This document shows positions 1-64,000 of a stretch of DNA of 64,000 nt, piece after piece. The stretch's first letter is position 1. Each line of letters begins with the position of its first letter. The position numbers and the translations under genes were made by a program. The notes under the pieces are model-generated. The model made no database searches. It worked only from the letters and a program-made list of their open reading frames with translations, and was not told the DNA's origin. The stretch comes from Panopea generosa (lineage: Eukaryota; Mollusca; Bivalvia; Adapedonta; Hiatellidae), in NCBI GenBank assembly GCA_029582155.1, contig CM055901.1, positions 57,100,740 to 57,164,739 on the forward strand, written 5' to 3'.

Positions 1-14
1 TATCAGTAGTTAAA

Positions 15-290
15 ATAAACCATGCCATACTACTTCAGTCAGTAGTGTGTCTGATTCAATCCAGAGTTTGTGAGTTTGATTCCCAGTCTGGCCTTATTTT
101 GACTGGATGATGACTGGGTCTATGGCAAGGAGGGGAAATATATGGTGAAATAATCAGTGACATGCAGAGATAAAATTTTTCTAGTAATTGTTAACTGCTT
201 GCCAGATACCGAGAACGATGATATCAAGTTTTGACTGCGGCAAGTTTACTGAAAAACTGTTGAAAATAGGAAAATACTGTCCATACAAAT
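15..290 (+). mobile_element. Degenerate S2-family SINE
   Basis: A decayed tRNA-like head (TTCAGTCAGTAGTGTGTCTGA, then GTTTGATTCCCAGTCTGGCC, where the B box should be) is followed by the S2 body (tattggtg..., GTGACATGCAGAGAT, GTTAACTGCTTGCC). The same order of blocks is seen in the better copies near 47.9 kb and 4.8 kb. The 5' end is close to the window edge, so the boundary is approximate. No flanking duplication was found. Confidence 0.6.
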
Positions 291-880
291 GAAAAACTTA
301 GCAATGATGGTATTAACAAAAAATCACTCATTTAAGTACCGATTTAAGTATCAAGTAAATCACCTTTTGAATTAACAGAAGTGACAAAAAAAAAAAGAAT
401 TCTGTTAGGGTTTTGTTATAGATGACTCGTCCATATCATGATATTTTTTTATATTAGCAGTAAAACTTCACATTTATATTAAACATTTGTTATGAATATT
501 CTGTTCAGTTATATTGTATTTTGTATCTGTAGCATAAATCATTTTTTTGACCAAAAGTAAATTGCGGTCCGCGATAAAGTTATCAAGTTATGCTAAAACA
601 TTGACAAATAAAATGAAAAATGCCGACCTGGATATTAATGAATTTCTCATAAATAAGATAAACTACAAGGATGGAATCGAGCGTTTTCTTCAGATGGGAA
701 CTGCCTCTTTGTGATTCAATAAACCTTCCAACATTTATTGAAGAGAAAGTTATAGATGGTGCATCTTTAAACTAGGTTTAATTGGCTAGAAGCTTGAATT
801 TGAGTCGGTTTGATTGAGATGAATTCATTTTAAATGAATTATATATACTTATTAGTTGACATTGATAAAATTTGACTTAT
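291..880. other. No gene seen
   Basis: AT-rich single-copy-looking DNA with short A and T runs (poly-A near 388). No open frame of interest, no SINE head and no tandem repeat seen. Confidence 0.5.
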
Positions 881-1006
881 ATGATACACTTTCATGGCAG
901 GTTTTACCGTGTCAGATGTCCAACGTTTCACGGTGTGTCAACACGAACCGTGGTTGTTCCTGAATTTCAGGAATACCTCTCCTTGGGGTCAGTAGATATA
1001 GTATAA
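881..1006 (+). CDS. Weak candidate exon, 41-residue open frame
   Basis: A short ATG-initiated frame containing GRFYRVRCPTFHGVSTR and VVVPEFQEYLSLGSVDIV. Its composition is less AT-driven than its surroundings and looks protein-like. A possible acceptor (TTTCATGGCAG) lies at 900 and a possible donor (GGGGTCAGT) near 985, so it could be an internal exon rather than a free-standing ORF. I recognise no family. It may equally be chance or a relic of a transposon. No neighbouring exon can be paired with it. Confidence 0.15.
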   Translation: MIHFHGRFYRVRCPTFHGVSTRTVVVPEFQEYLSLGSVDIV

Positions 1007-1955
1007 CTAAAGGTGTGAAGATGTGCACTTTTGTTACGGGCAACTGATTATGTATATGGATGTGAAATGTGGGGATATAGACTGATTGAATGTGTGTGGG
1101 AATGTGGGTGATGGGACACAGTGTGTGGTATATTAACTGCTGTATATAACTATAGGTGTGTTGTATTGGAATGTATTTCAGTGGTTATGGTGTCAAAATG
1201 AATTACTCATGATGTTAATCTTTCATTTGTATGGTTTAAATTACTCAGGAAAATGTTAATTTCTATAAATATGACAATTATTTTTATCGTTAGTTTTTCC
1301 TTCTTACCCTTGGTGAATGCCCATTTTAATGTATATTTGTGATTGATTTGAAAATTTGTAATACTAAGCATACATTCATGTTCCTTTACTTTTTGATTAT
1401 TTACTAAAGTTTCGTCATCTTGGTATTTGATATTAAAGTAACCTGATTAGTGTATAAAATTATGAAAACAAGTCTTGATAAAAAAGCATTTTTAAAGTAA
1501 CAAATGATGCATTGCTTAGTACCCTAGATAGTTTTTTTTTATATTTTTTCTATTTGACATAGAAGTATTTCAATATTTCATGTAAGAGCTATAAACCTGT
1601 TTATGAATAAATTTAAATTACCAGCTTGTTATAATAAAACTTACTCAGAATTTAGTCTTATACTGTAAAATATTTTTATATAATCTTTATCATGATTTTG
1701 AGAATTTTATGAAGTTAATAATATTATCTTAAATATCTTATCATAACCAAACAATTCCCTTTTTTTGTCTTTGTTTGCTTTAATTGTTTAAATATTAGCA
1801 CAATAACTTATCCTCCATATTCCACTTGGGGAATATTTAGAAAATTCCGCAAGAACCGTGGCAGCTCAGATACCAATAATATGGCTTCATGCAGGAGGTA
1901 CATAGTTAGGTGGATTCACTCTCGCTTTATATTAAGGAAGTTAAGAATGGTACTA
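1007..1955. other. No gene seen
   Basis: AT-rich DNA, GT-rich around 1010-1200. No repeat or convincing frame. A short inverted pair (GGAGGTACATAGTTAGG near 1894 and ACTAACCTCCTAACTT near 1955) adjoins the dispersed R1 repeat that follows. Confidence 0.4.
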
Positions 1956-1956
1956 C

Positions 1957-2390
1957 TAACCTCCTAACTTAAAGGGAGTATATCGAGATTTTTCAAAATT
2001 TTAAAATTGGCTAAAATAATTTTTTCCCCAATATACCATTCCTATATACACTGACCCTATATTGCTAAAAATATATTTATTTAAACATGCCAAAATAATA
2101 TATTGAAAAGGGCTTTCCTAACTAAGTTAGACTAAAATAGATTTCCTGCTAAAAATGGCAACATATTTTGTGATGTATTTAATGATTCAAGTGATTTCAT
2201 TTTTAATTCAATTTAAACTGTTGCACAGTATTACATGTAATAACAATTGTTTCATCTTAGAAAGAGTCCAAATAATGATGTGAAGGTCTTCAAACAGTAT
2301 TTAAGTGTTATCTATTTTTAGAATGGGGATTTTGTTTCAAGTTTACCACTCCAAATTAAATATCATCAGTTTGGTGGATTTGACATACTA
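1957..2390 (-). repeat. Dispersed repeat R1, copy 1
   Basis: Read on the minus strand, this matches three other places in the window (about 21.7, 34.4 and 55.5 kb). Shared blocks in order are an AATCCCCATTCTAAAAATAG-like block, an ACTCTTTCTAAG-like block, AAATCTATTTTAGT, TTCAATATATTATTTTGGCA and a GGCAATACTGG-like block, ending GATATACTCCCTTTAAGTT. No coding capacity. Length of 350-430 bp and dispersal fit a MITE or other short non-autonomous element, but I saw no clean terminal inverted repeat. Confidence 0.6.
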
Positions 2391-3887
2391 AATTACTGTT
2401 TATATTTATCAATGATAAGGATATTATTTTTTTCCATTTTGAGAATTTTTTTTTTTTTTTAAGACATTCTTTTTTAATTTATCAAATGGTCTACCAGAGC
2501 AGAAATGTAATACGCTTATGAAATATTTTTGATATTAGCCTATTGTGATATTACTACCTATTCATCACACTTTTCCGTATAACTTGGATCTCATAACCAA
2601 AGTGCCAAGCTACTTTTTGATTTGCTGGATCATCCATATGACATAGATTGGTCATGGTAAAATGATTTTTGATCACTCGATGACTGAAATATACAAAGTG
2701 TTATATATAGTATCTTTGAAAATCAATTGGTGTGCATCTCTTATAGTGGGAGGACCTGAACAATAAATTGTATGTATTAATTATTGGATAAAAGAAATCT
2801 TTCATTTATACTTGCCGGTATTTATTATTGAATTATTGACAAAAATGATATTATGCACAGCATTATCTTCTATCAAATGAACACCCATTTAAGATCCTTT
2901 ATATTTTATAGCTCATTTCTTTCTTTGTTTAATGTGACATCATCCAGTATATATATCTGTGTACGGACAAGGAATTGATTTCCCCTGATCCAATTAAAGA
3001 AAAATGCAATTATTTCGATATGTACATGACAAAAGCATTTCCTGTAATCTAAAGGGTGTGTTGTGCCACATTAAAAGTATGAATATGTTATATTTATATT
3101 ATGTGTGAAAGTTTTCTGTGTAATAAAACAACTATGACATGGTGTTTCAGTCCAAGTACAAATAGATCAAAGCCAAATTAAATAGTTTAATTTTTTTCAC
3201 TGGAATGAGTTTTTAAAAGGTCTGTAAATAAATTATAATTGGTGGATCACCAAAATATTTTCATTTGCCTTAGGAACATGTTATAAATACAAAATGTTAA
3301 ATTTGTATTCAAACACTGCTAGGATATGTTTTTTTTGTCTTTGTAATTGATTCTTATTATAATTATGAAGATTCATCTTGCACAACAAAGTAATGTACAA
3401 GGGAAATAACTTGGTATTACACACAAAAGTGGAATGATCTGGTTTTGATCTCCCTTTAAGTTCTAGCAGGATGTATAGTAGGTATGAAAGTTGTTTCCCT
3501 TGGTATGTACAAAAATACTGTTGTGATAGTGTCAAGTCAATTTTTAAATATTGATAAAAAAAGAATTTTAGTTTCACACTTGGAAATTTAAATTGTACTA
3601 TTTGACTCTACATTGGATTTCCCTCTGAAGTTGCTCTAGTATCGCAGTTTGCTTCACTCATTAATAATATTAAGTAGTGGAATTTTGATTATTAGAAAGT
3701 TATATGGCATGTTATTTTCTGCATCTTGTTTTTTTATTTAACCCTTGTTTTCCAGATTTTCTATTCTTTTCCATTCTTCATTTTTTGACAATTCCATTAT
3801 TTTGTAAATGGAAGTCAATAACAACATAATGGCTGAGAGCCAAATAATGTAGACCCTAATTTATCTGCTAGTTACTCTGAGGTCAGT
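2391..3887. other. No gene seen
   Basis: AT-rich DNA with a poly-T tract at about 2448-2461. A 98-codon minus-strand frame at 3281-3577 has AT-driven composition and no recognisable motif. No repeat was recognised. Confidence 0.4.
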
Positions 3888-4016
3888 ATGGCTCTACATT
3901 GTTTTCAAGCAGTAAAATTGAGAGCTGCAGTGGACACTGACGAGAAAATCAATTGCTGCCTGTCAAGGCTGCCCTCCACCCCTGATGCGAACTTACCTTC
4001 TTACTATATAGTACCT
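3888..4016 (+). CDS. Weak candidate exon ending at a GTAAGA donor
   Basis: The frame from ATG 3888 reads MALHCFQAVKLRAAVDTDEK and continues INCCLSRLPSTPDANLPSYY before IVP, then CCT|GTAAGA at 4017. Unspliced, it stops at 4041-4043. Local GC is higher than in the flanks and the residues look protein-like. TTTTCAAG and CAG near 3910 could serve as an acceptor. Against it, the donor lies in a palindrome (3995-4026) that also gives a strong minus-strand donor (AAG|GTAAGT), so the signals could be accidental or belong to the other strand. It ends in phase 0, unlike the exons at 21.4 and 32.9 kb. No family recognised. Confidence 0.25.
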
Positions 4017-4026
4017 GTAAGAAGGT
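3995..4026. repeat. 10-bp inverted repeat with 12-nt loop
   Basis: ACCTTCTTAC at 3995-4004 is the exact reverse complement of GTAAGAAGGT at 4017-4026. As a consequence both strands show splice-donor-like text: GTAAGA on plus, and GTAAGT just outside on minus. Confidence 0.85.
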
Positions 4027-4469
4027 CCTATGTTGATGATTAGATTAAATAAGATCAGCCTATGCATATATGATCACATTTCCCTGTCAAACAATGTAGT
4101 ATTAATATTCATGAGGTAAACTTGAAGTTTTATCAATGGCATTTCAAGTACAATATAAGTCAATTAAAATTTAAACAGGAACTTGGTTCAGAATGTAAAT
4201 TTTCTTCTGGCATGGATGCCAACAGTGTTTTAAATAATTGGTCATGCAGTTGTCATGGACAACCAGATTTTGTCTCTAGCCACCAATAATTCAATTGAAA
4301 GTTAAGCTGAAATTTGGTTCAAAATGTACATGCACTGTGTTTGATAAAAGTGGTTGTCTGGTTGTCACATGGCAACCAGATTTCATCTAAAGCAATCAAA
4401 AACGAGGCAAATTGTCAACATGCAATTAGGATATTTCAACATGAGATAACCTTATTCTTTCTTAATTCA

Positions 4470-4752
4470 GACCACAGCATGGTCTAGTGGTAGAGCGTCC
4501 ACCTTGCATGTGGAAGGTTGTAGGGTCATACCAAAGACTCTAAAAATGGTACTTATATTGAAGCTTCGCCGCTTGACACCCAGCATTTGGAGGAGAGTTC
4601 TAGGTCCCCTTGTCAGTATAATGTGACTGAATGGGGTATCATACCATGTGTCTGCGGCATGATACTTCAGTGTGACAGTGTTCAGAATACTGTCTCAAGT
4701 AGACACCGTCGTGATATGACTGAAAAATTGTTGAATCCAACAACACAACAAT
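4470..4752 (+). mobile_element. S1-family SINE with 12-bp target duplication
   Basis: The tRNA-like head GTCTAGTGGTAGAGCGTCC is an A-box match; the T-arm region is shortened. It is followed by the S1 body (ACCAAAGACT, GAGAGTTCTAGGT, GTCAGTATAATGTGACTG, CATGTGTCTGCGGCATGATA, CTCAAGTAGACACCGTCG, GACTGAAAAATTGTTGAA). TTTCTTAATTCA occurs at 4458-4469 and again at 4753-4764, a 12-bp target-site duplication. This shows insertion by target-primed reverse transcription and fixes both ends. The poly-III promoter is probably weakened by head damage. Confidence 0.9.
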
Positions 4753-4799
4753 TTTCTTAATTCAAGCACTTCAGTTAGTTACCATCTTCATAATACAAA

Positions 4800-5395
4800 T
4801 AAGCTGGGTTCCACTAGCTCAGTCTGTACTGCGTCTGACTGTTAATCCAGGGGTTGTGACTGTGAATCCAGAAGTTGTGACTATTTATCCAGAAGTTGTG
4901 ACTGTTTATCCAGTTAACAACAGTCTCTTGTGATGATAATGAACTTTGTTCATGAACCTTTAAATTCTGAATATATGGGGAAGTAGTCAGTAACTTGCAG
5001 AGATCAGGTGTGTCGAGTATATTTTTTTTGCATGGGGTTTAATGCCATTTTCAAAACATTTCAGGTTATATATAGCATATTCAGTTTTACTGGTGGAGAA
5101 AGGCCTCAGGTTGAATTCAAGTAGAACCACCGTTTTTCCGCAAGTAACTGGCAAACTTTCTCACATAAAGTTTTTGGAGCAAGCATGACTAGAACCTACG
5201 ACCTTAGCAGTGATAGTTATGTGATCTTGAGATGAAGCCTAAGTCCGCTCAGTCACGGAGGAGCCATTTGCCAAGTACTGGTTAACTACCTAGCAGATTC
5301 AAGAAACAATGATTAAGTGTACTGAGCACTAGTAAAATGACTGAAATACTGTTGGTAAAGCAGGTGGACCAAATCCACACAAACAAACAAGCAAT
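4800..5395 (+). mobile_element. S2-family SINE split by a nested S3 SINE
   Basis: The head (CTAGCTCAGTCTGTACTGCG, TCTGACTGTTAATCCAGG) is followed by a small internal triplication of a TCCAGAAGTTGTGACTGT-like segment (4850-4915). Next come the S2 body (GTAACTTGCAGAGATCAGG) and, after the nested element at about 5020-5270, the rest of S2 (CAAGTACTGGTTAACTACC, GACTGAAATACTGTTGG). The two S2 halves join sensibly when the nested copy is removed. This S2 copy is therefore older than the S3 insertion. Confidence 0.8.
5020..5268 (-). mobile_element. S3-family SINE nested in S2
   Basis: On the minus strand the head is TCCGTGACTGAGCGGACTTA, followed by CATCTCAAGATCACATAACT, a B-box-like AAGGTCGTAGGTTCTAGTC, AAAAACTTTATGTGAGAAAG, GCCAGTTACTTGC, then the tail AACTGAATATGC and ATAACCTGAAATG. 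The T run at 5021-5028 (plus strand) is the A-rich 3' end. Flanking GAGTA/AAGTA may be the remains of a target duplication. Head type resembles a class II tRNA (Leu/Ser), which is an inference from the A-box and spacing. Confidence 0.85.
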
Positions 5396-6170
5396 ATACA
5401 AATATCTCCTCAATAATATTATCTTAATGATGTGAATGAAGGCATTAATGTGGTATTTACATGGGAGGTAAGTGGAAGAATCAATGGGAAAACAACCTGT
5501 AATTTGGGTCTACTAACTGATCAGTTAACTGTTGAAATCAAGTTTGTTGTAATGCCTTCACCAGTTATATATGTGAAAAAAATAATTTTACATTAAACCC
5601 TCAAATTCTTCAAATGATTTGAATTGTTGAGAAACTAAGTAGTTGGCTCCTGGCGTCACTTGCCAGATAACATTACATACAAAAATGCACCAAAAATAAA
5701 AGTTGATATTCTTTAGGTTAGTTTGATCAAGTTTACCAACCAATCTTTGAGTAAGTATTTTTGATTGATCTGAAGGTGAATAGATTGACTATGGTTGAGT
5801 TCTACGAAAGGGTAATTGAGGTATCAAGTTATGAACAGTAATAGGAGCTTTTCAAAAATTGATTTGCACTGATACATTATATTCATGGCGGCAGTTTATA
5901 ACTGTAATTTGAAATAGCTATTGTTGATGTTATTTGTCAACCAATATAAAATGGAGAGATTTATACAAGATATTTTTTTTTTTTTTTTTTTTAAAAATCG
6001 TTTTGTTCTCTTTTATAAATGTAAAATTGTTTAATCTGCATGTGTGTTCATTTCTACACTTTATGAGGTGTACTTTTTGGAAGGTCAGCACTTCATCTGA
6101 GTTTAAAACTGTTTAATGAACTTTAACTTATCTTCATTTACTAAAAATGAATAATCAGACATTGATAAAC
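5396..6170. other. No gene seen
   Basis: AT-rich DNA. A poly-T tract of about 20 nt lies at 5971-5991 and makes the Phe-run in a spurious 60-codon frame. No repeat family recognised. Confidence 0.4.
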
Positions 6171-6194
6171 TAAGATGGACGGGATAACAAAATA

Positions 6195-6895
6195 ATCATT
6201 GAATGTAAAATTGATCATTGAATGTAAAATTGGATGTGAATGTTTCACTGAGAAATAATCGGATGTGAATGTTTCACTGAGAAATAATCGGAGAAATAAT
6301 CAGATGTGAATGTTTCACTGAGAAATAATCGGATGTGAATGTTTCACTGAGAAATAATCAGATGTGAATGTTTCACTGAGAAATAATCGGATGTGAATAT
6401 TTCATTGCAAAATAATTGTTGAATGAGAATGTTATACTGAGAAATAATCATTGGATGTGAAAGTTAAATTTGAAAATTCAATATGAATATTTCACTGAGA
6501 AAAAAAATCATTGAATATGAATGTTTCACCGTGAAATAATCTTTGGATGCGACTGTTTCAGTGAAAAATATTTTTTTGGATGTGAATGTTAAATGTGAAA
6601 TAAACATTGGATGTAAAAGTTAACTTTTAACTAAAAACTTTTAACTAAAAATCTTTGGATATGAGTTTTTCACCGAGAAATAGGATGTGAATACTTTACT
6701 GTGAAATTGATATTGGATGTGAAAGTAAAATTCTAAAAATTTAATGATCTTTGGATATGAATTTTTCACTGAGAAATAATCATTGGATGTGAGTTTGACA
6801 GAATGATAATGAACAGGTGATGTGAATGTTTCACTGAGAAATGATTATTGGATGTAAAAGATTCATTGAAAAATAACCTTTGAATGTGAGTTTGA
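6195..6895 (+). repeat. Degenerate 29-bp tandem array
   Basis: The core unit is GGATGTGAATGTTTCACTGA followed by GAAATAATC (29 bp). Five to six near-identical units occupy about 6230-6400. Units to the right are increasingly diverged and of variable length (GGATGTGAAAGTTAAATTTG-type variants) up to about 6895. The young core and old flank pattern fits array growth from the left-centre. No coding sense. Confidence 0.85.
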
Positions 6896-7590
6896 AAAGT
6901 AAAACTTGATGGTAGTGACTTAGCTATGCATTTGGTGTGAACAATTCTTAGATCTTATTTCCAGCTGGTGGTGTCTGTCACAATAGCCTAACTTTATCTT
7001 ATACTGTCAAACTATTATCAGTGTATTGTAACATCGCTTTGCCCTGTCTCGCATGTAGATTTGAAAATCATCTCATCTCTGTCGGGGGTTACTGTCCTGA
7101 TAACCATACAGGAATTAAACACGAAACAAATCACCAGGAGTTTTCTATTTGAAACTGTCGGAGATTTAATCATTGAATATTAAAATAAATTAAAAAGCAG
7201 ACTGATGTGTATTTTAAAATAATTGTATTTCTACTTAATAAATGGTCATGAATGCAGGTAGCCTTGTCCATAATCATTAGTTAATCGTCATTATAGATGT
7301 ATTAATTATTGTCTGTTTGTATAGTATCTTGATATTTTCCAATTAGTAATATCCACATAATTATAAAAGAATTTATGATTGAAAAAAAAAATCTGATTAT
7401 AGCCAAAAGTTTATTCAACAACAAAATTTTATCAATATAAATTCACATGGTCTGTTACAGGTATTGGTAATTACACACAAGAATAAATGTACACTTGATT
7501 ATATATAATCACAATGTCCTTGTCAAACATAACACTTGTTGATATTTCAGATATACTTAAGCTGTGTGCTGTGTGCTGTGTATTCTAATG
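6896..7590. other. No gene seen; a 65-codon frame without ATG
   Basis: An open stretch at about 6990-7185 (plus strand, no ATG) includes VTSLCPVSHVDLKIISSLSG and then VTVLITIQELNTKQ. I do not recognise it and see no clear splice sites. The rest is AT-rich. The stretch from 7190 to 7590 shows nothing identifiable. Confidence 0.3.
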
Positions 7591-7850
7591 AGGCTCTGGT
7601 AAAGAAGCAGAGACTTTTTCTTGTGCAAAAATGTTGTAGGTTCAATCCTGTACAACAGGGTCATATAAAAGACATGTGAAACAAATTTATAGCTACCATA
7701 CTTTATGCCTAATAGTTACATGACAGTTTTAGGCCAAGAAACCAGCATGTCTGATAATGTGACTGGATGGGGTATTCTGTCATGTACATGTGGTACAAAG
7801 TGTTCAAATTCTTATTTATTTTACAATCAAACACTATCATAGCCATGCAA
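7591..7850 (+). mobile_element. Decayed S1-like SINE
   Basis: Scattered S1 landmarks in order: a tRNA-like GGCTCTGGTAAAGAAGCAGA, GTTGTAGGTTCAATCCTGTA in the B-box position, CATATAAAAGAC, GATAATGTGACTGGATGGGG, CATGTACATGTGGTA and TCAAACACTATCATAG. Strong divergence throughout implies an old copy. Ends are approximate. Confidence 0.45.
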
Positions 7851-7956
7851 AGTATATATATGGACAATATAGCATATTTATATCTTTATTTACTTGAAAG
7901 GTATTTTCTGAATTAAATTTTAGATCAAGCAATGAACTTTATTGTGAAGAGATACA

Positions 7957-7960
<4 letters not shown>

Positions 7961-7994
<34 letters not shown>
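7961..7994. repeat. (TA)n microsatellite
   Basis: About 16 TA dinucleotides in a row, directly upstream of the S4 SINE at 8.0 kb. It also generates the YIYI-type run of a spurious minus-strand frame. Confidence 0.95.
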
Positions 7995-7996
<2 letters not shown>

Positions 7997-7997
7997 C

Positions 7998-8168
7998 TTA
8001 TGTGGAGTGTGTGATCCAGTGGTGGAGCACTGACCCCAGGATTGGAGGGTCATGGGTTCTATGACCCACCATGGCCATTGGGTTGTGCCTAGAGTAAGAC
8101 ACTTTATCGACATATGCATGGTACTGGTGTCACAGTGTGTATGTAACCTACTAGGAGAGCAATTTATG
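7998..8168 (+). mobile_element. S4-family SINE
   Basis: Head GTGTGATCCAGTGGTGGAGC (A box) then GTCATGGGTTCTATGACCC (damaged B box). The body includes GAGTAAGACACTTTATCGAC, ATATGCATGGTACTGGTG. The 3' common domain seen in other S4 copies (GTTGTAATAGCTTG) is missing or shortened. Lies head to tail with the next S4-tailed element. Confidence 0.7.
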
Positions 8169-8169
8169 T

Positions 8170-8350
8170 AAGAGGTTTGGTTATCTCAGATGGTAGAGCG
8201 TTCGCCCTGTAAGCGAAGGGTACCGGGTTCAAGTCCTGGACTGGCTGCATATTTTTCTTGTCCTGTAACACTGGTTCTAACCAGGTAGACTTAGAATGTG
8301 ATTTGTCTAAGTTGTAATAACTTGTTTCACAATGAAATAAAATGAATTAG
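8170..8350 (+). mobile_element. SINE with well-kept tRNA-like head and S4 tail
   Basis: The head shows an A box (GGTTATCTCAGATGGTAGAG), a 5-bp anticodon-like stem TTCGC/GCGAA around the loop CCTGTAA (TGT in the anticodon position) and a near-perfect B box (GGGTTCAAGTCCTGG). The outer ends do not pair as an acceptor stem, so this is a SINE head and not a tRNA gene. The tail is the S4 3' domain: ACTGGTTCTAACCAGG, TAAGTTGTAATAACTTGTTT, CACAATGAAATAAAATGAAT. It is a second head on a shared tail, a common feature of SINE evolution. Confidence 0.8.
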
Positions 8351-8439
8351 TTTAAACATATTCATAATTCAGTCCAAGGTGAAATTCTTTTCAATTTGAC
8401 ATTCTTTATAAATGCCAATCTACACAGAGTCTTCTTTAT

Positions 8440-8670
8440 GTTAAGAGTTGATTCTCTGTGGGTGAGCTGTCGAAGGTGCTGTGTCAAGATCACTTACCTC
8501 CCACCACTGAGGTTGTAGGTTGTAGAGCCTTACTCATTCCAACATTTTATGTGAGAGACTTTGCCACTTCATTGCAGAAGGCCGAGGGTTCAGTATCTGT
8601 GAGTGTAATGTATGGTACTGTAACACAGGTTTACATTTTCCAAAGGTTAAATAATATTTTCCGAGGATTA
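8440..8670 (+). mobile_element. Decayed S3-family SINE
   Basis: Order of blocks: GGGTGAGCTGTCGAAGGTGC (head), TCAAGATCACTTACCTCCCA, CACTGAGGTTGTAGGT, TTTATGTGAGAGACTTTGCC, ACTTCATTGCAGAAGG. The 3' third does not match S3 well. A 71-codon open frame across it is a by-product. Confidence 0.65.
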
Positions 8671-8950
8671 TAAAAAAAAAACCCACAGAGAATAATAGCA
8701 ATTTTTTAAAAGTTTATTGGATTTTGGACCAAGGATTTTTCTTCAGAAGAAGAAATTCCAAGGTTGATTGTTAAAACTTTGGAAATTATTCATGGATATA
8801 TTGTTTAAAACCATGGACATTAAAAACAACTTGGTAAAAATTGATACTTAGAAAGTTTTTATTAAGGTGTCATTAATTTAAGCCACGGAAAAGTCTGAAT
8901 ACTCCGCATTGTGCTTGAATACCAATATCTGCTGATTTTTTTGCCCACAT
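8671..8950. other. No gene seen
   Basis: AT-rich linker between the S3 copy and the GGCCC-ended element. Nothing recognised. Confidence 0.4.
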
Positions 8951-8954
8951 TGTA

Positions 8955-9515
8955 CAAATGTACATGTGTTGTTTTTGTTTTTGCGATCACCTTTTGTCCA
9001 TTGTTGTGCCTCATCCATGGTCTGTCATTCATCCGTAAACAATTGACATTTTTTACTTCTTCACAAAAAATGTAAGCTCATAATGACATGTTAAATGCAG
9101 CTTTGGTGCCTAATGATGAATTAAAACTGTGAATTGTATTGGCCCCTACCCCTGGGGTCTTGGGGGCAGGGCCAAAACAGTCAAATTTAAGGTAAACTTT
9201 GAAAATCTTCTTCTTACTATTGGAACCACTGGGAAACAAATGGTGAGCATGATTATGGACATATATAGGTCCTTTTTAAAAATATGAATTGCATGTCCCT
9301 GGGTCTCACGGTTTGGCCCTGGGGATGGGGCCTACTTTATTTAATCTATATAAGAGAAAATGAATGACAAAAAAACATAATTTCTGATGACTGAATAGAC
9401 TCATTTGAATAGTATTTGGTGTGATTTGTTTTTGCTGACACAGTAGTTAATGCTTATGTTTTATTGAAAAATCAGGTGACTGTTAAGGCCCATGGGCCTT
9501 TTGTTTCTGAAACCA
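8955..9515 (+). mobile_element. Non-autonomous element ending in AAGGCCCATGGGCC
   Basis: Starts near TTTTGTTTTTGCGATCACCT with TTGTCCATTGTTGTGCCTC, a weak echo of the GTCCGT-rich start of this family. It continues with GGCCCCTACCCCTGGGGTCT, AAAATCTTCTTCTTACTATT and GAACCACTGGGAAACAAATG, and ends CAGGTGACTGTTAAGGCCCA TGGGCCTTTTGTTTC. I recall this 3' end as very common in bivalve genomes. No coding capacity. A fuller, diverged relative lies at 18.69 kb. Confidence 0.65.
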
Positions 9516-10540
9516 AGGAAAATGTACATCCTGGCAGTGTGTAAAAATTCGTTACTGCCACATGGACTCCAAACTACAAATACCAATAACATAACCATCT
9601 AGATAAAAAACAACAAATTTTTCAATAAAAATAGAATGAAATGTGTAAGAAAATTTGGCAATGTTTGAAAGAGGGTTGCATAATTTGATTAATTACTGAA
9701 GGTAGACAATGCCTAATTATCAATACATCTGCCATTAGCTACAAACAATAGCGACAGAGCGTTCACGACGGAACGTTCACACCAAGACTCTTCTGTCACC
9801 TGTAAGCAAGGTTTAGTAAATCTTTCAAATAAAAGAAATTCTGTAATACACCATTTAAATTGTATCTAACAGTTCATGAGCTTACATTGTAATATACAAG
9901 TATGGTTGATCAATGGATCGGCTATGATAATAAAAACTACATGAGTTAATTGTACATAAATATGGTCATAGTATTAGCATGGATAAGAAGAAGATTTTAA
10001 TAATGGATAGTCCAAAACATGTGTTTAGTATTGACAATACTGTATTGTACGAAAATAGCATTGTGTGAAAAACAGTTTCGAAAAAATGTGTTGAGAGAGT
10101 TAACCATTTTAAGTTGTAACAATAATATTCCATGGTTTAACGAAAGATGTTTATAGGATTAATATGTCATATTTTTTCGTTACTGTCACTGACTGTGAAG
10201 ATAAGGGATATGTATTGTTTACTTACAGTGTTAAATATTTATGACTGGCTTTTGAAATAGTTTCTAAATGTACGATAAGGAATGAATAATTTTACAGGTA
10301 TATAATAATTGTAGCTTGTTTTTTTATTTGTTATTGTAAATAGTGAAACAAATTAAAATTTATTGAAACGTGAGATAAGATTGTTCCTCTTCAGAAAATG
10401 AAAAAAAAAAATCATAAGCTAATGTAAACACCAATGGAATTATAGGTGACGATTTGTCATAGTTAATGAGTGATAAAAGGACCATTCAGAAGGAAGTGAC
10501 ATTAACGATTATTTCAAATCTTTATTTGTGGTGAGAAAAA
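9516..10540. other. No gene seen
   Basis: AT-rich. A short GC-richer patch at 9745-9800 (CGACAGAGCGTTCACGACGG then TCTGTCACCTGTAAGCAAGG) contains a donor-like CCT|GTAAGC, but no ATG-started frame supports an exon. Confidence 0.35.
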
Positions 10541-12280
10541 ATGTTGCAACAAACACTTTGGGCTTGAGCAGATTAACTAAGTGTTTCCGTTCAAATAGAC
10601 ATCATTGGGAATTTTACAAACAAAATTGCTTGAGTGGATTTCTAGTGTTTTAGTTCAAACATACTACACACTGATTCAACAATGAAACTTGCATGAGTGG
10701 ATTTCTAGTGTTCAAGTTCATACATATTATGCTCTGATTTGACAATGGAAATTGCTTGAGTGGATTTCTAGTGTTTCAGTGCAAAGATACTACACTCTGA
10801 TTTCACAATGAAACTTGCTTGATTGAATTTCTAGTGTTTTAGTTCAAACAAACTAGACTCTAATTTCACAATGAAACTTGCATGAGAGAATTTCTAGTGT
10901 TTTAGTTCGAACATACTACACTCTAATTTCACAATGAAACTTGCTTGATTGAATTTTTAGTGTTTTAGTTCATACATACTACACACTGATTCAACAATGA
11001 AACTTGCTTGAGAGGATTTCTAATGTTTTAGTTCAAACATACTACACTCTAATTTCACAATGAAACTTGCATGAGAGGATTTCTGGTGTTTTAGTTCAAA
11101 CAAACTACACACTGATTTCACAATGAAAATTGCATGAGAGGATCTCTAGTGTTTTAGTTCAAACATACTAGACTCTAATTTCACAATGAAACTTGCATTA
11201 GAGAATTTCAGGTGTTTGAGTGCAAACATACTACACGCTGATTTCACAATGAAAATTGCATGAGAGGATTTCTGGTGTTTTAGTTCAAACATACTACACT
11301 CTAATTTCACAATGAAACTTGCATGAGAGGATTTCTAGTGTTTTAGTTCATACATACTACACACTGATTTCACAATGAAACTTGCTTGAGAGGATTTCTA
11401 GTGTTTTAGTTCGAACATACTACACTCTAATTTCACAATGAAACTTGCATGAGAGGATTTCTAGTGTTTTAGTTCAAACATACTAGACTCTGATTTCACA
11501 ATGAAAATTGCTTGAGAGGATTTTTAGTGTTTTAGTTCAAACATACTACACTCTAATTTCACAATGAAACTTGCATGAGAGGATTTCTAGTGTTTTAGTT
11601 CATACATACTACACACTGATTTCACAATGAAACTTGCTTGAGAGGATTTCTAGTGTTTTAGTGCAAACATACTACATACTAATTTCACAATGAAACTTGC
11701 ATGAGAGGATTTTTAGTGTTTTAGTTCATACGTACTATACACTGATTTCAAAATGAAAATTGCATGAGAGGATTTCTAGTGTTTAAGTTCATACATACTA
11801 CACACTGATTTCACAATGAAAAATGCTTAAGTGGATTTCTAGTGTTATAGTTCATACATACTACATACTGATTTCACAATGAATATTACATGAGAGGATA
11901 TCTAGTGTTATAGTTCATACAAACTTCACTCTGATTTCCCCAATGAAACTTGCTTGAGTGGATTTCTAGTGTTTAAGTTCATACATACTACACTCTGATT
12001 TCACAATGAAACTTGATTGAGTGGATTACTAGTGTTTAAGTTCAAACATACTACATACTGATTTCATAAAGAAACTTGCTTGAGTGGATTTCTAGTGTTT
12101 AAGTTCAAACATATTACACTCTGATTTCCCCAATGAAACTTGCTTGAGTGGATTACTAGTGTTTAAGTTCAAACATACTACATACTGATTTCATAAAGAA
12201 ACTTGCTTGAGTGGATTTCTAGTGTTTAAGTTCAAACATATTACACTCTGATTTCCCCAATGAAACTTGCTTGAGTGGAT

Positions 12281-13040
12281 TTCTAGTGTGTAAGTTAAAA
12301 CATATTACACTCTGATTTCCCCGATGAAACTTGCTTGAGTGGATTTCTAGTGTTTTAGTTCAAACATATTACACTCTGATTTCACAATGAAAATTGCTTG
12401 AATGGTTCTCTAGTGTTTAAGTTCATACATACTACACTCTGATTTCATAATAAAATTTGCTTGAGTGGATTTCTAGTGTTTTAGTCCAAAATACTACACA
12501 CTGATTTCACAATGAAACTTGCTTGAGTGGATTTCTAGTGTTTAAGTTCATACATATTACACTCTGATTTCCCCAATGAAACTTGCTTGAGTGGATTTCT
12601 AGTGTTTAAGTTCAAACATATTACACTCTGATTTCCCCAATGAAACTTGCTTGAGTGGATTTCTAGTGTGTAAGTTAAAACATATTACACTCTGATTTCC
12701 CCGATGAAACTTGCTTGAGTGGATTTCTAGTGTTTTAGTTCAAACATATTACACTCTGATTTCACAATGAAAATTGCTTGAATGGTTCTCTAGTGTTTAA
12801 GTTCATACATACTACACTCTGATTTCATAATAAAATTTGCTTGAGTGGATTTCTAGTGTTTTAGTCCAAAATACTACACACTGATTTCACAATGAAACTT
12901 GCTTGAGTGGATTTCTAGTGTTTAAGTTCATACATATTACACTCTGATTTCCCCAATGAAACTTGCTTGAGTGGATTTCTAGTGTTTAAGTTAAAACATA
13001 TTACACTCTGATTTCCCCCACGAAACTTGCTTGAGTAGAT
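12281..13040 (+). repeat. Six-unit higher-order repeat in the 63-bp satellite
   Basis: A marker run (TTCTAGTGTGTAAGTTAAAA, then CCCCGATG, GGTTCTCTAGTG, TTTCATAATAAAATTTGC, TAGTCCAAAATAC) starts at 12281 and recurs at 12661, a shift of 380 bp (six units). The same marker order appears a third time from 13481. The copies are nearly identical, which implies recent duplication of a six-unit block. Confidence 0.85.
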
Positions 13041-13140
13041 TTCTAGTGTTTTAGTTCAAACATATTACACTCTGATTTCACAATGAAAATTGCTTGAATG
13101 GTTTTCTAGTGTTTAAGTTCATACATACTACACTCTGATT

Positions 13141-14090
13141 TCACAATAAAACTTGCTTGAGAGGATTTCTAGTGTTTAAGTTCAAACATACTACACACTG
13201 ATTCCACAATGAAACTTGCTTGAGTAAAATTTTAGTGTTTAAGTTCATACATATTACATTTTGATTCACAATGAATCTTGCTTGAGTTGATTTCCGGTGT
13301 TTAAGTTCAAACACACTACACACGGATTTCACAAAGAAAATTGCTTGAGAGGATTTCTAGTGTTTAAGTTCAAACATACTAAACTCTGATTTCACAATGA
13401 AACTTGCTTGAGTGGATTTCTAGTTTTTAAGTTCAAACATATTACACTCTGATTTCACAATGAAACTTGCTTGAGTGGATTTCTAGTGTGTAAGTTAAAA
13501 CATATTACACTCTGATTTCCCCGATGAAACTTGCTTGAGTGGATTTCTAGTGTTTTAGTTCAAACATATTACACTCTGATTTCACAATGAAAATTGCTTG
13601 AATGGTTCTCTAGTGTTTAAGTTCATACATACTACACTCTGATTTCATAATAAAACTTGCTTGAGTGGATTTCTAGTGTTTTAGTCCAAAATACTACACA
13701 CTGATTTCACAATGAAACTTGCTTGAGTGGATTTCTAGTGTTTAAGTTCAAACATATTACACTCTGATTTTCCCAATGAAACTTGCTTGAGTGGATTTCT
13801 AGTGTTTAAGTTAAAACATATTACACTCTGATTTCCCCCACGAAACTTGCTTGAGTGGATTTCTAGTGTTTTAGTTCAAACATATTACACTCTGATTTCA
13901 CAATGAAAATTGCTTGAATGGTTTCTAGTGTTTAAGTTCATACATACTACACACTGATTCCACAATGAAACTTGCTTGAGTAAAATTTTAGTGTTTAAGT
14001 TCATACATATTACATTTTGATTCACAATGAATCTTGCTTGAGTTGATTTCCGGTGTTTAAGTTCAAACACACTACACACGGATTTCACAA
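13141..14090 (+). repeat. Twelve-unit duplication in the 63-bp satellite
   Basis: The marker TTTCCGGTGTTTAAGTTCAA occurs at 13291 and 14047, exactly 756 bp (12 x 63) apart, with matching neighbours (TAAAATTTTAGTG, TTACATTTTGATTCACAATG). This is also why two minus-strand frames with nearly the same translation exist here. They are array shadows, not genes. Confidence 0.85.
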
Positions 14091-15390
14091 AGAAACTTGC
14101 TTGAGAGGATTTCTAGTGTTTAAGTTCAAACATACTACACTCTGATTTCACAATGAAACTTGCTTGAGTGGATTTCTAGTTTTTAAGTTCAAACATATTA
14201 CACTCTGATTTCACAATGAAACTTGCTTGAGTGGATTTCTAGTGTTCAAGTTCAAACATACTACACTCTGATTTCACAATGAAAATTGCTTGAGAGGATT
14301 TCTAGTGTTTAAGTTCATACATACTACACACTGATTTCACAACGAAAATTGCTTGAGAGGATTTCTAGTGTTCAAGTTCATACATACTTCACTGATTTCA
14401 CAATGAAAATTGCTTGAGTGGATTTCTAGTGTTCAAGTTCATACATTCTACACACTGATTTCACAATGAAAATTGCTTGAGTGGATTTCTAGTGTTTAAG
14501 TTCATACATATTACACTCTGATTCCACAATGAAACTTGCTTGAGTGGATTTCTAGTGTTTAAGTTCAAACATACTACACACTGATTTCACAATGAAACTT
14601 GCTTGAGTTGATTTCTAGTGTTCAATTTTAAACATTCTACACACTGATTTCACAATGAAACTTGCTTGAGTGGATTACTAGTGTTCAATTTCAAACATAC
14701 TACACACTGATTTCACAATGAAACTTGATTGAGTGGATTTCTAGTGTTTGAGTTCATACATACTACACTCTGATTTCACAACAAACAATTGCTTGACTGG
14801 ATTTCTAGTGTTTAAGTTCAAACATACTACACTCTGATTCCACAATGAAAATTGCTTCAGTGGATTTCTAGTGTTTTAGTTCAAACATACTACACTCTGA
14901 TTTCACAATGAAAATTGCTTGAGTGGATTTCTAGTGTTTAAGTTCAAACATATTACACTCTGATTTCACATTGAAACTTGCTTGAGAGGATTTTTAGTGT
15001 TTAAGTTCAAACATACTACACTCTGATTTCACAATGAAACTTGCTTGAGTGGATTTCTTTTGTGTAAGTTTAAACATTCTCCATTCTGATTTCACAATGA
15101 AAATTGCTTGAGTGGATTTGTAGTGTTTAAGTTAAAACATATTACATTTTGATTTCACAATGAAACTTGCCTGAGTGAATTTGGAGTGTTTAAGTTCAAA
15201 CATACTCCATTTGGATTTCACAATTGGATTTCTAGTGTTTAAGTTCAAACATATTCCATTTTGATTTCACAATGAAAATTGCTTGAGTCGATTTCTAGTG
15301 TTAAGTTCAAACATACTACATTTTGATTTCACAATGAAAATTGCTTGAGTGGATTTCTAGTGTTTAAATTCAACCATACTCCTGTCTTGA

Positions 15391-15835
15391 TTTTGACAGC
15401 AGAATTTTGAAATATGAATCAGATGATAAGTCAAATCCAAGGATTATTGAGTTGTGTTAAGGATTTATAGACATGATTGTATTGAAAGGGTTGATGGATC
15501 AAAGAGAAATAACTTCTTCCAGAAAAGACATCTGGAAAATACTCCACCACAGGAGACCTAGATGTCATAAATATCCTAATTCTGACATTTTATCTGGATT
15601 ACTTTTTGAGTCAAGTGACTTGTATAGATTTAAATATAATTTAGAATGATTAGATTATAGAACATTTTGTGTTAATCGTGCATTGAGAAATACTGTAAAT
15701 TTGTTAAAATAATACTAATATGATATTTTTTTTTACTTTGAAAGAATTTTCAAATTGTTTTTTATAATGCTATATAAAACTTTTATATATCTCAGTTGTT
15801 AAAGTGGAATTATGAATTTTCTTTTTCTTTTTATT
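15391..15835. other. No gene seen
   Basis: AT-rich, non-repetitive DNA right of the satellite. Nothing recognised. Confidence 0.4.
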
Positions 15836-15837
15836 TT

Positions 15838-16078
15838 GAACGATGTTTTAATGCCATTTTTAACATTTCAGGTTATATAGCATTGCATATCCAGTTTTTA
15901 TTTATTTTTCATTGGTGGAGGAATGAATCTGAGTAGAACCACCATCCTCCCGCGGGTAACTGGCAAACTTTTCACTTTGTTTTTGGAGCAAGCGGTCTCC
16001 AACCTATGACATTAGCGATGAGGGATAAGTGATCTTGAGATGGTGCCTTAGTCCAATTGGCCACGGACGAACATTAAC
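15838..16078 (-). mobile_element. S3-family SINE
   Basis: Minus-strand order: head CGTGGCCAATTGGACTAAGG, CACCATCTCAAGATCACTTA, a B-box region near AATGTCATAGGTTGGAGACC, GCTCCAAAAACAAAGTG, TGCCAGTTACCCGCGGGAGG, TGGTTCTACTCAGATTCATT, tail AACTGGATATGCAATGCTAT, ATAACCTGAAATG. The plus-strand T/C-rich stretch at about 15818-15838 is the A-rich 3' end. Confidence 0.85.
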
Positions 16079-16194
16079 AGTAATCTATTCAATTGCTACA
16101 GAAATTAAGGAAATAGTATATCTTGTTAATGGTCCGTATGCTGATTGTGTGTCTTTCTGGCTGACTTCAAAAATGACCTCTTCCTGTTCAGGTC

Positions 16195-16350
16195 CTAGGC
16201 TAAAGTCCGGCTTGGTCAAGGGACCTCATGTGTGGAAGTTTACCAGTTACTTGCAGAAAGAAGTTAGTTATACTCAGATTCATTCTGAGGTCTTCCTTGA
16301 TCATTAAAACTGGATACACAATTTATAACGTGAATGTGTTGAAAAGAAAG
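16195..16350 (+). mobile_element. 5'-truncated S3 SINE
   Basis: Only the distal part is kept: GGAAGTTTACCAGTTACTTG, CAGATTCATTCTGAGGTCTT, AAAACTGGATACACAATTTA. Lies inverted relative to the S3 copy 120 bp to the left, so the pair could form a foldback. Confidence 0.7.
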
Positions 16351-16812
16351 GTATATACGTATACAAACACATGTGTACTATGCCAATGATCTCTGGTGAC
16401 TATTTTGAAGTGTCACGTGACTTTATCAGTTTTTTGGAGCTCAGTCAAGTCCATTATTATTAATAAATAGCCCTCTTCAAACATACAACGGTAAATATTT
16501 ATCCAAGGTATCACTAATTTCTGGATCTACTAAAGAAACCCTTCAAACTGCCTGATATTGGCTGATACAGACTTTATGTAAATATAAGGTCATATACCAT
16601 ATATGTCCCTTCATTTAACAGAGGTCAACATTATTCACAAAATTAATGAATTTCTAGTTTGTTCTTTAAGCTTTGAACTGTTTGATCTCATTCACTGTTA
16701 ACCTTCAAACCATCAGCTATATGTATAAAATAGAAAGCACTACTGACAGAAAGTGAAAGTAAATTTTCATTCACCTGGCATCTGCCACTTTTTCGTCAAA
16801 ATAGTTTTGAAA
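16351..16812. other. No gene seen
   Basis: Moderately AT-rich, no repeat recognised. It lies downstream of the minus-strand frame that follows. Confidence 0.35.
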
Positions 16813-17118
16813 TCAGTGATGGCCAGATGTCCTTTTTAGCTTGCCAGGACGAATGTCCAGGAGAGCTATTGCCATGACCCCAGCATTGGCAGCAGCGGCG
16901 TGGTCTGTAGACACCCAGGTTAAACTTTTGCATTTAGTTGCGTTTAAGTTTTGGTGTTTGCTTCCAATCTCAATCTTTACATGGGTGGTGAGTTTTATCC
17001 CATAGGTGAGCTTTGTTGTCTTCTGACAACTCTTGCTAATCATTACAATAGGTTTTTGTTTCTTTGAAAAAGTAAAGAAGGACTCGGCATAGGGACTGTA
17101 TCCTGGCCATTTGGCCAA
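16813..17118 (-). CDS. Unassigned 101-residue open frame
   Basis: The frame begins MAKWPGYSPYAESFFTFSKK and ends with a segment containing STDHAAAANAGVMAIALLD, then IRPGKLKRTSGHH and a stop. Codon content is far less AT-driven than in the surrounding DNA, and the local GC rise matches the frame. An aromatic and Lys/Thr-rich first half is followed by an alanine-rich stretch; no signal peptide or membrane segment is evident. No adjacent exon, Kozak context or poly-A signal was convincing. It could be a host exon, a single-exon gene, or the coding end of an old transposable element. I do not recognise a family and make no functional claim. Confidence 0.3.
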   Translation of the reverse strand: MAKWPGYSPYAESFFTFSKKQKPIVMISKSCQKTTKLTYGIKLTTHVKIEIGSKHQNLNATKCKSLTWVSTDHAAAANAGVMAIALLDIRPGKLKRTSGHH

Positions 17119-17800
17119 CTTAAAATCTTACTTATTGTTTTCTTCTAAAATTGCCCTGTTTGCCCTTCACCCACCACACCCATAATGGATAATTCTGGAT
17201 TTGAGCTTGGCTAATTTATACATTAAAGATTTTCAATAGTAAACCTTTTGAAGTAGTTACGATGTGACCCGCTATTATTCTGTCTCACTTTGATGGGATA
17301 AATTTGGTAAGAACATGAATTTTCAAACTGAATTCTTTTTTTAAAGAAAGCAAATACAAAATAATCACCATATTTAAAACTGTAATTACAATTTTAAATG
17401 AGATATCCAATTTTTCTGTCCGCATTCAGATCACATCATTTAACATGAAATGTAAGAAGTTCTGATAATTTTCTCTTGAGTGGTTCAAAGTTGAGAACAT
17501 TTTCTCACAATCAGTGTTAGAATTTAAGTCAATTACTAATAAATATTAAACTTTGATTGGTTTTTAAATGCTGATCTTTTTTTATTCATTCCGCTAATAG
17601 AAAATATATGGTAAGTATACAAAATAATTGACCAAATAGATTGTCAGATTTGCAGATTTGTTGGTATTCTATATACTGTATAGACATCTATAAAAAGATA
17701 TTCTTGGATGAGTAACAGTTATTGAATTTTCATGTAATGTTTATTGATTTTGGATATTATATTGTATATTTGATGTACAGATCATCCTCATTAATCATGA
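17119..17800. other. No gene seen
   Basis: AT-rich DNA, no repeat recognised. It separates the minus-strand frame from the 18-bp array. Confidence 0.4.
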
Positions 17801-17919
17801 TTTAATGAACATTACTTCTTTAATCTTCGGTTCTAATTGTAACTGTTATTTCATTGCTCTGCATTTGATTGTTCTTTATTTTATTACTTCATCAACAAAT
17901 ATGACAATAAAAAGGTTCG

Positions 17920-18160
17920 CAATCACAGTCATAGTTGCAATCACAGTCATTATAGTTGCAATCACAGTCATAGTTGCAATCACAGTCATAGTCGCAATCA
18001 CAGTCAATGTCGCTATCACAGTCAATGTTGCAATCACAGTCATAGTCGCAATCACAGTCATAGTTGCAATCACAGTCATAGTCGCATTCACAGTCATAGT
18101 TGAAATCACAGTCATAGTTGCAATCACAGTCATAGTCGCAATCACAGTCATAGTCATATC
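17920..18160 (+). repeat. 18-bp tandem array, about 13 units
   Basis: Unit AATCACAGTCATAGTTGC with C/T and A/T variants (GTCGC, GTCAATG). Because 18 is a multiple of 3 and the unit lacks stops, both strands are open (AITVIV on plus, TMTVIA on minus), giving 130- and 98-codon frames that are not genes. Confidence 0.95.
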
Positions 18161-18199
18161 TATTAAATACAAACTGGATTTTTTAGATTTTATCTGACT

Positions 18200-18404
18200 A
18201 TATAAAACAGGGGAGGGTTGAGGAGGTCAGTTTAGGGGGGCAGACTTAGGGTGGGCAACACAAAATCGAAATGGGCATGTATGCTTTTCCATAGAAATAT
18301 AGAGGACTTTAATAAAATATGGGAGTTTGGAGTGTGTGTGGGGTGATAAGTGATTAATTAATTGATTAATGATTGATTGATTATTTGATTTATTCAATCT
18401 TGAT
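18200..18404. other. G-rich and ATTGATTA-rich linker
   Basis: A G-rich stretch (GGGGAGGGTTGAGGAGG, TTTAGGGGGGCAG) at 18208-18256, then a short (ATTGATTA)-like run at 18348-18392 just before an S4 SINE. Confidence 0.6.
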
Positions 18405-18625
18405 TGGAGTGTGTGGTCCAGTGGTAGAGCATCGAATCCAGGATTGGGTTTGAATTGTGGGTTTGAATCTCTCCCACGCTTATAATATGTGGTGTCCGTG
18501 AGCAAGACATTTTTTCCCGCATATGCTTAGTACTGGTTCTACCCTGGATGACTTTAGCATGATTTATATAAGTTGTAATAGCTTGTTTCACTATCAAAAT
18601 AGAACAAATAAATTTAAATATAATT
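18405..18625 (+). mobile_element. S4-family SINE, near full length
   Basis: Head GTGTGGTCCAGTGGTAGAGC (A box) and GTGGGTTTGAATCTCTCCC (B box). Body TGAGCAAGACATTTTTTCCC, GCATATGCTTAGTACTGGTT, then TAAGTTGTAATAGCTTGTTT and CACTATCAAAATAGAAC. TTGATTG at 18400 and 18626 may be a 7-bp target duplication. This is the best reference copy of S4 in the window. Confidence 0.85.
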
Positions 18626-18689
18626 TTGATTGCAATGACTTAAAATAAAAAAAGATTCCCTAGTCAGCATTATTATTTCAGATTACTGT

Positions 18690-19758
18690 TTTTAGCTCTA
18701 CTGGCAAAAGGCTAGAAGTGCTTATGCGATGATGGCACGTTGTCCGTTGTCTGTCGTCTGTAAGTAGCACTTTCTCTGAAACCACTAGGCTAATTAAACT
18801 GATACTTCACATGGATGTTTCTATTGCATAGGAGACTATACAGAAGATTTTTTTTTTTTTTTCGATCTGAAATTCAAGATGGCCACCATTACTAAAAATA
18901 GTCCAAAACTTAAAAAAATCTTCTTCTTATGAACTGCCTAACAGATTTTCAAAATGTTTACCAGTATGTAGTAATGATGACCAACTATAGTTTTGTTAGA
19001 TTTGCTCAAATGGTGTCCCTAAGGTTAAAAATGAATCGCCCCGAGGGTCCAATTAGGGGACACATGTCATTATAATATTTTTTTTTTTTTTCGAAATGGA
19101 AAAGATTTTGCCTTTATCTTCACACAAAAGCATTGTTTGGTGAAGGTGGTTCAGATTTGTGAAAATGACTTGGTTCCACTGTCTTAAGGAATCAGGAGGG
19201 GCCCCAAAAGGGTAAAAATTGGGAATTACTAAAATTGTTTTCTTAAGAACCAGTAAGTCAGATTTGTTCATATTTGGCATAAATTATCCTTATGTGTAGG
19301 GGTTTAATTGAAGATAAGAATTTAGGGGCTAAAATATATAGGGGCCCTGTAAGGGGACTTAGAATTTTACATAGAAATACTATGGGAAAACAGAAAATTC
19401 TCTTTTTCTTTCATCTGTTCTGAAACTACTAGGCCAATTAAACTGAAACTTCATATGGATGTTTCTATTGCATAGAAGACTAAACAGAATTTTCTTTTTT
19501 TTTAATTTGAAATTCAAGATGGCTGCCATTAATAAAAATAGTCCAAAACTTAAAAAATCTTCTTCTCATGAACGGCCCTACATATTTTCAAAATGTTTAT
19601 GTAGTAATGATGACTAACTATAGTTTTGATAGATTTGTTCAAATGGTGTCACTTGGGTTAAAAATGGCCCCGCCCCGATATTTCTATTGCATAGGAGAAT
19701 TCAAAAAAGTGCTATGGCCACTATGAGTCAGTAGAGCGTCCTCAGGCCCTCTTGTTCA
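18690..19758 (+). mobile_element. GGCCC-ended non-autonomous element with internal duplication
   Basis: Starts TTTTAGCTCTACTGGCAAAA with GTTGTCCGTTGTCTGTCGTC and ends GTCCTCAGGCCCTCTTGTTC, the ends I associate with a bivalve-wide repeat. A segment of about 290 bp at 18775-19065 (CTGAAACCACTAGGCTAATT, CAAGATGGCCACCATTACTA, GATTTGCTCAAATGGTGTC) is repeated at about 19415-19700 (CTGAAACTACTAGGCCAATT, CAAGATGGCTGCCATTAATA). So the element is internally duplicated or two copies are fused. No protein coding sense. Confidence 0.7.
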
Positions 19759-19759
19759 T

Positions 19760-21410
19760 GTACATGCAATAATTATTACAAGGTTATTTGAAAGAAAGGA
19801 AATAAAAAAATCAACAACATGATGTTCTAAAAATATTTTTCTGTGATGACAGCAAAGTTAATGTTTGACTTCTCTATACTATAATTCCGGATTGAATGAT
19901 AATCTGTCCAGGATCTGTACTGTGACATAGCTCCGTATCCAAGATCTTCCACATCCATTTAAGGCTTCCTCTGACATTTTGCTAATGAAATAAATATTGA
20001 AAAGTTTTAGCAAAAAAATGCAAGTCATTATTTTGTGACAAATGATATATTTATTACAAACATCCACTATATCAGCTGAGCTCACTATAAAGGTAACATG
20101 TAGATAAATTAAAAATTTTAGGATTTGTAAAATCAATATTCTATGTTTATCTCAAAATGACAATTTTCAACATAGCGTCAGATACTCATTTGAGTGTTGA
20201 AATTAGCTGAATTCTTATAATATATAGACAAACTATAGCCAATTTTCTTGTAATACAAGTGCTATTTTGATTTTCATCAGTTTATGTTAATGCTACATGG
20301 GTGAGAGTCGTGGTGGGTTTTATCAGGCTATCGCATAATTACATTTACTATATTTGTATTACAGTGCAGTGTAAGCCAATTGACTCTTAATTTAAAAGAC
20401 TTTCATTTTAATATCTTTGTCAATCTACGTCTGGCAGAGTTTGACAAGGGTACTTAAAGGAATTGTTGATCAGTTTTCGATTGTGTCTTTTAGGGGAGAG
20501 ACTTTTTAGTGCAGATGTAGGTGATAAGTACTCTGGACAAAGAACTCGAGACTTCAGTTCGTCCTTAAGTTGGCGAATATGAATATTTTAAGTAAACTTT
20601 ACTTTGATTTTATTGCCAACAAACTTTGTAGTATCTTAGCAAGGGGATAGCTGGAGGAAAATAAAATAAACAATAGTGAGAGATATGCATGCTTGTGAGC
20701 ATTTTAAGATTAAACTTTGTAATGTGTTAATCAGCAGAAAACGATAAATTCCAAATTAATTTAATGTATCTGAGACTGCCAGCAGTGAGTTTGTGTTATT
20801 GTCATGATTTATTAATTCATGCTTGGCAGTGGTTCTGGTTGCGGTAGCAGTTGGTTGGATACAGGATACAGGAAACTGCAAACAATAGGCAAATATATTG
20901 GATATAAATATTAATGAATGCTATAAACGCAGCTCCATGCTTGACTTATCATTCTGATGTTTGCTGCTGATGCTTCAGTGTCGAATGCTGACAGTTGTCA
21001 AAACATTTAGCTTGTTGTAGAAATGAACAGAATTGTTACTGTTTAATTCAATGCCTGTTTCTCGTGACATCATGTCAAAGATATCAGTCATTGTAAGTAA
21101 ATGTGTGTCAAATTAACATGGATTATTAGAAGCAAATTCTCTAACAGACATTGTGTAGATATTCAAGGAGGGTATATAAAAGACAATATTACAGATGCAA
21201 GTTTTTTTCCAACAAACTACAAGTAACACATGATTTCATAAGATAAATCAACTTGTGACGTTCGGAGGATTTTTGTCTGGAAACCCTTTCTGATAGAAGA
21301 AATATTTACAAGGATTATTTAATTAAAAAATAAAAGTGCATTTTATTTATTTATTTGTTTTTAATATAAACTTTAATAAAAATAAAAAGTACAAAGTAAC
21401 CAGAGTTATG
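19760..21410. other. No gene seen
   Basis: AT-rich DNA without recognised repeats. An open stretch after a decent acceptor (GTGTCTTTTAG near 20494) reads ERLFSADVGDKYSGQRTRDF but has no donor or partner. I do not call it an exon. Confidence 0.35.
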
Positions 21411-21417
21411 TACATGA

Positions 21418-21623
21418 GTGACACTGGATTGCAAGGTTGATTCACGCGCCCTGTATGGCAGGTCAATAATGTCATTCCCAGACTATGTGGCAAAGTTTCG
21501 TAGAAAAATGGTCGAGATACGTTCACGTTTCAAGGAGACATCAAGGCTTGGACTGTACTCAGATTATTGGGTGCCGCCAACTGTAGAGTCATCCCCAGTC
21601 CCAGATACGGTGTCTGGCTCATC
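21418..21623 (+). CDS. Candidate coding exon A (R-x-LYGRS motif)
   Basis: An open frame with conventional codon composition in an AT-rich setting. Residues include SRALYGRSIMSFPDYVAKF, RRKMVEIRSRFKETSRLGL and YSDYWVPPTVESSPVPDTVS. It runs to ATC|GTGAGT, a strong 5' splice site at 21624, and would otherwise stop two codons later. The exon leaves phase 2. The first in-frame ATG is at 21469 (MSFPDYVAKF...), which would make it a first coding exon. The LYGRS motif lies upstream of that ATG, so if the motif is translated the exon must be entered by splicing between 21418 and 21445, where acceptors are weak. Charged and basic with no membrane segment. Family not recognised. Compare exon B at 32.9 kb, which shares the motif and phase. 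Confidence 0.45.
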
Positions 21624-21714
21624 GTGAGTATTGTTTTAAACATGTGTTTTCATAATTTTAAAGAAGGTCATAATATATAATCTGTGATAAATTAAAACGA
21701 TCTCATGGTTATCA

Positions 21715-22180
21715 TTAATAGATAAGATATGAATGGTTTGGTATGACAAACCCTCCAAAACAGGACTAAAAACATAGGATGTTTTAATTGGAGTTATGAA
21801 ATTTAAATGAAATCCCCAATCTAAAAATAGACAGCCCATAAATACTGCTCGACAACATTAACCCTAGGTCATTCGGTCTCTTTCTAACAATTTCTACAAT
21901 ACGTAATATATGTAAACCAGTAAGATATGTGACTCATTCAAAATGTCACAAAATACAATTTTAAACTGGAAATCTATTTTAGTTGAATTTGGGCATGCAG
22001 GTCAAGTTAGGAAACCCCTATTCAATATATTATCTTGTGTTTAAAAAGATATCTTTATGGCAATACAGGATCAATGAGTATATACACATAGGCATGATAT
22101 ATTGGAGAAAAAATATTGAGAAAATTGTTTTTAGCTAATTTCAGATTTTTTAAAAGATCCTGATATACTTCCAAGTACAT
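21715..22180 (+). repeat. Dispersed repeat R1, copy 2
   Basis: Shares ordered blocks with the 1.96, 34.4 and 55.5 kb copies: ATGGTTTGGTATGACAAACC, GAAATCCCCAATCTAAAAAT, ATTCGGTCTCTTTCTAAC, AAATCTATTTTAGTTGAATT, TTCAATATATTATCTTG, GGCAATACAGGATCAATGAG, GATCCTGATATACTTCC. It begins about 90 bp after exon A, inside the presumed intron. Confidence 0.65.
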
Positions 22181-22231
22181 ACAAAAACACAAAACTACAA
22201 AATTATATTATAATAATAAAATGTCTATCTA

Positions 22232-22434
22232 AGGCCATTATAAATTAATTGCTAGATTTTATCAACCCCCTCCCCCCCTGCCCCCCGCCCCCACCCGGCC
22301 CCTAATTTTCATGCCGCCCTGACCCTTTTTATTTTCATAAAAATTTTCATGAAAATAAAAATTAAATCTTTCCAACCTCCCTGTTTTTAAGAAAAAATTG
22401 GACTGTAATCTAGCAATTAATTACTAAATGGCCT
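22232..22434. mobile_element. MITE with 27-bp inverted ends and a C-rich centre
   Basis: GGCCATTATAAATTAATTGC (from 22233) pairs with GCAATTAATTACTAAATGGCC (ending 22433), and the inner TAGATT/AATCTA extends the match. Two further features lie inside: a C-rich stretch (22264-22302, runs of 5-7 C) and a 12-bp perfect inverted pair TTTTATTTTCAT/ATGAAAATAAAA around 22327-22360. About 200 bp, no coding sense, foldback structure: a miniature inverted-repeat element. Target duplication not clear. Confidence 0.75.
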
Positions 22435-22576
22435 GACTGATTCTGAATCAAACTGATGTGTTTTCTCTAGATCGTCTTGTTTCCAACTTCCAAGAACATA
22501 ATAACACCTTCATCTGTGCTATTGAGAGTGAATTGTATAAGCTGTATCATAACCTTGTTTCAATGTAAATTGAGAT

Positions 22577-22690
22577 AATGAATGAATGAATGAATGAATA
22601 GGGTTTTACGGCCTACCAACACATTATAGGTTATTCGACACCAACAGGAAGGAAGATTCCAGGTTCACTCTACATGTACAAAAACAACAA
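22577..22690 (-). mobile_element. 3' end of an (ATTC)n-tailed retroposon
   Basis: Read on the minus strand, GTAGGCCGTAAAACCCTATT runs into five ATTC units. A conserved GGCGTAAAAC-like end followed by (ATTC)n is typical of CR1/L2-type LINEs and the SINEs that use them, as I recall. The body upstream (to about 22690) is short and shows no reverse-transcriptase motif, so this is a 5'-truncated copy. Confidence 0.5.
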
Positions 22691-22793
22691 ATTAACAAAC
22701 AGATTAAAAAAATACATCAACAAATGAATATGCAGAATGAACCTAGAACCTTGATACCTGCAGAACTGCAGAGTTTCAGCAAATTCTATCGTA

Positions 22794-23054
22794 TTACTCA
22801 ATTTGTTGCTCTTTACGACATGCATAAGCCACAGTGATCCTATTCTTGCCATCACTCATGGCTCCCTGGAACCACACAGAGGTGGATAATTTAACCACAA
22901 TAGTGAACATGACAAAAAATGATAAAATGAACATGACACCCATTAGGAGGATTCCTACCCCTCTGCAGAGATCGACAGTGATTCTATTCTTAGCAGGAAC
23001 TGAGATAAAGTTTAATATACATGTATACTCAAACACAAAAGAAAGTGTGCACAT
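22794..23054 (-). CDS. Weak candidate: membrane-segment open frame
   Basis: The minus-strand frame contains a hydrophobic run GVGILLMGVMFILSFFVMFT then IVVKLSTSVWFQGAMSDG and a charged end KNRITVAYACRKEQQIE before the stop. It looks like a last exon with one transmembrane helix. A nearby acceptor-like CTCTGCAG sits before the hydrophobic run on the minus strand. NRITV occurs twice in the frame, so an internal duplication may have produced part of it. No family recognised and no partner exon. It could be chance in AT-rich DNA. Confidence 0.2.
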   Translation of the reverse strand: MCTLSFVFEYTCILNFISVPAKNRITVDLCRGVGILLMGVMFILSFFVMFTIVVKLSTSVWFQGAMSDGKNRITVAYACRKEQQIE

Positions 23055-23059
23055 TTATA

Positions 23060-23830
23060 ATTTTGATTTTCTGAAAATCCAATGATGGAATACTATCATA
23101 TGTGGTATCAGTTTTTTAGCTTATTCAATTACCTTTCTAACCAATATGTTTATTTTACTGTTTCGAATTTGGATAAAATGTATGATGCGTCTACTTGGAT
23201 TAGGGGTCAAAAATAAAAACTACACAAAAAGCCAAAGGGATGTTTTCTTGCATAGTTACCTCTGCCCAGCATCATTAAGGCGTTGATATGCTGACGTTCT
23301 GATAGTCGTGGCATTTTCGCTGTTATAAATTTTAAAAATCTACAGTGATATTCTTATACATGTGTGAAAGAATGTAGAGAAAACAAGGGTTGCCACTTGT
23401 ACTTATGTATACATGTTCCGCATGGAAATCCTGCAAAATCGCAATTCAGGCTTATACATAATAACTAGCCATAGTTTGATTTTTCATTGTGGCTTTAAAT
23501 GTAACAACAAATATTCTTATGTTTCAAATTTGACAACTTTATTCTTTGTAGAATTAAAATAATAATAAAAAAAAAAAGTGCACACTTTCTTTTGCGTTTA
23601 AGTATATAGTTAGTTTATATTAAAGTTCCTATCTGTACTACACTTGTACAACCATACTGACATATGTACCATATACTCTCCTATCAATACCTCTTACACC
23701 CTAATAATAAACATGTTTTATGGCTTTTACACACACTTAATACAATTTAAACTTTTTGATTTCTCAGGCTAAAATGAATGATCTTCCACTCCAACCCCCA
23801 TCCAGCTAGTCCTTTTGCAAAATGCATCAC
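23060..23830. other. No gene seen
   Basis: AT-rich DNA. A poly-A stretch lies at about 23566-23577. GTGTGCACATTTATAATTTT near 23044 and GTGCACACTTTCTTTTGCGT near 23578 are short facing sequences of uncertain meaning. Confidence 0.35.
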
Positions 23831-23834
23831 TCTG

Positions 23835-23850
23835 GGAGGTGTGGGTGGGT

Positions 23851-23887
<37 letters not shown>

Positions 23888-23890
23888 GGG
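23835..23890 (+). repeat. Poly-G tract, 36 consecutive G
   Basis: G run at 23851-23886 preceded by GGTGTGGGTGGGT. Strong potential for G-quadruplex DNA on the plus strand. Length is likely to be polymorphic or partly an assembly artefact. It gives rise to a spurious poly-Gly / poly-Pro pair of frames. Confidence 0.95.
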
Positions 23891-24370
23891 AGCATTTAAT
23901 TTGGAATTTTACTGTATATTGGTACAGATTGGTGATATTAAGGTATTTCAAAGAAAATATATGGTAAGAAAGATAATATAAACTGTCACTTTAGGTATTT
24001 TAGTGTCAATATCTTAAATATTTAAGAAATTTTAATGAGTGATTTTATAATATGCCTTAAAAGGTTTACTGGTATAATGAAATATGGAAATTACATATGT
24101 TTATATACATGAAATTAAAATATTTAAAACTTAATGTTGCGATTTTGATAGAAACCTCTTTTGCTGTCAAAGGTTCTTTAATAGTTCCAATAAAAAATAA
24201 AACCACAGATTAGAATGTCTATTTTAAAACGAAAATTTAATATCAAAGACATATTCCTTAATCATGTCATGATGATGTATAAATAAAAAAAAGTATGTTA
24301 GTGTTTTATCCGCACTAGTTAACCCTTTACTCCATAGATACCCGTTTTCCCGAACCAATCACAGAAGGCC
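23891..24370. other. No gene seen
   Basis: AT-rich; nothing recognised. Confidence 0.4.
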
Positions 24371-24373
24371 TTT

Positions 24374-24440
24374 GAAAACAGTGCAGGAAGAGTTCAGATT
24401 GCTCGTAACAAGCAATCTGAACACTTCCTGCACTGTTTTC
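24374..24440. repeat. 30-bp-stem hairpin, 7-nt loop
   Basis: The left arm at 24374-24403 and right arm at 24411-24440 are complementary at 29 of 30 positions around the loop CGTAACA. Arm text begins GAAAACAGTGCAGGAAG and turns at TTCAGATTGCT. The sequence GCTCGTAACAA also occurs at 56572 beside dispersed block P, so the hairpin may be an end of, or a foldback within, that repeat family. Confidence 0.9.
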
Positions 24441-24444
24441 TATT

Positions 24445-25172
24445 CTTGTCAGTTAATATAAACATAATTCACCCATTGCTGATATGTGGTGAATTAATGC
24501 TTTCAACTTGGAAGAGTCCAAGAAAATGCTTATGGAGCAAAGGTTTAAACATAAGTATGATAGATGGATATGTTACATGCAGGCTATTTTAGAGTTTCAT
24601 TCATAATCAAGAAACGTATCACTTTATCAGGAAATGTTAATTGATTGCCATATATGGATCCATTGAAACCTAATTCAATTAAAGGACAGCTGCATTCTTG
24701 GGCTGTCAAAACCGGATAATTAAAGACAGATTAGAACCAAGTTTAGCAGGGAATATCTTAGAAAAACAAGTAATTCCTCTTTTCAAGATCTTCACAAATA
24801 CTATCATCAATTATTATCAGAGGGTCAAGATCTACAGTTGGGTTGAAACAGCAGATCATAGGAAATTGTCAATGAAATGGCAATATGGCCCTGTCATTTT
24901 TGTTTCATTTAGATTTACAAAGTTTATTTAGGAATTACAAGCTTTTCAAGGCAAATAAAGGAGATTGTTTTAGGGGGACATTTATCATGATAATTGAAAT
25001 TGTAAGTTGGTGAAGTTAAATAGTCAAGTGCTGTTAGACCTTTTTGCCAGATGTTATCTGTACATAAATTATAATAGTCTCAGTTGGCTTGAAAGCGGTG
25101 ACCTAGTTGTAGTTTGCACATGTCTCAACATAATGCTGATGTTGTATTTAGCATCTTATGTTGGTGCCCGAT
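24445..25172. other. No gene seen
   Basis: A 77-codon plus-strand frame at 24698-24931 has no recognisable motif and weak composition. The remainder is AT-rich. Confidence 0.35.
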
Positions 25173-25174
25173 CA

Positions 25175-25325
25175 GAGCCTTTAAGAGTAAGAGTGGTCTA
25201 AGTTGCCATCTCAATATTACTTACCTCTCTACACTGAGGTCTGGGGTTCAAGCCTAATTAAGTTTAATAACATTATGCAAGAGAGTTGGCCAGTAACTTG
25301 CAGACAAATGATGATTCTTGCAAGA
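25175..25325 (+). mobile_element. S3 SINE, 5' part, interrupted by a tandem array
   Basis: Head GTAAGAGTGGTCTAAGTTGC, CCATCTCAATATTACTTACC, CACTGAGGTCTGGGGTTCAA (B-box region), GGCCAGTAACTTGCAGACAA, then GATTCTTGCAAGATTCATTC, where the 29-bp array begins. The S3 3' end resumes at 26062. Confidence 0.8.
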
Positions 25326-26058
25326 TTCATTCTAGGATCCTGGTTCTTCTCAGATTCATTCTGGGATCCTGGTTTTTCTCAGATTCATTCTCGGATCCTG
25401 GTTCTTCTCAGATTCATTCTGGGATCCTGGTTTTTCTCAGATTCATTCTCGGATCCTGGTTCTTCTCAGATTCATTCTGGGATCCTGGTTTTTCTCAGAT
25501 TCATTCTGGGATCCTGGTTCTTCTTGGATTCATTCTGGGATCCTGGTTCTTCTCGGGTTCATTCTGGTATCCCAATTCTTCTCAGAATCATTCTGGGATC
25601 CAAGTTATTCTTAGATTCATTCTGGGGTCCTGGTTCTTCTCAGATTAGTTCTTGAATCCTGGTTTTCCCCATATTCATTCTGTTGTCCTGGTTCTTCTCA
25701 CATTCATTCTGGAATCCTGGTTCTTCTCAGATTCATTCTGGGGTCCTGGTTCTTCTCAGATTAGTTATGGAATCCTTGTTCTTCCCAGATTCATTCTGTG
25801 GTCCTGGTTCTTCTCAGGATCATTATGGAATCCTGGTTCTTCTCAGATTAATTATGGGATCCTGGTTGTTCCCAGATTCATTCTGTGGTCCTGGTTCTTC
25901 TCAGATTCATCCTGGGATTGTGGTTCTTCCCAGATTCATTCTTGGGTCCTGGTTCTTCTCTGATTCATTCTAGGATCCTGGTTATTCTCAAATTCATTCT
26001 GGGGTCCTGGTTTTTCTCAGGTATTCTGGGATCCTGGTTCTTCTCATATTCATTTAGA
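25320..26058 (+). repeat. 29-bp minisatellite grown from an S3 SINE tail
   Basis: Unit AGATTCATTCTGGGATCCTG GTTCTTCTC (29 bp, about 25 units). The ancestral S3 tail reads like TTCTACTCAGATTCATTCTG AGGTCTTCC, so the unit is an S3 segment. The frame closes every 87 bp (three units), which explains the long FILGSWFFSDSF-type frames in several registers. They are not proteins. Confidence 0.95.
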
Positions 26059-26110
26059 AATTTTCCTCTAATAAAACTAGATTGTATATATAACCCTCAT
26101 GGAGTTGAAA
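26059..26110 (+). mobile_element. S3 SINE, 3' end, right of the array
   Basis: CCTCTAATAAAACTAGATTG then ATATATAACC: the S3 3' end (CACTAATAAAACTGGATATG in other copies). With 25175-25325 it shows that the array arose inside one S3 copy. Confidence 0.7.
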
Positions 26111-26815
26111 AATGACATCAAACAATTTTGTTAGCTCTGCATATCATGAGATGTGTTTTGGGACTGGTTGGTGGTAGGGAGTATTGTGTAGCTGGGACAT
26201 GTTGGGCAGCTATACAATTAAGCATATTTTTCTGTTGTTATTTGGAAAAAAGGTTGTTTGGAACACCATTGACTTCAGGGAAATAGATACATTGTTGATC
26301 ATATTCATGTAAATTAATACTAGTCAGACTGCATATATTCATGATTTATTCCATATGTGATAGTTTTCTGGATTCTCATTCCAGGTTATTAAATTATTAA
26401 ATTTTCATATCAATTTGCACAATGTCGTATGTTGAAGCATTTGGAACAAAACCACCATGATGATAAAATAATTAATGTATAGAATTTATTGTGCTGCATT
26501 AATAATGCAGATTTTACAAGAAATAATATTGGCATTATTCAGAAATCAATATCATTGGTTATGTAGATTATAGTAAGCCTTCTGGATTTGTCTCCCTTTT
26601 ATTAACCTTCTTGGATGTTTGTTTGCCATTGTTGGCATTTTACACTCTATTTTTAAAACACCATGGTTGAAGAATTTTAGTTGGCTGTTTTCACTTATTT
26701 TTAAGCTAAATTTGTTAACATTTTAGAAATGAACTTTACTATATAATTTTTTATATACTTTTGTCTTTATTGTATGAATTTTTGGCTTTATTATAGAAAA
26801 TGATGGAATGTTTTA
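26111..26815. other. No gene seen
   Basis: AT-rich, no recognised repeat. Confidence 0.4.
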
Positions 26816-26905
26816 TTTGTGAGCTCATCTGAGCTCAAGTTAGCTTTTGTGATTATCCTGTGTCCGTCCTCAGTTCAATGTCCATCTATTTGTCATGCAT
26901 TCGTT
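26816..26905 (+). mobile_element. Fragment of the GGCCC-ended element (5' end)
   Basis: TGTGAGCTCATCTGAGCTCA, AGTTAGCTTTTGTGATTATC, CTGTGTCCGTCCTCAG resemble the 5' end of the family seen at 8.96 and 18.69 kb (GAGCT...GTCCGTC). The 3' end is absent. The 61-codon frame across it is incidental. Confidence 0.45.
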
Positions 26906-28985
26906 GTTAACCGCTGCCTAAAATATATAGTTTTGTCTTCATTGGATTTGCAGATGTATGTCACCGGCGGAGATTGTGGATGTCTCTGGGTGTTACGTCA
27001 CTAGATCACTGTGAGCTAGGTTTCAGTTGGATTTGGAGAATTAGCTTGATAGAGTTTTAGCTCACAGGTCACTAATGAAATGTCCCTTCGGTGATGCGAA
27101 TCAGTTCAGTATGACTTAAAATTATTTTAACACTTGTACAAGGATATTATACTCGACTTACAAGTTTCCAGTTTCAATCATTTAATAACACATCAGTTCA
27201 TTTATTTTATAAAACACATATACAAAGTTCCTCAAAAATGGTTAATCAAAGTTCTTAGAAGTAAAGCTTATGTTTTTTCTGAAATCTAAATAATGTAATT
27301 AATTCTAATCCGCCCGACTAATACAAGTCTCAGATTTGCCAATTAGTATTAATTAATAAATCTAAAACCTCAGCTCCTATGTACAATCTTAAATTTCCTT
27401 ATTTGTCTCTCTTCTTTTTCCTAAATGATAAAAATCTTTCTTTATATCATTTGTTCCTAAAATGCATTAACAAATTAAATTAACTTTGAATATTGCACAG
27501 ATAAAAATCATTTTTACAATTAACCAATAAATTTTAGTTTTACTTAGATTTCAACCAAAAGTTGTTGATATGCGAAAAGTTACTAATTAAGACTTCCTTA
27601 TCAAATGTAATCAACGTAATATAATCAACCAAAATATAACAATCAAACATGTCAAGGAAATGAGCATTTATGTAATTCTCATGTCAGCTCAAAATCAAAT
27701 GATTATATCAACATCTGGAGGCTTTTATCCAGATTAATAATATTCGGATTTTATAACTGATTGACTAAGATTTTAACATTAGATATGACAAGGAAATAAA
27801 AATAAATACCTTTTATTAATTCAAAATATGGTTGTTATCAAAATATCAAGGGTTACCTTTTACAACATGGCTTGTGTAATGATTTCTCTAATTAAACTTG
27901 TATATCAACAACATTCTCACCTAACAAAGCTCTACAAATATCAGACAAATATACTATTTTGCAATAAACATAACTGATTTTTTTTAGCTTTTACATTTTT
28001 AATTGAAATTTATTATTTTTATTTATTTTATAATTTTTTATATTTAATAACAGCACTAAAATAATAACAGTAAGCTTATGCCTGTTACATATATATGTAA
28101 AGTTTTTACTTCATTGGATTTGTAGATATATATATATATATATATATATAGTTTTGACTTCATTAAGTTATTTTATTTTTTTATTTTGTGAAACTTTCAT
28201 TAAATGGTTAGTGAGTTTCCTATCACTTCCATTGAGCATAGCTTTCCTCATTTCATGATGCATTTTTAACAAATTCTCCAATATGGTTTCTTTAATAATT
28301 TCTCACTTTAAAGCAGATTATGTTATTTTTGTTATCATATTTCTTATGGGGGCATAAATATAAAATTACCACTTGTAATGGTAATACTAGAATTAAACAT
28401 ACAAATATCATTGTGGTGTGGGGCAATTTCAGGGGAATTAACTCTTGTGACTCTCTTACCAGTATTAGATTTATGATATGTGCATATGGGTAATGTAATA
28501 TTTGCATTAAGAGATGGATAAGTAGCATATAGTAAAATATATATACTTATCTTATATGGTGTTTTTTATTTGAATTTTCACCTGTGAGAATGCAAATTAT
28601 TGAATACTTGACAACAGTGCAAATAACACATAATTCTGTACAGTTTTCATGTATACTAGTTACCTGATACATTTGCAACACTAAATATTATCAATTTGGT
28701 ACAGTTGGTTTCTTTGTTTTGTTTTTTACCATCATGTTTAATTACAGGGCTACGTTTAGCACCATTAAATATGTTTATTATGTTTATAAACGCAAACGGT
28801 GACCATACAAACGAAAAGTAAACGGAAATCGGTCTACTCAGCGCTTTCCCTCCATTTCTCATTAAGTCATGTGATTAGACGCAAACAGACAGCTCACGGA
28901 GGTGTTTGCTCTGTTAGCAAACATTTAAAGCAAATATGTTGTTCAGCTGACTTCTGTTATCAAATATTTGTAAACAAATTAAATG
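26906..28985. other. No gene seen; (TA)n at 28123-28150
   Basis: Long AT-rich stretch, the least structured in the first half of the window. It has a (TA)14 microsatellite at about 28123-28150 flanked by a short duplication (TTTTACTTCATTGGATTTGT / TTTTGACTTCATTAAG). Small frames at 28292-28528, 28656-28862 and 28799-28990 show no motifs. Confidence 0.4.
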
Positions 28986-28997
28986 TTTAAGCGAACT

Positions 28998-29165
28998 GAA
29001 TGCAGCCAAGGTTAGATATAGAATACTTATCCAGTTTTGTTGATGGAGGTAGACCTTGGAATGAATCTACACATTTTTGGAGCCATCTGGGCTCTAACTC
29101 ACAACCTTAGCAATAAAAGCGGTTTTTAGATGGCGCCTTAGACCACTCGCCCATTGAGAATTCCA
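28998..29165 (-). mobile_element. S3-family SINE, damaged
   Basis: Minus-strand order: GGGCGAGTGGTCTAAGGCGC, CATCTAAAAACCGCTTTTAT, TGCTAAGGTTGTGAGTTAGA (B-box region), GGCTCCAAAAATGTGTAG, then TCCATCAACAAAACTGGATA. The middle of the tail is deleted relative to other copies. Confidence 0.75.
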
Positions 29166-29335
29166 TGTCATTTCATTCACATTTACATGACAGATAGAAA
29201 GTAGAAACAATCATATTTATAACAAAGTCAAGAAGGTCAAGCATTCAAATAACATTTTATAATAAGGCGATTCAATAATATATAGAGCAAAAAACAAGTG
29301 GTTGGTTGGTTGTCAAGTATTTAGCTTTGAAAAAG
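29166..29335. other. No gene seen
   Basis: Short linker between two minus-strand SINEs; nothing recognised. Confidence 0.4.
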
Positions 29336-29337
29336 TA

Positions 29338-29595
29338 AAAACAATTCAGTTATATCATGACGGTGTCTAATTGAGAGAGTTTCCTAAGTACTGGAACAGC
29401 AGAGTATCATGCCACAGATACATAGTAAATATGACACCCCACCCAGTCATATACTGACATCGGGCTGACCAGACCTAGAACTATCCTCTAGATGCTGAGC
29501 ACTCGGCAAGCAAGCTACTAGTACAATTTTTGAAGTATTTGGTATGACCTGGCTGGGGATCAAACCCACAACCACAGCTGCGGTTAGAAAAAATA
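29338..29595 (-). mobile_element. S1-family SINE, damaged head
   Basis: Minus-strand S1 body: GTTTGATCCCCAGCCAGGTC (B box), ATACCAAATACTTCAAAAAT, GAGGATAGTTCTAGGTCTGG, TCAGCCCGATGTCAGTATAT, CTGTGGCATGATACTC, GACACCGTCATGATATAAC. The first part of the head is missing or changed, so transcription competence is doubtful. Confidence 0.8.
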
Positions 29596-29744
29596 AGATA
29601 TGTATCTGCTGTCAGTGTTGCAAATGTTCAAATACTGATCACACCATCTTAAGGTTTAGTATTGTTGACCTTTATATTGTAAACAAGTCCTCAAATGATC
29701 ATGAAATTTAGTACTAAATCTGGTTTTTATATATATATATTGAT

Positions 29745-30905
29745 AGATAAACAGTAATGGTAATAACAATGATAATAAAATAACACATCAGTAATGATGA
29801 TAATCACAACACTGATAATGATAATGACAATGCTGACAATAATAATCACAACACTGATAATGATAATGACAATGCTGACAATGATAATGACAACACTGAC
29901 AATGATAATGGACAACACCAGCAATGATAATGACAACACTGACATTGATAATGGACAACACTGACATTGATAATGGACAACACTAACAATGATAATGACA
30001 ACACTGACAATGATAATGACAACACCAGCAATGATAATGACACCACTGAGAATGATAATGGCAACACTGACAATGATAATTGCAACACAAGCAATGATAA
30101 TTACAACAATGATAATGATAATTACAACACTGATAATGATAATAACAACACTGACAATGATAATGACAACACCCACAATGATAATGACAACACTAACAAT
30201 GATAATGATAACACTGATAATGATAATGACAACACCCACAATTGATAATGACAACACTGATAACGATAATGACAACACTGACAATGATAATAATGACAAC
30301 ACTGATAATGCTAATTACAACACTGACAATGATGATGACTACACTGACAATGATGATGACAACACTGACAATGATGATGACAACAACAGCAATGATGATG
30401 TCTTCACTGACAATGATGATGACATCACTGACAATGATGATGACTACACTGACAATGATAATGACAACACTGACAATGATATTGACAACAACAGCAATGA
30501 TAATGACAGCAATGATAATGACAACACTGACAACGATAATGACAGCACCAGCAATGATAATGACAATACTGATAATGATAATGACAACACTGACAATAAT
30601 GATGACAACACTGACAATGACAATGACAACACTGACAATGATAATAACAATTAAAATAAAACAACAAAATTGACACAATAACAGGGACAATGGTAATGAT
30701 AACAACAACATATATAACAATCAACAATAACATCAATAACAATAACACTGACAATGGTAATGTCAACTTTAACAAATTAACCATAACACTGGCAATTACA
30801 GTGCCAAATTGGCGTGGAAATAATAAAATGAATAATAATAACAATAATAAAAATGATAATAAAAGCAATATTTGTAATAGTAATGATAATGATAACAATT
30901 GTGAT
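29745..30905 (+). repeat. 21-bp-based minisatellite rich in GATAATGACAACACT
   Basis: Dominant unit GACAATGATAATGACAACACT (21 bp) with 18-, 24- and irregular units. About 40 units lie between 29785 and 30650, with decayed AATGATAA-rich sequence on to 30905. Units in threes leave all forward frames and the reverse frames open (TDNDND, MTTLTMI, VVIIIVS). The resulting 100-220-codon frames have no start context and no conserved content beyond the repeat. Confidence 0.95.
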
Positions 30906-32860
30906 ACTGATAGAACAATAATAATAATATCAATGATTTTAAATTTTAAGAGAAAGTATAACTTTGCAGTCATATTTCGTTTGAGACTATACACGTATCT
31001 TCTGGTATATTTTCTTCACTAATCTCTAAATCTTTGCTAATAGTACATTATTGAGACAGGTTGTTTTTTACTTTTTGTGTTCAAAGATTTACAGATTAGC
31101 GAAGTTTGGTCTGAGACGTAATACTGTGTAATCTCTCATGTAATCCAGTTATATTGGTTTTCCTTCAGGGATAAGTGACTTGTACACGTATAATATCATT
31201 TTTAAACTTTCTTTTGTTCGTACACTTTTATTTTGCGATTTTTCACAAATGCTTTTCTGCCCATGTTTGCATGTATGTGTTTATACTTAGTTGTGTGTTC
31301 CTTGTGACTTTATTTGCTATGATCAGTTTTAGGGTAAACAATTACTTATCTTGTTTGGATACAACCAGTTATTAGTGTGACAAATCAAATTTCTAAATCT
31401 CCAGTGGACACAATACCATCTCAACAGTAGTGTGTGTTTTATTGCCTTTAATTCGTGTAACCAGATATTTCTAAAGTACTGAATGATCTATCGGAGGTTT
31501 TGAAATCTACTTCTTTTCATAATTGATTTTGAGAAATATTTCTTTTCAAATTATGAATCGGTAGGAAATTGTACCATTTATGTATATCCAGCAGTCTGTG
31601 TAAACGACTGTTGAGATTTATAATCTCGGGAGAATATTAATCTATTGACAAAATATGGCATTAGAAATTATTACTATGAGCGTTTAAAAGAGTTCATTTG
31701 ATTTGACATGATGGGAAAATGTTAAAACTCCGCTGGTGTGGAGTTCAGAATTTTATTGACTTTATGGAAATTGCGGGTAGAATTCATCGCCAAGTACATG
31801 CCATTAGCATTACAAACCTTCAGATCAAATATTATCTATTGTGTATGTGATACTGCACATAGATATCAATATTGCTTTATGGACTTTTTTATAAATCCAA
31901 CGTGATCAGTGTATTAATGGTGCGCTTTCATGTGAAAGAACCTGTACTTTATAGCTGGCAGTTAAAAATGTGACGACAATACTTTCGTTTATTACTAAAA
32001 AAACATTTTCAATTAATTTTGTACAAAACAATGTAACAGAGACAGTACCATCATTCACCATTCCGATGTTTCTATTCATGCGGAGGTTATGAGTGCTTCG
32101 ATGTTTGTTTTGGGGTTATAAAAAAACCCTCACTAGTGTTCATTAAAACAGTTGCTATTTATTACAATATGTGAATTGACCGCGTCGAACTGCCTTATCT
32201 CAATGCTGTTTGGATTACCAGACTTGAGATTTTAATAAATCTCACTTTTTTGGATGGATTTCAGATAATTAAACAGTGAGCAAAAGTTGTTATGTGATTC
32301 GTTTATTGTGGATACCCCATGTATATATTCAGTTTGGAGATATCAAGGATGTTTATATTTTATTAGACAAAGGCGTAGTGTAAATAATGTCAACGTAGTT
32401 ACACATGTGCACACTGAGGCAGTTTAAAGACTATAGCGTTTTATGCGGTTCAGTTTGTGTTATTAATAAAAAAACCTTACTTATACCAGTTGTTTGCAAA
32501 CATTGTCATATGTGTAACATTTTGTGAGAAGGGCTACTTTCCTATAACTATGCTGTCACCTACATATATGTGGAAATGTTAATCTCCGTATGAATTATAT
32601 GTGATACTATATTGATTTACATACAGTCTTACACTGCAAAGAGTCTGTGCAACTGAATTTTCTTGAATGTACTACCGAGTATGAAATTCATGTTAAAACA
32701 TGAATGTTTTAGATTTTAACTTGATACATATACAAAGTACCTGTATATAATTTATAAAATCAACATATATGGTATGCAAAACATTACAATAGACACATTT
32801 AGGAATCAGACAGAACTGTATAAGCTGCACTACAATCATGTGTTGCATGCACATTTAAAG
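30906..32860. other. No gene seen; single-copy-looking DNA before exon B
   Basis: This stretch is almost free of recognisable repeats, unusual for the window. If exon B (32864) is a true first exon, its promoter and 5' leader would lie here. I see no CpG-rich core or reliable TATA/Inr arrangement, only TGTATAAAAAG right at the ATG, which is too close to act as a TATA box for it. A 66-codon frame at 31175-31375 is hydrophobic and unassigned. Confidence 0.35.
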
Positions 32861-32863
32861 TAA

Positions 32864-32997
32864 ATGTATAAAAAGATGATGCCTTCGAGTGGAATGAGAG
32901 GACGCCATCTGTACGGACGGTCAGCAACAACACATCAGGAAAGTGTGAAGTTACGTCTCATCACCGTACAGCAGAGACCCCTGTCACTGAGCATCAA
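32864..32997 (+). CDS. Candidate coding exon B (R-x-LYGRS motif)
   Basis: An ATG-started frame, MYKKMMPSSGMRGRHLYGRS then ATTHQESVKLRLITVQQRPL and SLSI, to ATCAA|GTATGT at 32998. An in-frame stop lies just upstream of the ATG. It is GC-richer than its flanks, basic and Ser/Thr-rich, with no membrane segment. It exits in phase 2, the same as exon A at 21.4 kb. Both contain R-x-L-Y-G-R-S, encoded with synonymous differences (CTGTATGGCAGG versus CTGTACGGACGG), as expected if the peptide is under selection. I infer an alternative first exon of a host gene on the plus strand whose core lies outside the window. Other M codons at 32876 and 32879 could be used. Gene not identified. Confidence 0.45.
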
Positions 32998-33410
32998 GTA
33001 TGTCACATATATATATGAATAGTGAAATATAATATCAAGTATATCACATATATATATTAATAGTGAAATATTACATCAAATATGTCACATATATATTAAT
33101 AGTGAAATATAACATCAAGTATGTCACATATATATTAATAGTGAAATATAACATCAATTATGTCACATATATGTCGCATATATATATACAATGAAATATT
33201 ACATCAAGTATGTCACATATATATACAATGAAATATTACATCAAGTATGCCACATATATATTAAATAGTGAAATATTACATCAAGTATGTCACATATATG
33301 TATACAATGAAATATTACATCAAGTATGCCACATATATGTTCAATAGTAAAATATTACATCAAGTATGTCACATATATATTAATAGTCAAATATTACATC
33401 AAATCTTGCC
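32990..33410 (+). repeat. 39-41-bp array seeded at the exon B splice donor
   Basis: Units such as CATCAAGTATGTCACATATA, TATTAATAGTGAAATATTA. ATCAAG/A starts lie at 32993, 33034, 33075, 33114 and 33153, then on to about 33397 (about 10 units). The first unit overlaps the last codons and donor of exon B, so CAA|GTATGT or a close variant is repeated several times downstream. Confidence 0.9.
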
Positions 33411-33514
33411 AAAATTAATCAGTAATCCCAGTTATGGTAGCAATTGATGTGAGAGTGACTAGCACTCCAACCATTGACCACGTCACAGGAGTTGTTTGTC
33501 CAAATAAATAGTGT

Positions 33515-33975
33515 ACTGTTTACTTATTGAACTGCCATATGCCTTAGACTTTACATGAGAGAACAGACAGGTGAAGGTCAAGGTCATTCTTCAGAGGTAA
33601 TAGGAGTAATAGCATGTGTTGTTAGAGTTGGGAATATCTGTATCTCCAGGATTGGCTTGTAAAATCTAAGGGACCTGGTAGTTCAATTAAATTATTATCA
33701 ATCTTCATCAAGTCTCGATTAATTAGTCAATTTTATTGAACTACCATGTGACCTTAGATTTCCCATGCAATTTTAGAGCTGAACAACACATTACTCAAAT
33801 TGTATGTAGACAATCATCTTTTGTCTACCAAAATAATTGATTCCAAGTTGAAGTAAGATAAACATTTTTCTCTGTAAATACCTTTTTCCCTGAAACCAAA
33901 CACTGTAATGACCTTGACCTTCACCTATCTGTTCTCTCATGGGAAATCTAAGGTCACATGATAGTTCGGCCTCCC
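33515..33975. mobile_element. Compound foldback element
   Basis: The outer arm at about 33560-33600 (GAGAGAACAGACAGGTGAAG, GTCAAGGTCATT) pairs with the arm at 33905-33945 (AATGACCTTGACCTTCACCT, ATCTGTTCTCTC). An inner pair, AAATCTAAGGGACCTGGTAG near 33663 and CTACCATGTGACCTTAGATT near 33743, lies inside. The motif pair 'GAACTRCCATRTGRCCTTAG' plus 'CATGNGAGAACAGA' is used three times. No coding sense; likely a foldback or MITE-type element built from repeated subunits. Confidence 0.7.
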
Positions 33976-34430
33976 ATCATGTAACATCTGCTCAATATTT
34001 CCATTAGGCGTTTGCTTAATAGCAAAAAAAAATTTCAAATATTGAATGCATTGCACTCTGGTTTTGTTTAAGTATTTTATAATAGTCGAGCATGCTGTCT
34101 TACCAGCAGTTCTTGTGTTACCACTGATAAGAATGACAGTAAACAGTGTCCTAAATCTTATGAAAATATCAAATGAAATGTTTTTTTAAATGCTTATTTT
34201 ATATCCTACTTGAATTTGAAAGGGCAATTACTATTTAGTCTTGTCTGTTGGTTTTCACCACATGATGCAGTTCAGAAATCAAAACTTTGGTATTAAAGGT
34301 ATTTGGCTGATGGAAGGTCAAGGTCATTGCTACTAGAAAAAAGTGGGATCTGCTCCATACTTCCATATTTAAAAATATTTAAGTATTTTTAAAATGGATA
34401 CCAACCATTTATCATCATAAGTAAATAAAA
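33976..34430. other. No gene seen
   Basis: AT-rich. GGAAGGTCAAGGTCATTGCT near 34312 echoes the arm of the foldback element, so a fragment of it may continue here. Confidence 0.35.
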
Positions 34431-34431
34431 T

Positions 34432-34760
34432 CAGAATGGTTCGGTATATAAATCCACCAGCAATATTTTAATCTGAGTGGTAAGCTTGAAACAATATCCC
34501 CATTCTAAAAATAAACAACACTTTAATACTACTTGACGATTCCACGATATGTAAACCTGGATATGACGATCAAATCAAAATAAAATGATATCATGTGACT
34601 CGTTTGATATGTCACAAAATGTGTCGCAGTTGTAAGCGGGAGCTCCATGTAAATCTAACTTAAGTTTGAAAATCACTTTTCAATATATTATTTTGGCATG
34701 TTTCAATAGGTATTCTCATGGCAATACTGGTTCAGTGAGCATTATATATTGTTTGTTTAT
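34432..34760 (+). repeat. Dispersed repeat R1, copy 3
   Basis: Ordered blocks: GAATGGTTCGGTATATAAAT, CCACCAG, AGCTTGAAACAATATCCCCA, TTCTAAAAATAAACAACACT, TTAATACTACTTGACGATT, CACTTTTCAATATATTATTT TGGCATGTTTC, GGCAATACTGGTTCAGTGAG. Most similar to the copies at 1.96 and 55.5 kb. Confidence 0.7.
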
Positions 34761-35380
34761 AATGGCTTCAGATTAGTCTGATCCATGAGGCTTAACATAT
34801 TCAATACAATACAGTGATAACACAATTAGTATACATAACAGCAATTAAGTGCTCAAGTATACCGAGGCCCACATGGGCTTGTGTGTGCATAAATACATTT
34901 CAACAATTTCAAGTATTAGACAGACTGAACTTGGTCATAAAACAAAAACATCATATTTCTATATACATGTATATATATTTTACATAATTCATTATACAGT
35001 TATATAGGCATTATATAAGTTCTCAGCCAATTTTTTTTAAAATTTGAAAATATACTTCCTTTAAACGATTTTCATTGTGCGCGTTTTTTCTATATTTGAA
35101 TGTCTAGTAGCATATAGTAAGGATGATGGTTAATATAGTAGCCCCTTTGTTTCTGTATAAACAACAACACAAGTATAAGCACAGCACAATCCCCTCTGGT
35201 ATTGTTAACTTTTATTCCGATATTGTTCAATACCTACTGAAGCAGTTGTGTAGTTATAATGCATCCCTTTTGAATGCTGGAATCTGCGAGTTCGATCAGA
35301 TGGAGATTTTAGATATTTTGCTCACAGCTTCCGTGCGTTACTAACAGCATTAGATTTAAGAAGAAATATTTTGAACCTGA
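34761..35380. other. No confident gene; 73-codon frame
   Basis: A plus-strand frame at 35123-35344 (VNFYSDIVQYLLKQLCSYNA is its middle) overlaps a tRNA-like GCTGGAATCTGCGAGTTCGA at about 35275, so part of it may be a decayed SINE head. Otherwise AT-rich. Confidence 0.3.
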
Positions 35381-35680
35381 TTTGGTTCAGTATTTAGTAT
35401 AATGTGACTGACTGATAAAATGGCTTGCTCAAGAACACAACTTGTAGCCTTGGCTGAGGATCAAACTCACAACCCTGATCCTGAGTCCAATGCTGTACCA
35501 CTGAACAACATGCTCTGCATATTAGTATAATGTGAGTGGGTGGGGTTTAATTATACAATGTATCTGTGACATAGTATTTCAGTATATTATAGTACTTCGA
35601 TTTCTGTCTCAAGTAGACACTGTCATGTGAGTGCAACTCTGTTTGAAGAGACACTAAACCAATATCATTTTAGTACAATG
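35381..35680 (+). mobile_element. S1 SINE 3' portion, split by a nested SINE
   Basis: S1 text (TCAGTATTTAGTATAATGTG, then after the insert AGTATAATGTGAGTGGGTGG, CTGTCTCAAGTAGACACTGT, CATGTGAGTG, GAAGAGACACTAAACC) is interrupted at 35408-35521. The head half is not found upstream, so the host copy is 5'-truncated. Confidence 0.75.
35408..35521 (-). mobile_element. Short S4-head SINE nested in S1, 14-bp target duplication
   Basis: TTAGTATAATGTGA occurs at 35394-35407 and again at 35522-35535, an exact 14-bp duplication of S1 sequence. Between them on the minus strand: CAGAGCATGTTGTTCAGTGG TACAGCATTGGACTC (A-box region), GGGTTGTGAGTTTGATCCTC (B box), TCTTGAGCAAGCCATTTTAT. It ends there, lacking the S4 3' domain. 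A complete duplication around a copy without the usual 3' tail suggests either a short family or an internally primed insertion. Confidence 0.8.
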
Positions 35681-35819
35681 AAGTTCTGGTCCTTTTATAA
35701 CTATTGATAATCTTCTGTTTCACACTTGTTTTAAAGGGACTTGACCCAATGTTGAAATTAGTTTTACTATGTTAACAGATTAAATAAATGTTTACACTTA
35801 GTTTATACTAATTTATTTT

Positions 35820-35968
35820 AGCGTAATTGTGAAGAAAGCTCAAAACTTATGCAAACCGCTCTTGAGTCTGCTTCCTGGATACAACCAGTACTGAGTGTTG
35901 TATTTTGAGAGGCAACAACCTCTGGTGTGAGCGGCCAACATTCTATCTACTTCAAGTACTGCCCTGCT
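35820..35968 (-). mobile_element. S4-tailed SINE with a third head type
   Basis: Minus-strand order: a tRNA-like start GCAGTACTTGAAGTAGATAG, ATGTTGGCCGCTCACACCAG, AGGTTGTTGCC (B-box region damaged), CAGTACTGGTTGTATCCAGG, AAGCAGACTCAAGAGCGG, AAGTTTTGAGCTTTCTTCAC, AATTACGCTAAAATAAATT. The tail matches the S4 layout (ACTGGTT...CAGGAAG...AAGTTTTGAG/GTTGTAAT...TTCACAAT) but the head differs. Confidence 0.65.
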
Positions 35969-36164
35969 TAATTTGTTTTCACTTATAAACCTACAACTAT
36001 ACCAGTATCAGAAACTTTGTAGACAGTTTATATTCATAAAATTCAGTGCATCAAACAAATGTTTAGATTATGAGTGAAATAAAACCCTTAACATTGATGA
36101 AATCAAGATCTGTCTGAAATTATCACAAATTTGAATAAAAGGAATACCTTTTAAGCCAATTTTC

Positions 36165-37404
36165 GAGATTATGATACCCTTATCAGAGTTAATAATGCCC
36201 TTACCAGAGATAATGATGCCCTTTGCCATGATTATGATGCCCTTACCAGAGTTAATGATGCCCTTACCAGAAATAATGATGCCCTAACCAGAGATTATGA
36301 TGCCCTTTGCCATGATTATGATGCCCTTACCAGAGTTAATGATGCCCTTACCAGAAATAATGATGCCCTAACCAGAGATAATGATGCCCTTACCAGAGGT
36401 AATGGTGCCCTTACCAGAGTTAATGATGCCCTTACCAGAGATTATTATGCCCTTACCCAAGATTATGATGCCCTTACCAGAGTTAATGATGCCCTTACCA
36501 GAGATTATGATGCCCTTACCAGAGTTAATGATGCCCTTACCAGATATTATGATGCCATTACCCAAGATTATGATGCCCTTACCAGAGTTAATGATGCCCT
36601 TAACAGAGATTATGATGCCTTTACCAGAGTTTATAATGCCCTTACCAGAGATTATGATGCCCTTACCAGAGTTAATGATGCCCTTACCAGGGATTATGAT
36701 GCCCTTACCAGAGGTAATGGTGCCCTTACCAGAGATTATGATGCCCTTACCAGAGTTAATGATGCCCTTACTAGAGATTATGTTGCCCTTACCAGAGTTA
36801 ATGATGCCCTTACCCAAATTATGATGTCCTTACTCAGGATTATGATGCCCTTACCAGAGATAATGATGCCCTTACTCAAGATTATGATGCCCTTACCAGA
36901 GATTATGATGCCCTTACTCAAGATTATGATGCTCTTACCAGAGATTATGATGCCCTTACCAGAGATTATGATGCCCTTTCCCAAGATTATGATGCCCTTA
37001 CCAGAGTGAATGAAGCCTTTACCCAAGATTATGATGCCCTTACCAGAGTTAATGAAGCCTTTACCCAAGATTATGATGCCCTTACCAGAGTTAATGATGC
37101 CCTTACCAGAGATAATGATGCCCTTACTCAAGATTATGATGCCCTTACCAGAAATTATGATGCCCTTACCTAAGATTGAGATGCCCTTATCAGAGATTAT
37201 GATGCCCTTACCAGAGTTAATGATGCCCTTACCAGATATTATGATGCCCTTACCAGAGTTAATGATGCCCTTACCCGAGATTATGATGCCCTTACCAGAG
37301 ATTATGATTCCCTTACACAAGATTATTATGCCCTTACCAGAGATTATGATGCCCTTACCAGAGTTAATGATGCCCATACTAGATATTATGATGCCCTTTT
37401 TCCT
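36165..37404 (+). repeat. 21-bp minisatellite, about 59 units
   Basis: Unit ATGATGCCCTTACCAGAGATT, with GTTA, AAGA and CAAGATT variants alternating. An 84-bp (four-unit) higher-order block marked by GCCCTTTGCCATG occurs at 36218 and 36302. Both strands are open over hundreds of bases (MPLPEIM on plus, GKGIIIS on minus). These frames are consequences of the stop-free 21-bp unit. The array ends only about 18 bp before the DNA transposon. Confidence 0.95.
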
Positions 37405-37421
37405 TGATTAGAAATGAAAAT

Positions 37422-37594
37422 AAGGGTCTGAATATTCATTGTAAGTTTTTGCATAATAGGCCATGAGCTAAACAAAAAATTGGTACCATTTTCCTGGCAA
37501 ATTCCCCCTATGATTTTTTGAAAGATATATATCTCTACACTAAAAAAAATCTGGGGGGCCATATCTCGGACACAGCTTAATGTCTAAAAATGAG
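37422..37594 (+). repeat. Left terminal inverted repeat of the transposon
   Basis: Begins AAGGGTCT and runs to CACAGCTTAATGTCTAAAAA TGAG. About 75-80 percent similar by eye to the right end. The outermost part is shortened relative to the right end. Confidence 0.75.
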
Positions 37595-38455
37595 CAATTC
37601 CAAAATGGCTTCCAAAATGGCCGCCAATTTCTTAAAAAATGTCATTATCTATAATATACACCCGATCTTCAAATTTTGACTGCATAAATGTATGTGTTTT
37701 AAGTTTCTTATCACATTAATGTATGATAATTGTAATGTTCTTCATTAAAACATACTCTGTTGAAAAATAAATGGATTTTTGTTATTAAAAACTAAAAACA
37801 TCAACACCAAGAACACATTTTTGCATTAAAATTGTATAAATTTTATGTTTTTGTATGTTAGATGGTATATGTCATAATATTTTAATCAGATATGATATAA
37901 GGTTAAAAGGGAACTATAGATTTTATCAAAATTAGGTGTTAAACTCTTTATTTTTGTGAATTACAGCAAAATAAAAGTGGGTGGGGTAAACTGCACAAAT
38001 TACTCATAATTCATATACATATATTGGTTAATCATGTTTAACATTTATTTCTAACGAAATTTATTCATGAACACTAAAAATTGATGATACAGGGCTACAA
38101 GACAATACTAGATGTAAAATATTCAAACTCCATACATTGTGCTTATTAACACTTTGTAAAAGTTAACCTCTGTGGAAACCCTTAACCCGGTTTGAACAAT
38201 CTTGATAAAGGACTATCAATGAATTGACATACAACATCACTTTCAGAAGATTTAAAAAAGCTATATTTACCTATGGCATTCTCATATTTACTATAAAAGT
38301 GTTTTTAATACAAGGCCTCGGTAGACCCCAGTCCATTTATTAGAATAAAGAAAACTCTATCATAGGGATAATCTATAGGAAAAATTAATATGAAAACATT
38401 TGACCTACGTTCTTGAGTTGAAGCTTTTTGAAATTCACATTTTCATTTTTTCTAA

Positions 38456-38762
38456 TCGAAGTGGTAGTCTAGTTATAGAGCTTTTGCCTCGCATGTGGTA
38501 GGTCATGGGATCGATCCCCGGTCGGGTCACACCAAAGATTTAAAATGGTACTAGAATAATTCTCACTTGGCACTCATCACATCAGAATAAGTCTGGTCGA
38601 CCTGTTGCCAGTATCTTGTGACTGAGTGGTTATCATACCATATGTCTGTGACATTTTATTTCAGTGTGACAACGCTTAGAACATTGTCTGATTCAAGTAG
38701 ACACCATCTCGATATGACTGAAACAATTTTGAAAGGGACACTTAACACCATACAACATTAAT
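38456..38762 (+). mobile_element. S1-family SINE inside the DNA transposon
   Basis: Head GTCTAGTTATAGAGCTTTTG, CCTCGCATGTGGTAGGTCAT, GGGATCGATCCCCGGTCGGG (B box), CACACCAAAGATTTAAAATG, GTCTGGTCGACCTGTTGCCA, GTGACTGAGTGG, CAAGTAGACACCATCTCGAT, and end CACTTAACACCATACAAC. The transposon was therefore already present when S1 was active. Confidence 0.85.
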
Positions 38763-38809
38763 CCTTTCTCTACTACCCCTGCTGGTCCCTTATTGACATT
38801 TATTCCTCT

Positions 38810-39305
38810 TTAAAGGACTCAGTCTCAATTATTATGACTTAACAATGCTCAAGATCTTAAGATGATACTTTTGAAAATCCACAATTCCATCCCTTTTTAG
38901 ACCCCTGCTGAAACTTAATGGAAATCATAAGATCACTGATAAAGGACCCAGTTCCAACTGTTATTACTTAACAATAGAGATCTCAAGATGAATAAGATAT
39001 AATTCCAAAAATAGATCAGAAAAGCATTCAGCTCCATACGTATCTAACTAACATGTCAAAATATCAACACTTTCGTTGGTTATATTTTGCTGCATGCATG
39101 CCAATCCCTGGTCTGTATTTAACTGATTATGCTTTTTAAAGAAATACACTTTTTATAGCAGGGTGAAGATATATGCACTCAATCCCTTAACTACAGTGTG
39201 TATATTCTAATAAAACCAAACGTCCATAGCAGGATAAGGGTTAAAGGACACAGTAGTCCCAATTGTTATGATTAAACAATGATCTACTCATAAGATGATC
39301 AAAAT
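38810..39305 (+). repeat. Internal repeats in the transposon
   Basis: AAAGGACTCAGTCTCAATTA TTATGACTTAACAATG recurs in similar form at about 38813, 38943 and 39243, each followed by an AAGATGAT-like segment. These may be subterminal binding-site-like repeats or simply an old duplication. They lie about 1.4-1.9 kb from the left end. Confidence 0.55.
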
Positions 39306-39434
39306 AAATCCCTTTTCTGGGGCCCCAATGAGTCCTAACCCTTTCATTTACACAAACTTGAAACCTCTATTCATAGGGATATCTATACTGAATAAAAACG
39401 AATTTGGCTGGTCGATTATAGAAACTTTATTAAA

Positions 39435-39707
39435 TTAAGATTTTCGTGGCCAGAGCCTATGATCATGGCATAAATAAACCTGAGAGATACTTATTGCAAA
39501 AATCAAAGCCAGGTATTGCACTTTCCAAGAAGAATATTGTTGAAATTTTGAATAAGAAAACAACTGGTAAACCTCTGGGATGGGTCCAGTCTTGGCATGA
39601 GGGTCTTGATTTGAACAAACTTCGCGTAAGAACGCTTCCCTTAAAATTTGGTGAAAACCTATCGAGCAGTATCTGAGGAGTGATTTATAGAAATTGTTGA
39701 CAGACAT
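39435..39707 (+). pseudogene. Transposon coding remnant, 5' part
   Basis: A plus-strand frame over 39446-39676 contains MARAYDHGINKPERYLLQKS, KPGIALSKKNIVEILNKKTT and LGWVQSWHEGLDLNKLRVRT. Basic, no membrane segment, unrecognised on its own. A minus-strand frame across the same bases is a shadow. Its position upstream of the 40.3-41.7 kb remnants and on the same strand suggests it belongs to the same transposon gene or to a second transposon gene. Confidence 0.45.
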
Positions 39708-40282
39708 TCGAGCTAATAGGTATTTAAATGATCTTTAGCCATATAAAAGCATCTTTTAAGTGATTAGAAACAGTTCCAATTTTTTTCATCTATTTTTCAA
39801 CTGTCAAAAAAAACAAACTTATCCTACCTAAACCCAAGGCATTTAAATACCCATTCAGACATGTGGACAGACAGACAGATGTATGGACGAAAAGAGATCC
39901 TGCTAGCTAATTAATGACTTATCAATATTGATCTTGAAGCACATATCATTCAAAAGGATGACAATTTAGACTAAGAAATATACTTGAGAATAAATGGTTG
40001 TGCTCTTTTATCAACAGCTACAGCAATATCTACTGCCATTGTAATGATCTTTTAAGTGATACGGAAAGGGATGAGAATGCTTTAATATGCTTCAACATAT
40101 TAAGAATACAATCTTTTGAAAGAAAATCCATATGATTAGTTTTACGACATATTGCGAAGGAAACACCTAAATATATTTGGTAGCTATCAGAAAACAAATT
40201 AAAATAATTTTGTAAAGAATGCATTCTAGAGGTTTGTTAACCAGTTACTTAAAAAAATGGTTTGGTAGCATCTAGCTGACAT

Positions 40283-41660
40283 TTGGTTGTGAAGGAAGTA
40301 CTTCAAAATCCACTAGGACCATTAACCTTGGCATTGGCTAACTGTCATGGTATCCTCAAGAAAACAAATAAATCTGCACTTGCAAGGAACATGTCCAATA
40401 GACCAGTATGTGTTAGTGATGCTATGATGATTGTCAACAAAGTAAGTGTTGAGAACCTAACGTTTTGAGATCTGTCCAAAAGCACATTTGATACTGCAAT
40501 GCAAGAATAGCTTAAGAATTAGTGTGGTATTTGATGTAAACTATAATGCAGAGAGGAATAATAGAAGCTTGGATAGTGGATTGTGGATCTGTAATACCAA
40601 AAAAGGACAACCAATTCAGCAATAGAGATGCCTCTAAGGTTTTCCAGAAGGCAAGACAGCATTTACCAATTTTCTTGTTGGTATTTGGAAGGTCCCGTAC
40701 TACCTTGCCGTTCTATGTGACAAAAAGATGTTTGCAACATCAGAAAACAAATGTTATAAACTAACGCATGATACTGTTTGTCATGTGGAAGAGTTGGCAT
40801 CTTCACACGAAAAACTGAAACTCGCATTCTGCTAAATGCTGCTAGATGCCAGTCAACACTTTAACTCCATTGCCATTGAATCAGAAAATGTGTTTATACT
40901 ATGTCTGGCACTTTACAGGGAGATCAAGCATATATTTATCAGATGTAGGACCAAGAATAGACAGCGATACAGAGATATATGGAAACTCTCGTAGTGATAA
41001 TGGAAGTTTTTCAAGCATTTACCAGATGTGACCCAGTTTGTGCCTTCAATGGTCATGGAAAGGTGTCTGCAATTAGATTTGTTATGAAGTCCAGTGTATT
41101 GTAATCAGCTATGTTAAAGTTAGGTGAAGAAAGGATTGTACTACTTTGCGAGCTGATTGCATCTCTCCAAGACTTCAAATGTAGGATATATGCTTCAAAG
41201 GGTACTGATACTAAAGTGAATAGCTTGTGCAACAAGATGTTTCGGGTTTAATATCTAAGTGTTGAATTAGGAAAACTGCCACCCTGTGAAGGCACATTGT
41301 ATCTCCACTCATTGCGAGCAAATTATCAGACATCTGGCGTAGAAGCCTAATAAACTTTACTGAAATTCAAGTCCAAAAGATCACGGATGGTTCATGGAAG
41401 ATGGTTAGTTGGAAGCTAAATGGATGAAGTGATATTCTGCTACACAGGTTGTTATAGAATTCATGTCTCCTGCAACTACGCTAGATTATGTTAATAACCA
41501 ACATTTCATTGTCTGTTAAAAGCATTAAAATGCTCATCCGTTTGCAAAATAAGATTTTTGAAACGTAACATAGAGAAAGCTCTGATGGAGAGAATGGCAG
41601 TAATGATGACATGTTCACTATCCAACTACTTCTTGTAGCAACGGAAATGTACAGAATGGA
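40283..41660 (+). pseudogene. Transposon coding remnant with GCD...GHGK and LPPC...LRANYQ motifs
   Basis: Separate plus-strand pieces show text I recall from a large class of uncharacterised transposon proteins of molluscs, cnidarians and fish. They are a SQHFNSIAIESENVFILCLA region with IKHIFIRCRTKNRQRYRDI (about 40.86-40.98 kb), CDPVCAFNGHGKVSAIRFVM (about 41.03 kb), LLCELIASLQDFKCRIYASK with TKVNSLCNKMF (about 41.14-41.25 kb), LPPCEGTLYLHSLRANYQT (about 41.27-41.33 kb) and a Gly-Trp-Phe...LEAKWM region (about 41.38-41.42 kb). In intact relatives the order 'EADTR ... SEDTDV ... GCD..SAF.GKGK' resembles the acidic clusters and helix-hairpin-helix of PIN/FEN-type nucleases; that is inference. 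The copy is broken many times and cannot be functional. Confidence 0.6.
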
Positions 41661-41867
41661 TTAGATTGACATAGTGTTTTATTACAGTATAAGATTATGT
41701 TACTTTGGAGTTCAAATTGCCTGAAACAGAAGTTTATTTTGTGTAAAATATTCCTAAAAAAAAAACATTCAATATTTTGAGAGTGTACCTATATGTATCG
41801 TCATTCTTATTATGTTATATGGAAGTCATTAGCAGGCATGTATGATTTAAATTACAGTTCATATGAT

Positions 41868-42330
41868 CAATTTAAACTTGATAATTAAACTTAAAAAAAA
41901 AATGAATAAATTCTACTTGTAAATGTTACGTTTTACATTTTTGTAACGTATTTTATGTTAAATAAAGTTATAAAAATTTGTTTGTATTGTACTAAAATGT
42001 GTCCACAGAACATTTATAAAAACATTATAACGAGACGATTCCATTTGGGTGTTAAAATGAATCAAAGTTTTCAGGAATTTAATCTGATCCAATTTAAAAT
42101 TGATAATTAATTTTTAAAGAAGTGAACAAATACTACTTGTAAATGTTACATTTCACATTTTTTGTAACGTATTTTATGTTATATAAAGTTATAAAAATGT
42201 GTTTGTATTGTAGTAACATGTGTCCACAGAACATTTTATAAAAGCATTTGGATGAGAAGAAACCATTTAGGTGTTAATATGAATCAAAGCCTGCAGGAAT
42301 TTGTTCTGATATTTCAAGATGATTTTTGGA
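41868..42330 (+). repeat. 220-bp tandem duplication in the transposon's 3' region
   Basis: Blocks CTACTTGTAAATGTTAC, TTTTGTAACGTATTTTATGT, TAAAGTTATAAAAATTTGTT, ATGTGTCCACAGAACATTT and GGTGTTAAAATGAATCAAAG occur at 41913-42070 and again, shifted 220 bp, at 42133-42295. GTAACGTA-type words also recur at 42361, 42538 and 42560, so this subterminal zone is enriched in a TGTAACGTA word. Confidence 0.85.
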
Positions 42331-42753
42331 TCGATTATATAACTGTTTTTATCAGAGGAATGTAACGTAAATATTGTTTAGAAGAAATGACTACTAATAA
42401 TAAATTACATATTTTAAACTTATCTGATACAGTTATGTTTTATTATGTATTTTTGTTTATGTTAAATTTATACTTTATAAACAAATCTAGGAAGGGATTT
42501 CAATAGAAATATCGGAAATCAATATTACTTCTAAAAAGTAACGTCAAATGTAATTGTAACGTAAAAATACAAACTGATTTCAAAATAATTGCTAAATGTG
42601 GTATTCTATATCAGATGAACACTTCTGCTCTTGTTTAAACACCATTGGATAACACATATAACAATTATTCACTGCACTAATGCAACTGTTTTGTATACAA
42701 AAAATACGAAATTATTTGTAATGATTTTAATGAAAATACAGTTACCATAGAAA

Positions 42754-42965
42754 CTCATTAAAATCAGACACTAAGCTGTGCCTCAGAGGTGGCCCCCTGA
42801 CTTTTTCATATACCACAGACATGTATCTATTCAAAAAATAGTATAGCAATTTGCCAGTCTGATTGGTACCAATTTGTAAAATTTTGGGTCTTAGCTCACG
42901 GCCTATAAAGCAATTTCAGAAAAAAATGTTAAATGCAAATTCATGAAAATTGCCATTAGACCCTT
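42754..42965 (-). repeat. Right terminal inverted repeat of the transposon
   Basis: On the minus strand begins AAGGGTCTAATGGCAATTTT, continues CATGAATTTGCATTTAAC, TAGGCCGTGAGCTAAGACCC, AAAATTTTACAAATTGGTAC and GGGGGCCACC, and ends near CACAGCTTAGTGTC. The fuller of the two ends. Confidence 0.75.
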
Positions 42966-43305
42966 TAAATCTTTTGATATGTAAGTTCTTTCAGATGGCC
43001 TAAATTGTTAAATCCTTCATTGTTGAATAATGAGAAATGAGTGCGTTCTGCCTACAGATATAATGTAACATAAAATAAAATACAATTCACTTTTCATTCC
43101 ATTATGAAATGTTCATGATTTTGTGTAAACTTGTTTTAAAAAACCTGCTGTCAATGAATAGCTAATATTTAACTTGAAAAGAAGTACAAAATGACACGAT
43201 GTGTGTTTTGTAAATTTGATAATGTATTATGTTAATTTTTTTCAAGGAGGGTGTTGTGGAAATAATCACTTAGGTAATGTCAAACATGTTTTAAGTTGGT
43301 ACCAA
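42966..43305. other. No gene seen
   Basis: AT-rich DNA between the transposon end and dispersed block P. Nothing recognised. Confidence 0.4.
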
Positions 43306-43311
43306 ACTAAC

Positions 43312-43630
43312 ATGACATGGGCTGTCAATCAAACAAGTTGACTATCTAAACAGAGATCAATAATGTTTCCAGGTATACCAATTTCCTTAGACAAGCTATT
43401 GATCTCTAAAAAAACACTTCATTGTATTACATTGTATTTACTTAGACAAACAATGCCATGTGGCCAGTGGGCAGAGCAATAGCAGATCTCACATTAGGTC
43501 AGTTATTGTAATCTATGCGAGTCTCTGACATCCCCTGATTCAGATCTGTCATGCACCAATGAAAAAGCAGGTAATTCCATGCCTGTCTCACAATTCAAAA
43601 AGCATGAAAGCATTTAGAATTATAACAACA
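43312..43630 (+). repeat. Dispersed repeat P-Q, copy at 43 kb (order P then Q)
   Basis: Block P (43319-43475: GGGCTGTCAATCAAACAAGT, TTTCCTTAGACAAG, CATTGTATTACATTGTATTT ACTTAGACAAACAATGCCAT, CCAGTGGGC) is followed by block Q (43543-43625: CAGATCTGTCATGCACCAAT GAAAAAGCAGG, CCATGCCTGTCTCACAATTC). The same two blocks occur at 56.3-56.8 kb in the opposite order on the same strand. Confidence 0.75.
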
Positions 43631-43747
43631 GTGGCGGCTGACTCTGATGATGCAAGATAAACATATATGAAATATAACTGGCAGATTGTTTCTTTGTTTA
43701 CCATGCAATATTATAAAGATAGTATGGTTAGAAAAACTTGAATCTCA

Positions 43748-44048
43748 CATTTATTCAGCATTGCTATCAACAATTTTACAGTCACATTATGATGATATCT
43801 ACTTGATAGAAAACTATGAGCGTTGTGACACTAGAGTATCATGCCGCAGACACGTGGTTTGATACCCAACCCGGTCATATAATACTGAAACTGAGCTGAC
43901 CAGACCTAGAACTATCCTCTAAGTGCTTAGCACCAAGCGAGGAAGCTTTTAGTACCATTTTTCAAGTCTTTGGTATGACTCAGTGATCAAACCCGCAACC
44001 TTCCGCATGTGAGGCAGAGCTTCTATCCCTAGACCACTGCTGTGGTAA
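43748..44048 (-). mobile_element. S1-family SINE
   Basis: Minus-strand head GTGGTCTAGGGATAGAAGCT, CTGCCTCACATGCGGAAGGT, TGCGGGTTTGATCACTGAG (B box damaged), CATACCAAAGACTTGAAAAA, then GAGGATAGTTCTAGGTCTGG, TCAGCTCAGTTTCAGTATTA and CTGCGGCATGATACTC to GTCATATTGC-like and TTGTTGATAGCAATGC at the 3' end. Near full length. Confidence 0.85.
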
Positions 44049-44800
44049 GATTTCATGATATTTAATCCATACTGGTGTAACTGATTTTCCGTCATTATTT
44101 TTTTCATCCAGAACAAAAGTTTAGATTCAGAAGGTGGTTACTGATAATCATTATAATATTTCATGACTTATTCACTCTTTAACCAAAGAATACACAAGTA
44201 GTAAGATCTGTTACACCTAATCACTTACATATGTTCCAATGTCAACATTACGTGGTGGCAGTCTAATCTTTCCATTAATTTGAAATGTTTTATAATCAAT
44301 AGTGGTCTTTCATAGACTGTGTTTACTTTTGGCAAATAAATTTGCAGCAGCTTAAAAATGTATTATAACTCTACTCTAATATCACAAGGAAATATTTTTT
44401 TAAGGGGAAGAAACTCTTACAATTGTTTGTATGATGCAGGGTTATCTTTCATGTATATATTTTTATATGTCGTTGAGGTATATCTAATACTTTCTCCCTC
44501 CACAATGGCATTTCTTTATCTTGTTCAATCTCTTGACCTGCAATGTTTCCAAACCTTTCAAACTTATCTAAGTCATTTGCTCAGTTGGCTTGGTCGTTAA
44601 CATGTTTCTTCTCAGCGGCCATTTTGTACATTATATACTGATGGTAACACGCGTAATCACTACTTGTTCATTGATTTTAATAATATGTATTACCATGCAT
44701 ATATGTGGGTCTACAATTAGCCTTGCTGTGATAAACTTTGAAAAACAAACAAATCTGAACCACTCTGTCAAATATACAGTTGTAACTTAATAGTGTTATA
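44049..44800. other. No confident gene; two short frames
   Basis: Plus-strand frames at 44358-44600 (AGLSFMYIFLYVVEVYLILS) and 44590-44790 are hydrophobic and AT-driven and overlap by a few bases. No family recognised, no splice or start context to support them. Confidence 0.3.
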
Positions 44801-44807
44801 ACATATT

Positions 44808-45045
44808 CCATCAGAGGGTCCTCTGTGACTGAGTGGTCTTAGGTGCCATCTCAAGATCATTTACCTCACCACTAAGGTTGTAGGTCGAGTCTGGCTCTCG
44901 CAAAAAATGCATGTGAGAAAGTTTGCCTGTGACTTGCGGAATTTGTACTCATATTCATTCTTTGGTCTTCCTCCACTAATAATACTGGATATGCCATATT
45001 ATATAGCCTGAAATGAATTGAAATCCCATTTAAAATAGCAAAAAA
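44808..45045 (+). mobile_element. S3-family SINE, near full length
   Basis: Head TCTGTGACTGAGTGGTCTTA, GGTGCCATCTCAAGATCATT, CACTAAGGTTGTAGGTCGAG (B box region), GCATGTGAGAAAGTTTGCCT, GTGACTTGCGGAATTTG, TCATATTCATTCTTTGGTCT, TCCTCCACTAATAATACTGG, ATATGCCATATTATATAGCC, TGAAATGAATTGAAATCCC. A good reference copy for the tail that seeds the 25 and 49 kb arrays. Confidence 0.9.
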
Positions 45046-45184
45046 CAGCATCTACCATAATATTATTATCCTTACTTACAATGTATTTTCTGATGTTTTA
45101 TCGGGTAGTCAGTCATAAAATGCCTTAATACATATACCTTTAATTATGTTGCAAAGGTTATGATATCAACTTCACCTTTAATAA

Positions 45185-45490
45185 TATACTGAACAAAAAA
45201 AGAAACTTTCGCTCAGTTTTAATGTGAATATTTTGTCAACTTTTAACTAAATTTGGCTGAAATCTTCTGTTTGTTGTATAATTGTTACCAATCTACTGAA
45301 ATAGCTAAATTGGATAAAAATTATCAATTTTATTGTTTGATTTGAATTTAAAACAGAAAGGGATGGATTTCAAAATCAGGTTATCAGTAGCATGTGTGGC
45401 CACCGCGTGTGATGATGACTGCTTGGCAGTGACGTCGCATTGAGAGAGCACAAGCTTGTTTATGTCAGCCTGTGGGATATTATCAATTTT
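45185..45490 (-). mobile_element. Truncated Tc1/mariner-type transposon (transposase C-terminus and 3' end)
   Basis: The plus-strand left edge TATACTGAACAAAAAAAGAA AC is the terminal sequence I associate with a Tc1-like family common in invertebrates. On the minus strand a frame includes IDNIPQADINKLVLSQCDV and ATHATDNL, matching the usual Tc1 transposase ending (W-N-I-P-Q-x-x-I-x-x-L ... R-R-C ... G-G-H-T). The DDE catalytic region and the other end are missing, so the copy is dead. The plus-strand text GTGTGGCCACCGCGTGTGAT is the reverse complement of the GGHT-like end. Confidence 0.7.
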
Positions 45491-45905
45491 TTTTCCCGCA
45501 GAATAGTTCGCATTACTATTAATTTGAAGCGAATAAATCTGTGACTTTGTCAGGATTCCAAAATCTAATATACACAAAAATATACACAGTTACACACACA
45601 ATAATAAGGTCACAAGATCAAAGAGAAATGTTTTCTGTTTTTGATTGGTCAGGTTAATTTGACCTTAATCTCAGTATGAAAAGCCAATCTTCTGCTTCAT
45701 TCTGCTTTGTGTGGACAGATTTATTGTTACAGTCAACCAAATGTAGATTAGAAAGTTTTTCACTGTGCTTCGACACTTTTACTGATGTTATTCACAGTTT
45801 TGGAAACTTCAATGACCGACTTACATGACTACAATAAAACCATCACGACTGAGACGTCTGCTGGGGTAAGCCCAATGTTTGTCATGTCTATGAAAAGTGC
45901 TGTGT
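45491..45905. other. No gene seen
   Basis: No repeat recognised between the Tc1 fragment and the next S1 SINE. Confidence 0.4.
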
Positions 45906-45916
45906 TTATGTATTTA

Positions 45917-46236
45917 CAGTTGTTGTAGTTGTATGGTGTTTAGCGTCGCTTTCAACAATTTTTCAGTCATATCGCGACGGTGTCTACTTGAGACAGTATT
46001 CTGAGCGCTGTCACATTGGAGTATCATGCCGCAGACACATGGTATGATACCCGAACCAGTCACATTATACTGACACTGGGCCGACCAGACCTAGAACTCT
46101 CCTCTAAATGCTGAGCGTCAAGCGAGGAAGCTTCTTGTACCATTTTTAAAGTCTTTGGTATGACCCGGCCGGGGGTCGAACCCATGACCTTCCGCATGCG
46201 AGGCGGACGCTCTACCACTAGACCACACCGCGGTCT
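45917..46236 (-). mobile_element. S1-family SINE, best-preserved copy
   Basis: Minus-strand head GTGGTCTAGTGGTAGAGCGT (A box), CCGCCTCGCATGCGGAAGGT with an anticodon-like stem CCGC/GCGG around CTCGCAT, TGGGTTCGACCCCCGGCCGG (near-perfect B box), GTCATACCAAAGACTTTAAA, GAGGAGAGTTCTAGGTCTGG and TGTCTGCGGCATGATACTCC; its 3' end has TTGTTGAAAGCGACGCTAAA, CACCATACAAC. TGTATTTA at 45909-45916 and 46237-46244 is a likely 8-bp target duplication. Little divergence suggests a relatively recent insertion. Confidence 0.92.
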
Positions 46237-46280
46237 TGTATTTAGTCAGTGTCATATACAGATTATGTTTGGGAAATAAT

Positions 46281-46583
46281 GTTGTTGTTTCATGGTGTTT
46301 TAAGTATCACTTTCAACAATTTTTCAGTTATATTGTAGTGGTGTCTACTTGAGAAAGTATTTTAAGTGTTTCAAACTTGAGTATCATGCCGCAGACACAT
46401 GGTATCATACCCCACCCAGTCACATTAAACTGACATCAGGCCAACCCATACCTTCAATTAACCTCTAAATGCTGAGTGCCAAGGAATGTTCTAGTACCAT
46501 TTTTCAAGTGACCAGGACAAAAATTGAACCTATGACATTCTGCATGCACAGCAGATGCTCTACAACTCGACCATTACTGCAGT
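46281..46583 (-). mobile_element. S1-family SINE, older copy
   Basis: Same order as the neighbour 45 bp to the left, but with a damaged head (GTCGAGTTGTAGAGCATCTG, CTGTGCATGCAGAATGTCAT, AGGTTCAATTTTTGTCCTGG) and more substitutions. TTGGGAAATA (left) and TGTGGGAAGTA (right) may be the remains of a target duplication. The two S1 copies lie in the same orientation and could recombine. Confidence 0.85.
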
Positions 46584-46845
46584 TGTGGGAAGTACAGGAG
46601 ATGATTTAACACATAAAATTATGCAAAGTTACACGCCAGATAAATGCTATACAATACACATTCACAATCTTGTATTCATGACAAATATGACTTAAACTTT
46701 GTACCAGTCTATTATCTTAAATATCTTTTTGCATAATTCAAATTGTAAAGATTTACATAATTAGGTTGACTTGATACCTGAGTAGGTTAAGTTTGCTCGT
46801 TAGTGCTGATGTATGTGTTGGTGATTTTCAATGGGTTGTCCGCTG
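46584..46845. other. No gene seen
   Basis: Linker between an S1 and an S2 SINE; nothing recognised. Confidence 0.4.
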
Positions 46846-46856
46846 TATACAAAGGA

Positions 46857-47137
46857 TTGATTGAATATTTTGCGTCATTTTTATGCCATCGAGGGCTAAC
46901 AGACAATCAGTTAACCTAACCACTGTTTCCTGGTATTAACCAGTACTCGAGCACACCCCATCTCCGCAAGTAACTGATAACTTTCCCACTTGAATCAGTG
47001 GTGAGAGACAAATGATAATGAGACACAATGTCATATATCAATCATCACGGAGACTGTTGCCGGGCGGGAGATTCGAACTCACGACCCCTGGATTGATAGT
47101 CAGACGCGTAACCGACTGAGCTAATCGGGCATGGCTT
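46857..47137 (-). mobile_element. S2-family SINE with 11-bp target duplication
   Basis: Minus-strand head GCCCGATTAGCTCAGTCGGT (A box), TACGCGTCTGACTATCAATC, CAGGGGTCGTGAGTTCGAAT (B box), then body CCGTGATGATTGATATATGA, TCATTATCATTTGTCTCTCA, CAGTTACTTGCGGAGATGGG, GAGTACTGGTTAATACCAGG and tail AGGGCTAACAG...AATATTCAATCAATC. TATACAAAGGA at 46846-46856 and 47138-47148 is an exact 11-bp duplication, which fixes both ends. The 5' sequence AAGCCAT precedes the tRNA-like head. Confidence 0.92.
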
Positions 47138-47164
47138 TATACAAAGGAAAATCACAGATGTGTA

Positions 47165-47405
47165 TTTACTGGCAACAAAGGAGGAGTCTTCAATGGTCAA
47201 GGCATTGTTTCGATATCACTGCCTATCACCACTATGGTTGTTACTTGGTTCGAGTCCTGCTCGCTCCAAAAACTTTATGTGAGAAAGTTTGCCTGTTACT
47301 TGTAGAAGGAAAGTGGTTCTACTAAGACTTATTTTGAGGTTGTCCTCTGCAAATTAAACTGGATGTGCCTTACTTAACCTGAAATGTTTTAATTGTCAAG
47401 CCAAA
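47165..47405 (+). mobile_element. S3-family SINE
   Basis: Head GGAGTCTTCAATGGTCAAGG, CATTGTTTCGATATCACTGC, TATGGTTGTTACTTGGTTCG AGTCC (B box), GCTCCAAAAACTTTATGTGA, GAAAGTTTGCCTGTTACTTG, TGGTTCTACTAAGACTTATT, TTGAGGTTGTCCTCTGC, AACTGGATGTGCC, TAACCTGAAATG. Starts within 20 bp of the S2 copy's duplication. A 64-codon frame over it is incidental. Confidence 0.85.
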
Positions 47406-47511
47406 CTGCCATATAAAAGTCGAAAGATGGCTCTGGGGCATTTTTTTTATAGACACATGTAAATATATACATGATTTTTTTAAACATATAATTTTACCTT
47501 GACTGTGAAAT

Positions 47512-47772
47512 ACTGAAACGGTGGTCTAGGGGTAGAGTGTCGACCTTGCATGCGGAAGGTCGCGGAGTTGATCCCTGCCGAGTCATACCGAAGACTTGAA
47601 AAATAGTACTTGAAGCTTCCTCTCACATTTAAAGGAAAGTTCTAGGTCTAGTCGACCTGGTGTCAGTATAATGTGACTCGGTGAGGTATCATACCATGTG
47701 TCTTTGGCATGATACTCCAGTGTGTCAATGCTTAGAATACTTCCTCAAGTAGACACTGTCCTGATAGTTGTG
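47512..47772 (+). mobile_element. S1-family SINE, 3'-truncated
   Basis: Head CGGTGGTCTAGGGGTAGAGT, GTCGACCTTGCATGCGGAAG, GTCGCGGAGTTGATCCCTGC (B box), CATACCGAAGACTTG, GTCTAGTCGACCTGGTGTCA, GTGACTCGGTGAGGTATCAT, CAAGTAGACACTGTCCTGAT. Stops there and runs straight into a piece of S3 tail, so the two were joined by deletion or by insertion. Confidence 0.85.
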
Positions 47773-47885
47773 TTCCAATTACTCTGGAAGGAAGATGCTT
47801 CTACTCGGGTTTCTTCTACTAATAAATCGGATGCCATAATTATTTAGCCTGTAATATATTTAAACGTATAACTATAATAAATAAA
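47773..47885 (+). mobile_element. S3 tail fragment fused to S1
   Basis: CCAATTACTCTGGAAGGAAG, TGCTTCTACTCGGGTTTCTT, CTACTAATAAATCGGATGCC, ATAATTATTTAGCCTGTAAT: the last 110 bp of S3 without head. GGATGCCATAATTATTTAGCC closely matches the right edge of the 79-bp array (near 54.86 kb). Confidence 0.75.
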
Positions 47886-47887
47886 AT

Positions 47888-48195
47888 ATAGCCGAGCCTG
47901 ATAAGCTCAGTCGTTGGCGCATTTGACTATCAAATTAGGGGTCGTGAGTTCGAATCCTTGCCTGGCCACAATCTCCGTGATGGTTGATATACAACATTGC
48001 GTCTCATTATCATTCGTCTCTCACTACTGATTCAAGTTGGACAGTTATCAGTTACTTGCAGAGATGGGGTGAGCTCGAGTTCCGGTTAACCTTCCAGGAT
48101 CCCAGGAAACAGTGGTTCTAAGGTTAACTGATTGTCTGTTAGCCCCCAATGGCATAAAATGATGCTAAATATTCAATTAATCAATCATAAATAGA
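47888..48195 (+). mobile_element. S2-family SINE, full length
   Basis: Head GCCTGATAAGCTCAGTCGTT GGCG (A box), TTTGACTATCAAATTAGGGG, TCGTGAGTTCGAATCCTTGC (B box), CTGGCCACAATCTCCGTGAT, then CGTCTCATTATCATTCGTCT, CAGTTATCAGTTACTTGCAG, AGATGGGGTGAGCTCGAGTT and tail GATTGTCTGTTAGCCCCCAA, ATTCAATTAATCAATC. Inverted with respect to the S2 copy at 46.86 kb, with about 750 bp between. Confidence 0.9.
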
Positions 48196-48730
48196 ATAAT
48201 AATTGTATATTTTTGTTGAAATATTGTGTGAATTTGGATTTTTACCAAAGGGTCAAACCTAATGATTCTTGGATGATCATCTCGCTTTTATCCTGCCCAT
48301 GCAGAAACATAATGAAATGATTCGAAGAGTACAAATAAAAAATCAATCCACTTAAGACCTTGAGACATGAATGTTAATAAATGGTTTATTCATTTTTATT
48401 GTATTTATTTACATAGATTTATGCCAACTTAAAGGTATGGGGTTTCAAATTTCAAATTTGATTTTGAATTGATTATGAATGAATTCTTTTTCATGAAAAA
48501 GTAACCTGTATATGTCTTTGCAGAGATAGTAAAGTTTTGGTTGTTTCCCTTTGTTAAAATTATAATTATAGTTGTCAACAGATATAAAAACAATAAACAA
48601 AACTAACATGAGCAGTTGGCTAATTAAAAAAAAAGTTACTGGAATTTGATAACTAGTGAGAAAAGATTATGAGATTTTTATTGGGATATGATAATATTTG
48701 ATATCTAGTTAAGAGAAAATAATGGGAGAT
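48196..48730. other. No gene seen
   Basis: AT-rich linker in the SINE cluster; nothing recognised. Confidence 0.4.
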
Positions 48731-48734
48731 GATA

Positions 48735-48860
48735 TCCATGTGATATCAAGACACTTTTCCACATAAGCTTAGTACTGGTTCAAACCATGAAGACTTCAAG
48801 CATGAGTTGCCTAAGTTGTAAGAACTTGTTTCACAATTGAAGTGCTACAAAATAAAAAAA
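48735..48860 (+). mobile_element. S4 SINE, 3' half only
   Basis: ATCAAGACACTTTTCCACAT AAGCTTAGTACTGGTTC, AAGACTTCAAGCATGAGTTG, CCTAAGTTGTAAGAACTTGT TTCACAATTG, A-rich end. The head is missing. GTGCTACAAAATAAAA follows here and recurs at 48988, a short direct repeat. Confidence 0.75.
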
Positions 48861-49004
48861 TAATGGAATTTGATTATAGAGTAAGTAAAAGGCCATGGAA
48901 TTTTAATATAATTTATAAGCTTGGAGTCAGAGGTGTTAGTTAACCTTTGACTCTGTGGGAACTGTACTGAAATTTTTTTTACAAACAGTGCTACAAAATA
49001 AAAT

Positions 49005-49185
49005 GAGTTGTTCATAGCCAATATCACTTACCTCTCACAGCTGAAGTTGTTGTTTGAGCCAGACGAATACTCTAAAAACTTGGATGAGAATCATGTGCAG
49101 AAGATTGCCAGTTAATTGTGGAAGGACGATTCTTCTACTCAGCTTCACATTTATGTATCTGAGGTGTTCCACCACTACAAGCAGA
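49005..49185 (+). mobile_element. S3 SINE 5' part at the left edge of the 79-bp array
   Basis: TAGCCAATATCACTTACCTC, CAGCTGAAGTTGTTGTTTGA (B-box region), CTAAAAACTTGGATGAGAAT, GATTGCCAGTTAATTGTGGA, TTCTTCTACTCAGCTTCACA, TTTATGTATCTGAGGTGTTC CACCACTAC. It then passes directly into the S2-like head AGACCCGGTTAGCTCAGTAG, the first array unit. The S3 3' end is found beyond the array at about 54.86 kb. Confidence 0.8.
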
Positions 49186-52100
49186 CCCGGTTAGCTCAGT
49201 AGGTAGCGTGTCTGACTATCCATTTATGTTTATGTGTCTGAGGTGTTCCTCCACAAACAATGGGTCCAGTTAGCTCAGTCAGTAGCGTGTCTGACTATCC
49301 ATTCATGTTTATGTGTCTGAGGTGTTCCTCCACAAACAGTGGGTCCAGTTAGCTCAGTCAGTAGTGTGTCTGACTATCCATTTATGTTTATGTGTCTGAG
49401 GTGTTCTTCTACAAACAGTTGGTCCGGCTAGCTCAGTTGGTAGTGTGTTTGACTATCCATTCATGTTTATGTGTCTGAGGTGTTCCTCCACAAATAGTGG
49501 GTCCAGTTAGCTCAGTCAGTAGTGTGTCTGACTATCCATTTATGTTTATGTGTCTGAGGTGTTCCTCCACAAACAATGGGTCCAGTTAGCTCAGGTGGTA
49601 GTGTGTCTGACTATCCATTCATGTTTATGTGTCTGAGGTGTTCCTCCACAAATAGTGGGTCCAGTTAGCTCAGTCAGTAGTGTGTATGACTATCCATTCA
49701 TGTTTATGTGTCTGAGGTGTTCCTCCACAAATAGTGGGTCCAGTTAGTTCAGTCAGTAGTGTGTCTGACTATCCATTCATGTTTATGTGTCTGAGGTGTT
49801 CCTCCACGAGCAGTTGGTCCGGTTAGCTCAGTTGGTAGCGTGTCTGACTATCCATTCATGTTTATGTGTCTGAGGTGTTCCTCCACAAACAGTTGGTCCA
49901 GTTAGCTCAGATGGTAGTGTGTCTGACTATCCATTCATGTTTATGTGTCTGAGGTGTTCCTCCACGAGCAGTTAGTCCGGTTAGCTCAGATGGTAGTGTG
50001 TTTGACTATTCATTCATGTTTATGTGTCTGAGGTGCTCTTCCACTAGCAGTTGGTCCGGTTAGCTCAGTTGGTAGTGTGTCTGACTATTCATTCATGTTT
50101 ATGTGTCTGAGGTGCTCTTCCACTAGCAGTTGGTCCAGTTAGCTCAGTTGGTAGCGTGTCTGACTATCCATTCATGTTTATGTGTCTGAGGTGTTCCTCC
50201 ACAAACAGTTGGTCCAGTTAGCTCAGTCAGTAGTGTGTCTGACTATCCATTCATGTTTATGTGTCTGAGGTGTTCCTCCACGAGCAGTTGGTCCGGTTAG
50301 CTCAGTTGGTAGTGTGTCTGACTATTCATTCATGTTTATGTGTCTGAGGTGCTCTTCCACTAGCAGTTGGTCCAGTTAGCTCAGTTGGTAGCGTGTCTGA
50401 CTATCCATTCATGTTTATGTGTCTGAGGTGTTCCTCCACAAACAGTTGGTCCAGTTAGTTCAGTCAGTAGTGTGTCTGACTATCCATTCATGTTTATGTG
50501 TCTGAGGTGTTCCTCCACAAACAGTTGGTCCAGTTAGCTCAGTCAGTAGTGTGTCTGACTATCCATTCATGTTTATGTATCTGAGGTGTTCCTCCACAAA
50601 TAGTGGGTCCAGTTAGTTCAGTCAGTAGTGTGTCTGACTATCCATTCATGTTTATGTATCTGAGGTGTTCCTCCACAAATAGTGGGTCCAGTTAGCTCAG
50701 TCAGTAGTGTGTCTGACTATCCATTCATGTTTATGTATCTGAGGTGTTCCTCCACAAATAGTGGGTCCAGTTAGTTCAGTCAGTAGTGTGTCTGACTATC
50801 CATTCATGTTTATGTATCTGAGGTGTTCCTCCACAAACAGTGGGTCCAGTTAGCTCAGTCAGTAGTGTGTCTGACTATCCATTCATGTTTATGTATCTGA
50901 GGTGTTCCTCCACAAATAGTGGGTCCAGTTAGTTCAGTCAGTAGTGTGTCTGACTATCCATTCATGTTTATGTATCTGAGGTGTTCCTCCACAAACAGTG
51001 GGTCCAGTTAGTTCAGTCAGTAGTGTGTCTGACTATCCATTCATGTTTATGTGTCTGAGGTGTTCCTCCACAAACAGTGGGTCCAGTTAGCTCAGTCAGT
51101 AGTGTGTCTGACTTTCCATTCATGTTTATGTGTCTGAGGTGTTCCTCCACAAACAGTGGGTCCAGTTAGTTCAGTCAGTAGTGTGTCTGACTATCCATTC
51201 ATGTTTATGTGTCTGAGGTGTTCCTCCACAAACAATGGGTCCAGTTAGCTCAGTCAGTAGTGTGTCTGACTATCCATTCATGTTTATGTGTCTGAGGTGT
51301 TCCTCCACGAGCAGTTGGTCCAGTTAGCTCAGTTGGTAGTGTGTCTGACTATCCATTCATGTTTATGTATCTGAGGTGTTCCTCCACGAGCAGTTGGTCC
51401 AGTTAGTTCAGTCAGTAGTGTGTCTGACTTTCCATTCATGTTTATGTGTCTGAGGTGTTCCTCCACTAGCAGTTGGTCCAGTTAGTTCAGTCAGTAGTGT
51501 GTCTGACTATCCATTCATGTTTATGTGTCTGAGGTGTTCCTCCACGAGCAGTTGGTCCAGTTAGCTCAGTTGGTAGTGTGTCTGACTATCCATTCATGTT
51601 TATGTATCTGAGGTGTTCCTCCACGAGCAGTTGGTCCAGTTAGTTCAGTCAGTAGTGTGTCTGACTTTCCATTCATGTTTATGTGTCTGAGGTGTTCCTC
51701 CACTAGCAGTTGGTCCAGTTAGTTCAGTCAGTAGTGTGTCTGACTATCCATTCATGTTTATGTATCTGAGGTGTTCCTCCACGAGCAGTTGGTCCAGTTA
51801 GTTCAGTCAGTAGTGTGTCTGACTATCCATTCATGTTTATGTATCTGAGGTGTTCCTCCACAAATAGTGGGTCCAGTTAGTTCAGTCAGTAGTGTGTCTG
51901 ACTATCCATTCATGTTTATGTGTCTGAGGTGTTCCTCCACAAATAGTGGGTCCAGTTAGCTCAGTCAGTAGTGTGTCTGACTATCCATTCATGTTTATGT
52001 GTCTGAGGTGTTCCTCCACGAGCAGTTGGTCCAGTTAGCTCAGTTGGTAGTGTGTCTGACTATCCATTCATGTTTATGTATCTGAGGTGTTCCTCCACGA

Positions 52101-54858
52101 GCAGTTGGTCCAGTTAGTTCAGTCAGTAGTGTGTCTGACTATCTATTCATGTTTATGTGTCTGAGGTGTTCCTCCACAAATAGTGGGTCCAGTTAGCTCA
52201 GTCAGTAGTGTGTCTGACTATCCATTCATGTTTATGTGTCTGAGGTGTTCCTCCACGAGCAGTTGGTCCAGTTAGCTCAGTTGGTAGTGTGTCTGACTAT
52301 CCATTCATGTTTATGTATCTGAGGTGTTCCTCCATGAGCAGTTGGTCCAGTTAGTTCAGTCAGTAGTGTGTCTGACTATCTATTCATGTTTATGTGTCTG
52401 AGGTGTTCCTCCACAAATAGTGGGTCCAGTTAGCTCAGTCAGTAGTGTGTCTGACTATCCATTCATGTTTATGTGTCTGAGGTGTTCTTCCACTAGCAGT
52501 TGGTCCAGTTAGTTCAGTCAGTAGTGTGTCTGACTATCTATTCATGTTTATGTGTCTGAGGTGTTCCTCCACAAATAGTGGGTCCAGTTAGCTCAGTCAG
52601 TAGTGTGTCTGACTATCCATTCATGTTTATGTGTCTGAGGTGTTCCTCCACGAGCAGTTGGTCCAGTTAGCTCAGTTGGTAGTGTGTCTGACTATCCATT
52701 CATGTTTATGTATCTGAGGTGTTCCTCCACGAGCAGTTGGTCCAGTTAGCTCAGTTGGTAGTGTGTCTGACTATCCATTCATGTTTATGTGTCTGAGGTT
52801 CTCTTCCACTAGCAGTTGGTCCAGTTAGTTCAGTCAGTAGTGTGTCTGACTATCCATTCATGTTTATGTGTCTGAGGTGTTCCTCCACTAGCAGTTGGTC
52901 CAGTTAGTTCAGTCAGTAGTGTGTCTGACTATCTATTCATGTTTATGTGTCTGAGGTGTTCTTCCACTAGCAGTTGGTCCAGTTAGCTCAGTTGGTAGCG
53001 TGTCTGACTATCCATTCATGTTTATGTGTCTGAGGTGTTCCTCCACGAGCAGTTGGTCCAGTTAGTTCAGTCAGTAGTGTGTCTGACTATCCATTCATGT
53101 TTATGTGTCTGAGGTGTTCTTCCACTAGCAGTTGGTCCAGTTAGCTCAGTTGGTAGCATGTCTGACTATCCATTCATGTTTATGTATCTGAGGTGTTCCT
53201 CCACAAACAGTGGGTCCAGTTAGTTCAGTCAGTAGTGTGTCTGACTATCCATTCATGTTTATGTATCTGAGGTGTTCCTCCACAAACAGTGGGTCCAGTT
53301 AGCTCAGTCAGTAGTGTGTCTGTCTATCCATTCATGTTTATGTGTCTGAGGTGTTCCACCACAAACAGTTGTCCAGTTAGCTCAGTCAGTAGTGTGTCTG
53401 ACTATCTATTCATGTTTATGTGTCTGAGGTGTTCCTCCACAAACAGTGGGTCCAGTTAGCTCAGTCAGTAGTGTGTCTGACTATCCATTCATGTTTATGT
53501 ATCTGAGGTGTTCCTCCACTAGCAGTTGGTCTGGTTAGCTCAGTTGGTAGTGTGTCTGACTATCCATTCATGTTTATGTATCTGAGGTGTTCCTCCACAA
53601 ACAGTGGGTCCAGTTAGTTCAGTCAGTAGTGTGTCTGACTATCCATTCATGTTTATGTGTCTGAGGTGTTCCACCACAAACAGTGGGTCCAGTTAGCTCA
53701 GTCAGTAGTGTGTCTGACTATCTATTCATGTTTATGTGTCTGAGGTGTTCTTCCACTAGCAGTTGGTCCAGTTAGCTCAGTTGGTAGCGTGTCTGACTAT
53801 CCATTCATGTTTATGTGTCTGAGGTGTTCCTCCACGAGCAGTTGGTCCAGTTAGCTCAGTTGGTAGCATGTCTGACTATCCATTCATGTTTATGTATCTG
53901 AGGTGTTCCTCCACAAACAGTGGGTCCAGTTAGTTCAGTCAGTAGTGTGTCTGACTATCCATTCATGTTTATGTGTCTGAGGTGTTCCACCACAAACAGT
54001 GGGTCCAGTTAGCTCAGTCAGTAGTGTGTCTGACTATCCATTCATGTTTATGTATCTGAGGTGTTCCTCCACAAACAGTGGGTCCAGTTAGTTCAGTCAG
54101 TAGTGTGTCTGACTATCCATTCATGTTTATGTGTCTGAGGTGTTCCACCACAAACAGTGGGTCCAGTTAGCTCAGTCAGTAGTGTGTCTGACTATCCATT
54201 CATGTTTATGTATCTGAGGTGTTCTTCCACTAGCAGTTGGTCCGGTTAGCTCAGTTGGTAGCGTGTCTGACTATCCATTCATGTTTATGTGTCTGAGGTG
54301 TTCCTCCACGAGCAGTTGGTCCAGTTAGCTCAGTTGGTAGCATGTCTGACTATCCATTCATGTTTATGTGTCTGAGGTGTTCCTCCACTAGCAGTTGGTC
54401 CAGTTAGCTCAGTCAGTAGTGTGTCTGACTTTCCATTCATGTTTATGTGTCTGAGGTGTTCCTCCACTAGCAGTTGGTCCGGTTAGCTCAGTTGGTAGTG
54501 TGTTTGACTATCCATTCATGTTTATGTGTCTGAGGTGTTCCTCCATGAGCAGTTGGTCCGGTTAGCTCAGTTGGTAGTGTGTTTGACTATCCATTCATGT
54601 TTATGTGTCTGAGGTGTTCCTCCACGAGCAGTTGGTCCGGTTAGCTCAGATGGTAGAGTGTTTGACTATCAATTCATGTTTATGTGTCTGAGGTGTTCCT
54701 CCATGAGCAGTTGGTCCGGTTAGCTCAGATGGTAGCGCATTTGACTATCCATTTATGTTTATGTGTCTGAGGTGTTCCTCCACGAGCAGTTGGTCCGGTT
54801 AGCTCAGTTTGTAGCATGTTTGACTACCCATTTATGTTTATGTGTCTAAGGTGTTAAT
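49155..54858 (+). repeat. 79-bp satellite, about 72 units, S3-tail / S2-head chimera
   Basis: The unit is GGTCCAGTTAGCTCAGTCAG, TAGTGTGTCTGACTATCCAT, TCATGTTTATGTGTCTGAGG, TGTTCCTCCACAAACAGTG. Spacing measured as 79 bp (GGGTCC at 49262 and 49341). The first 40 bp match the S2 tRNA-like head, including the A box TAGCTCAGTTGG but stopping before the B box. The last 35 bp match the S3 tail (TCATTCTGAGGTCTTCCTCC AC). Variants differ mainly in GCTCAG/GTTCAG, GTCAGTAG/TTGGTAG and CAAACAGTG/CTAGCAGTT/CGAGCAGTT. A three-unit (237-bp) higher-order block recurs at 51306/51543 and 52017/52254. Copies at the right end (from 54.55 kb) carry the more S2-like GGTTAGCTCAGATGGTAGCG. Confidence 0.95.
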
Positions 54859-54925
54859 TGGTTCCCATAATTATGGCCTGTTATGTATTGAAAATGGCGT
54901 CAATTCCATTAAAAATATCTTTGTA
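54855..54925 (+). mobile_element. S3 3' end at the right edge of the 79-bp array
   Basis: GGTTCCCATAATTATGGCCT GTTATGTATTGAAAATGGC, AATTCCATTAAAAATA match the S3 end (GGATGCCATAATTATTTAGC, CTGTAATATATT in the 47.8 kb copy). So the array sits between the two halves of one S3 copy. Confidence 0.65.
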
Positions 54926-55530
54926 ATATATAATAACTTTTAAATGAATTATACAGATTATTCAAAAACTTCTAGACAAACATGCATGCTACGTGCGCTT
55001 CAAAACGGGATTGTTTGCAAGTTTACAACTAATACATATATAATTAAAGATTTTTGGAGCTAGGCAAATAAGCGATGCAGTATAATCATGTTTTTAATCA
55101 ATATTTACGATGGTGGAAGTAGTGGCATGTTTTGTTGAGATATCTACAGGAAATGCGCAAAAAAGCATTTCTTGTATGTAATTCAAGTTTAAGTCAATAA
55201 ACTAGATTTTCATTTTAATGCGTTAATCATTAATCAATAATAAAAACATTTCTCTAGTCAGAAAAGGTGAAAATAAAGTTTTATATCTGGATTAATATAT
55301 GAGATAATCTTTCGGCTACATTATCTACGTTTTGAAAATTACAAAACCAACCTTGGGCATACTTTTCTGAAGCAGGTGTGGTGTGGCAGTATTGATAAAA
55401 TGATATACTATTGAATTAGTTATGATTCTGCATAAAAAGAGATTTAAATAGAGTTTATCAGGAAAAAACACTATTAATGTCTTAAAAAATAAAATTATCT
55501 TTAAACTGGATAAATGTCACTGCATTATCA
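54926..55530. other. No gene seen
   Basis: AT-rich DNA right of the satellite; nothing recognised. Confidence 0.4.
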
Positions 55531-55534
55531 GTAA

Positions 55535-55900
55535 TTAAAATCTGATTGGTTTGGTATTTCAAATGCACCAAAACGTGACAAACTCTATATGTTAATTGGA
55601 GCAGTATAAACTTGACACGAAATCCCCATTCCAAAAATAGATAGTACCTAAATACTACTATACAACCTTCACATCATCATTCGGACTCTTTCTAAGATTA
55701 AACATTAAACAATTTTTACTAAGTGTAAATCTGAATAATTGATCAAATTGAAATCAACATGAAATCACTCATTTATCAGCCACGAAATAAAATCTATTTC
55801 AGTCTAACAGTCAAAATTGGAAAATCCCTTTTTAAAACAATATTTTGATCATCGCCAAAATGATTATACGCAACAGGAACTTATAACCTAACTTTTTATT
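55535..55900 (+). repeat. Dispersed repeat R1, copy 4
   Basis: Ordered blocks: TCTGATTGGTTTGGTATTTC, TTAATTGGAGCAGTATAAAC, ACGAAATCCCCATTCCAAAA ATAGATAG, CATCATTCGGACTCTTTCTA, AAATCTATTTCAGTCTAAC, AACAATATTTTGATC. Most complete in its 5' half. Confidence 0.7.
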
Positions 55901-56262
55901 CGTCAGTTTCAGTTTTTCATGTATTTAACATTGGCAAGCAGAAACAAATCAAACATAAAAATATATTGCAGACATTTTATGCTGTCATTTTTAAATAATG
56001 TTGCATGAAATAAACAAAACAATACCATCAATCAAATTAATATTTATTGAAGCTTGGCGAACTGTACTTTGATTATATGAGGTATTTGAACCAAATTTGA
56101 TGGTTGGATGGCCTTTATTCTCGTAAATGGCTTCACCCACCCCACCTTCTATTATCCATACTTGTTTGTGCTATTTATTTCATTAATATGTAGTTTGGAT
56201 AATAAGTTATATGTATACATTTTGGTATATTGTGTGGCTGTTATTATTCTATACACATAACC
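55901..56262. other. No gene seen
   Basis: AT-rich; nothing recognised. Confidence 0.4.
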
Positions 56263-56264
56263 TG

Positions 56265-56760
56265 ATAGCTCCCAAATCAGATCTATTAACCCCCTATGAA
56301 AAAGCAGGGAATTTCATACCTGTCCCACAATTCATAGCTATGAAACACTTACTAAACTGTGACATCAAACTTTCCATGAAGCAGCTGACCAATCAAAATG
56401 CTGAATGTGGCTAACCCAACGTCAAACTTACTGACGAATTAACTTACTCAATGTGGCATCCCAACATCAAATTCACTAACCAATCAACATGCTCAATGTG
56501 GCTGTCCCAACGTCAAATTCACTGACCAATCAGCATCATACTATATTGATAGATGATAGAGAATCAGTGTGCTCGTAACAAATGATCTAACGCAGGCTGT
56601 CAATCAGACAAGTCGATAATCCACTCAGCAATATTGGTTGCTACCTTGCCATTTCCCTTAGACAAGTGAACAATCTCTAAACATGACATTGTATTACATT
56701 GTATTTACTTGGACAAACAACACCATGTAGTCAGTGGGCGGATAGATAGTAGTAATCTGG
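56265..56760 (+). repeat. Dispersed repeat P-Q, copy at 56 kb (order Q then P)
   Basis: Block Q (56268-56345: CAAATCAGATCTATTAACCC, CCTATGAAAAAGCAGGGAAT, CATACCTGTCCCACAATTCA) precedes block P (56590-56755: GGCTGTCAATCAGACAAGTC, TTTCCCTTAGACAAGTG, CATTGTATTACATTGTATTT ACTTGGACAAACAACACC, CAGTGGGCGG). Between them lie a short tandem repeat and GTGCTCGTAACAAATGATCT. The order is reversed relative to 43 kb although the strand is the same. The 67-codon frame at 56211-56414 lies in this repeat and is not a gene. Confidence 0.75.
56383..56545 (+). repeat. Short tandem repeat, about 3 units of 50-55 bp
   Basis: The unit resembles ACCAATCAACATGCTCAATG, TGGCTGTCCCAACGTCAAAT TCACTG; three diverged units. 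CCAATCA is a CCAAT-box-like word, probably without meaning here. Confidence 0.75.
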
Positions 56761-56771
56761 AGAGCTGGGTC

Positions 56772-56830
56772 TGTTATACAGACTGGGTTGTTGTACAGAC
56801 TGGTCTGTTGTACAGACTGGGCTGTTAGAT
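56772..56830 (+). repeat. Three units of GTTGTACAGACTGGGCT
   Basis: A 17-18-bp unit (TGTTGTACAGACTGG) repeated three to four times just right of block P. Confidence 0.85.
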
Positions 56831-57395
56831 ATTTAATGTGTCATCTGCTAACACAACAAAGCCTGAAAAATAAATCATAATAGAACCCAAAAAAGATTGT
56901 TCAGTAAATTGACAGTAATATGAGAAAGCATTCAAACCATTTACAGATTTTTGAAATTGTCACCTTACCCATGTTTTCCATCTTGGATTTCACTTCTAAC
57001 CACTGGTACAGACTGGTTATTTATAAGTATTTAACTATAGGTCTGCTATTGGCATACAGCGCCATTGATAAAAGTTCAATTTATATTGTTTATCAGACTT
57101 GTGACAAATGTATTGTGGCATGGTAAATAGATCATTCATTATAATAAAATTGATTAAAATAATTTTGTATATAACAAAGGTTTTTAATTCATTTACTTGT
57201 GCATTTTAATGCCCCTTATATCATTTATGACCTAGGTTTGCATTGTCTGTCCATGTGTCTTTCTATTTGTCTGTCCATTTGTTTGTCCATGTGTCTGTCC
57301 ATGTGTCTGTTACTCAGAGCTAATAGATAACAATATTAGGGTAAGAATGTTTGTTGAACATACAAAACAGTTAAACTGATTGAGGGGACTCAATA
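56831..57395. other. No gene seen; short TGTCTGTCCATG repeat
   Basis: AT-rich; a run of TGTCTGTCCATG-like units at 57245-57312. A 68-codon frame at 56920-57126 is unassigned. Confidence 0.4.
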
Positions 57396-57399
57396 CAAT

Positions 57400-57895
57400 G
57401 TGGCTTATAATTTTACATTACATGGTTACTTTATAATATATGGCTTATAATTTTGCATTATATTGTTACTTTACAATATATGGCTTATAATTTACATTCC
57501 ATAGTTATTTTACAATATATGGCTTATATTTTACATTACATTGTTACTTTACAATATATGGCTTATAATTTTACATTACATTGTTACTTTACAATATATG
57601 GCTTATAATTTTACAATATATGGCTTATAGTTTTACATTACATGGTAACTTTACAATATATGCCTTATAATGTTACATTACATGGTTACTTTACAATATA
57701 TGGCTTATAATGTTACATTACATGGTTACTTTACAATATATGGCTTATAATGTTACATTACATGGTTACTTTACAATATATGGCTTATAATGTTACATTA
57801 CATGGTTACTTTACAATATATGGCTTATAATGTTACATTACATAGTTACTTTACAATATATATGACTTATAATTTTACATTATATGGTTATTATC
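57400..57895 (+). repeat. 40-bp tandem array, about 12 units
   Basis: Unit TTACAATATATGGCTTATAA TGTTACATTACATGGTTACT (40 bp). Right-hand units (57660-57840) are nearly identical; left-hand ones are shorter or diverged. No SINE relation seen. Confidence 0.95.
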
Positions 57896-57904
57896 ACATT
57901 TTTT

Positions 57905-58118
57905 GTTAAGCACCCAGTATCTAGATGATAGTTCTAGGGCAGTACACCCAGTATCTAGATGATAGTTCTAGGGCAGTACACCCAGTATATAGATGATAGT
58001 TCTAGGGCAGTATACCCAGTATCTAGATGATAGTTCTAGAGCAGTACACCCAGTATCTAGATGATAGTTCTAGGGCAGTACAACCAGTATCTAGATGATA
58101 GTTCTAGGGCAGTACAGC
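57905..58118 (+). repeat. 34-bp array derived from an S1 segment, 6 units
   Basis: Unit CACCCAGTATCTAGATGATA GTTCTAGGGCAGTA; starts measured at 57911 and 57945 (34 bp). S1 copies carry the related segment GCATTTGGAGGAGAGTTCTA GGTC (4.58 kb). The sequence right of the last unit, CAGCCTGTGTCAG, also resembles S1 (CCAGTGTCAG). It directly abuts the 40-bp array. Confidence 0.85.
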
Positions 58119-58998
58119 CTGTGTCAGGATTGATTTATACTGATTTATCTCAGCTTGATTGTTCAACCAGGGCTTTTGATAATTGCTTTTGAGTTGGTTT
58201 CCAAGGTATTTTAAAAGTTTTCAACTAATGAAGTCGAAACATGGAAGTGGAATTTGTATTTTTTTCTTTTGTGTTCATATTTTTGAATTTATTAACAAAT
58301 TTTAAAAAACTAATTGACAGTTATTGATTTTAAAAATATGAGTAAAAATAATCTTAAGAAATACAAAAAATATTGACATCTCCTTGGAATCTTTCCTATA
58401 ACACCGTTAAAAACTGAAAAAATATCACATTTGTTACAGAATACATACATATATATTACTTTAAATATATAATGTCTTTCAGCCATTTACAAGAGTTATG
58501 CCCCTTCCCAAAACAGAAAAGACATCATACTGGGGTACCTATTCTAATTTCGTATTTGCATCATTACAGATATATAATCAGAAACAGTCTATGAAAGATA
58601 GTAATGTGCCCATATATATGACTGGCAACAGAAATAGTGCATACTGTTTGTGATAGTTGGTTGTTGGTATTGTGGAATGATATATGTCAGCTGTAAAGTA
58701 ATTGTTTATATATTTATAATCCATCCATCTGTTAACATTATTTCAAGGCAATAGTCTTGCTGTGCAGTTGTGATTTTTTTTATATCATTTAGTGATATTA
58801 AAGACCACATAATTGAAATATTGTAGAAACAGGAAATAAGGTTTTGGAAGAGGTTATCAGTTTAATATAATTACAAATGTATTCAGGAGGTGAAAATATG
58901 TATTGATTTGCTTGTTTAATAATACTACATTATCACAATTTTATATAATACAAAAAAATCATTTTCTTTTTTTTTTTTCAATTATAATTTTGGGCAAT
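58119..58998. other. No gene seen
   Basis: AT-rich; T run at 58969-58978 before an S4 SINE. Nothing else recognised. Confidence 0.4.
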
Positions 58999-59001
58999 AT
59001 T

Positions 59002-59215
59002 TTAATTGTGGAGCATGTGGTCATGTGGTAGAGCATTGAACCTAGGTTTGGAGAGTTGTTAGTTTGATCCTCTGCCATGACTATGGTTGATGTCCTTAAA
59101 CAAAACATTTTTTTCCACATATCCTAAGTACTGGTTATACACAGGAAGACTCTGAGCATGATTTGCACAAGTTGTAAATATTTGTTTCACAATCAAGGTA
59201 AAATTAATAAATAAT
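59002..59215 (+). mobile_element. S4-family SINE
   Basis: Head GCATGTGGTCATGTGGTAGA GCATTG (A box), GAGTTGTTAGTTTGATCCTC (B box), TGATGTCCTTAAACAAAACA, CACATATCCTAAGTACTGGT, GAAGACTCTGAGCATGATTT, GCACAAGTTGTAAATATTTG TTTCACAATCAAGG, ending in an AATAAATAATAAATATATAT simple tail. A minus-strand frame over it is incidental. Confidence 0.85.
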
Positions 59216-62200
59216 AAATATATATATATATTAAAGACATAATATTTCAAAGGTTATCTGGAACATTTCTATAAAACTGCAAATCTACTAATCTGTTGGG
59301 AGATGGTTATTTCAGACACTGTAGTCCATACAAGATTATCGTTAGTCCTTGGTAATCTTTCATAACTGCATATCGAACATGCACAAAGGGCACATGGGTA
59401 TAAATGACTGTGTTTCTCATACAAAATCATTCGTCACCCATTGAAAACATGATTTTATTTGACTTTATCTTAGTTAGATAGGCACGTTTTCACTGAAAGA
59501 CTTTTAAAATATTATTGGCACGCTAATCTAGATGAATTTGAATTTAAATGTTTCCGTTTATGTCGCCCATATTGAAGAGAAAGTGCTAAATTATAACAGA
59601 GTGGTGATAGGGGGAATAAATTTTATTCTTACATTGAGCATATGTATATGGGTATAAATGGCTTTATAATGGCAGTATTGCTCAGGTTGTTATTTATATA
59701 CGCTTGTACACTCAGTTTAAAGAAACACTTCTGAAGTAATCTGTAGAAACGGGATTTGTAAACCGGGTGATTAATTATCGCTTACATGGTAAATCTTGTA
59801 AATGACTTTTAATTTCACGCAGTGTTTTACATTATTTTTTTTTGCTGTTTTTGTGAGATGTTTGAATGCACCCAAACAAACCATTACAAGGCTTATAATT
59901 CTTTTTTTTTGTATTTTTTCACAATTGAGGATATTTGCCGCGACTGAAATAGTTTTGATTGGATACCTTTTGATCATGGAGTATACACACTGTTTGATTT
60001 ACTTTTAAACAGACATCCGCAAGCTGTGAGGAGAGAAATTAATATTCATCGAAATTCGAGACGTCTGCATAGAAATTGTGAATCTTAAATTGTGTATGAT
60101 CTGATTATTATTTCATCTTTATTAATGGGAGAGCAATAACAAAGAATTTCTTTGTATTATATTGGCGAATTTTATTCAGTATATTTGTTCTGTTATAGTA
60201 TGATAGGCAAGGTGATTTTCTACAGTGGCTTGGACTTATGTTTAAAATATATATATATATGATTTAAACGGTAATTTAATATAATGACAAAGTGTTAAAA
60301 TTCTCAGTTTGCAAAAAAATATATGTTCATAATTTATATCACCACATGCACTATCTTTGTCCATACACTAAATGCTGATTGGGCAATGCTTTTGGAAGAA
60401 CTTAAAAACGAATATTCATGTTTATTTTACAGTCAAGATTATGACTGAGTTTGACTGAAAAAAAATTAATTTCAATAAAGACATGGGGTTTTAAAGCCTA
60501 TAATATTTTTTCATATATTTAATGAAAGTAACAATTGTGGATGAGTGATCAGTAAGTTCGTAGTTATTACCGGTATGGACGAATGGCGTGATAATCATGT
60601 GGAGTCAAATACAGAGACGGGGATATAAACTGCGAACAAACAATTGCAGTTTGCATAACAACTTTATTTTCAGACCTTACAGGATATTGCATTGTGGGGG
60701 AAATTCATAATAGGATACCCTGCGTGGCAGTTTCCAGCGGTTAAAAATATGAAATAAGGAGAGAATGTGAAGAAAACGTCACTTAACGTAACGATTTAAT
60801 CATTGCTTTTGTCTGTGATATACATATACCTAAGGTGTAGATTGACTTCTACTTTCGATTTTGAAAATTGATGGAACTCGCTGAAAAATATTGAATTCTG
60901 AATTTACGATAACTTTGTATGTTAAATGTAATATCATGAAATATTTTCTATGTATCAAAGTTCAGAGTGTGAGTCAAATTTTGAAATGTAAACAATAAAA
61001 GTATCTTGTAGGTCTAAGAAAATACCAATGGATGACTGTTTATATAGGTACGGAGAAAGTTTGTGTGATCTAATTGGGACAGTTCATAAATTATTCATGA
61101 AACTGGAGTTAAATTGATTGGTCAAAATTAAAAATCAATTTAATGTCTATGTTGATGTCCAAATAAATGTGGAATAGCTGTGACCAATGTGGAGAGTTCA
61201 AACCATATTCACTGCAACGCTTACACTGTAAATGTTGTTTTAAGTTTATTGATCACAGGAAAATAACAATAGCCGCCATTTCCTAGGTGTTTGAACACAT
61301 TGGAATTAATTAAATTGTATAGAAAGGGAAAATGGTTACAATTTGTTTTAAGTGTGGCAATCACTTATTTGTGACAAAATTTGTTCATACATAGATTTAT
61401 AGTGAACTTGATGCATTACTCTTTTTTATTATTTGACTCTTACTAATTTTCAGATTTTTAAATTTAGATAAACAAAGACCTACCTCTTAACTTTCATGAA
61501 GTTTGTCAAATATTTATACAAGGAATCAACAGAAGGTTCACAGTGAAAGGACATGTGGATTAAATGATTAGTTAGTTTCAAATTAGGTGTAAACATTGAT
61601 TACACGCTGTAAATCAAATACAGATAGCAGAAAGGTTAAAATTCACCAAAAAATTTTGTATTTTTATTAGTTAAACCCCAGGACCAAAACTTATTTGGAA
61701 GGAGTTTTAGCCATACAATCAGGGGAGGTAGCAAGTTTGATAGAATCATTGACTGAAGACTAAAATCAAAGTATTGACCACATGGATTAAAAACATAACA
61801 GAAATATGCCATAGATTTAAAATATAAAGAAATAATATTTGTATGGATTATTATGAAAGACATCGATCGTGTGTATTATTGTAATTATTTTAAAAAGAAT
61901 TAAGCAAACTTAACCACAGATTAAGGAATATTTCTATGAAATAATGACCAATTAGATCACAATTTAAAGGAGACATTAGTTGAAATGTCTATAGATTGCA
62001 ACACAATTGAAACATTGAAAACCGAGGGTAAAAATGGACAAAACTTAACCAATCTAACTATACATCTGTTGGAGGAGATTTGGAGAGATCATTGATTAAA
62101 ACAACATGTGTATAACTGGAGCACTGACCATAGTTAACAAACTATTGCTGATTAAAGGAAATATTGACCATTACTAGCAACTTACAGTTGTTTGAGGATA

Positions 62201-62700
62201 TTGTGAAGACAAGTTTGAGTATAATCGAGAAACTAACTTGCCATTGTGTGGTACTCAAAACATCCAAGAGTTGTCAAGTGTTTTTGAAAAAAAAAAGAAG
62301 CTTTGTGATTCATAATACTAAAAGTTTAATTAATATGAAAATATTTTTGTTGGTTTGTAATTATGGAACTAAATATTACTTGACTAGAACATAGGAGTGT
62401 ATAATGAAGTAAATTACAACTTTGGTACTGCTGTTTTTTATAGTATTGTAGGAAATTTGAGTTGCTTGGTGACAGCAGATCTTTATTTATCATTACCACG
62501 GTGACAAACTCATGTGACTAACTTATGCTATGGAGTGGTGCAGGAGAAAAAACCTGAAGTTTTGCACAATTCCTTATCATAAAGTCATGTGGGTTTGGCA
62601 CTGTGATTACACTGCATGCAGATGACAATGTTCTATGTACTTACCTCAGTAATTATGGGTCTGTGTTACATGGTGTGTTTCAAGGAGCTGCTCTAAGGTT
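59216..62700. other. No gene seen; 3.5 kb without recognised repeats
   Basis: The longest repeat-poor stretch in the window. Overlapping frames at 59771-59977 (minus) and 59802-60008 (plus) and short frames at 61636 and 62164 have AT-driven composition and no motif. (TA)n at 60248-60260. Unique sequence of this kind could hold regulatory DNA, but nothing specific can be supported. Confidence 0.4.
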
Positions 62701-62704
62701 GCTT

Positions 62705-63415
62705 TTCATGCTGAAGTAATAGGTTTGAGTCCAGTTCTGTCGAAAGATTTTAAGCTATAAAATTCGGTCATGGGTTTGAGCCCAGTTCTGTCAAAAGATT
62801 TTAAGTTATAAAATTCGGTCATGGGTTTGAGCCCAGTTCTGTCGAAAGATTTTAAGTTATAAAATTCGGTCATGGGTTTGAGCCCAGTTCTGCCGAAAGA
62901 TTTTAAGTTAAAAATTCGGTAATAGGTTTGAGCCCAGTTCTGTTGAAAGATTTTAAGTTATAAAATTCGGTCATGGGTTTGAGGGCGGTTCTGTCGAAAG
63001 ATTTTAAGTTATAAAATTTGGTTATGGGTTTGAGTCCAGTTCTGCCAAAAGATTTAAGTTATAAAATTCGGTCATGGGTTTGAGCTCAGTTCTGCCGAAA
63101 GATTTTAAGTTATAAAATTTGGTCATGGGTTTTAGCCCAGTTCTGTTGAAAGATTTTAAGCTATAAAATTCGGTCATGGGTTTGAGCCCAGTTCTGTCGA
63201 AAGATTTTAAGTTATAAAATTTGGTCATGGGTTTGAGTTCAGTTCTGTCAAAAGATTTAAAGTTATAAAATTTGGTCATGGGTTTCAGCCCAGTTCTGAC
63301 AAAAGATTTAAAGTTATAAAATTTGGTCGTAGGTTTCAGCCCAGTTCTGTCAAAAGATTTAAAGTTATAAAATTTGGTCATGGGTATCAGTCCAGTTCTG
63401 TCGAAAGATTTTAAG
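62705..63415 (+). repeat. 51-bp array with a B-box-like core, about 13 units
   Basis: Unit AATTCGGTCATGGGTTTGAG, CCCAGTTCTGTCGAAAGATT, TTAAGTTATAA; spacing 51 bp (62761 to 62812). GGTCATGGGTTTGAGCCCAG and the following CAAAGATTTTAAG text match the T-arm/B-box and start of body of S1 (GGTCATGGGATCGATCCCCG, ACCAAAGATTTAAAATGG at 38.5 kb). The first unit is preceded by GCTGCTCTAAGGTTGC, perhaps the decayed head. A 17-codon period opens the 119-codon minus-strand frame, which is not a gene. Confidence 0.9.
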
Positions 63416-64000
63416 TACTAAGTTCTATGTCATGGAACTAAACTTTCAATTTGAGTTAGAATTGCTTTTGTAGATTTTCGACTCTTGGTTATTAGATGCG
63501 ATTTTATATCATCTACTTAACATATTTGAAGTGGTCAATCAAGTTTATGATCTATTAAATGTCCAAAGTGACCAAATGACCATCCAGAGTTTCAGTATAA
63601 AGTGACAGTATGTGTTCACTGCTATGTGTGGGTAATCAATTGAACCCTATTCCGAAATGTTGATATCGCGATCTATTGAACCTTTGATAGTGACCAAGAT
63701 ACTTTCGAGTGCTTCAATTTATTTTTTTAAACTTTTCAATGACATCTCACTAGCATGATGAAAGTTTGAATATTTTATGACAATTAATTTGTCGCACAAG
63801 TCAGTTTTGTAGGTTGTTTTCTTGTGTGTGATATCATCAAATATCTATAGAACGGTTGTAATTTTCTGAAGGTATACAAAATATCAATAGATTTAATATT
63901 AAATTAACTTAATGTTTGCAATAAATTTTTCGTAATGGTTAGGAAATACTTTCTCCTGTGTATATTGCTGGTTTCATTCTATGTTATTTGGATGGCAAAC
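63416..64000. other. No gene seen
   Basis: AT-rich to the window edge; nothing recognised. Confidence 0.4.

What the first reader, a model, noticed from the sequence alone, without database searches (positions are those of the whole stretch)
49155..54858. A satellite made from the junction of two SINEs, carrying about 72 pol III A boxes
Each 79-bp unit fuses the end of the S3 tail to the first 40 bp of the S2 tRNA-like head. The head part keeps the A box (TAGCTCAGTTGG) but the unit stops before any B box. So about 72 half-promoters lie in one direction over 5.7 kb. Such an array could bind TFIIIC weakly, act as a boundary, or simply be inert. Satellites born from a SINE-SINE junction are rarely traced this clearly.
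Basis: partly seen in the sequence, partly recalled or inferred. Interest (0 to 1): 0.7.

Follow-up and report, generated by a model that had tools for sequence, protein, structure and literature searches.

The report
A satellite grown inside two SINEs
In a geoduck clam genome, a 79-base repeat copied 72 times in a row was built from pieces of two small mobile elements and lies inside one of them; it is probably inert, but similar repeats born inside mobile elements occur at other places in this genome.

Summary
The array is real: 72 full units of 79 bp (one of 78) plus a 19-bp partial unit, window 49150-54855, 93% matches. The two-SINE origin is confirmed, with corrections. About 45 bp is the 5' head of SINE S2: 8 single-copy matches fetched for the edge-unit head (of 15 listed) all lie in S2 copies. 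The rest is an internal segment of SINE S3, not the end of its tail. The array sits inside one S3 copy: S3 37-173 runs into unit 1, and S3 191-240 resumes after the last unit. The junction was found nowhere else, within the limits of the searches.

The A box quoted is exact in 21 of 72 units and is among the more variable parts of the unit; there is no B box and no TTTT. A pol III or boundary role is not supported.

Arrays derived from SINE pieces recur: 5 of 13 arrays I tested in this window, and S2-head arrays at several other loci. The genome is Panopea generosa by exact assembly size. New member of a known kind: SINE-derived satellite.

The parts
49150..54855 (+). 79-bp satellite array, 72 full units and a 19-bp partial unit
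   Evidence: TRF; unit cutting
49019..49147 (+). left flank: S3 SINE copy, S3 37-154, continuing into unit 1 up to S3 173
   Evidence: BLAST with S3 consensus; local alignment
49150..49228 (+). unit 1: S3 part followed by sequence aligned with S2 2-48, from the very 5' end of S2; 82.3% identical to the array consensus
49192..49203 (+). A-box-like site of unit 1 (TAGCTCAGTAGG); the corresponding site recurs in each unit, in the exact form TAGCTCAGTTGG in 21 of 72
54865..54915 (+). right flank: 3' part of S3 (191-240) resumes about 10 bp after the array; no S2 hit lies between
   Evidence: BLAST; alignment
47891..48187 (+). nearest S2 SINE copy (S2 1-286 in the numbering), about 1 kb upstream, same strand
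   Evidence: BLAST
25323..26054 (+). S3-internal array: 29 bp x 25.3, S3 137-159, embedded in an S3 copy (S3 16-155 on the left, 137-229 on the right)
62722..63416 (+). 51 bp x 13.7 array resembling S3 63-112 (35 of 50 aligned positions identical), with a B-box-like GGTTTGAGCCC; no SINE found in its flanks
57911..58116 (+). 34 bp x 6.1 array resembling S1 119-142; no SINE found in its flanks
4836..4913 (+). 21 bp x 3.7 array inside an S2 copy

Best explanation
A SINE-derived satellite that expanded in place inside one S3 SINE copy. The proposed history has three steps. (1) An S2 SINE, or only its first 45 bp or so, came to lie in an S3 copy at about S3 174. (2) A tandem duplication joined S2 at about position 45 back to S3 at about position 150, making the 79-bp unit (about 34 bp S3 + 45 bp S2). 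(3) Unequal exchange, gene conversion or replication slippage expanded it to 72 units and homogenised the middle. Shown here: the S3-array-S3 layout, the S2 identity of the head, divergent units at the left edge (unit 1) and the right edge, and repeated blocks of 3, 5 and 8 units. Inferred: the order of events, the joining mechanism and the inertness. The array most likely has no promoter function; it is a by-product of a genome in which arrays grow repeatedly inside SINE copies.
For: S3 37-173 on the left and S3 191-240 on the right of the array. 8 of 8 fetched single-copy matches to the edge-unit head lie in S2 copies. Unit 1 aligns with S2 from its 5' end. Identity to consensus is 0.823 in unit 1 and 0.861-0.937 in the last five units, against 0.949 for units 4-67. 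Exact 200-mers recur at offsets of 237, 395 and 632 bp. Of six other array loci examined for flanking SINE, four have S2 continuing beyond the array on its 3' side, a fifth (L093) shows its S2 5' edge only, and one (L089) shows no SINE. A-box variability, no B box, no TTTT.
Against: The S2 body is absent at the right end (no S2 hit there), so a full nested S2 insertion needs an extra deletion; insertion of a 45-bp fragment is as likely. By eye I saw no target-site duplication or clear microhomology at the joints. No unexpanded intermediate was found. Units 2 and 3 are not divergent (0.949, 0.962). The S3 match within the unit is short (18 bp). No reads, population or transcript data were available, so inertness is inferred.
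Confidence: 0.75

Rival explanations
1. The array was formed elsewhere, for example by rolling-circle copying of a circle carrying an S3-S2 junction, and inserted into this S3 copy as a block.
For: No S2 body at the right end, and about 17 bp of S3 (174-190) are replaced by the array.
Against: No other locus with the junction was found (best candidates only). The S3 part of unit 1 is continuous with the S3 copy on the left, and a short stretch that this S3 copy has beyond the S3 consensus (TTTATG and neighbours at the array start) recurs in the units.
Confidence: 0.13
2. A functional array of pol III half-promoters, weak TFIIIC sites or a chromatin boundary.
For: 72 A-box-like sites in one orientation, each within 2 mismatches of the recalled consensus.
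Against: The A box is more variable than the unit average, rank 61 of 79 windows. No B box, the main TFIIIC contact (recalled), and no TTTT. Some sibling arrays keep other parts of the head, including a B-box-like part without the A box.
Confidence: 0.03
3. The head comes from a tRNA gene or from a different SINE with the same head, not from S2.
For: The head is tRNA-like, and the consensus unit is only 77% identical to the S2 consensus over 43 aligned columns.
Against: 8 of the 15 listed matches outside the locus were fetched, including the best five (86-94% identical); all 8 lie in S2 copies, two of them (L097, L099) with S2 recognised only to about position 111-114, and two (L098, L100) sharing their flanks and so probably one event.
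Confidence: 0.03
4. Copy number or junction is an assembly artefact.
For: Only the assembly was seen, no reads.
Against: Published subread N50 is 26.5 kb (PMC10729735) and the array is 5.7 kb, so single reads can span it; the 72 units include 51 distinct sequences.
Confidence: 0.04

Closest known systems
SINE-derived satellites (sSats) of squamate reptiles (PMC10702118: outline and abstract, part 1 of 3 of Results, Discussion)
   Same: Units are parts of a SINE and shorter than it; arrays run from a few to hundreds of units; terminal units run on into the SINE; longer arrays are more homogeneous and can show alternating sub-variants; independent origins.
   Different: Here the unit joins pieces of two SINE families, and the host is S3 on both sides. 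Squamate units are around 70 to 290 nt with a subtelomeric preference; this locus is at 57.15 of 76.67 Mb. That paper reports some units with extra sequence of unknown origin; in the parts I read I saw no unit made of two SINEs.
Hy/Pol III of Hydromantes salamanders and Satellite 1 of Xenopus laevis (rows of a table in PMC9659126)
   Same: Tandem sequence listed as derived from the tRNA-related region of a SINE-like element.
   Different: Copy number and layout of those families were not seen (original papers not read). Here an S3 piece is joined to the tRNA-related part.
PcH-sat of the limpet Patella caerulea (PMC11121367, abstract)
   Same: Molluscan satellite with a large segment similar to a SINE (Nin-SINE).
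   Different: 179-bp unit, about 10% of the genome, mainly pericentromeric; one SINE named as source.
Oyster satellites with monomer segments from different TEs (PMC11136912, passages)
   Same: Monomers joined from pieces of more than one transposable element; bivalve.
   Different: Dominance of Helitron-associated satellites; the word SINE does not occur in the main text held.

Membership tests
SINE-derived satellite (sSat, PMC10702118) | Repeat unit derived from part of a SINE and shorter than it | tested here: met
   Unit 79 bp = part of S3 (consensus 242 bp) + S2 head (consensus 291 bp)
SINE-derived satellite (sSat, PMC10702118) | At least four tandem units | tested here: met
   72 full units
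SINE-derived satellite (sSat, PMC10702118) | Terminal unit continues into the source SINE on one or both sides | tested here: met
   S3 continues on both sides; S2 does not continue
SINE-derived satellite (sSat, PMC10702118) | A single SINE source (usual, not required: some squamate units hold other sequence) | tested here: not met
   Two SINE families in the unit
SINE-derived satellite (sSat, PMC10702118) | Subtelomeric preference (a tendency of the set, not a requirement) | tested here: inconclusive
   This locus is internal, C8:57.15 of 76.67 Mb; one locus cannot test a tendency
Classical satellite DNA family | Many loci or very long heterochromatic arrays | tested here: not met
   Unit found at one 5.7-kb locus (best candidates only)
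Pol III type 2 promoter | A box | tested here: inconclusive
   A-box-like in 72 of 72 units within 2 mismatches, quoted form in 21; not conserved
Pol III type 2 promoter | B box downstream | tested here: not met
   0 matches to GGTTCGANNCC, GWTCRANNC and one looser pattern on either strand of the array
Pol III type 2 promoter | T-run terminator | tested here: not met
   No TTTT on either strand of the array
TFIIIC boundary / ETC site | TFIIIC occupancy | not testable with these tools
   No ChIP data

The most novel reading that the evidence does not exclude
The tRNA-like head of S2 is a preferred birthplace of satellites in Panopea generosa: separate S2 copies have each grown a head-derived array in place, with different cut points, and the 79-bp array is a two-SINE case of that process. 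One genome would then show satellite birth at every stage, from 3 copies to several hundred.
Probability: 0.4. Interest if true: 0.55.

Novelty: new member of a known kind. Interest (0 to 1): 0.36.

Why it matters
How a single sequence becomes a satellite is hard to study when the source is lost. Here the source SINE is recognisable on both sides of the array, and the same genome holds arrays embedded in S2 copies from about 3 units (L092) to 53 units (C16), plus a C11 array of at least 235 units of which only the S2 5' edge was checked. The published assembly reports 23.6% of the genome as tandem repeat (PMC10729735); SINE-internal growth may be one contributor, by how much is unknown. This single array is a modest addition; the genome-wide set is what would be useful.

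Tried and rejected
Functional A-box array: rejected. Hairpins as the reason for array birth: in S3 the strongest predicted 40-base DNA hairpin window (135-174) does cover the S3 pieces of both S3 arrays, but the S2 stretch 16-54 is not among the five strongest S2 windows, so hairpins do not explain the S2 cases. Rfam at gathering scores gave one match in the window, tRNA-like, 8175-8247, outside the array. ARAGORN called one tRNA-Ala at 46162-46233, which overlaps the 5' end of an S1 SINE copy. The first S2/S3 consensus attempt was discarded because minus-strand loci had not been turned round; redone. S2 positions are 4 lower than in later calls (30, 32, 50, 52, 56, 62), where four 5' bases were added. 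Literature: a narrow search on chimeric SINE satellites (5 of 6 terms required) and one on TFIIIC, A box, B box and SINE (all six terms required) listed no papers, which says little; 'Panopea' with 'satellite DNA' listed 3 papers, none on geoduck satellites by title or abstract start. The MetaSINE paper is not held, so S1, S2 and S3 were not assigned to named SINE families.

Limits: the head-versus-body comparison uses three 12-base motifs, exact matches, periods 25-55 bp; pairs are counted, so long arrays dominate; single counts include array copies; the 3' motif has no single count; loci were counted by eye, and the head listing stops at C4:9.60 Mb. The pattern (1344 + 1335 matches; reversed control 56 + 113) also hits arrays unrelated to S2, for example C2:37.12 Mb, so its count is not a count of S2 arrays. 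Of the arrays taken from it, C1:63.11 (score 32) and C1:59.55 (score 22) are not clearly S2. Most S2 arrays were found with head queries and so are biased to the head; arrays of the mid-body and 3' parts exist too.

Full report
WHAT IS THERE. TRF finds 49150-54855, period 79, 72.2 copies, 93% matches. Cutting gives 72 full units, 71 of 79 bp and one of 78 bp, then a partial unit. The 72 units include 51 distinct sequences; mean pairwise identity is 0.920; exact 200-mers recur at offsets 237, 395 and 632 bp, which are 3, 5 and 8 units, so blocks of several units were copied. Two linked sub-types dominate: AAA...TCA in 32 of 72, and GAG or TAG...TTG in 20 of 72; 12 of 72 are GAG or TAG...TCA and 8 are others. 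The window lies at C8:57100740-57164739 of an assembly of 1,474,161,289 bases in 39 contigs, the figures printed for Panopea generosa; C8 and C9 also have the lengths printed there as chromosome and scaffold N50 (passages of PMC10729735).

ORIGIN. I built consensus sequences for S2 and S3 from 29 loci each; the S2 loci are close relatives of one copy in the window, so that consensus is of one subfamily. The left flank matches S3 37-154 and continues as S3 to position 173 within unit 1; the right flank matches S3 191-240. The array is therefore inside an S3 copy, where S3 174-190 would be. Unit 1 then aligns with S2 2-48. For the two right-edge units the genome search listed 48 matches: 33 in this array and 15 elsewhere, each of the 15 limited to the head and its near surroundings. 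I fetched 8 of these 15, including the best five; all 8 lie in S2 copies. Two of the 8 (L097, L099) show S2 only to about position 111-114, and two (L098, L100) share their flanks and may be one event. So the chimera holds, with internal S3 sequence in place of the S3 tail end. The joint reads S2 ...GACTATC + CATTTATG + TTTATGTGTCTGAGG; CATTTATG also stands at 49148-49155 in the S3 copy at the array start, which is why I split the unit as about 45 bp S2 and 34 bp S3. That split is my reading of the letters. In the consensus unit itself the S3 match is 18 bp with one mismatch.

IS IT UNIQUE? A two-unit query gave 93 matches. Outside this array, alignments that run through the S3 part are those to arrays on C16 and C11, at 72-77% identity; their 43- and 42-bp units map to S2. 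Four further matches reach 13 bases past the head, to query position 92; three were fetched (L013, L019, L020) and are S2 copies, the fourth (C5:43.37 Mb) was not fetched. The S3 part alone gave 46 matches, all in this array. These searches score only the best candidates, so a diverged single junction elsewhere could be missed.

PROMOTER READING. A-box forms: TAGTTCAGTCAG 23, TAGCTCAGTCAG 21, TAGCTCAGTTGG 21, others 7, of 72. Diversity per site in 70 units (the 78-bp unit and unit 1 left out): A box 0.130, whole unit 0.078, positions 1-26 (S3 part) 0.038; the A box ranks 61 of 79 twelve-base windows from most conserved. No B box by three patterns and no TTTT, both strands. That the B box is the main TFIIIC contact is recalled, not from a call.

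SIMILAR ARRAYS. In the window TRF lists 58 overlapping rows; I chose 13 array units and tested each against S1, S2 and S3 with 300 shuffles. Four exceeded all 300: 25323 (S3), 49150 (S2), 57911 (S1), 62722 (S3). 4836 (S2) was reached by 2 of 300 and lies within an S2 copy. I count these 5. Of the others, 57401 was reached by 4, 29797 by 7, 36165 by 11, and five by 132-283 of 300. Flank tests found SINE sequence around 4836 and 25323 but none beside 57911 and 62722, so those two rest on the unit alone. Elsewhere: C16 43 bp x 53.4, next to a 71 bp x 10.8 array of which 45 bp match S1; C11 42 bp, 235 copies in the 9.9 kb fetched, left end at L093 532; C1:87.06 48 bp; C2:25.49 21 bp; C2:15.68 25 bp. 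Six loci were checked for SINE beyond the array: L090, L092, L009 and L019 have S2 continuing on the 3' side (L090, L092 and L019 also show S2 at or beyond the 5' edge); L093 shows the S2 5' edge only, its 3' end not being in the stretch; L089 shows none.

HEAD VERSUS BODY. Tandem pairs of a 12-base head motif: 870 genome-wide (reversed-pattern control 39); of a mid-body motif: 17 (control 4); of a 3' motif: 52 (control 0). Single counts: head 25,561, mid-body 15,117. The pair rate is about 30 times higher for the head than for mid-body. By loci, the head listing shows 10 up to C4:9.60 Mb, two of which (C1:87.06, C1:87.72) share a unit; in the same span mid-body has 0 and the 3' motif 1. Over the whole genome mid-body has 6 loci and the 3' motif 6; the head total is not known because its listing is cut. 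Units cut the head at different points: A box without B box (C16, C11, C2:50.31, C1:87.06 and others), B-box-like without A box (C3:7.17), neither (C2:15.68), head joined to body (C3:6.95). This argues for varied cut points, not for selection of an A box.

AGAINST MY READING. The S2 body is missing at this locus, unlike the four S2 arrays with flanking S2. By eye I saw no target-site duplication or clear microhomology. The head preference rests on three motifs and could reflect array length, motif choice, or a head shared by several SINE subfamilies.

KNOWN KIND. SINE-derived satellites are described in squamates (PMC10702118: outline and abstract, part 1 of 3 of Results, Discussion), a limpet (PMC11121367: abstract), salamanders and Xenopus (table rows in PMC9659126), and oysters have monomers with segments from different TEs (passages of PMC11136912). 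This locus is a new member, with a two-SINE unit.

Noticed in passing
window 25323-26054: 29 bp x 25.3 array grown inside an S3 copy at S3 137-159, next to the S3 region used by the 79-bp array; both lie under the strongest predicted hairpin window of S3 (135-174).
   Followed up: partly
window 62722-63416: 51 bp x 13.7 array resembling S3 63-112, consensus with a B-box-like GGTTTGAGCCC: a B-box-like array about 8 kb from the A-box array.
   Followed up: partly
window 57911-58116: 34 bp x 6.1 array resembling S1 119-142.
   Followed up: partly
L009 3860-7003 (C16:51.60 Mb): An S2-head array (43 bp x 53.4) and an array partly matching S1 39-83 (71 bp x 10.8) lie 78 bp apart.
   Followed up: partly
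L010 and L093 (C11:42.10 Mb): 42-bp S2-head array filling the 9.9 kb fetched (235 copies), with matches listed up to C11:42,109,647 in a cut-off listing.
   Followed up: partly
C3:6949792-6950170: 46-bp unit joining the S2 head to an S2 body segment, a head-body counterpart of the S3-S2 unit.
   Followed up: no
window 35-54: 20-base exact match to the head part of the 79-bp unit near the window start; no S2 hit there at E <= 1e-4.
   Followed up: no
window 10611-15380: 63-bp array of about 75 copies with no S1, S2 or S3 similarity above chance (173 of 300 shuffles reach its score).
   Followed up: no
window 36165-37398: 21 bp x 58.8 array with long stop-free stretches in several frames, as expected of a period divisible by 3; whether it is part of a gene was not looked into.
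   Followed up: no
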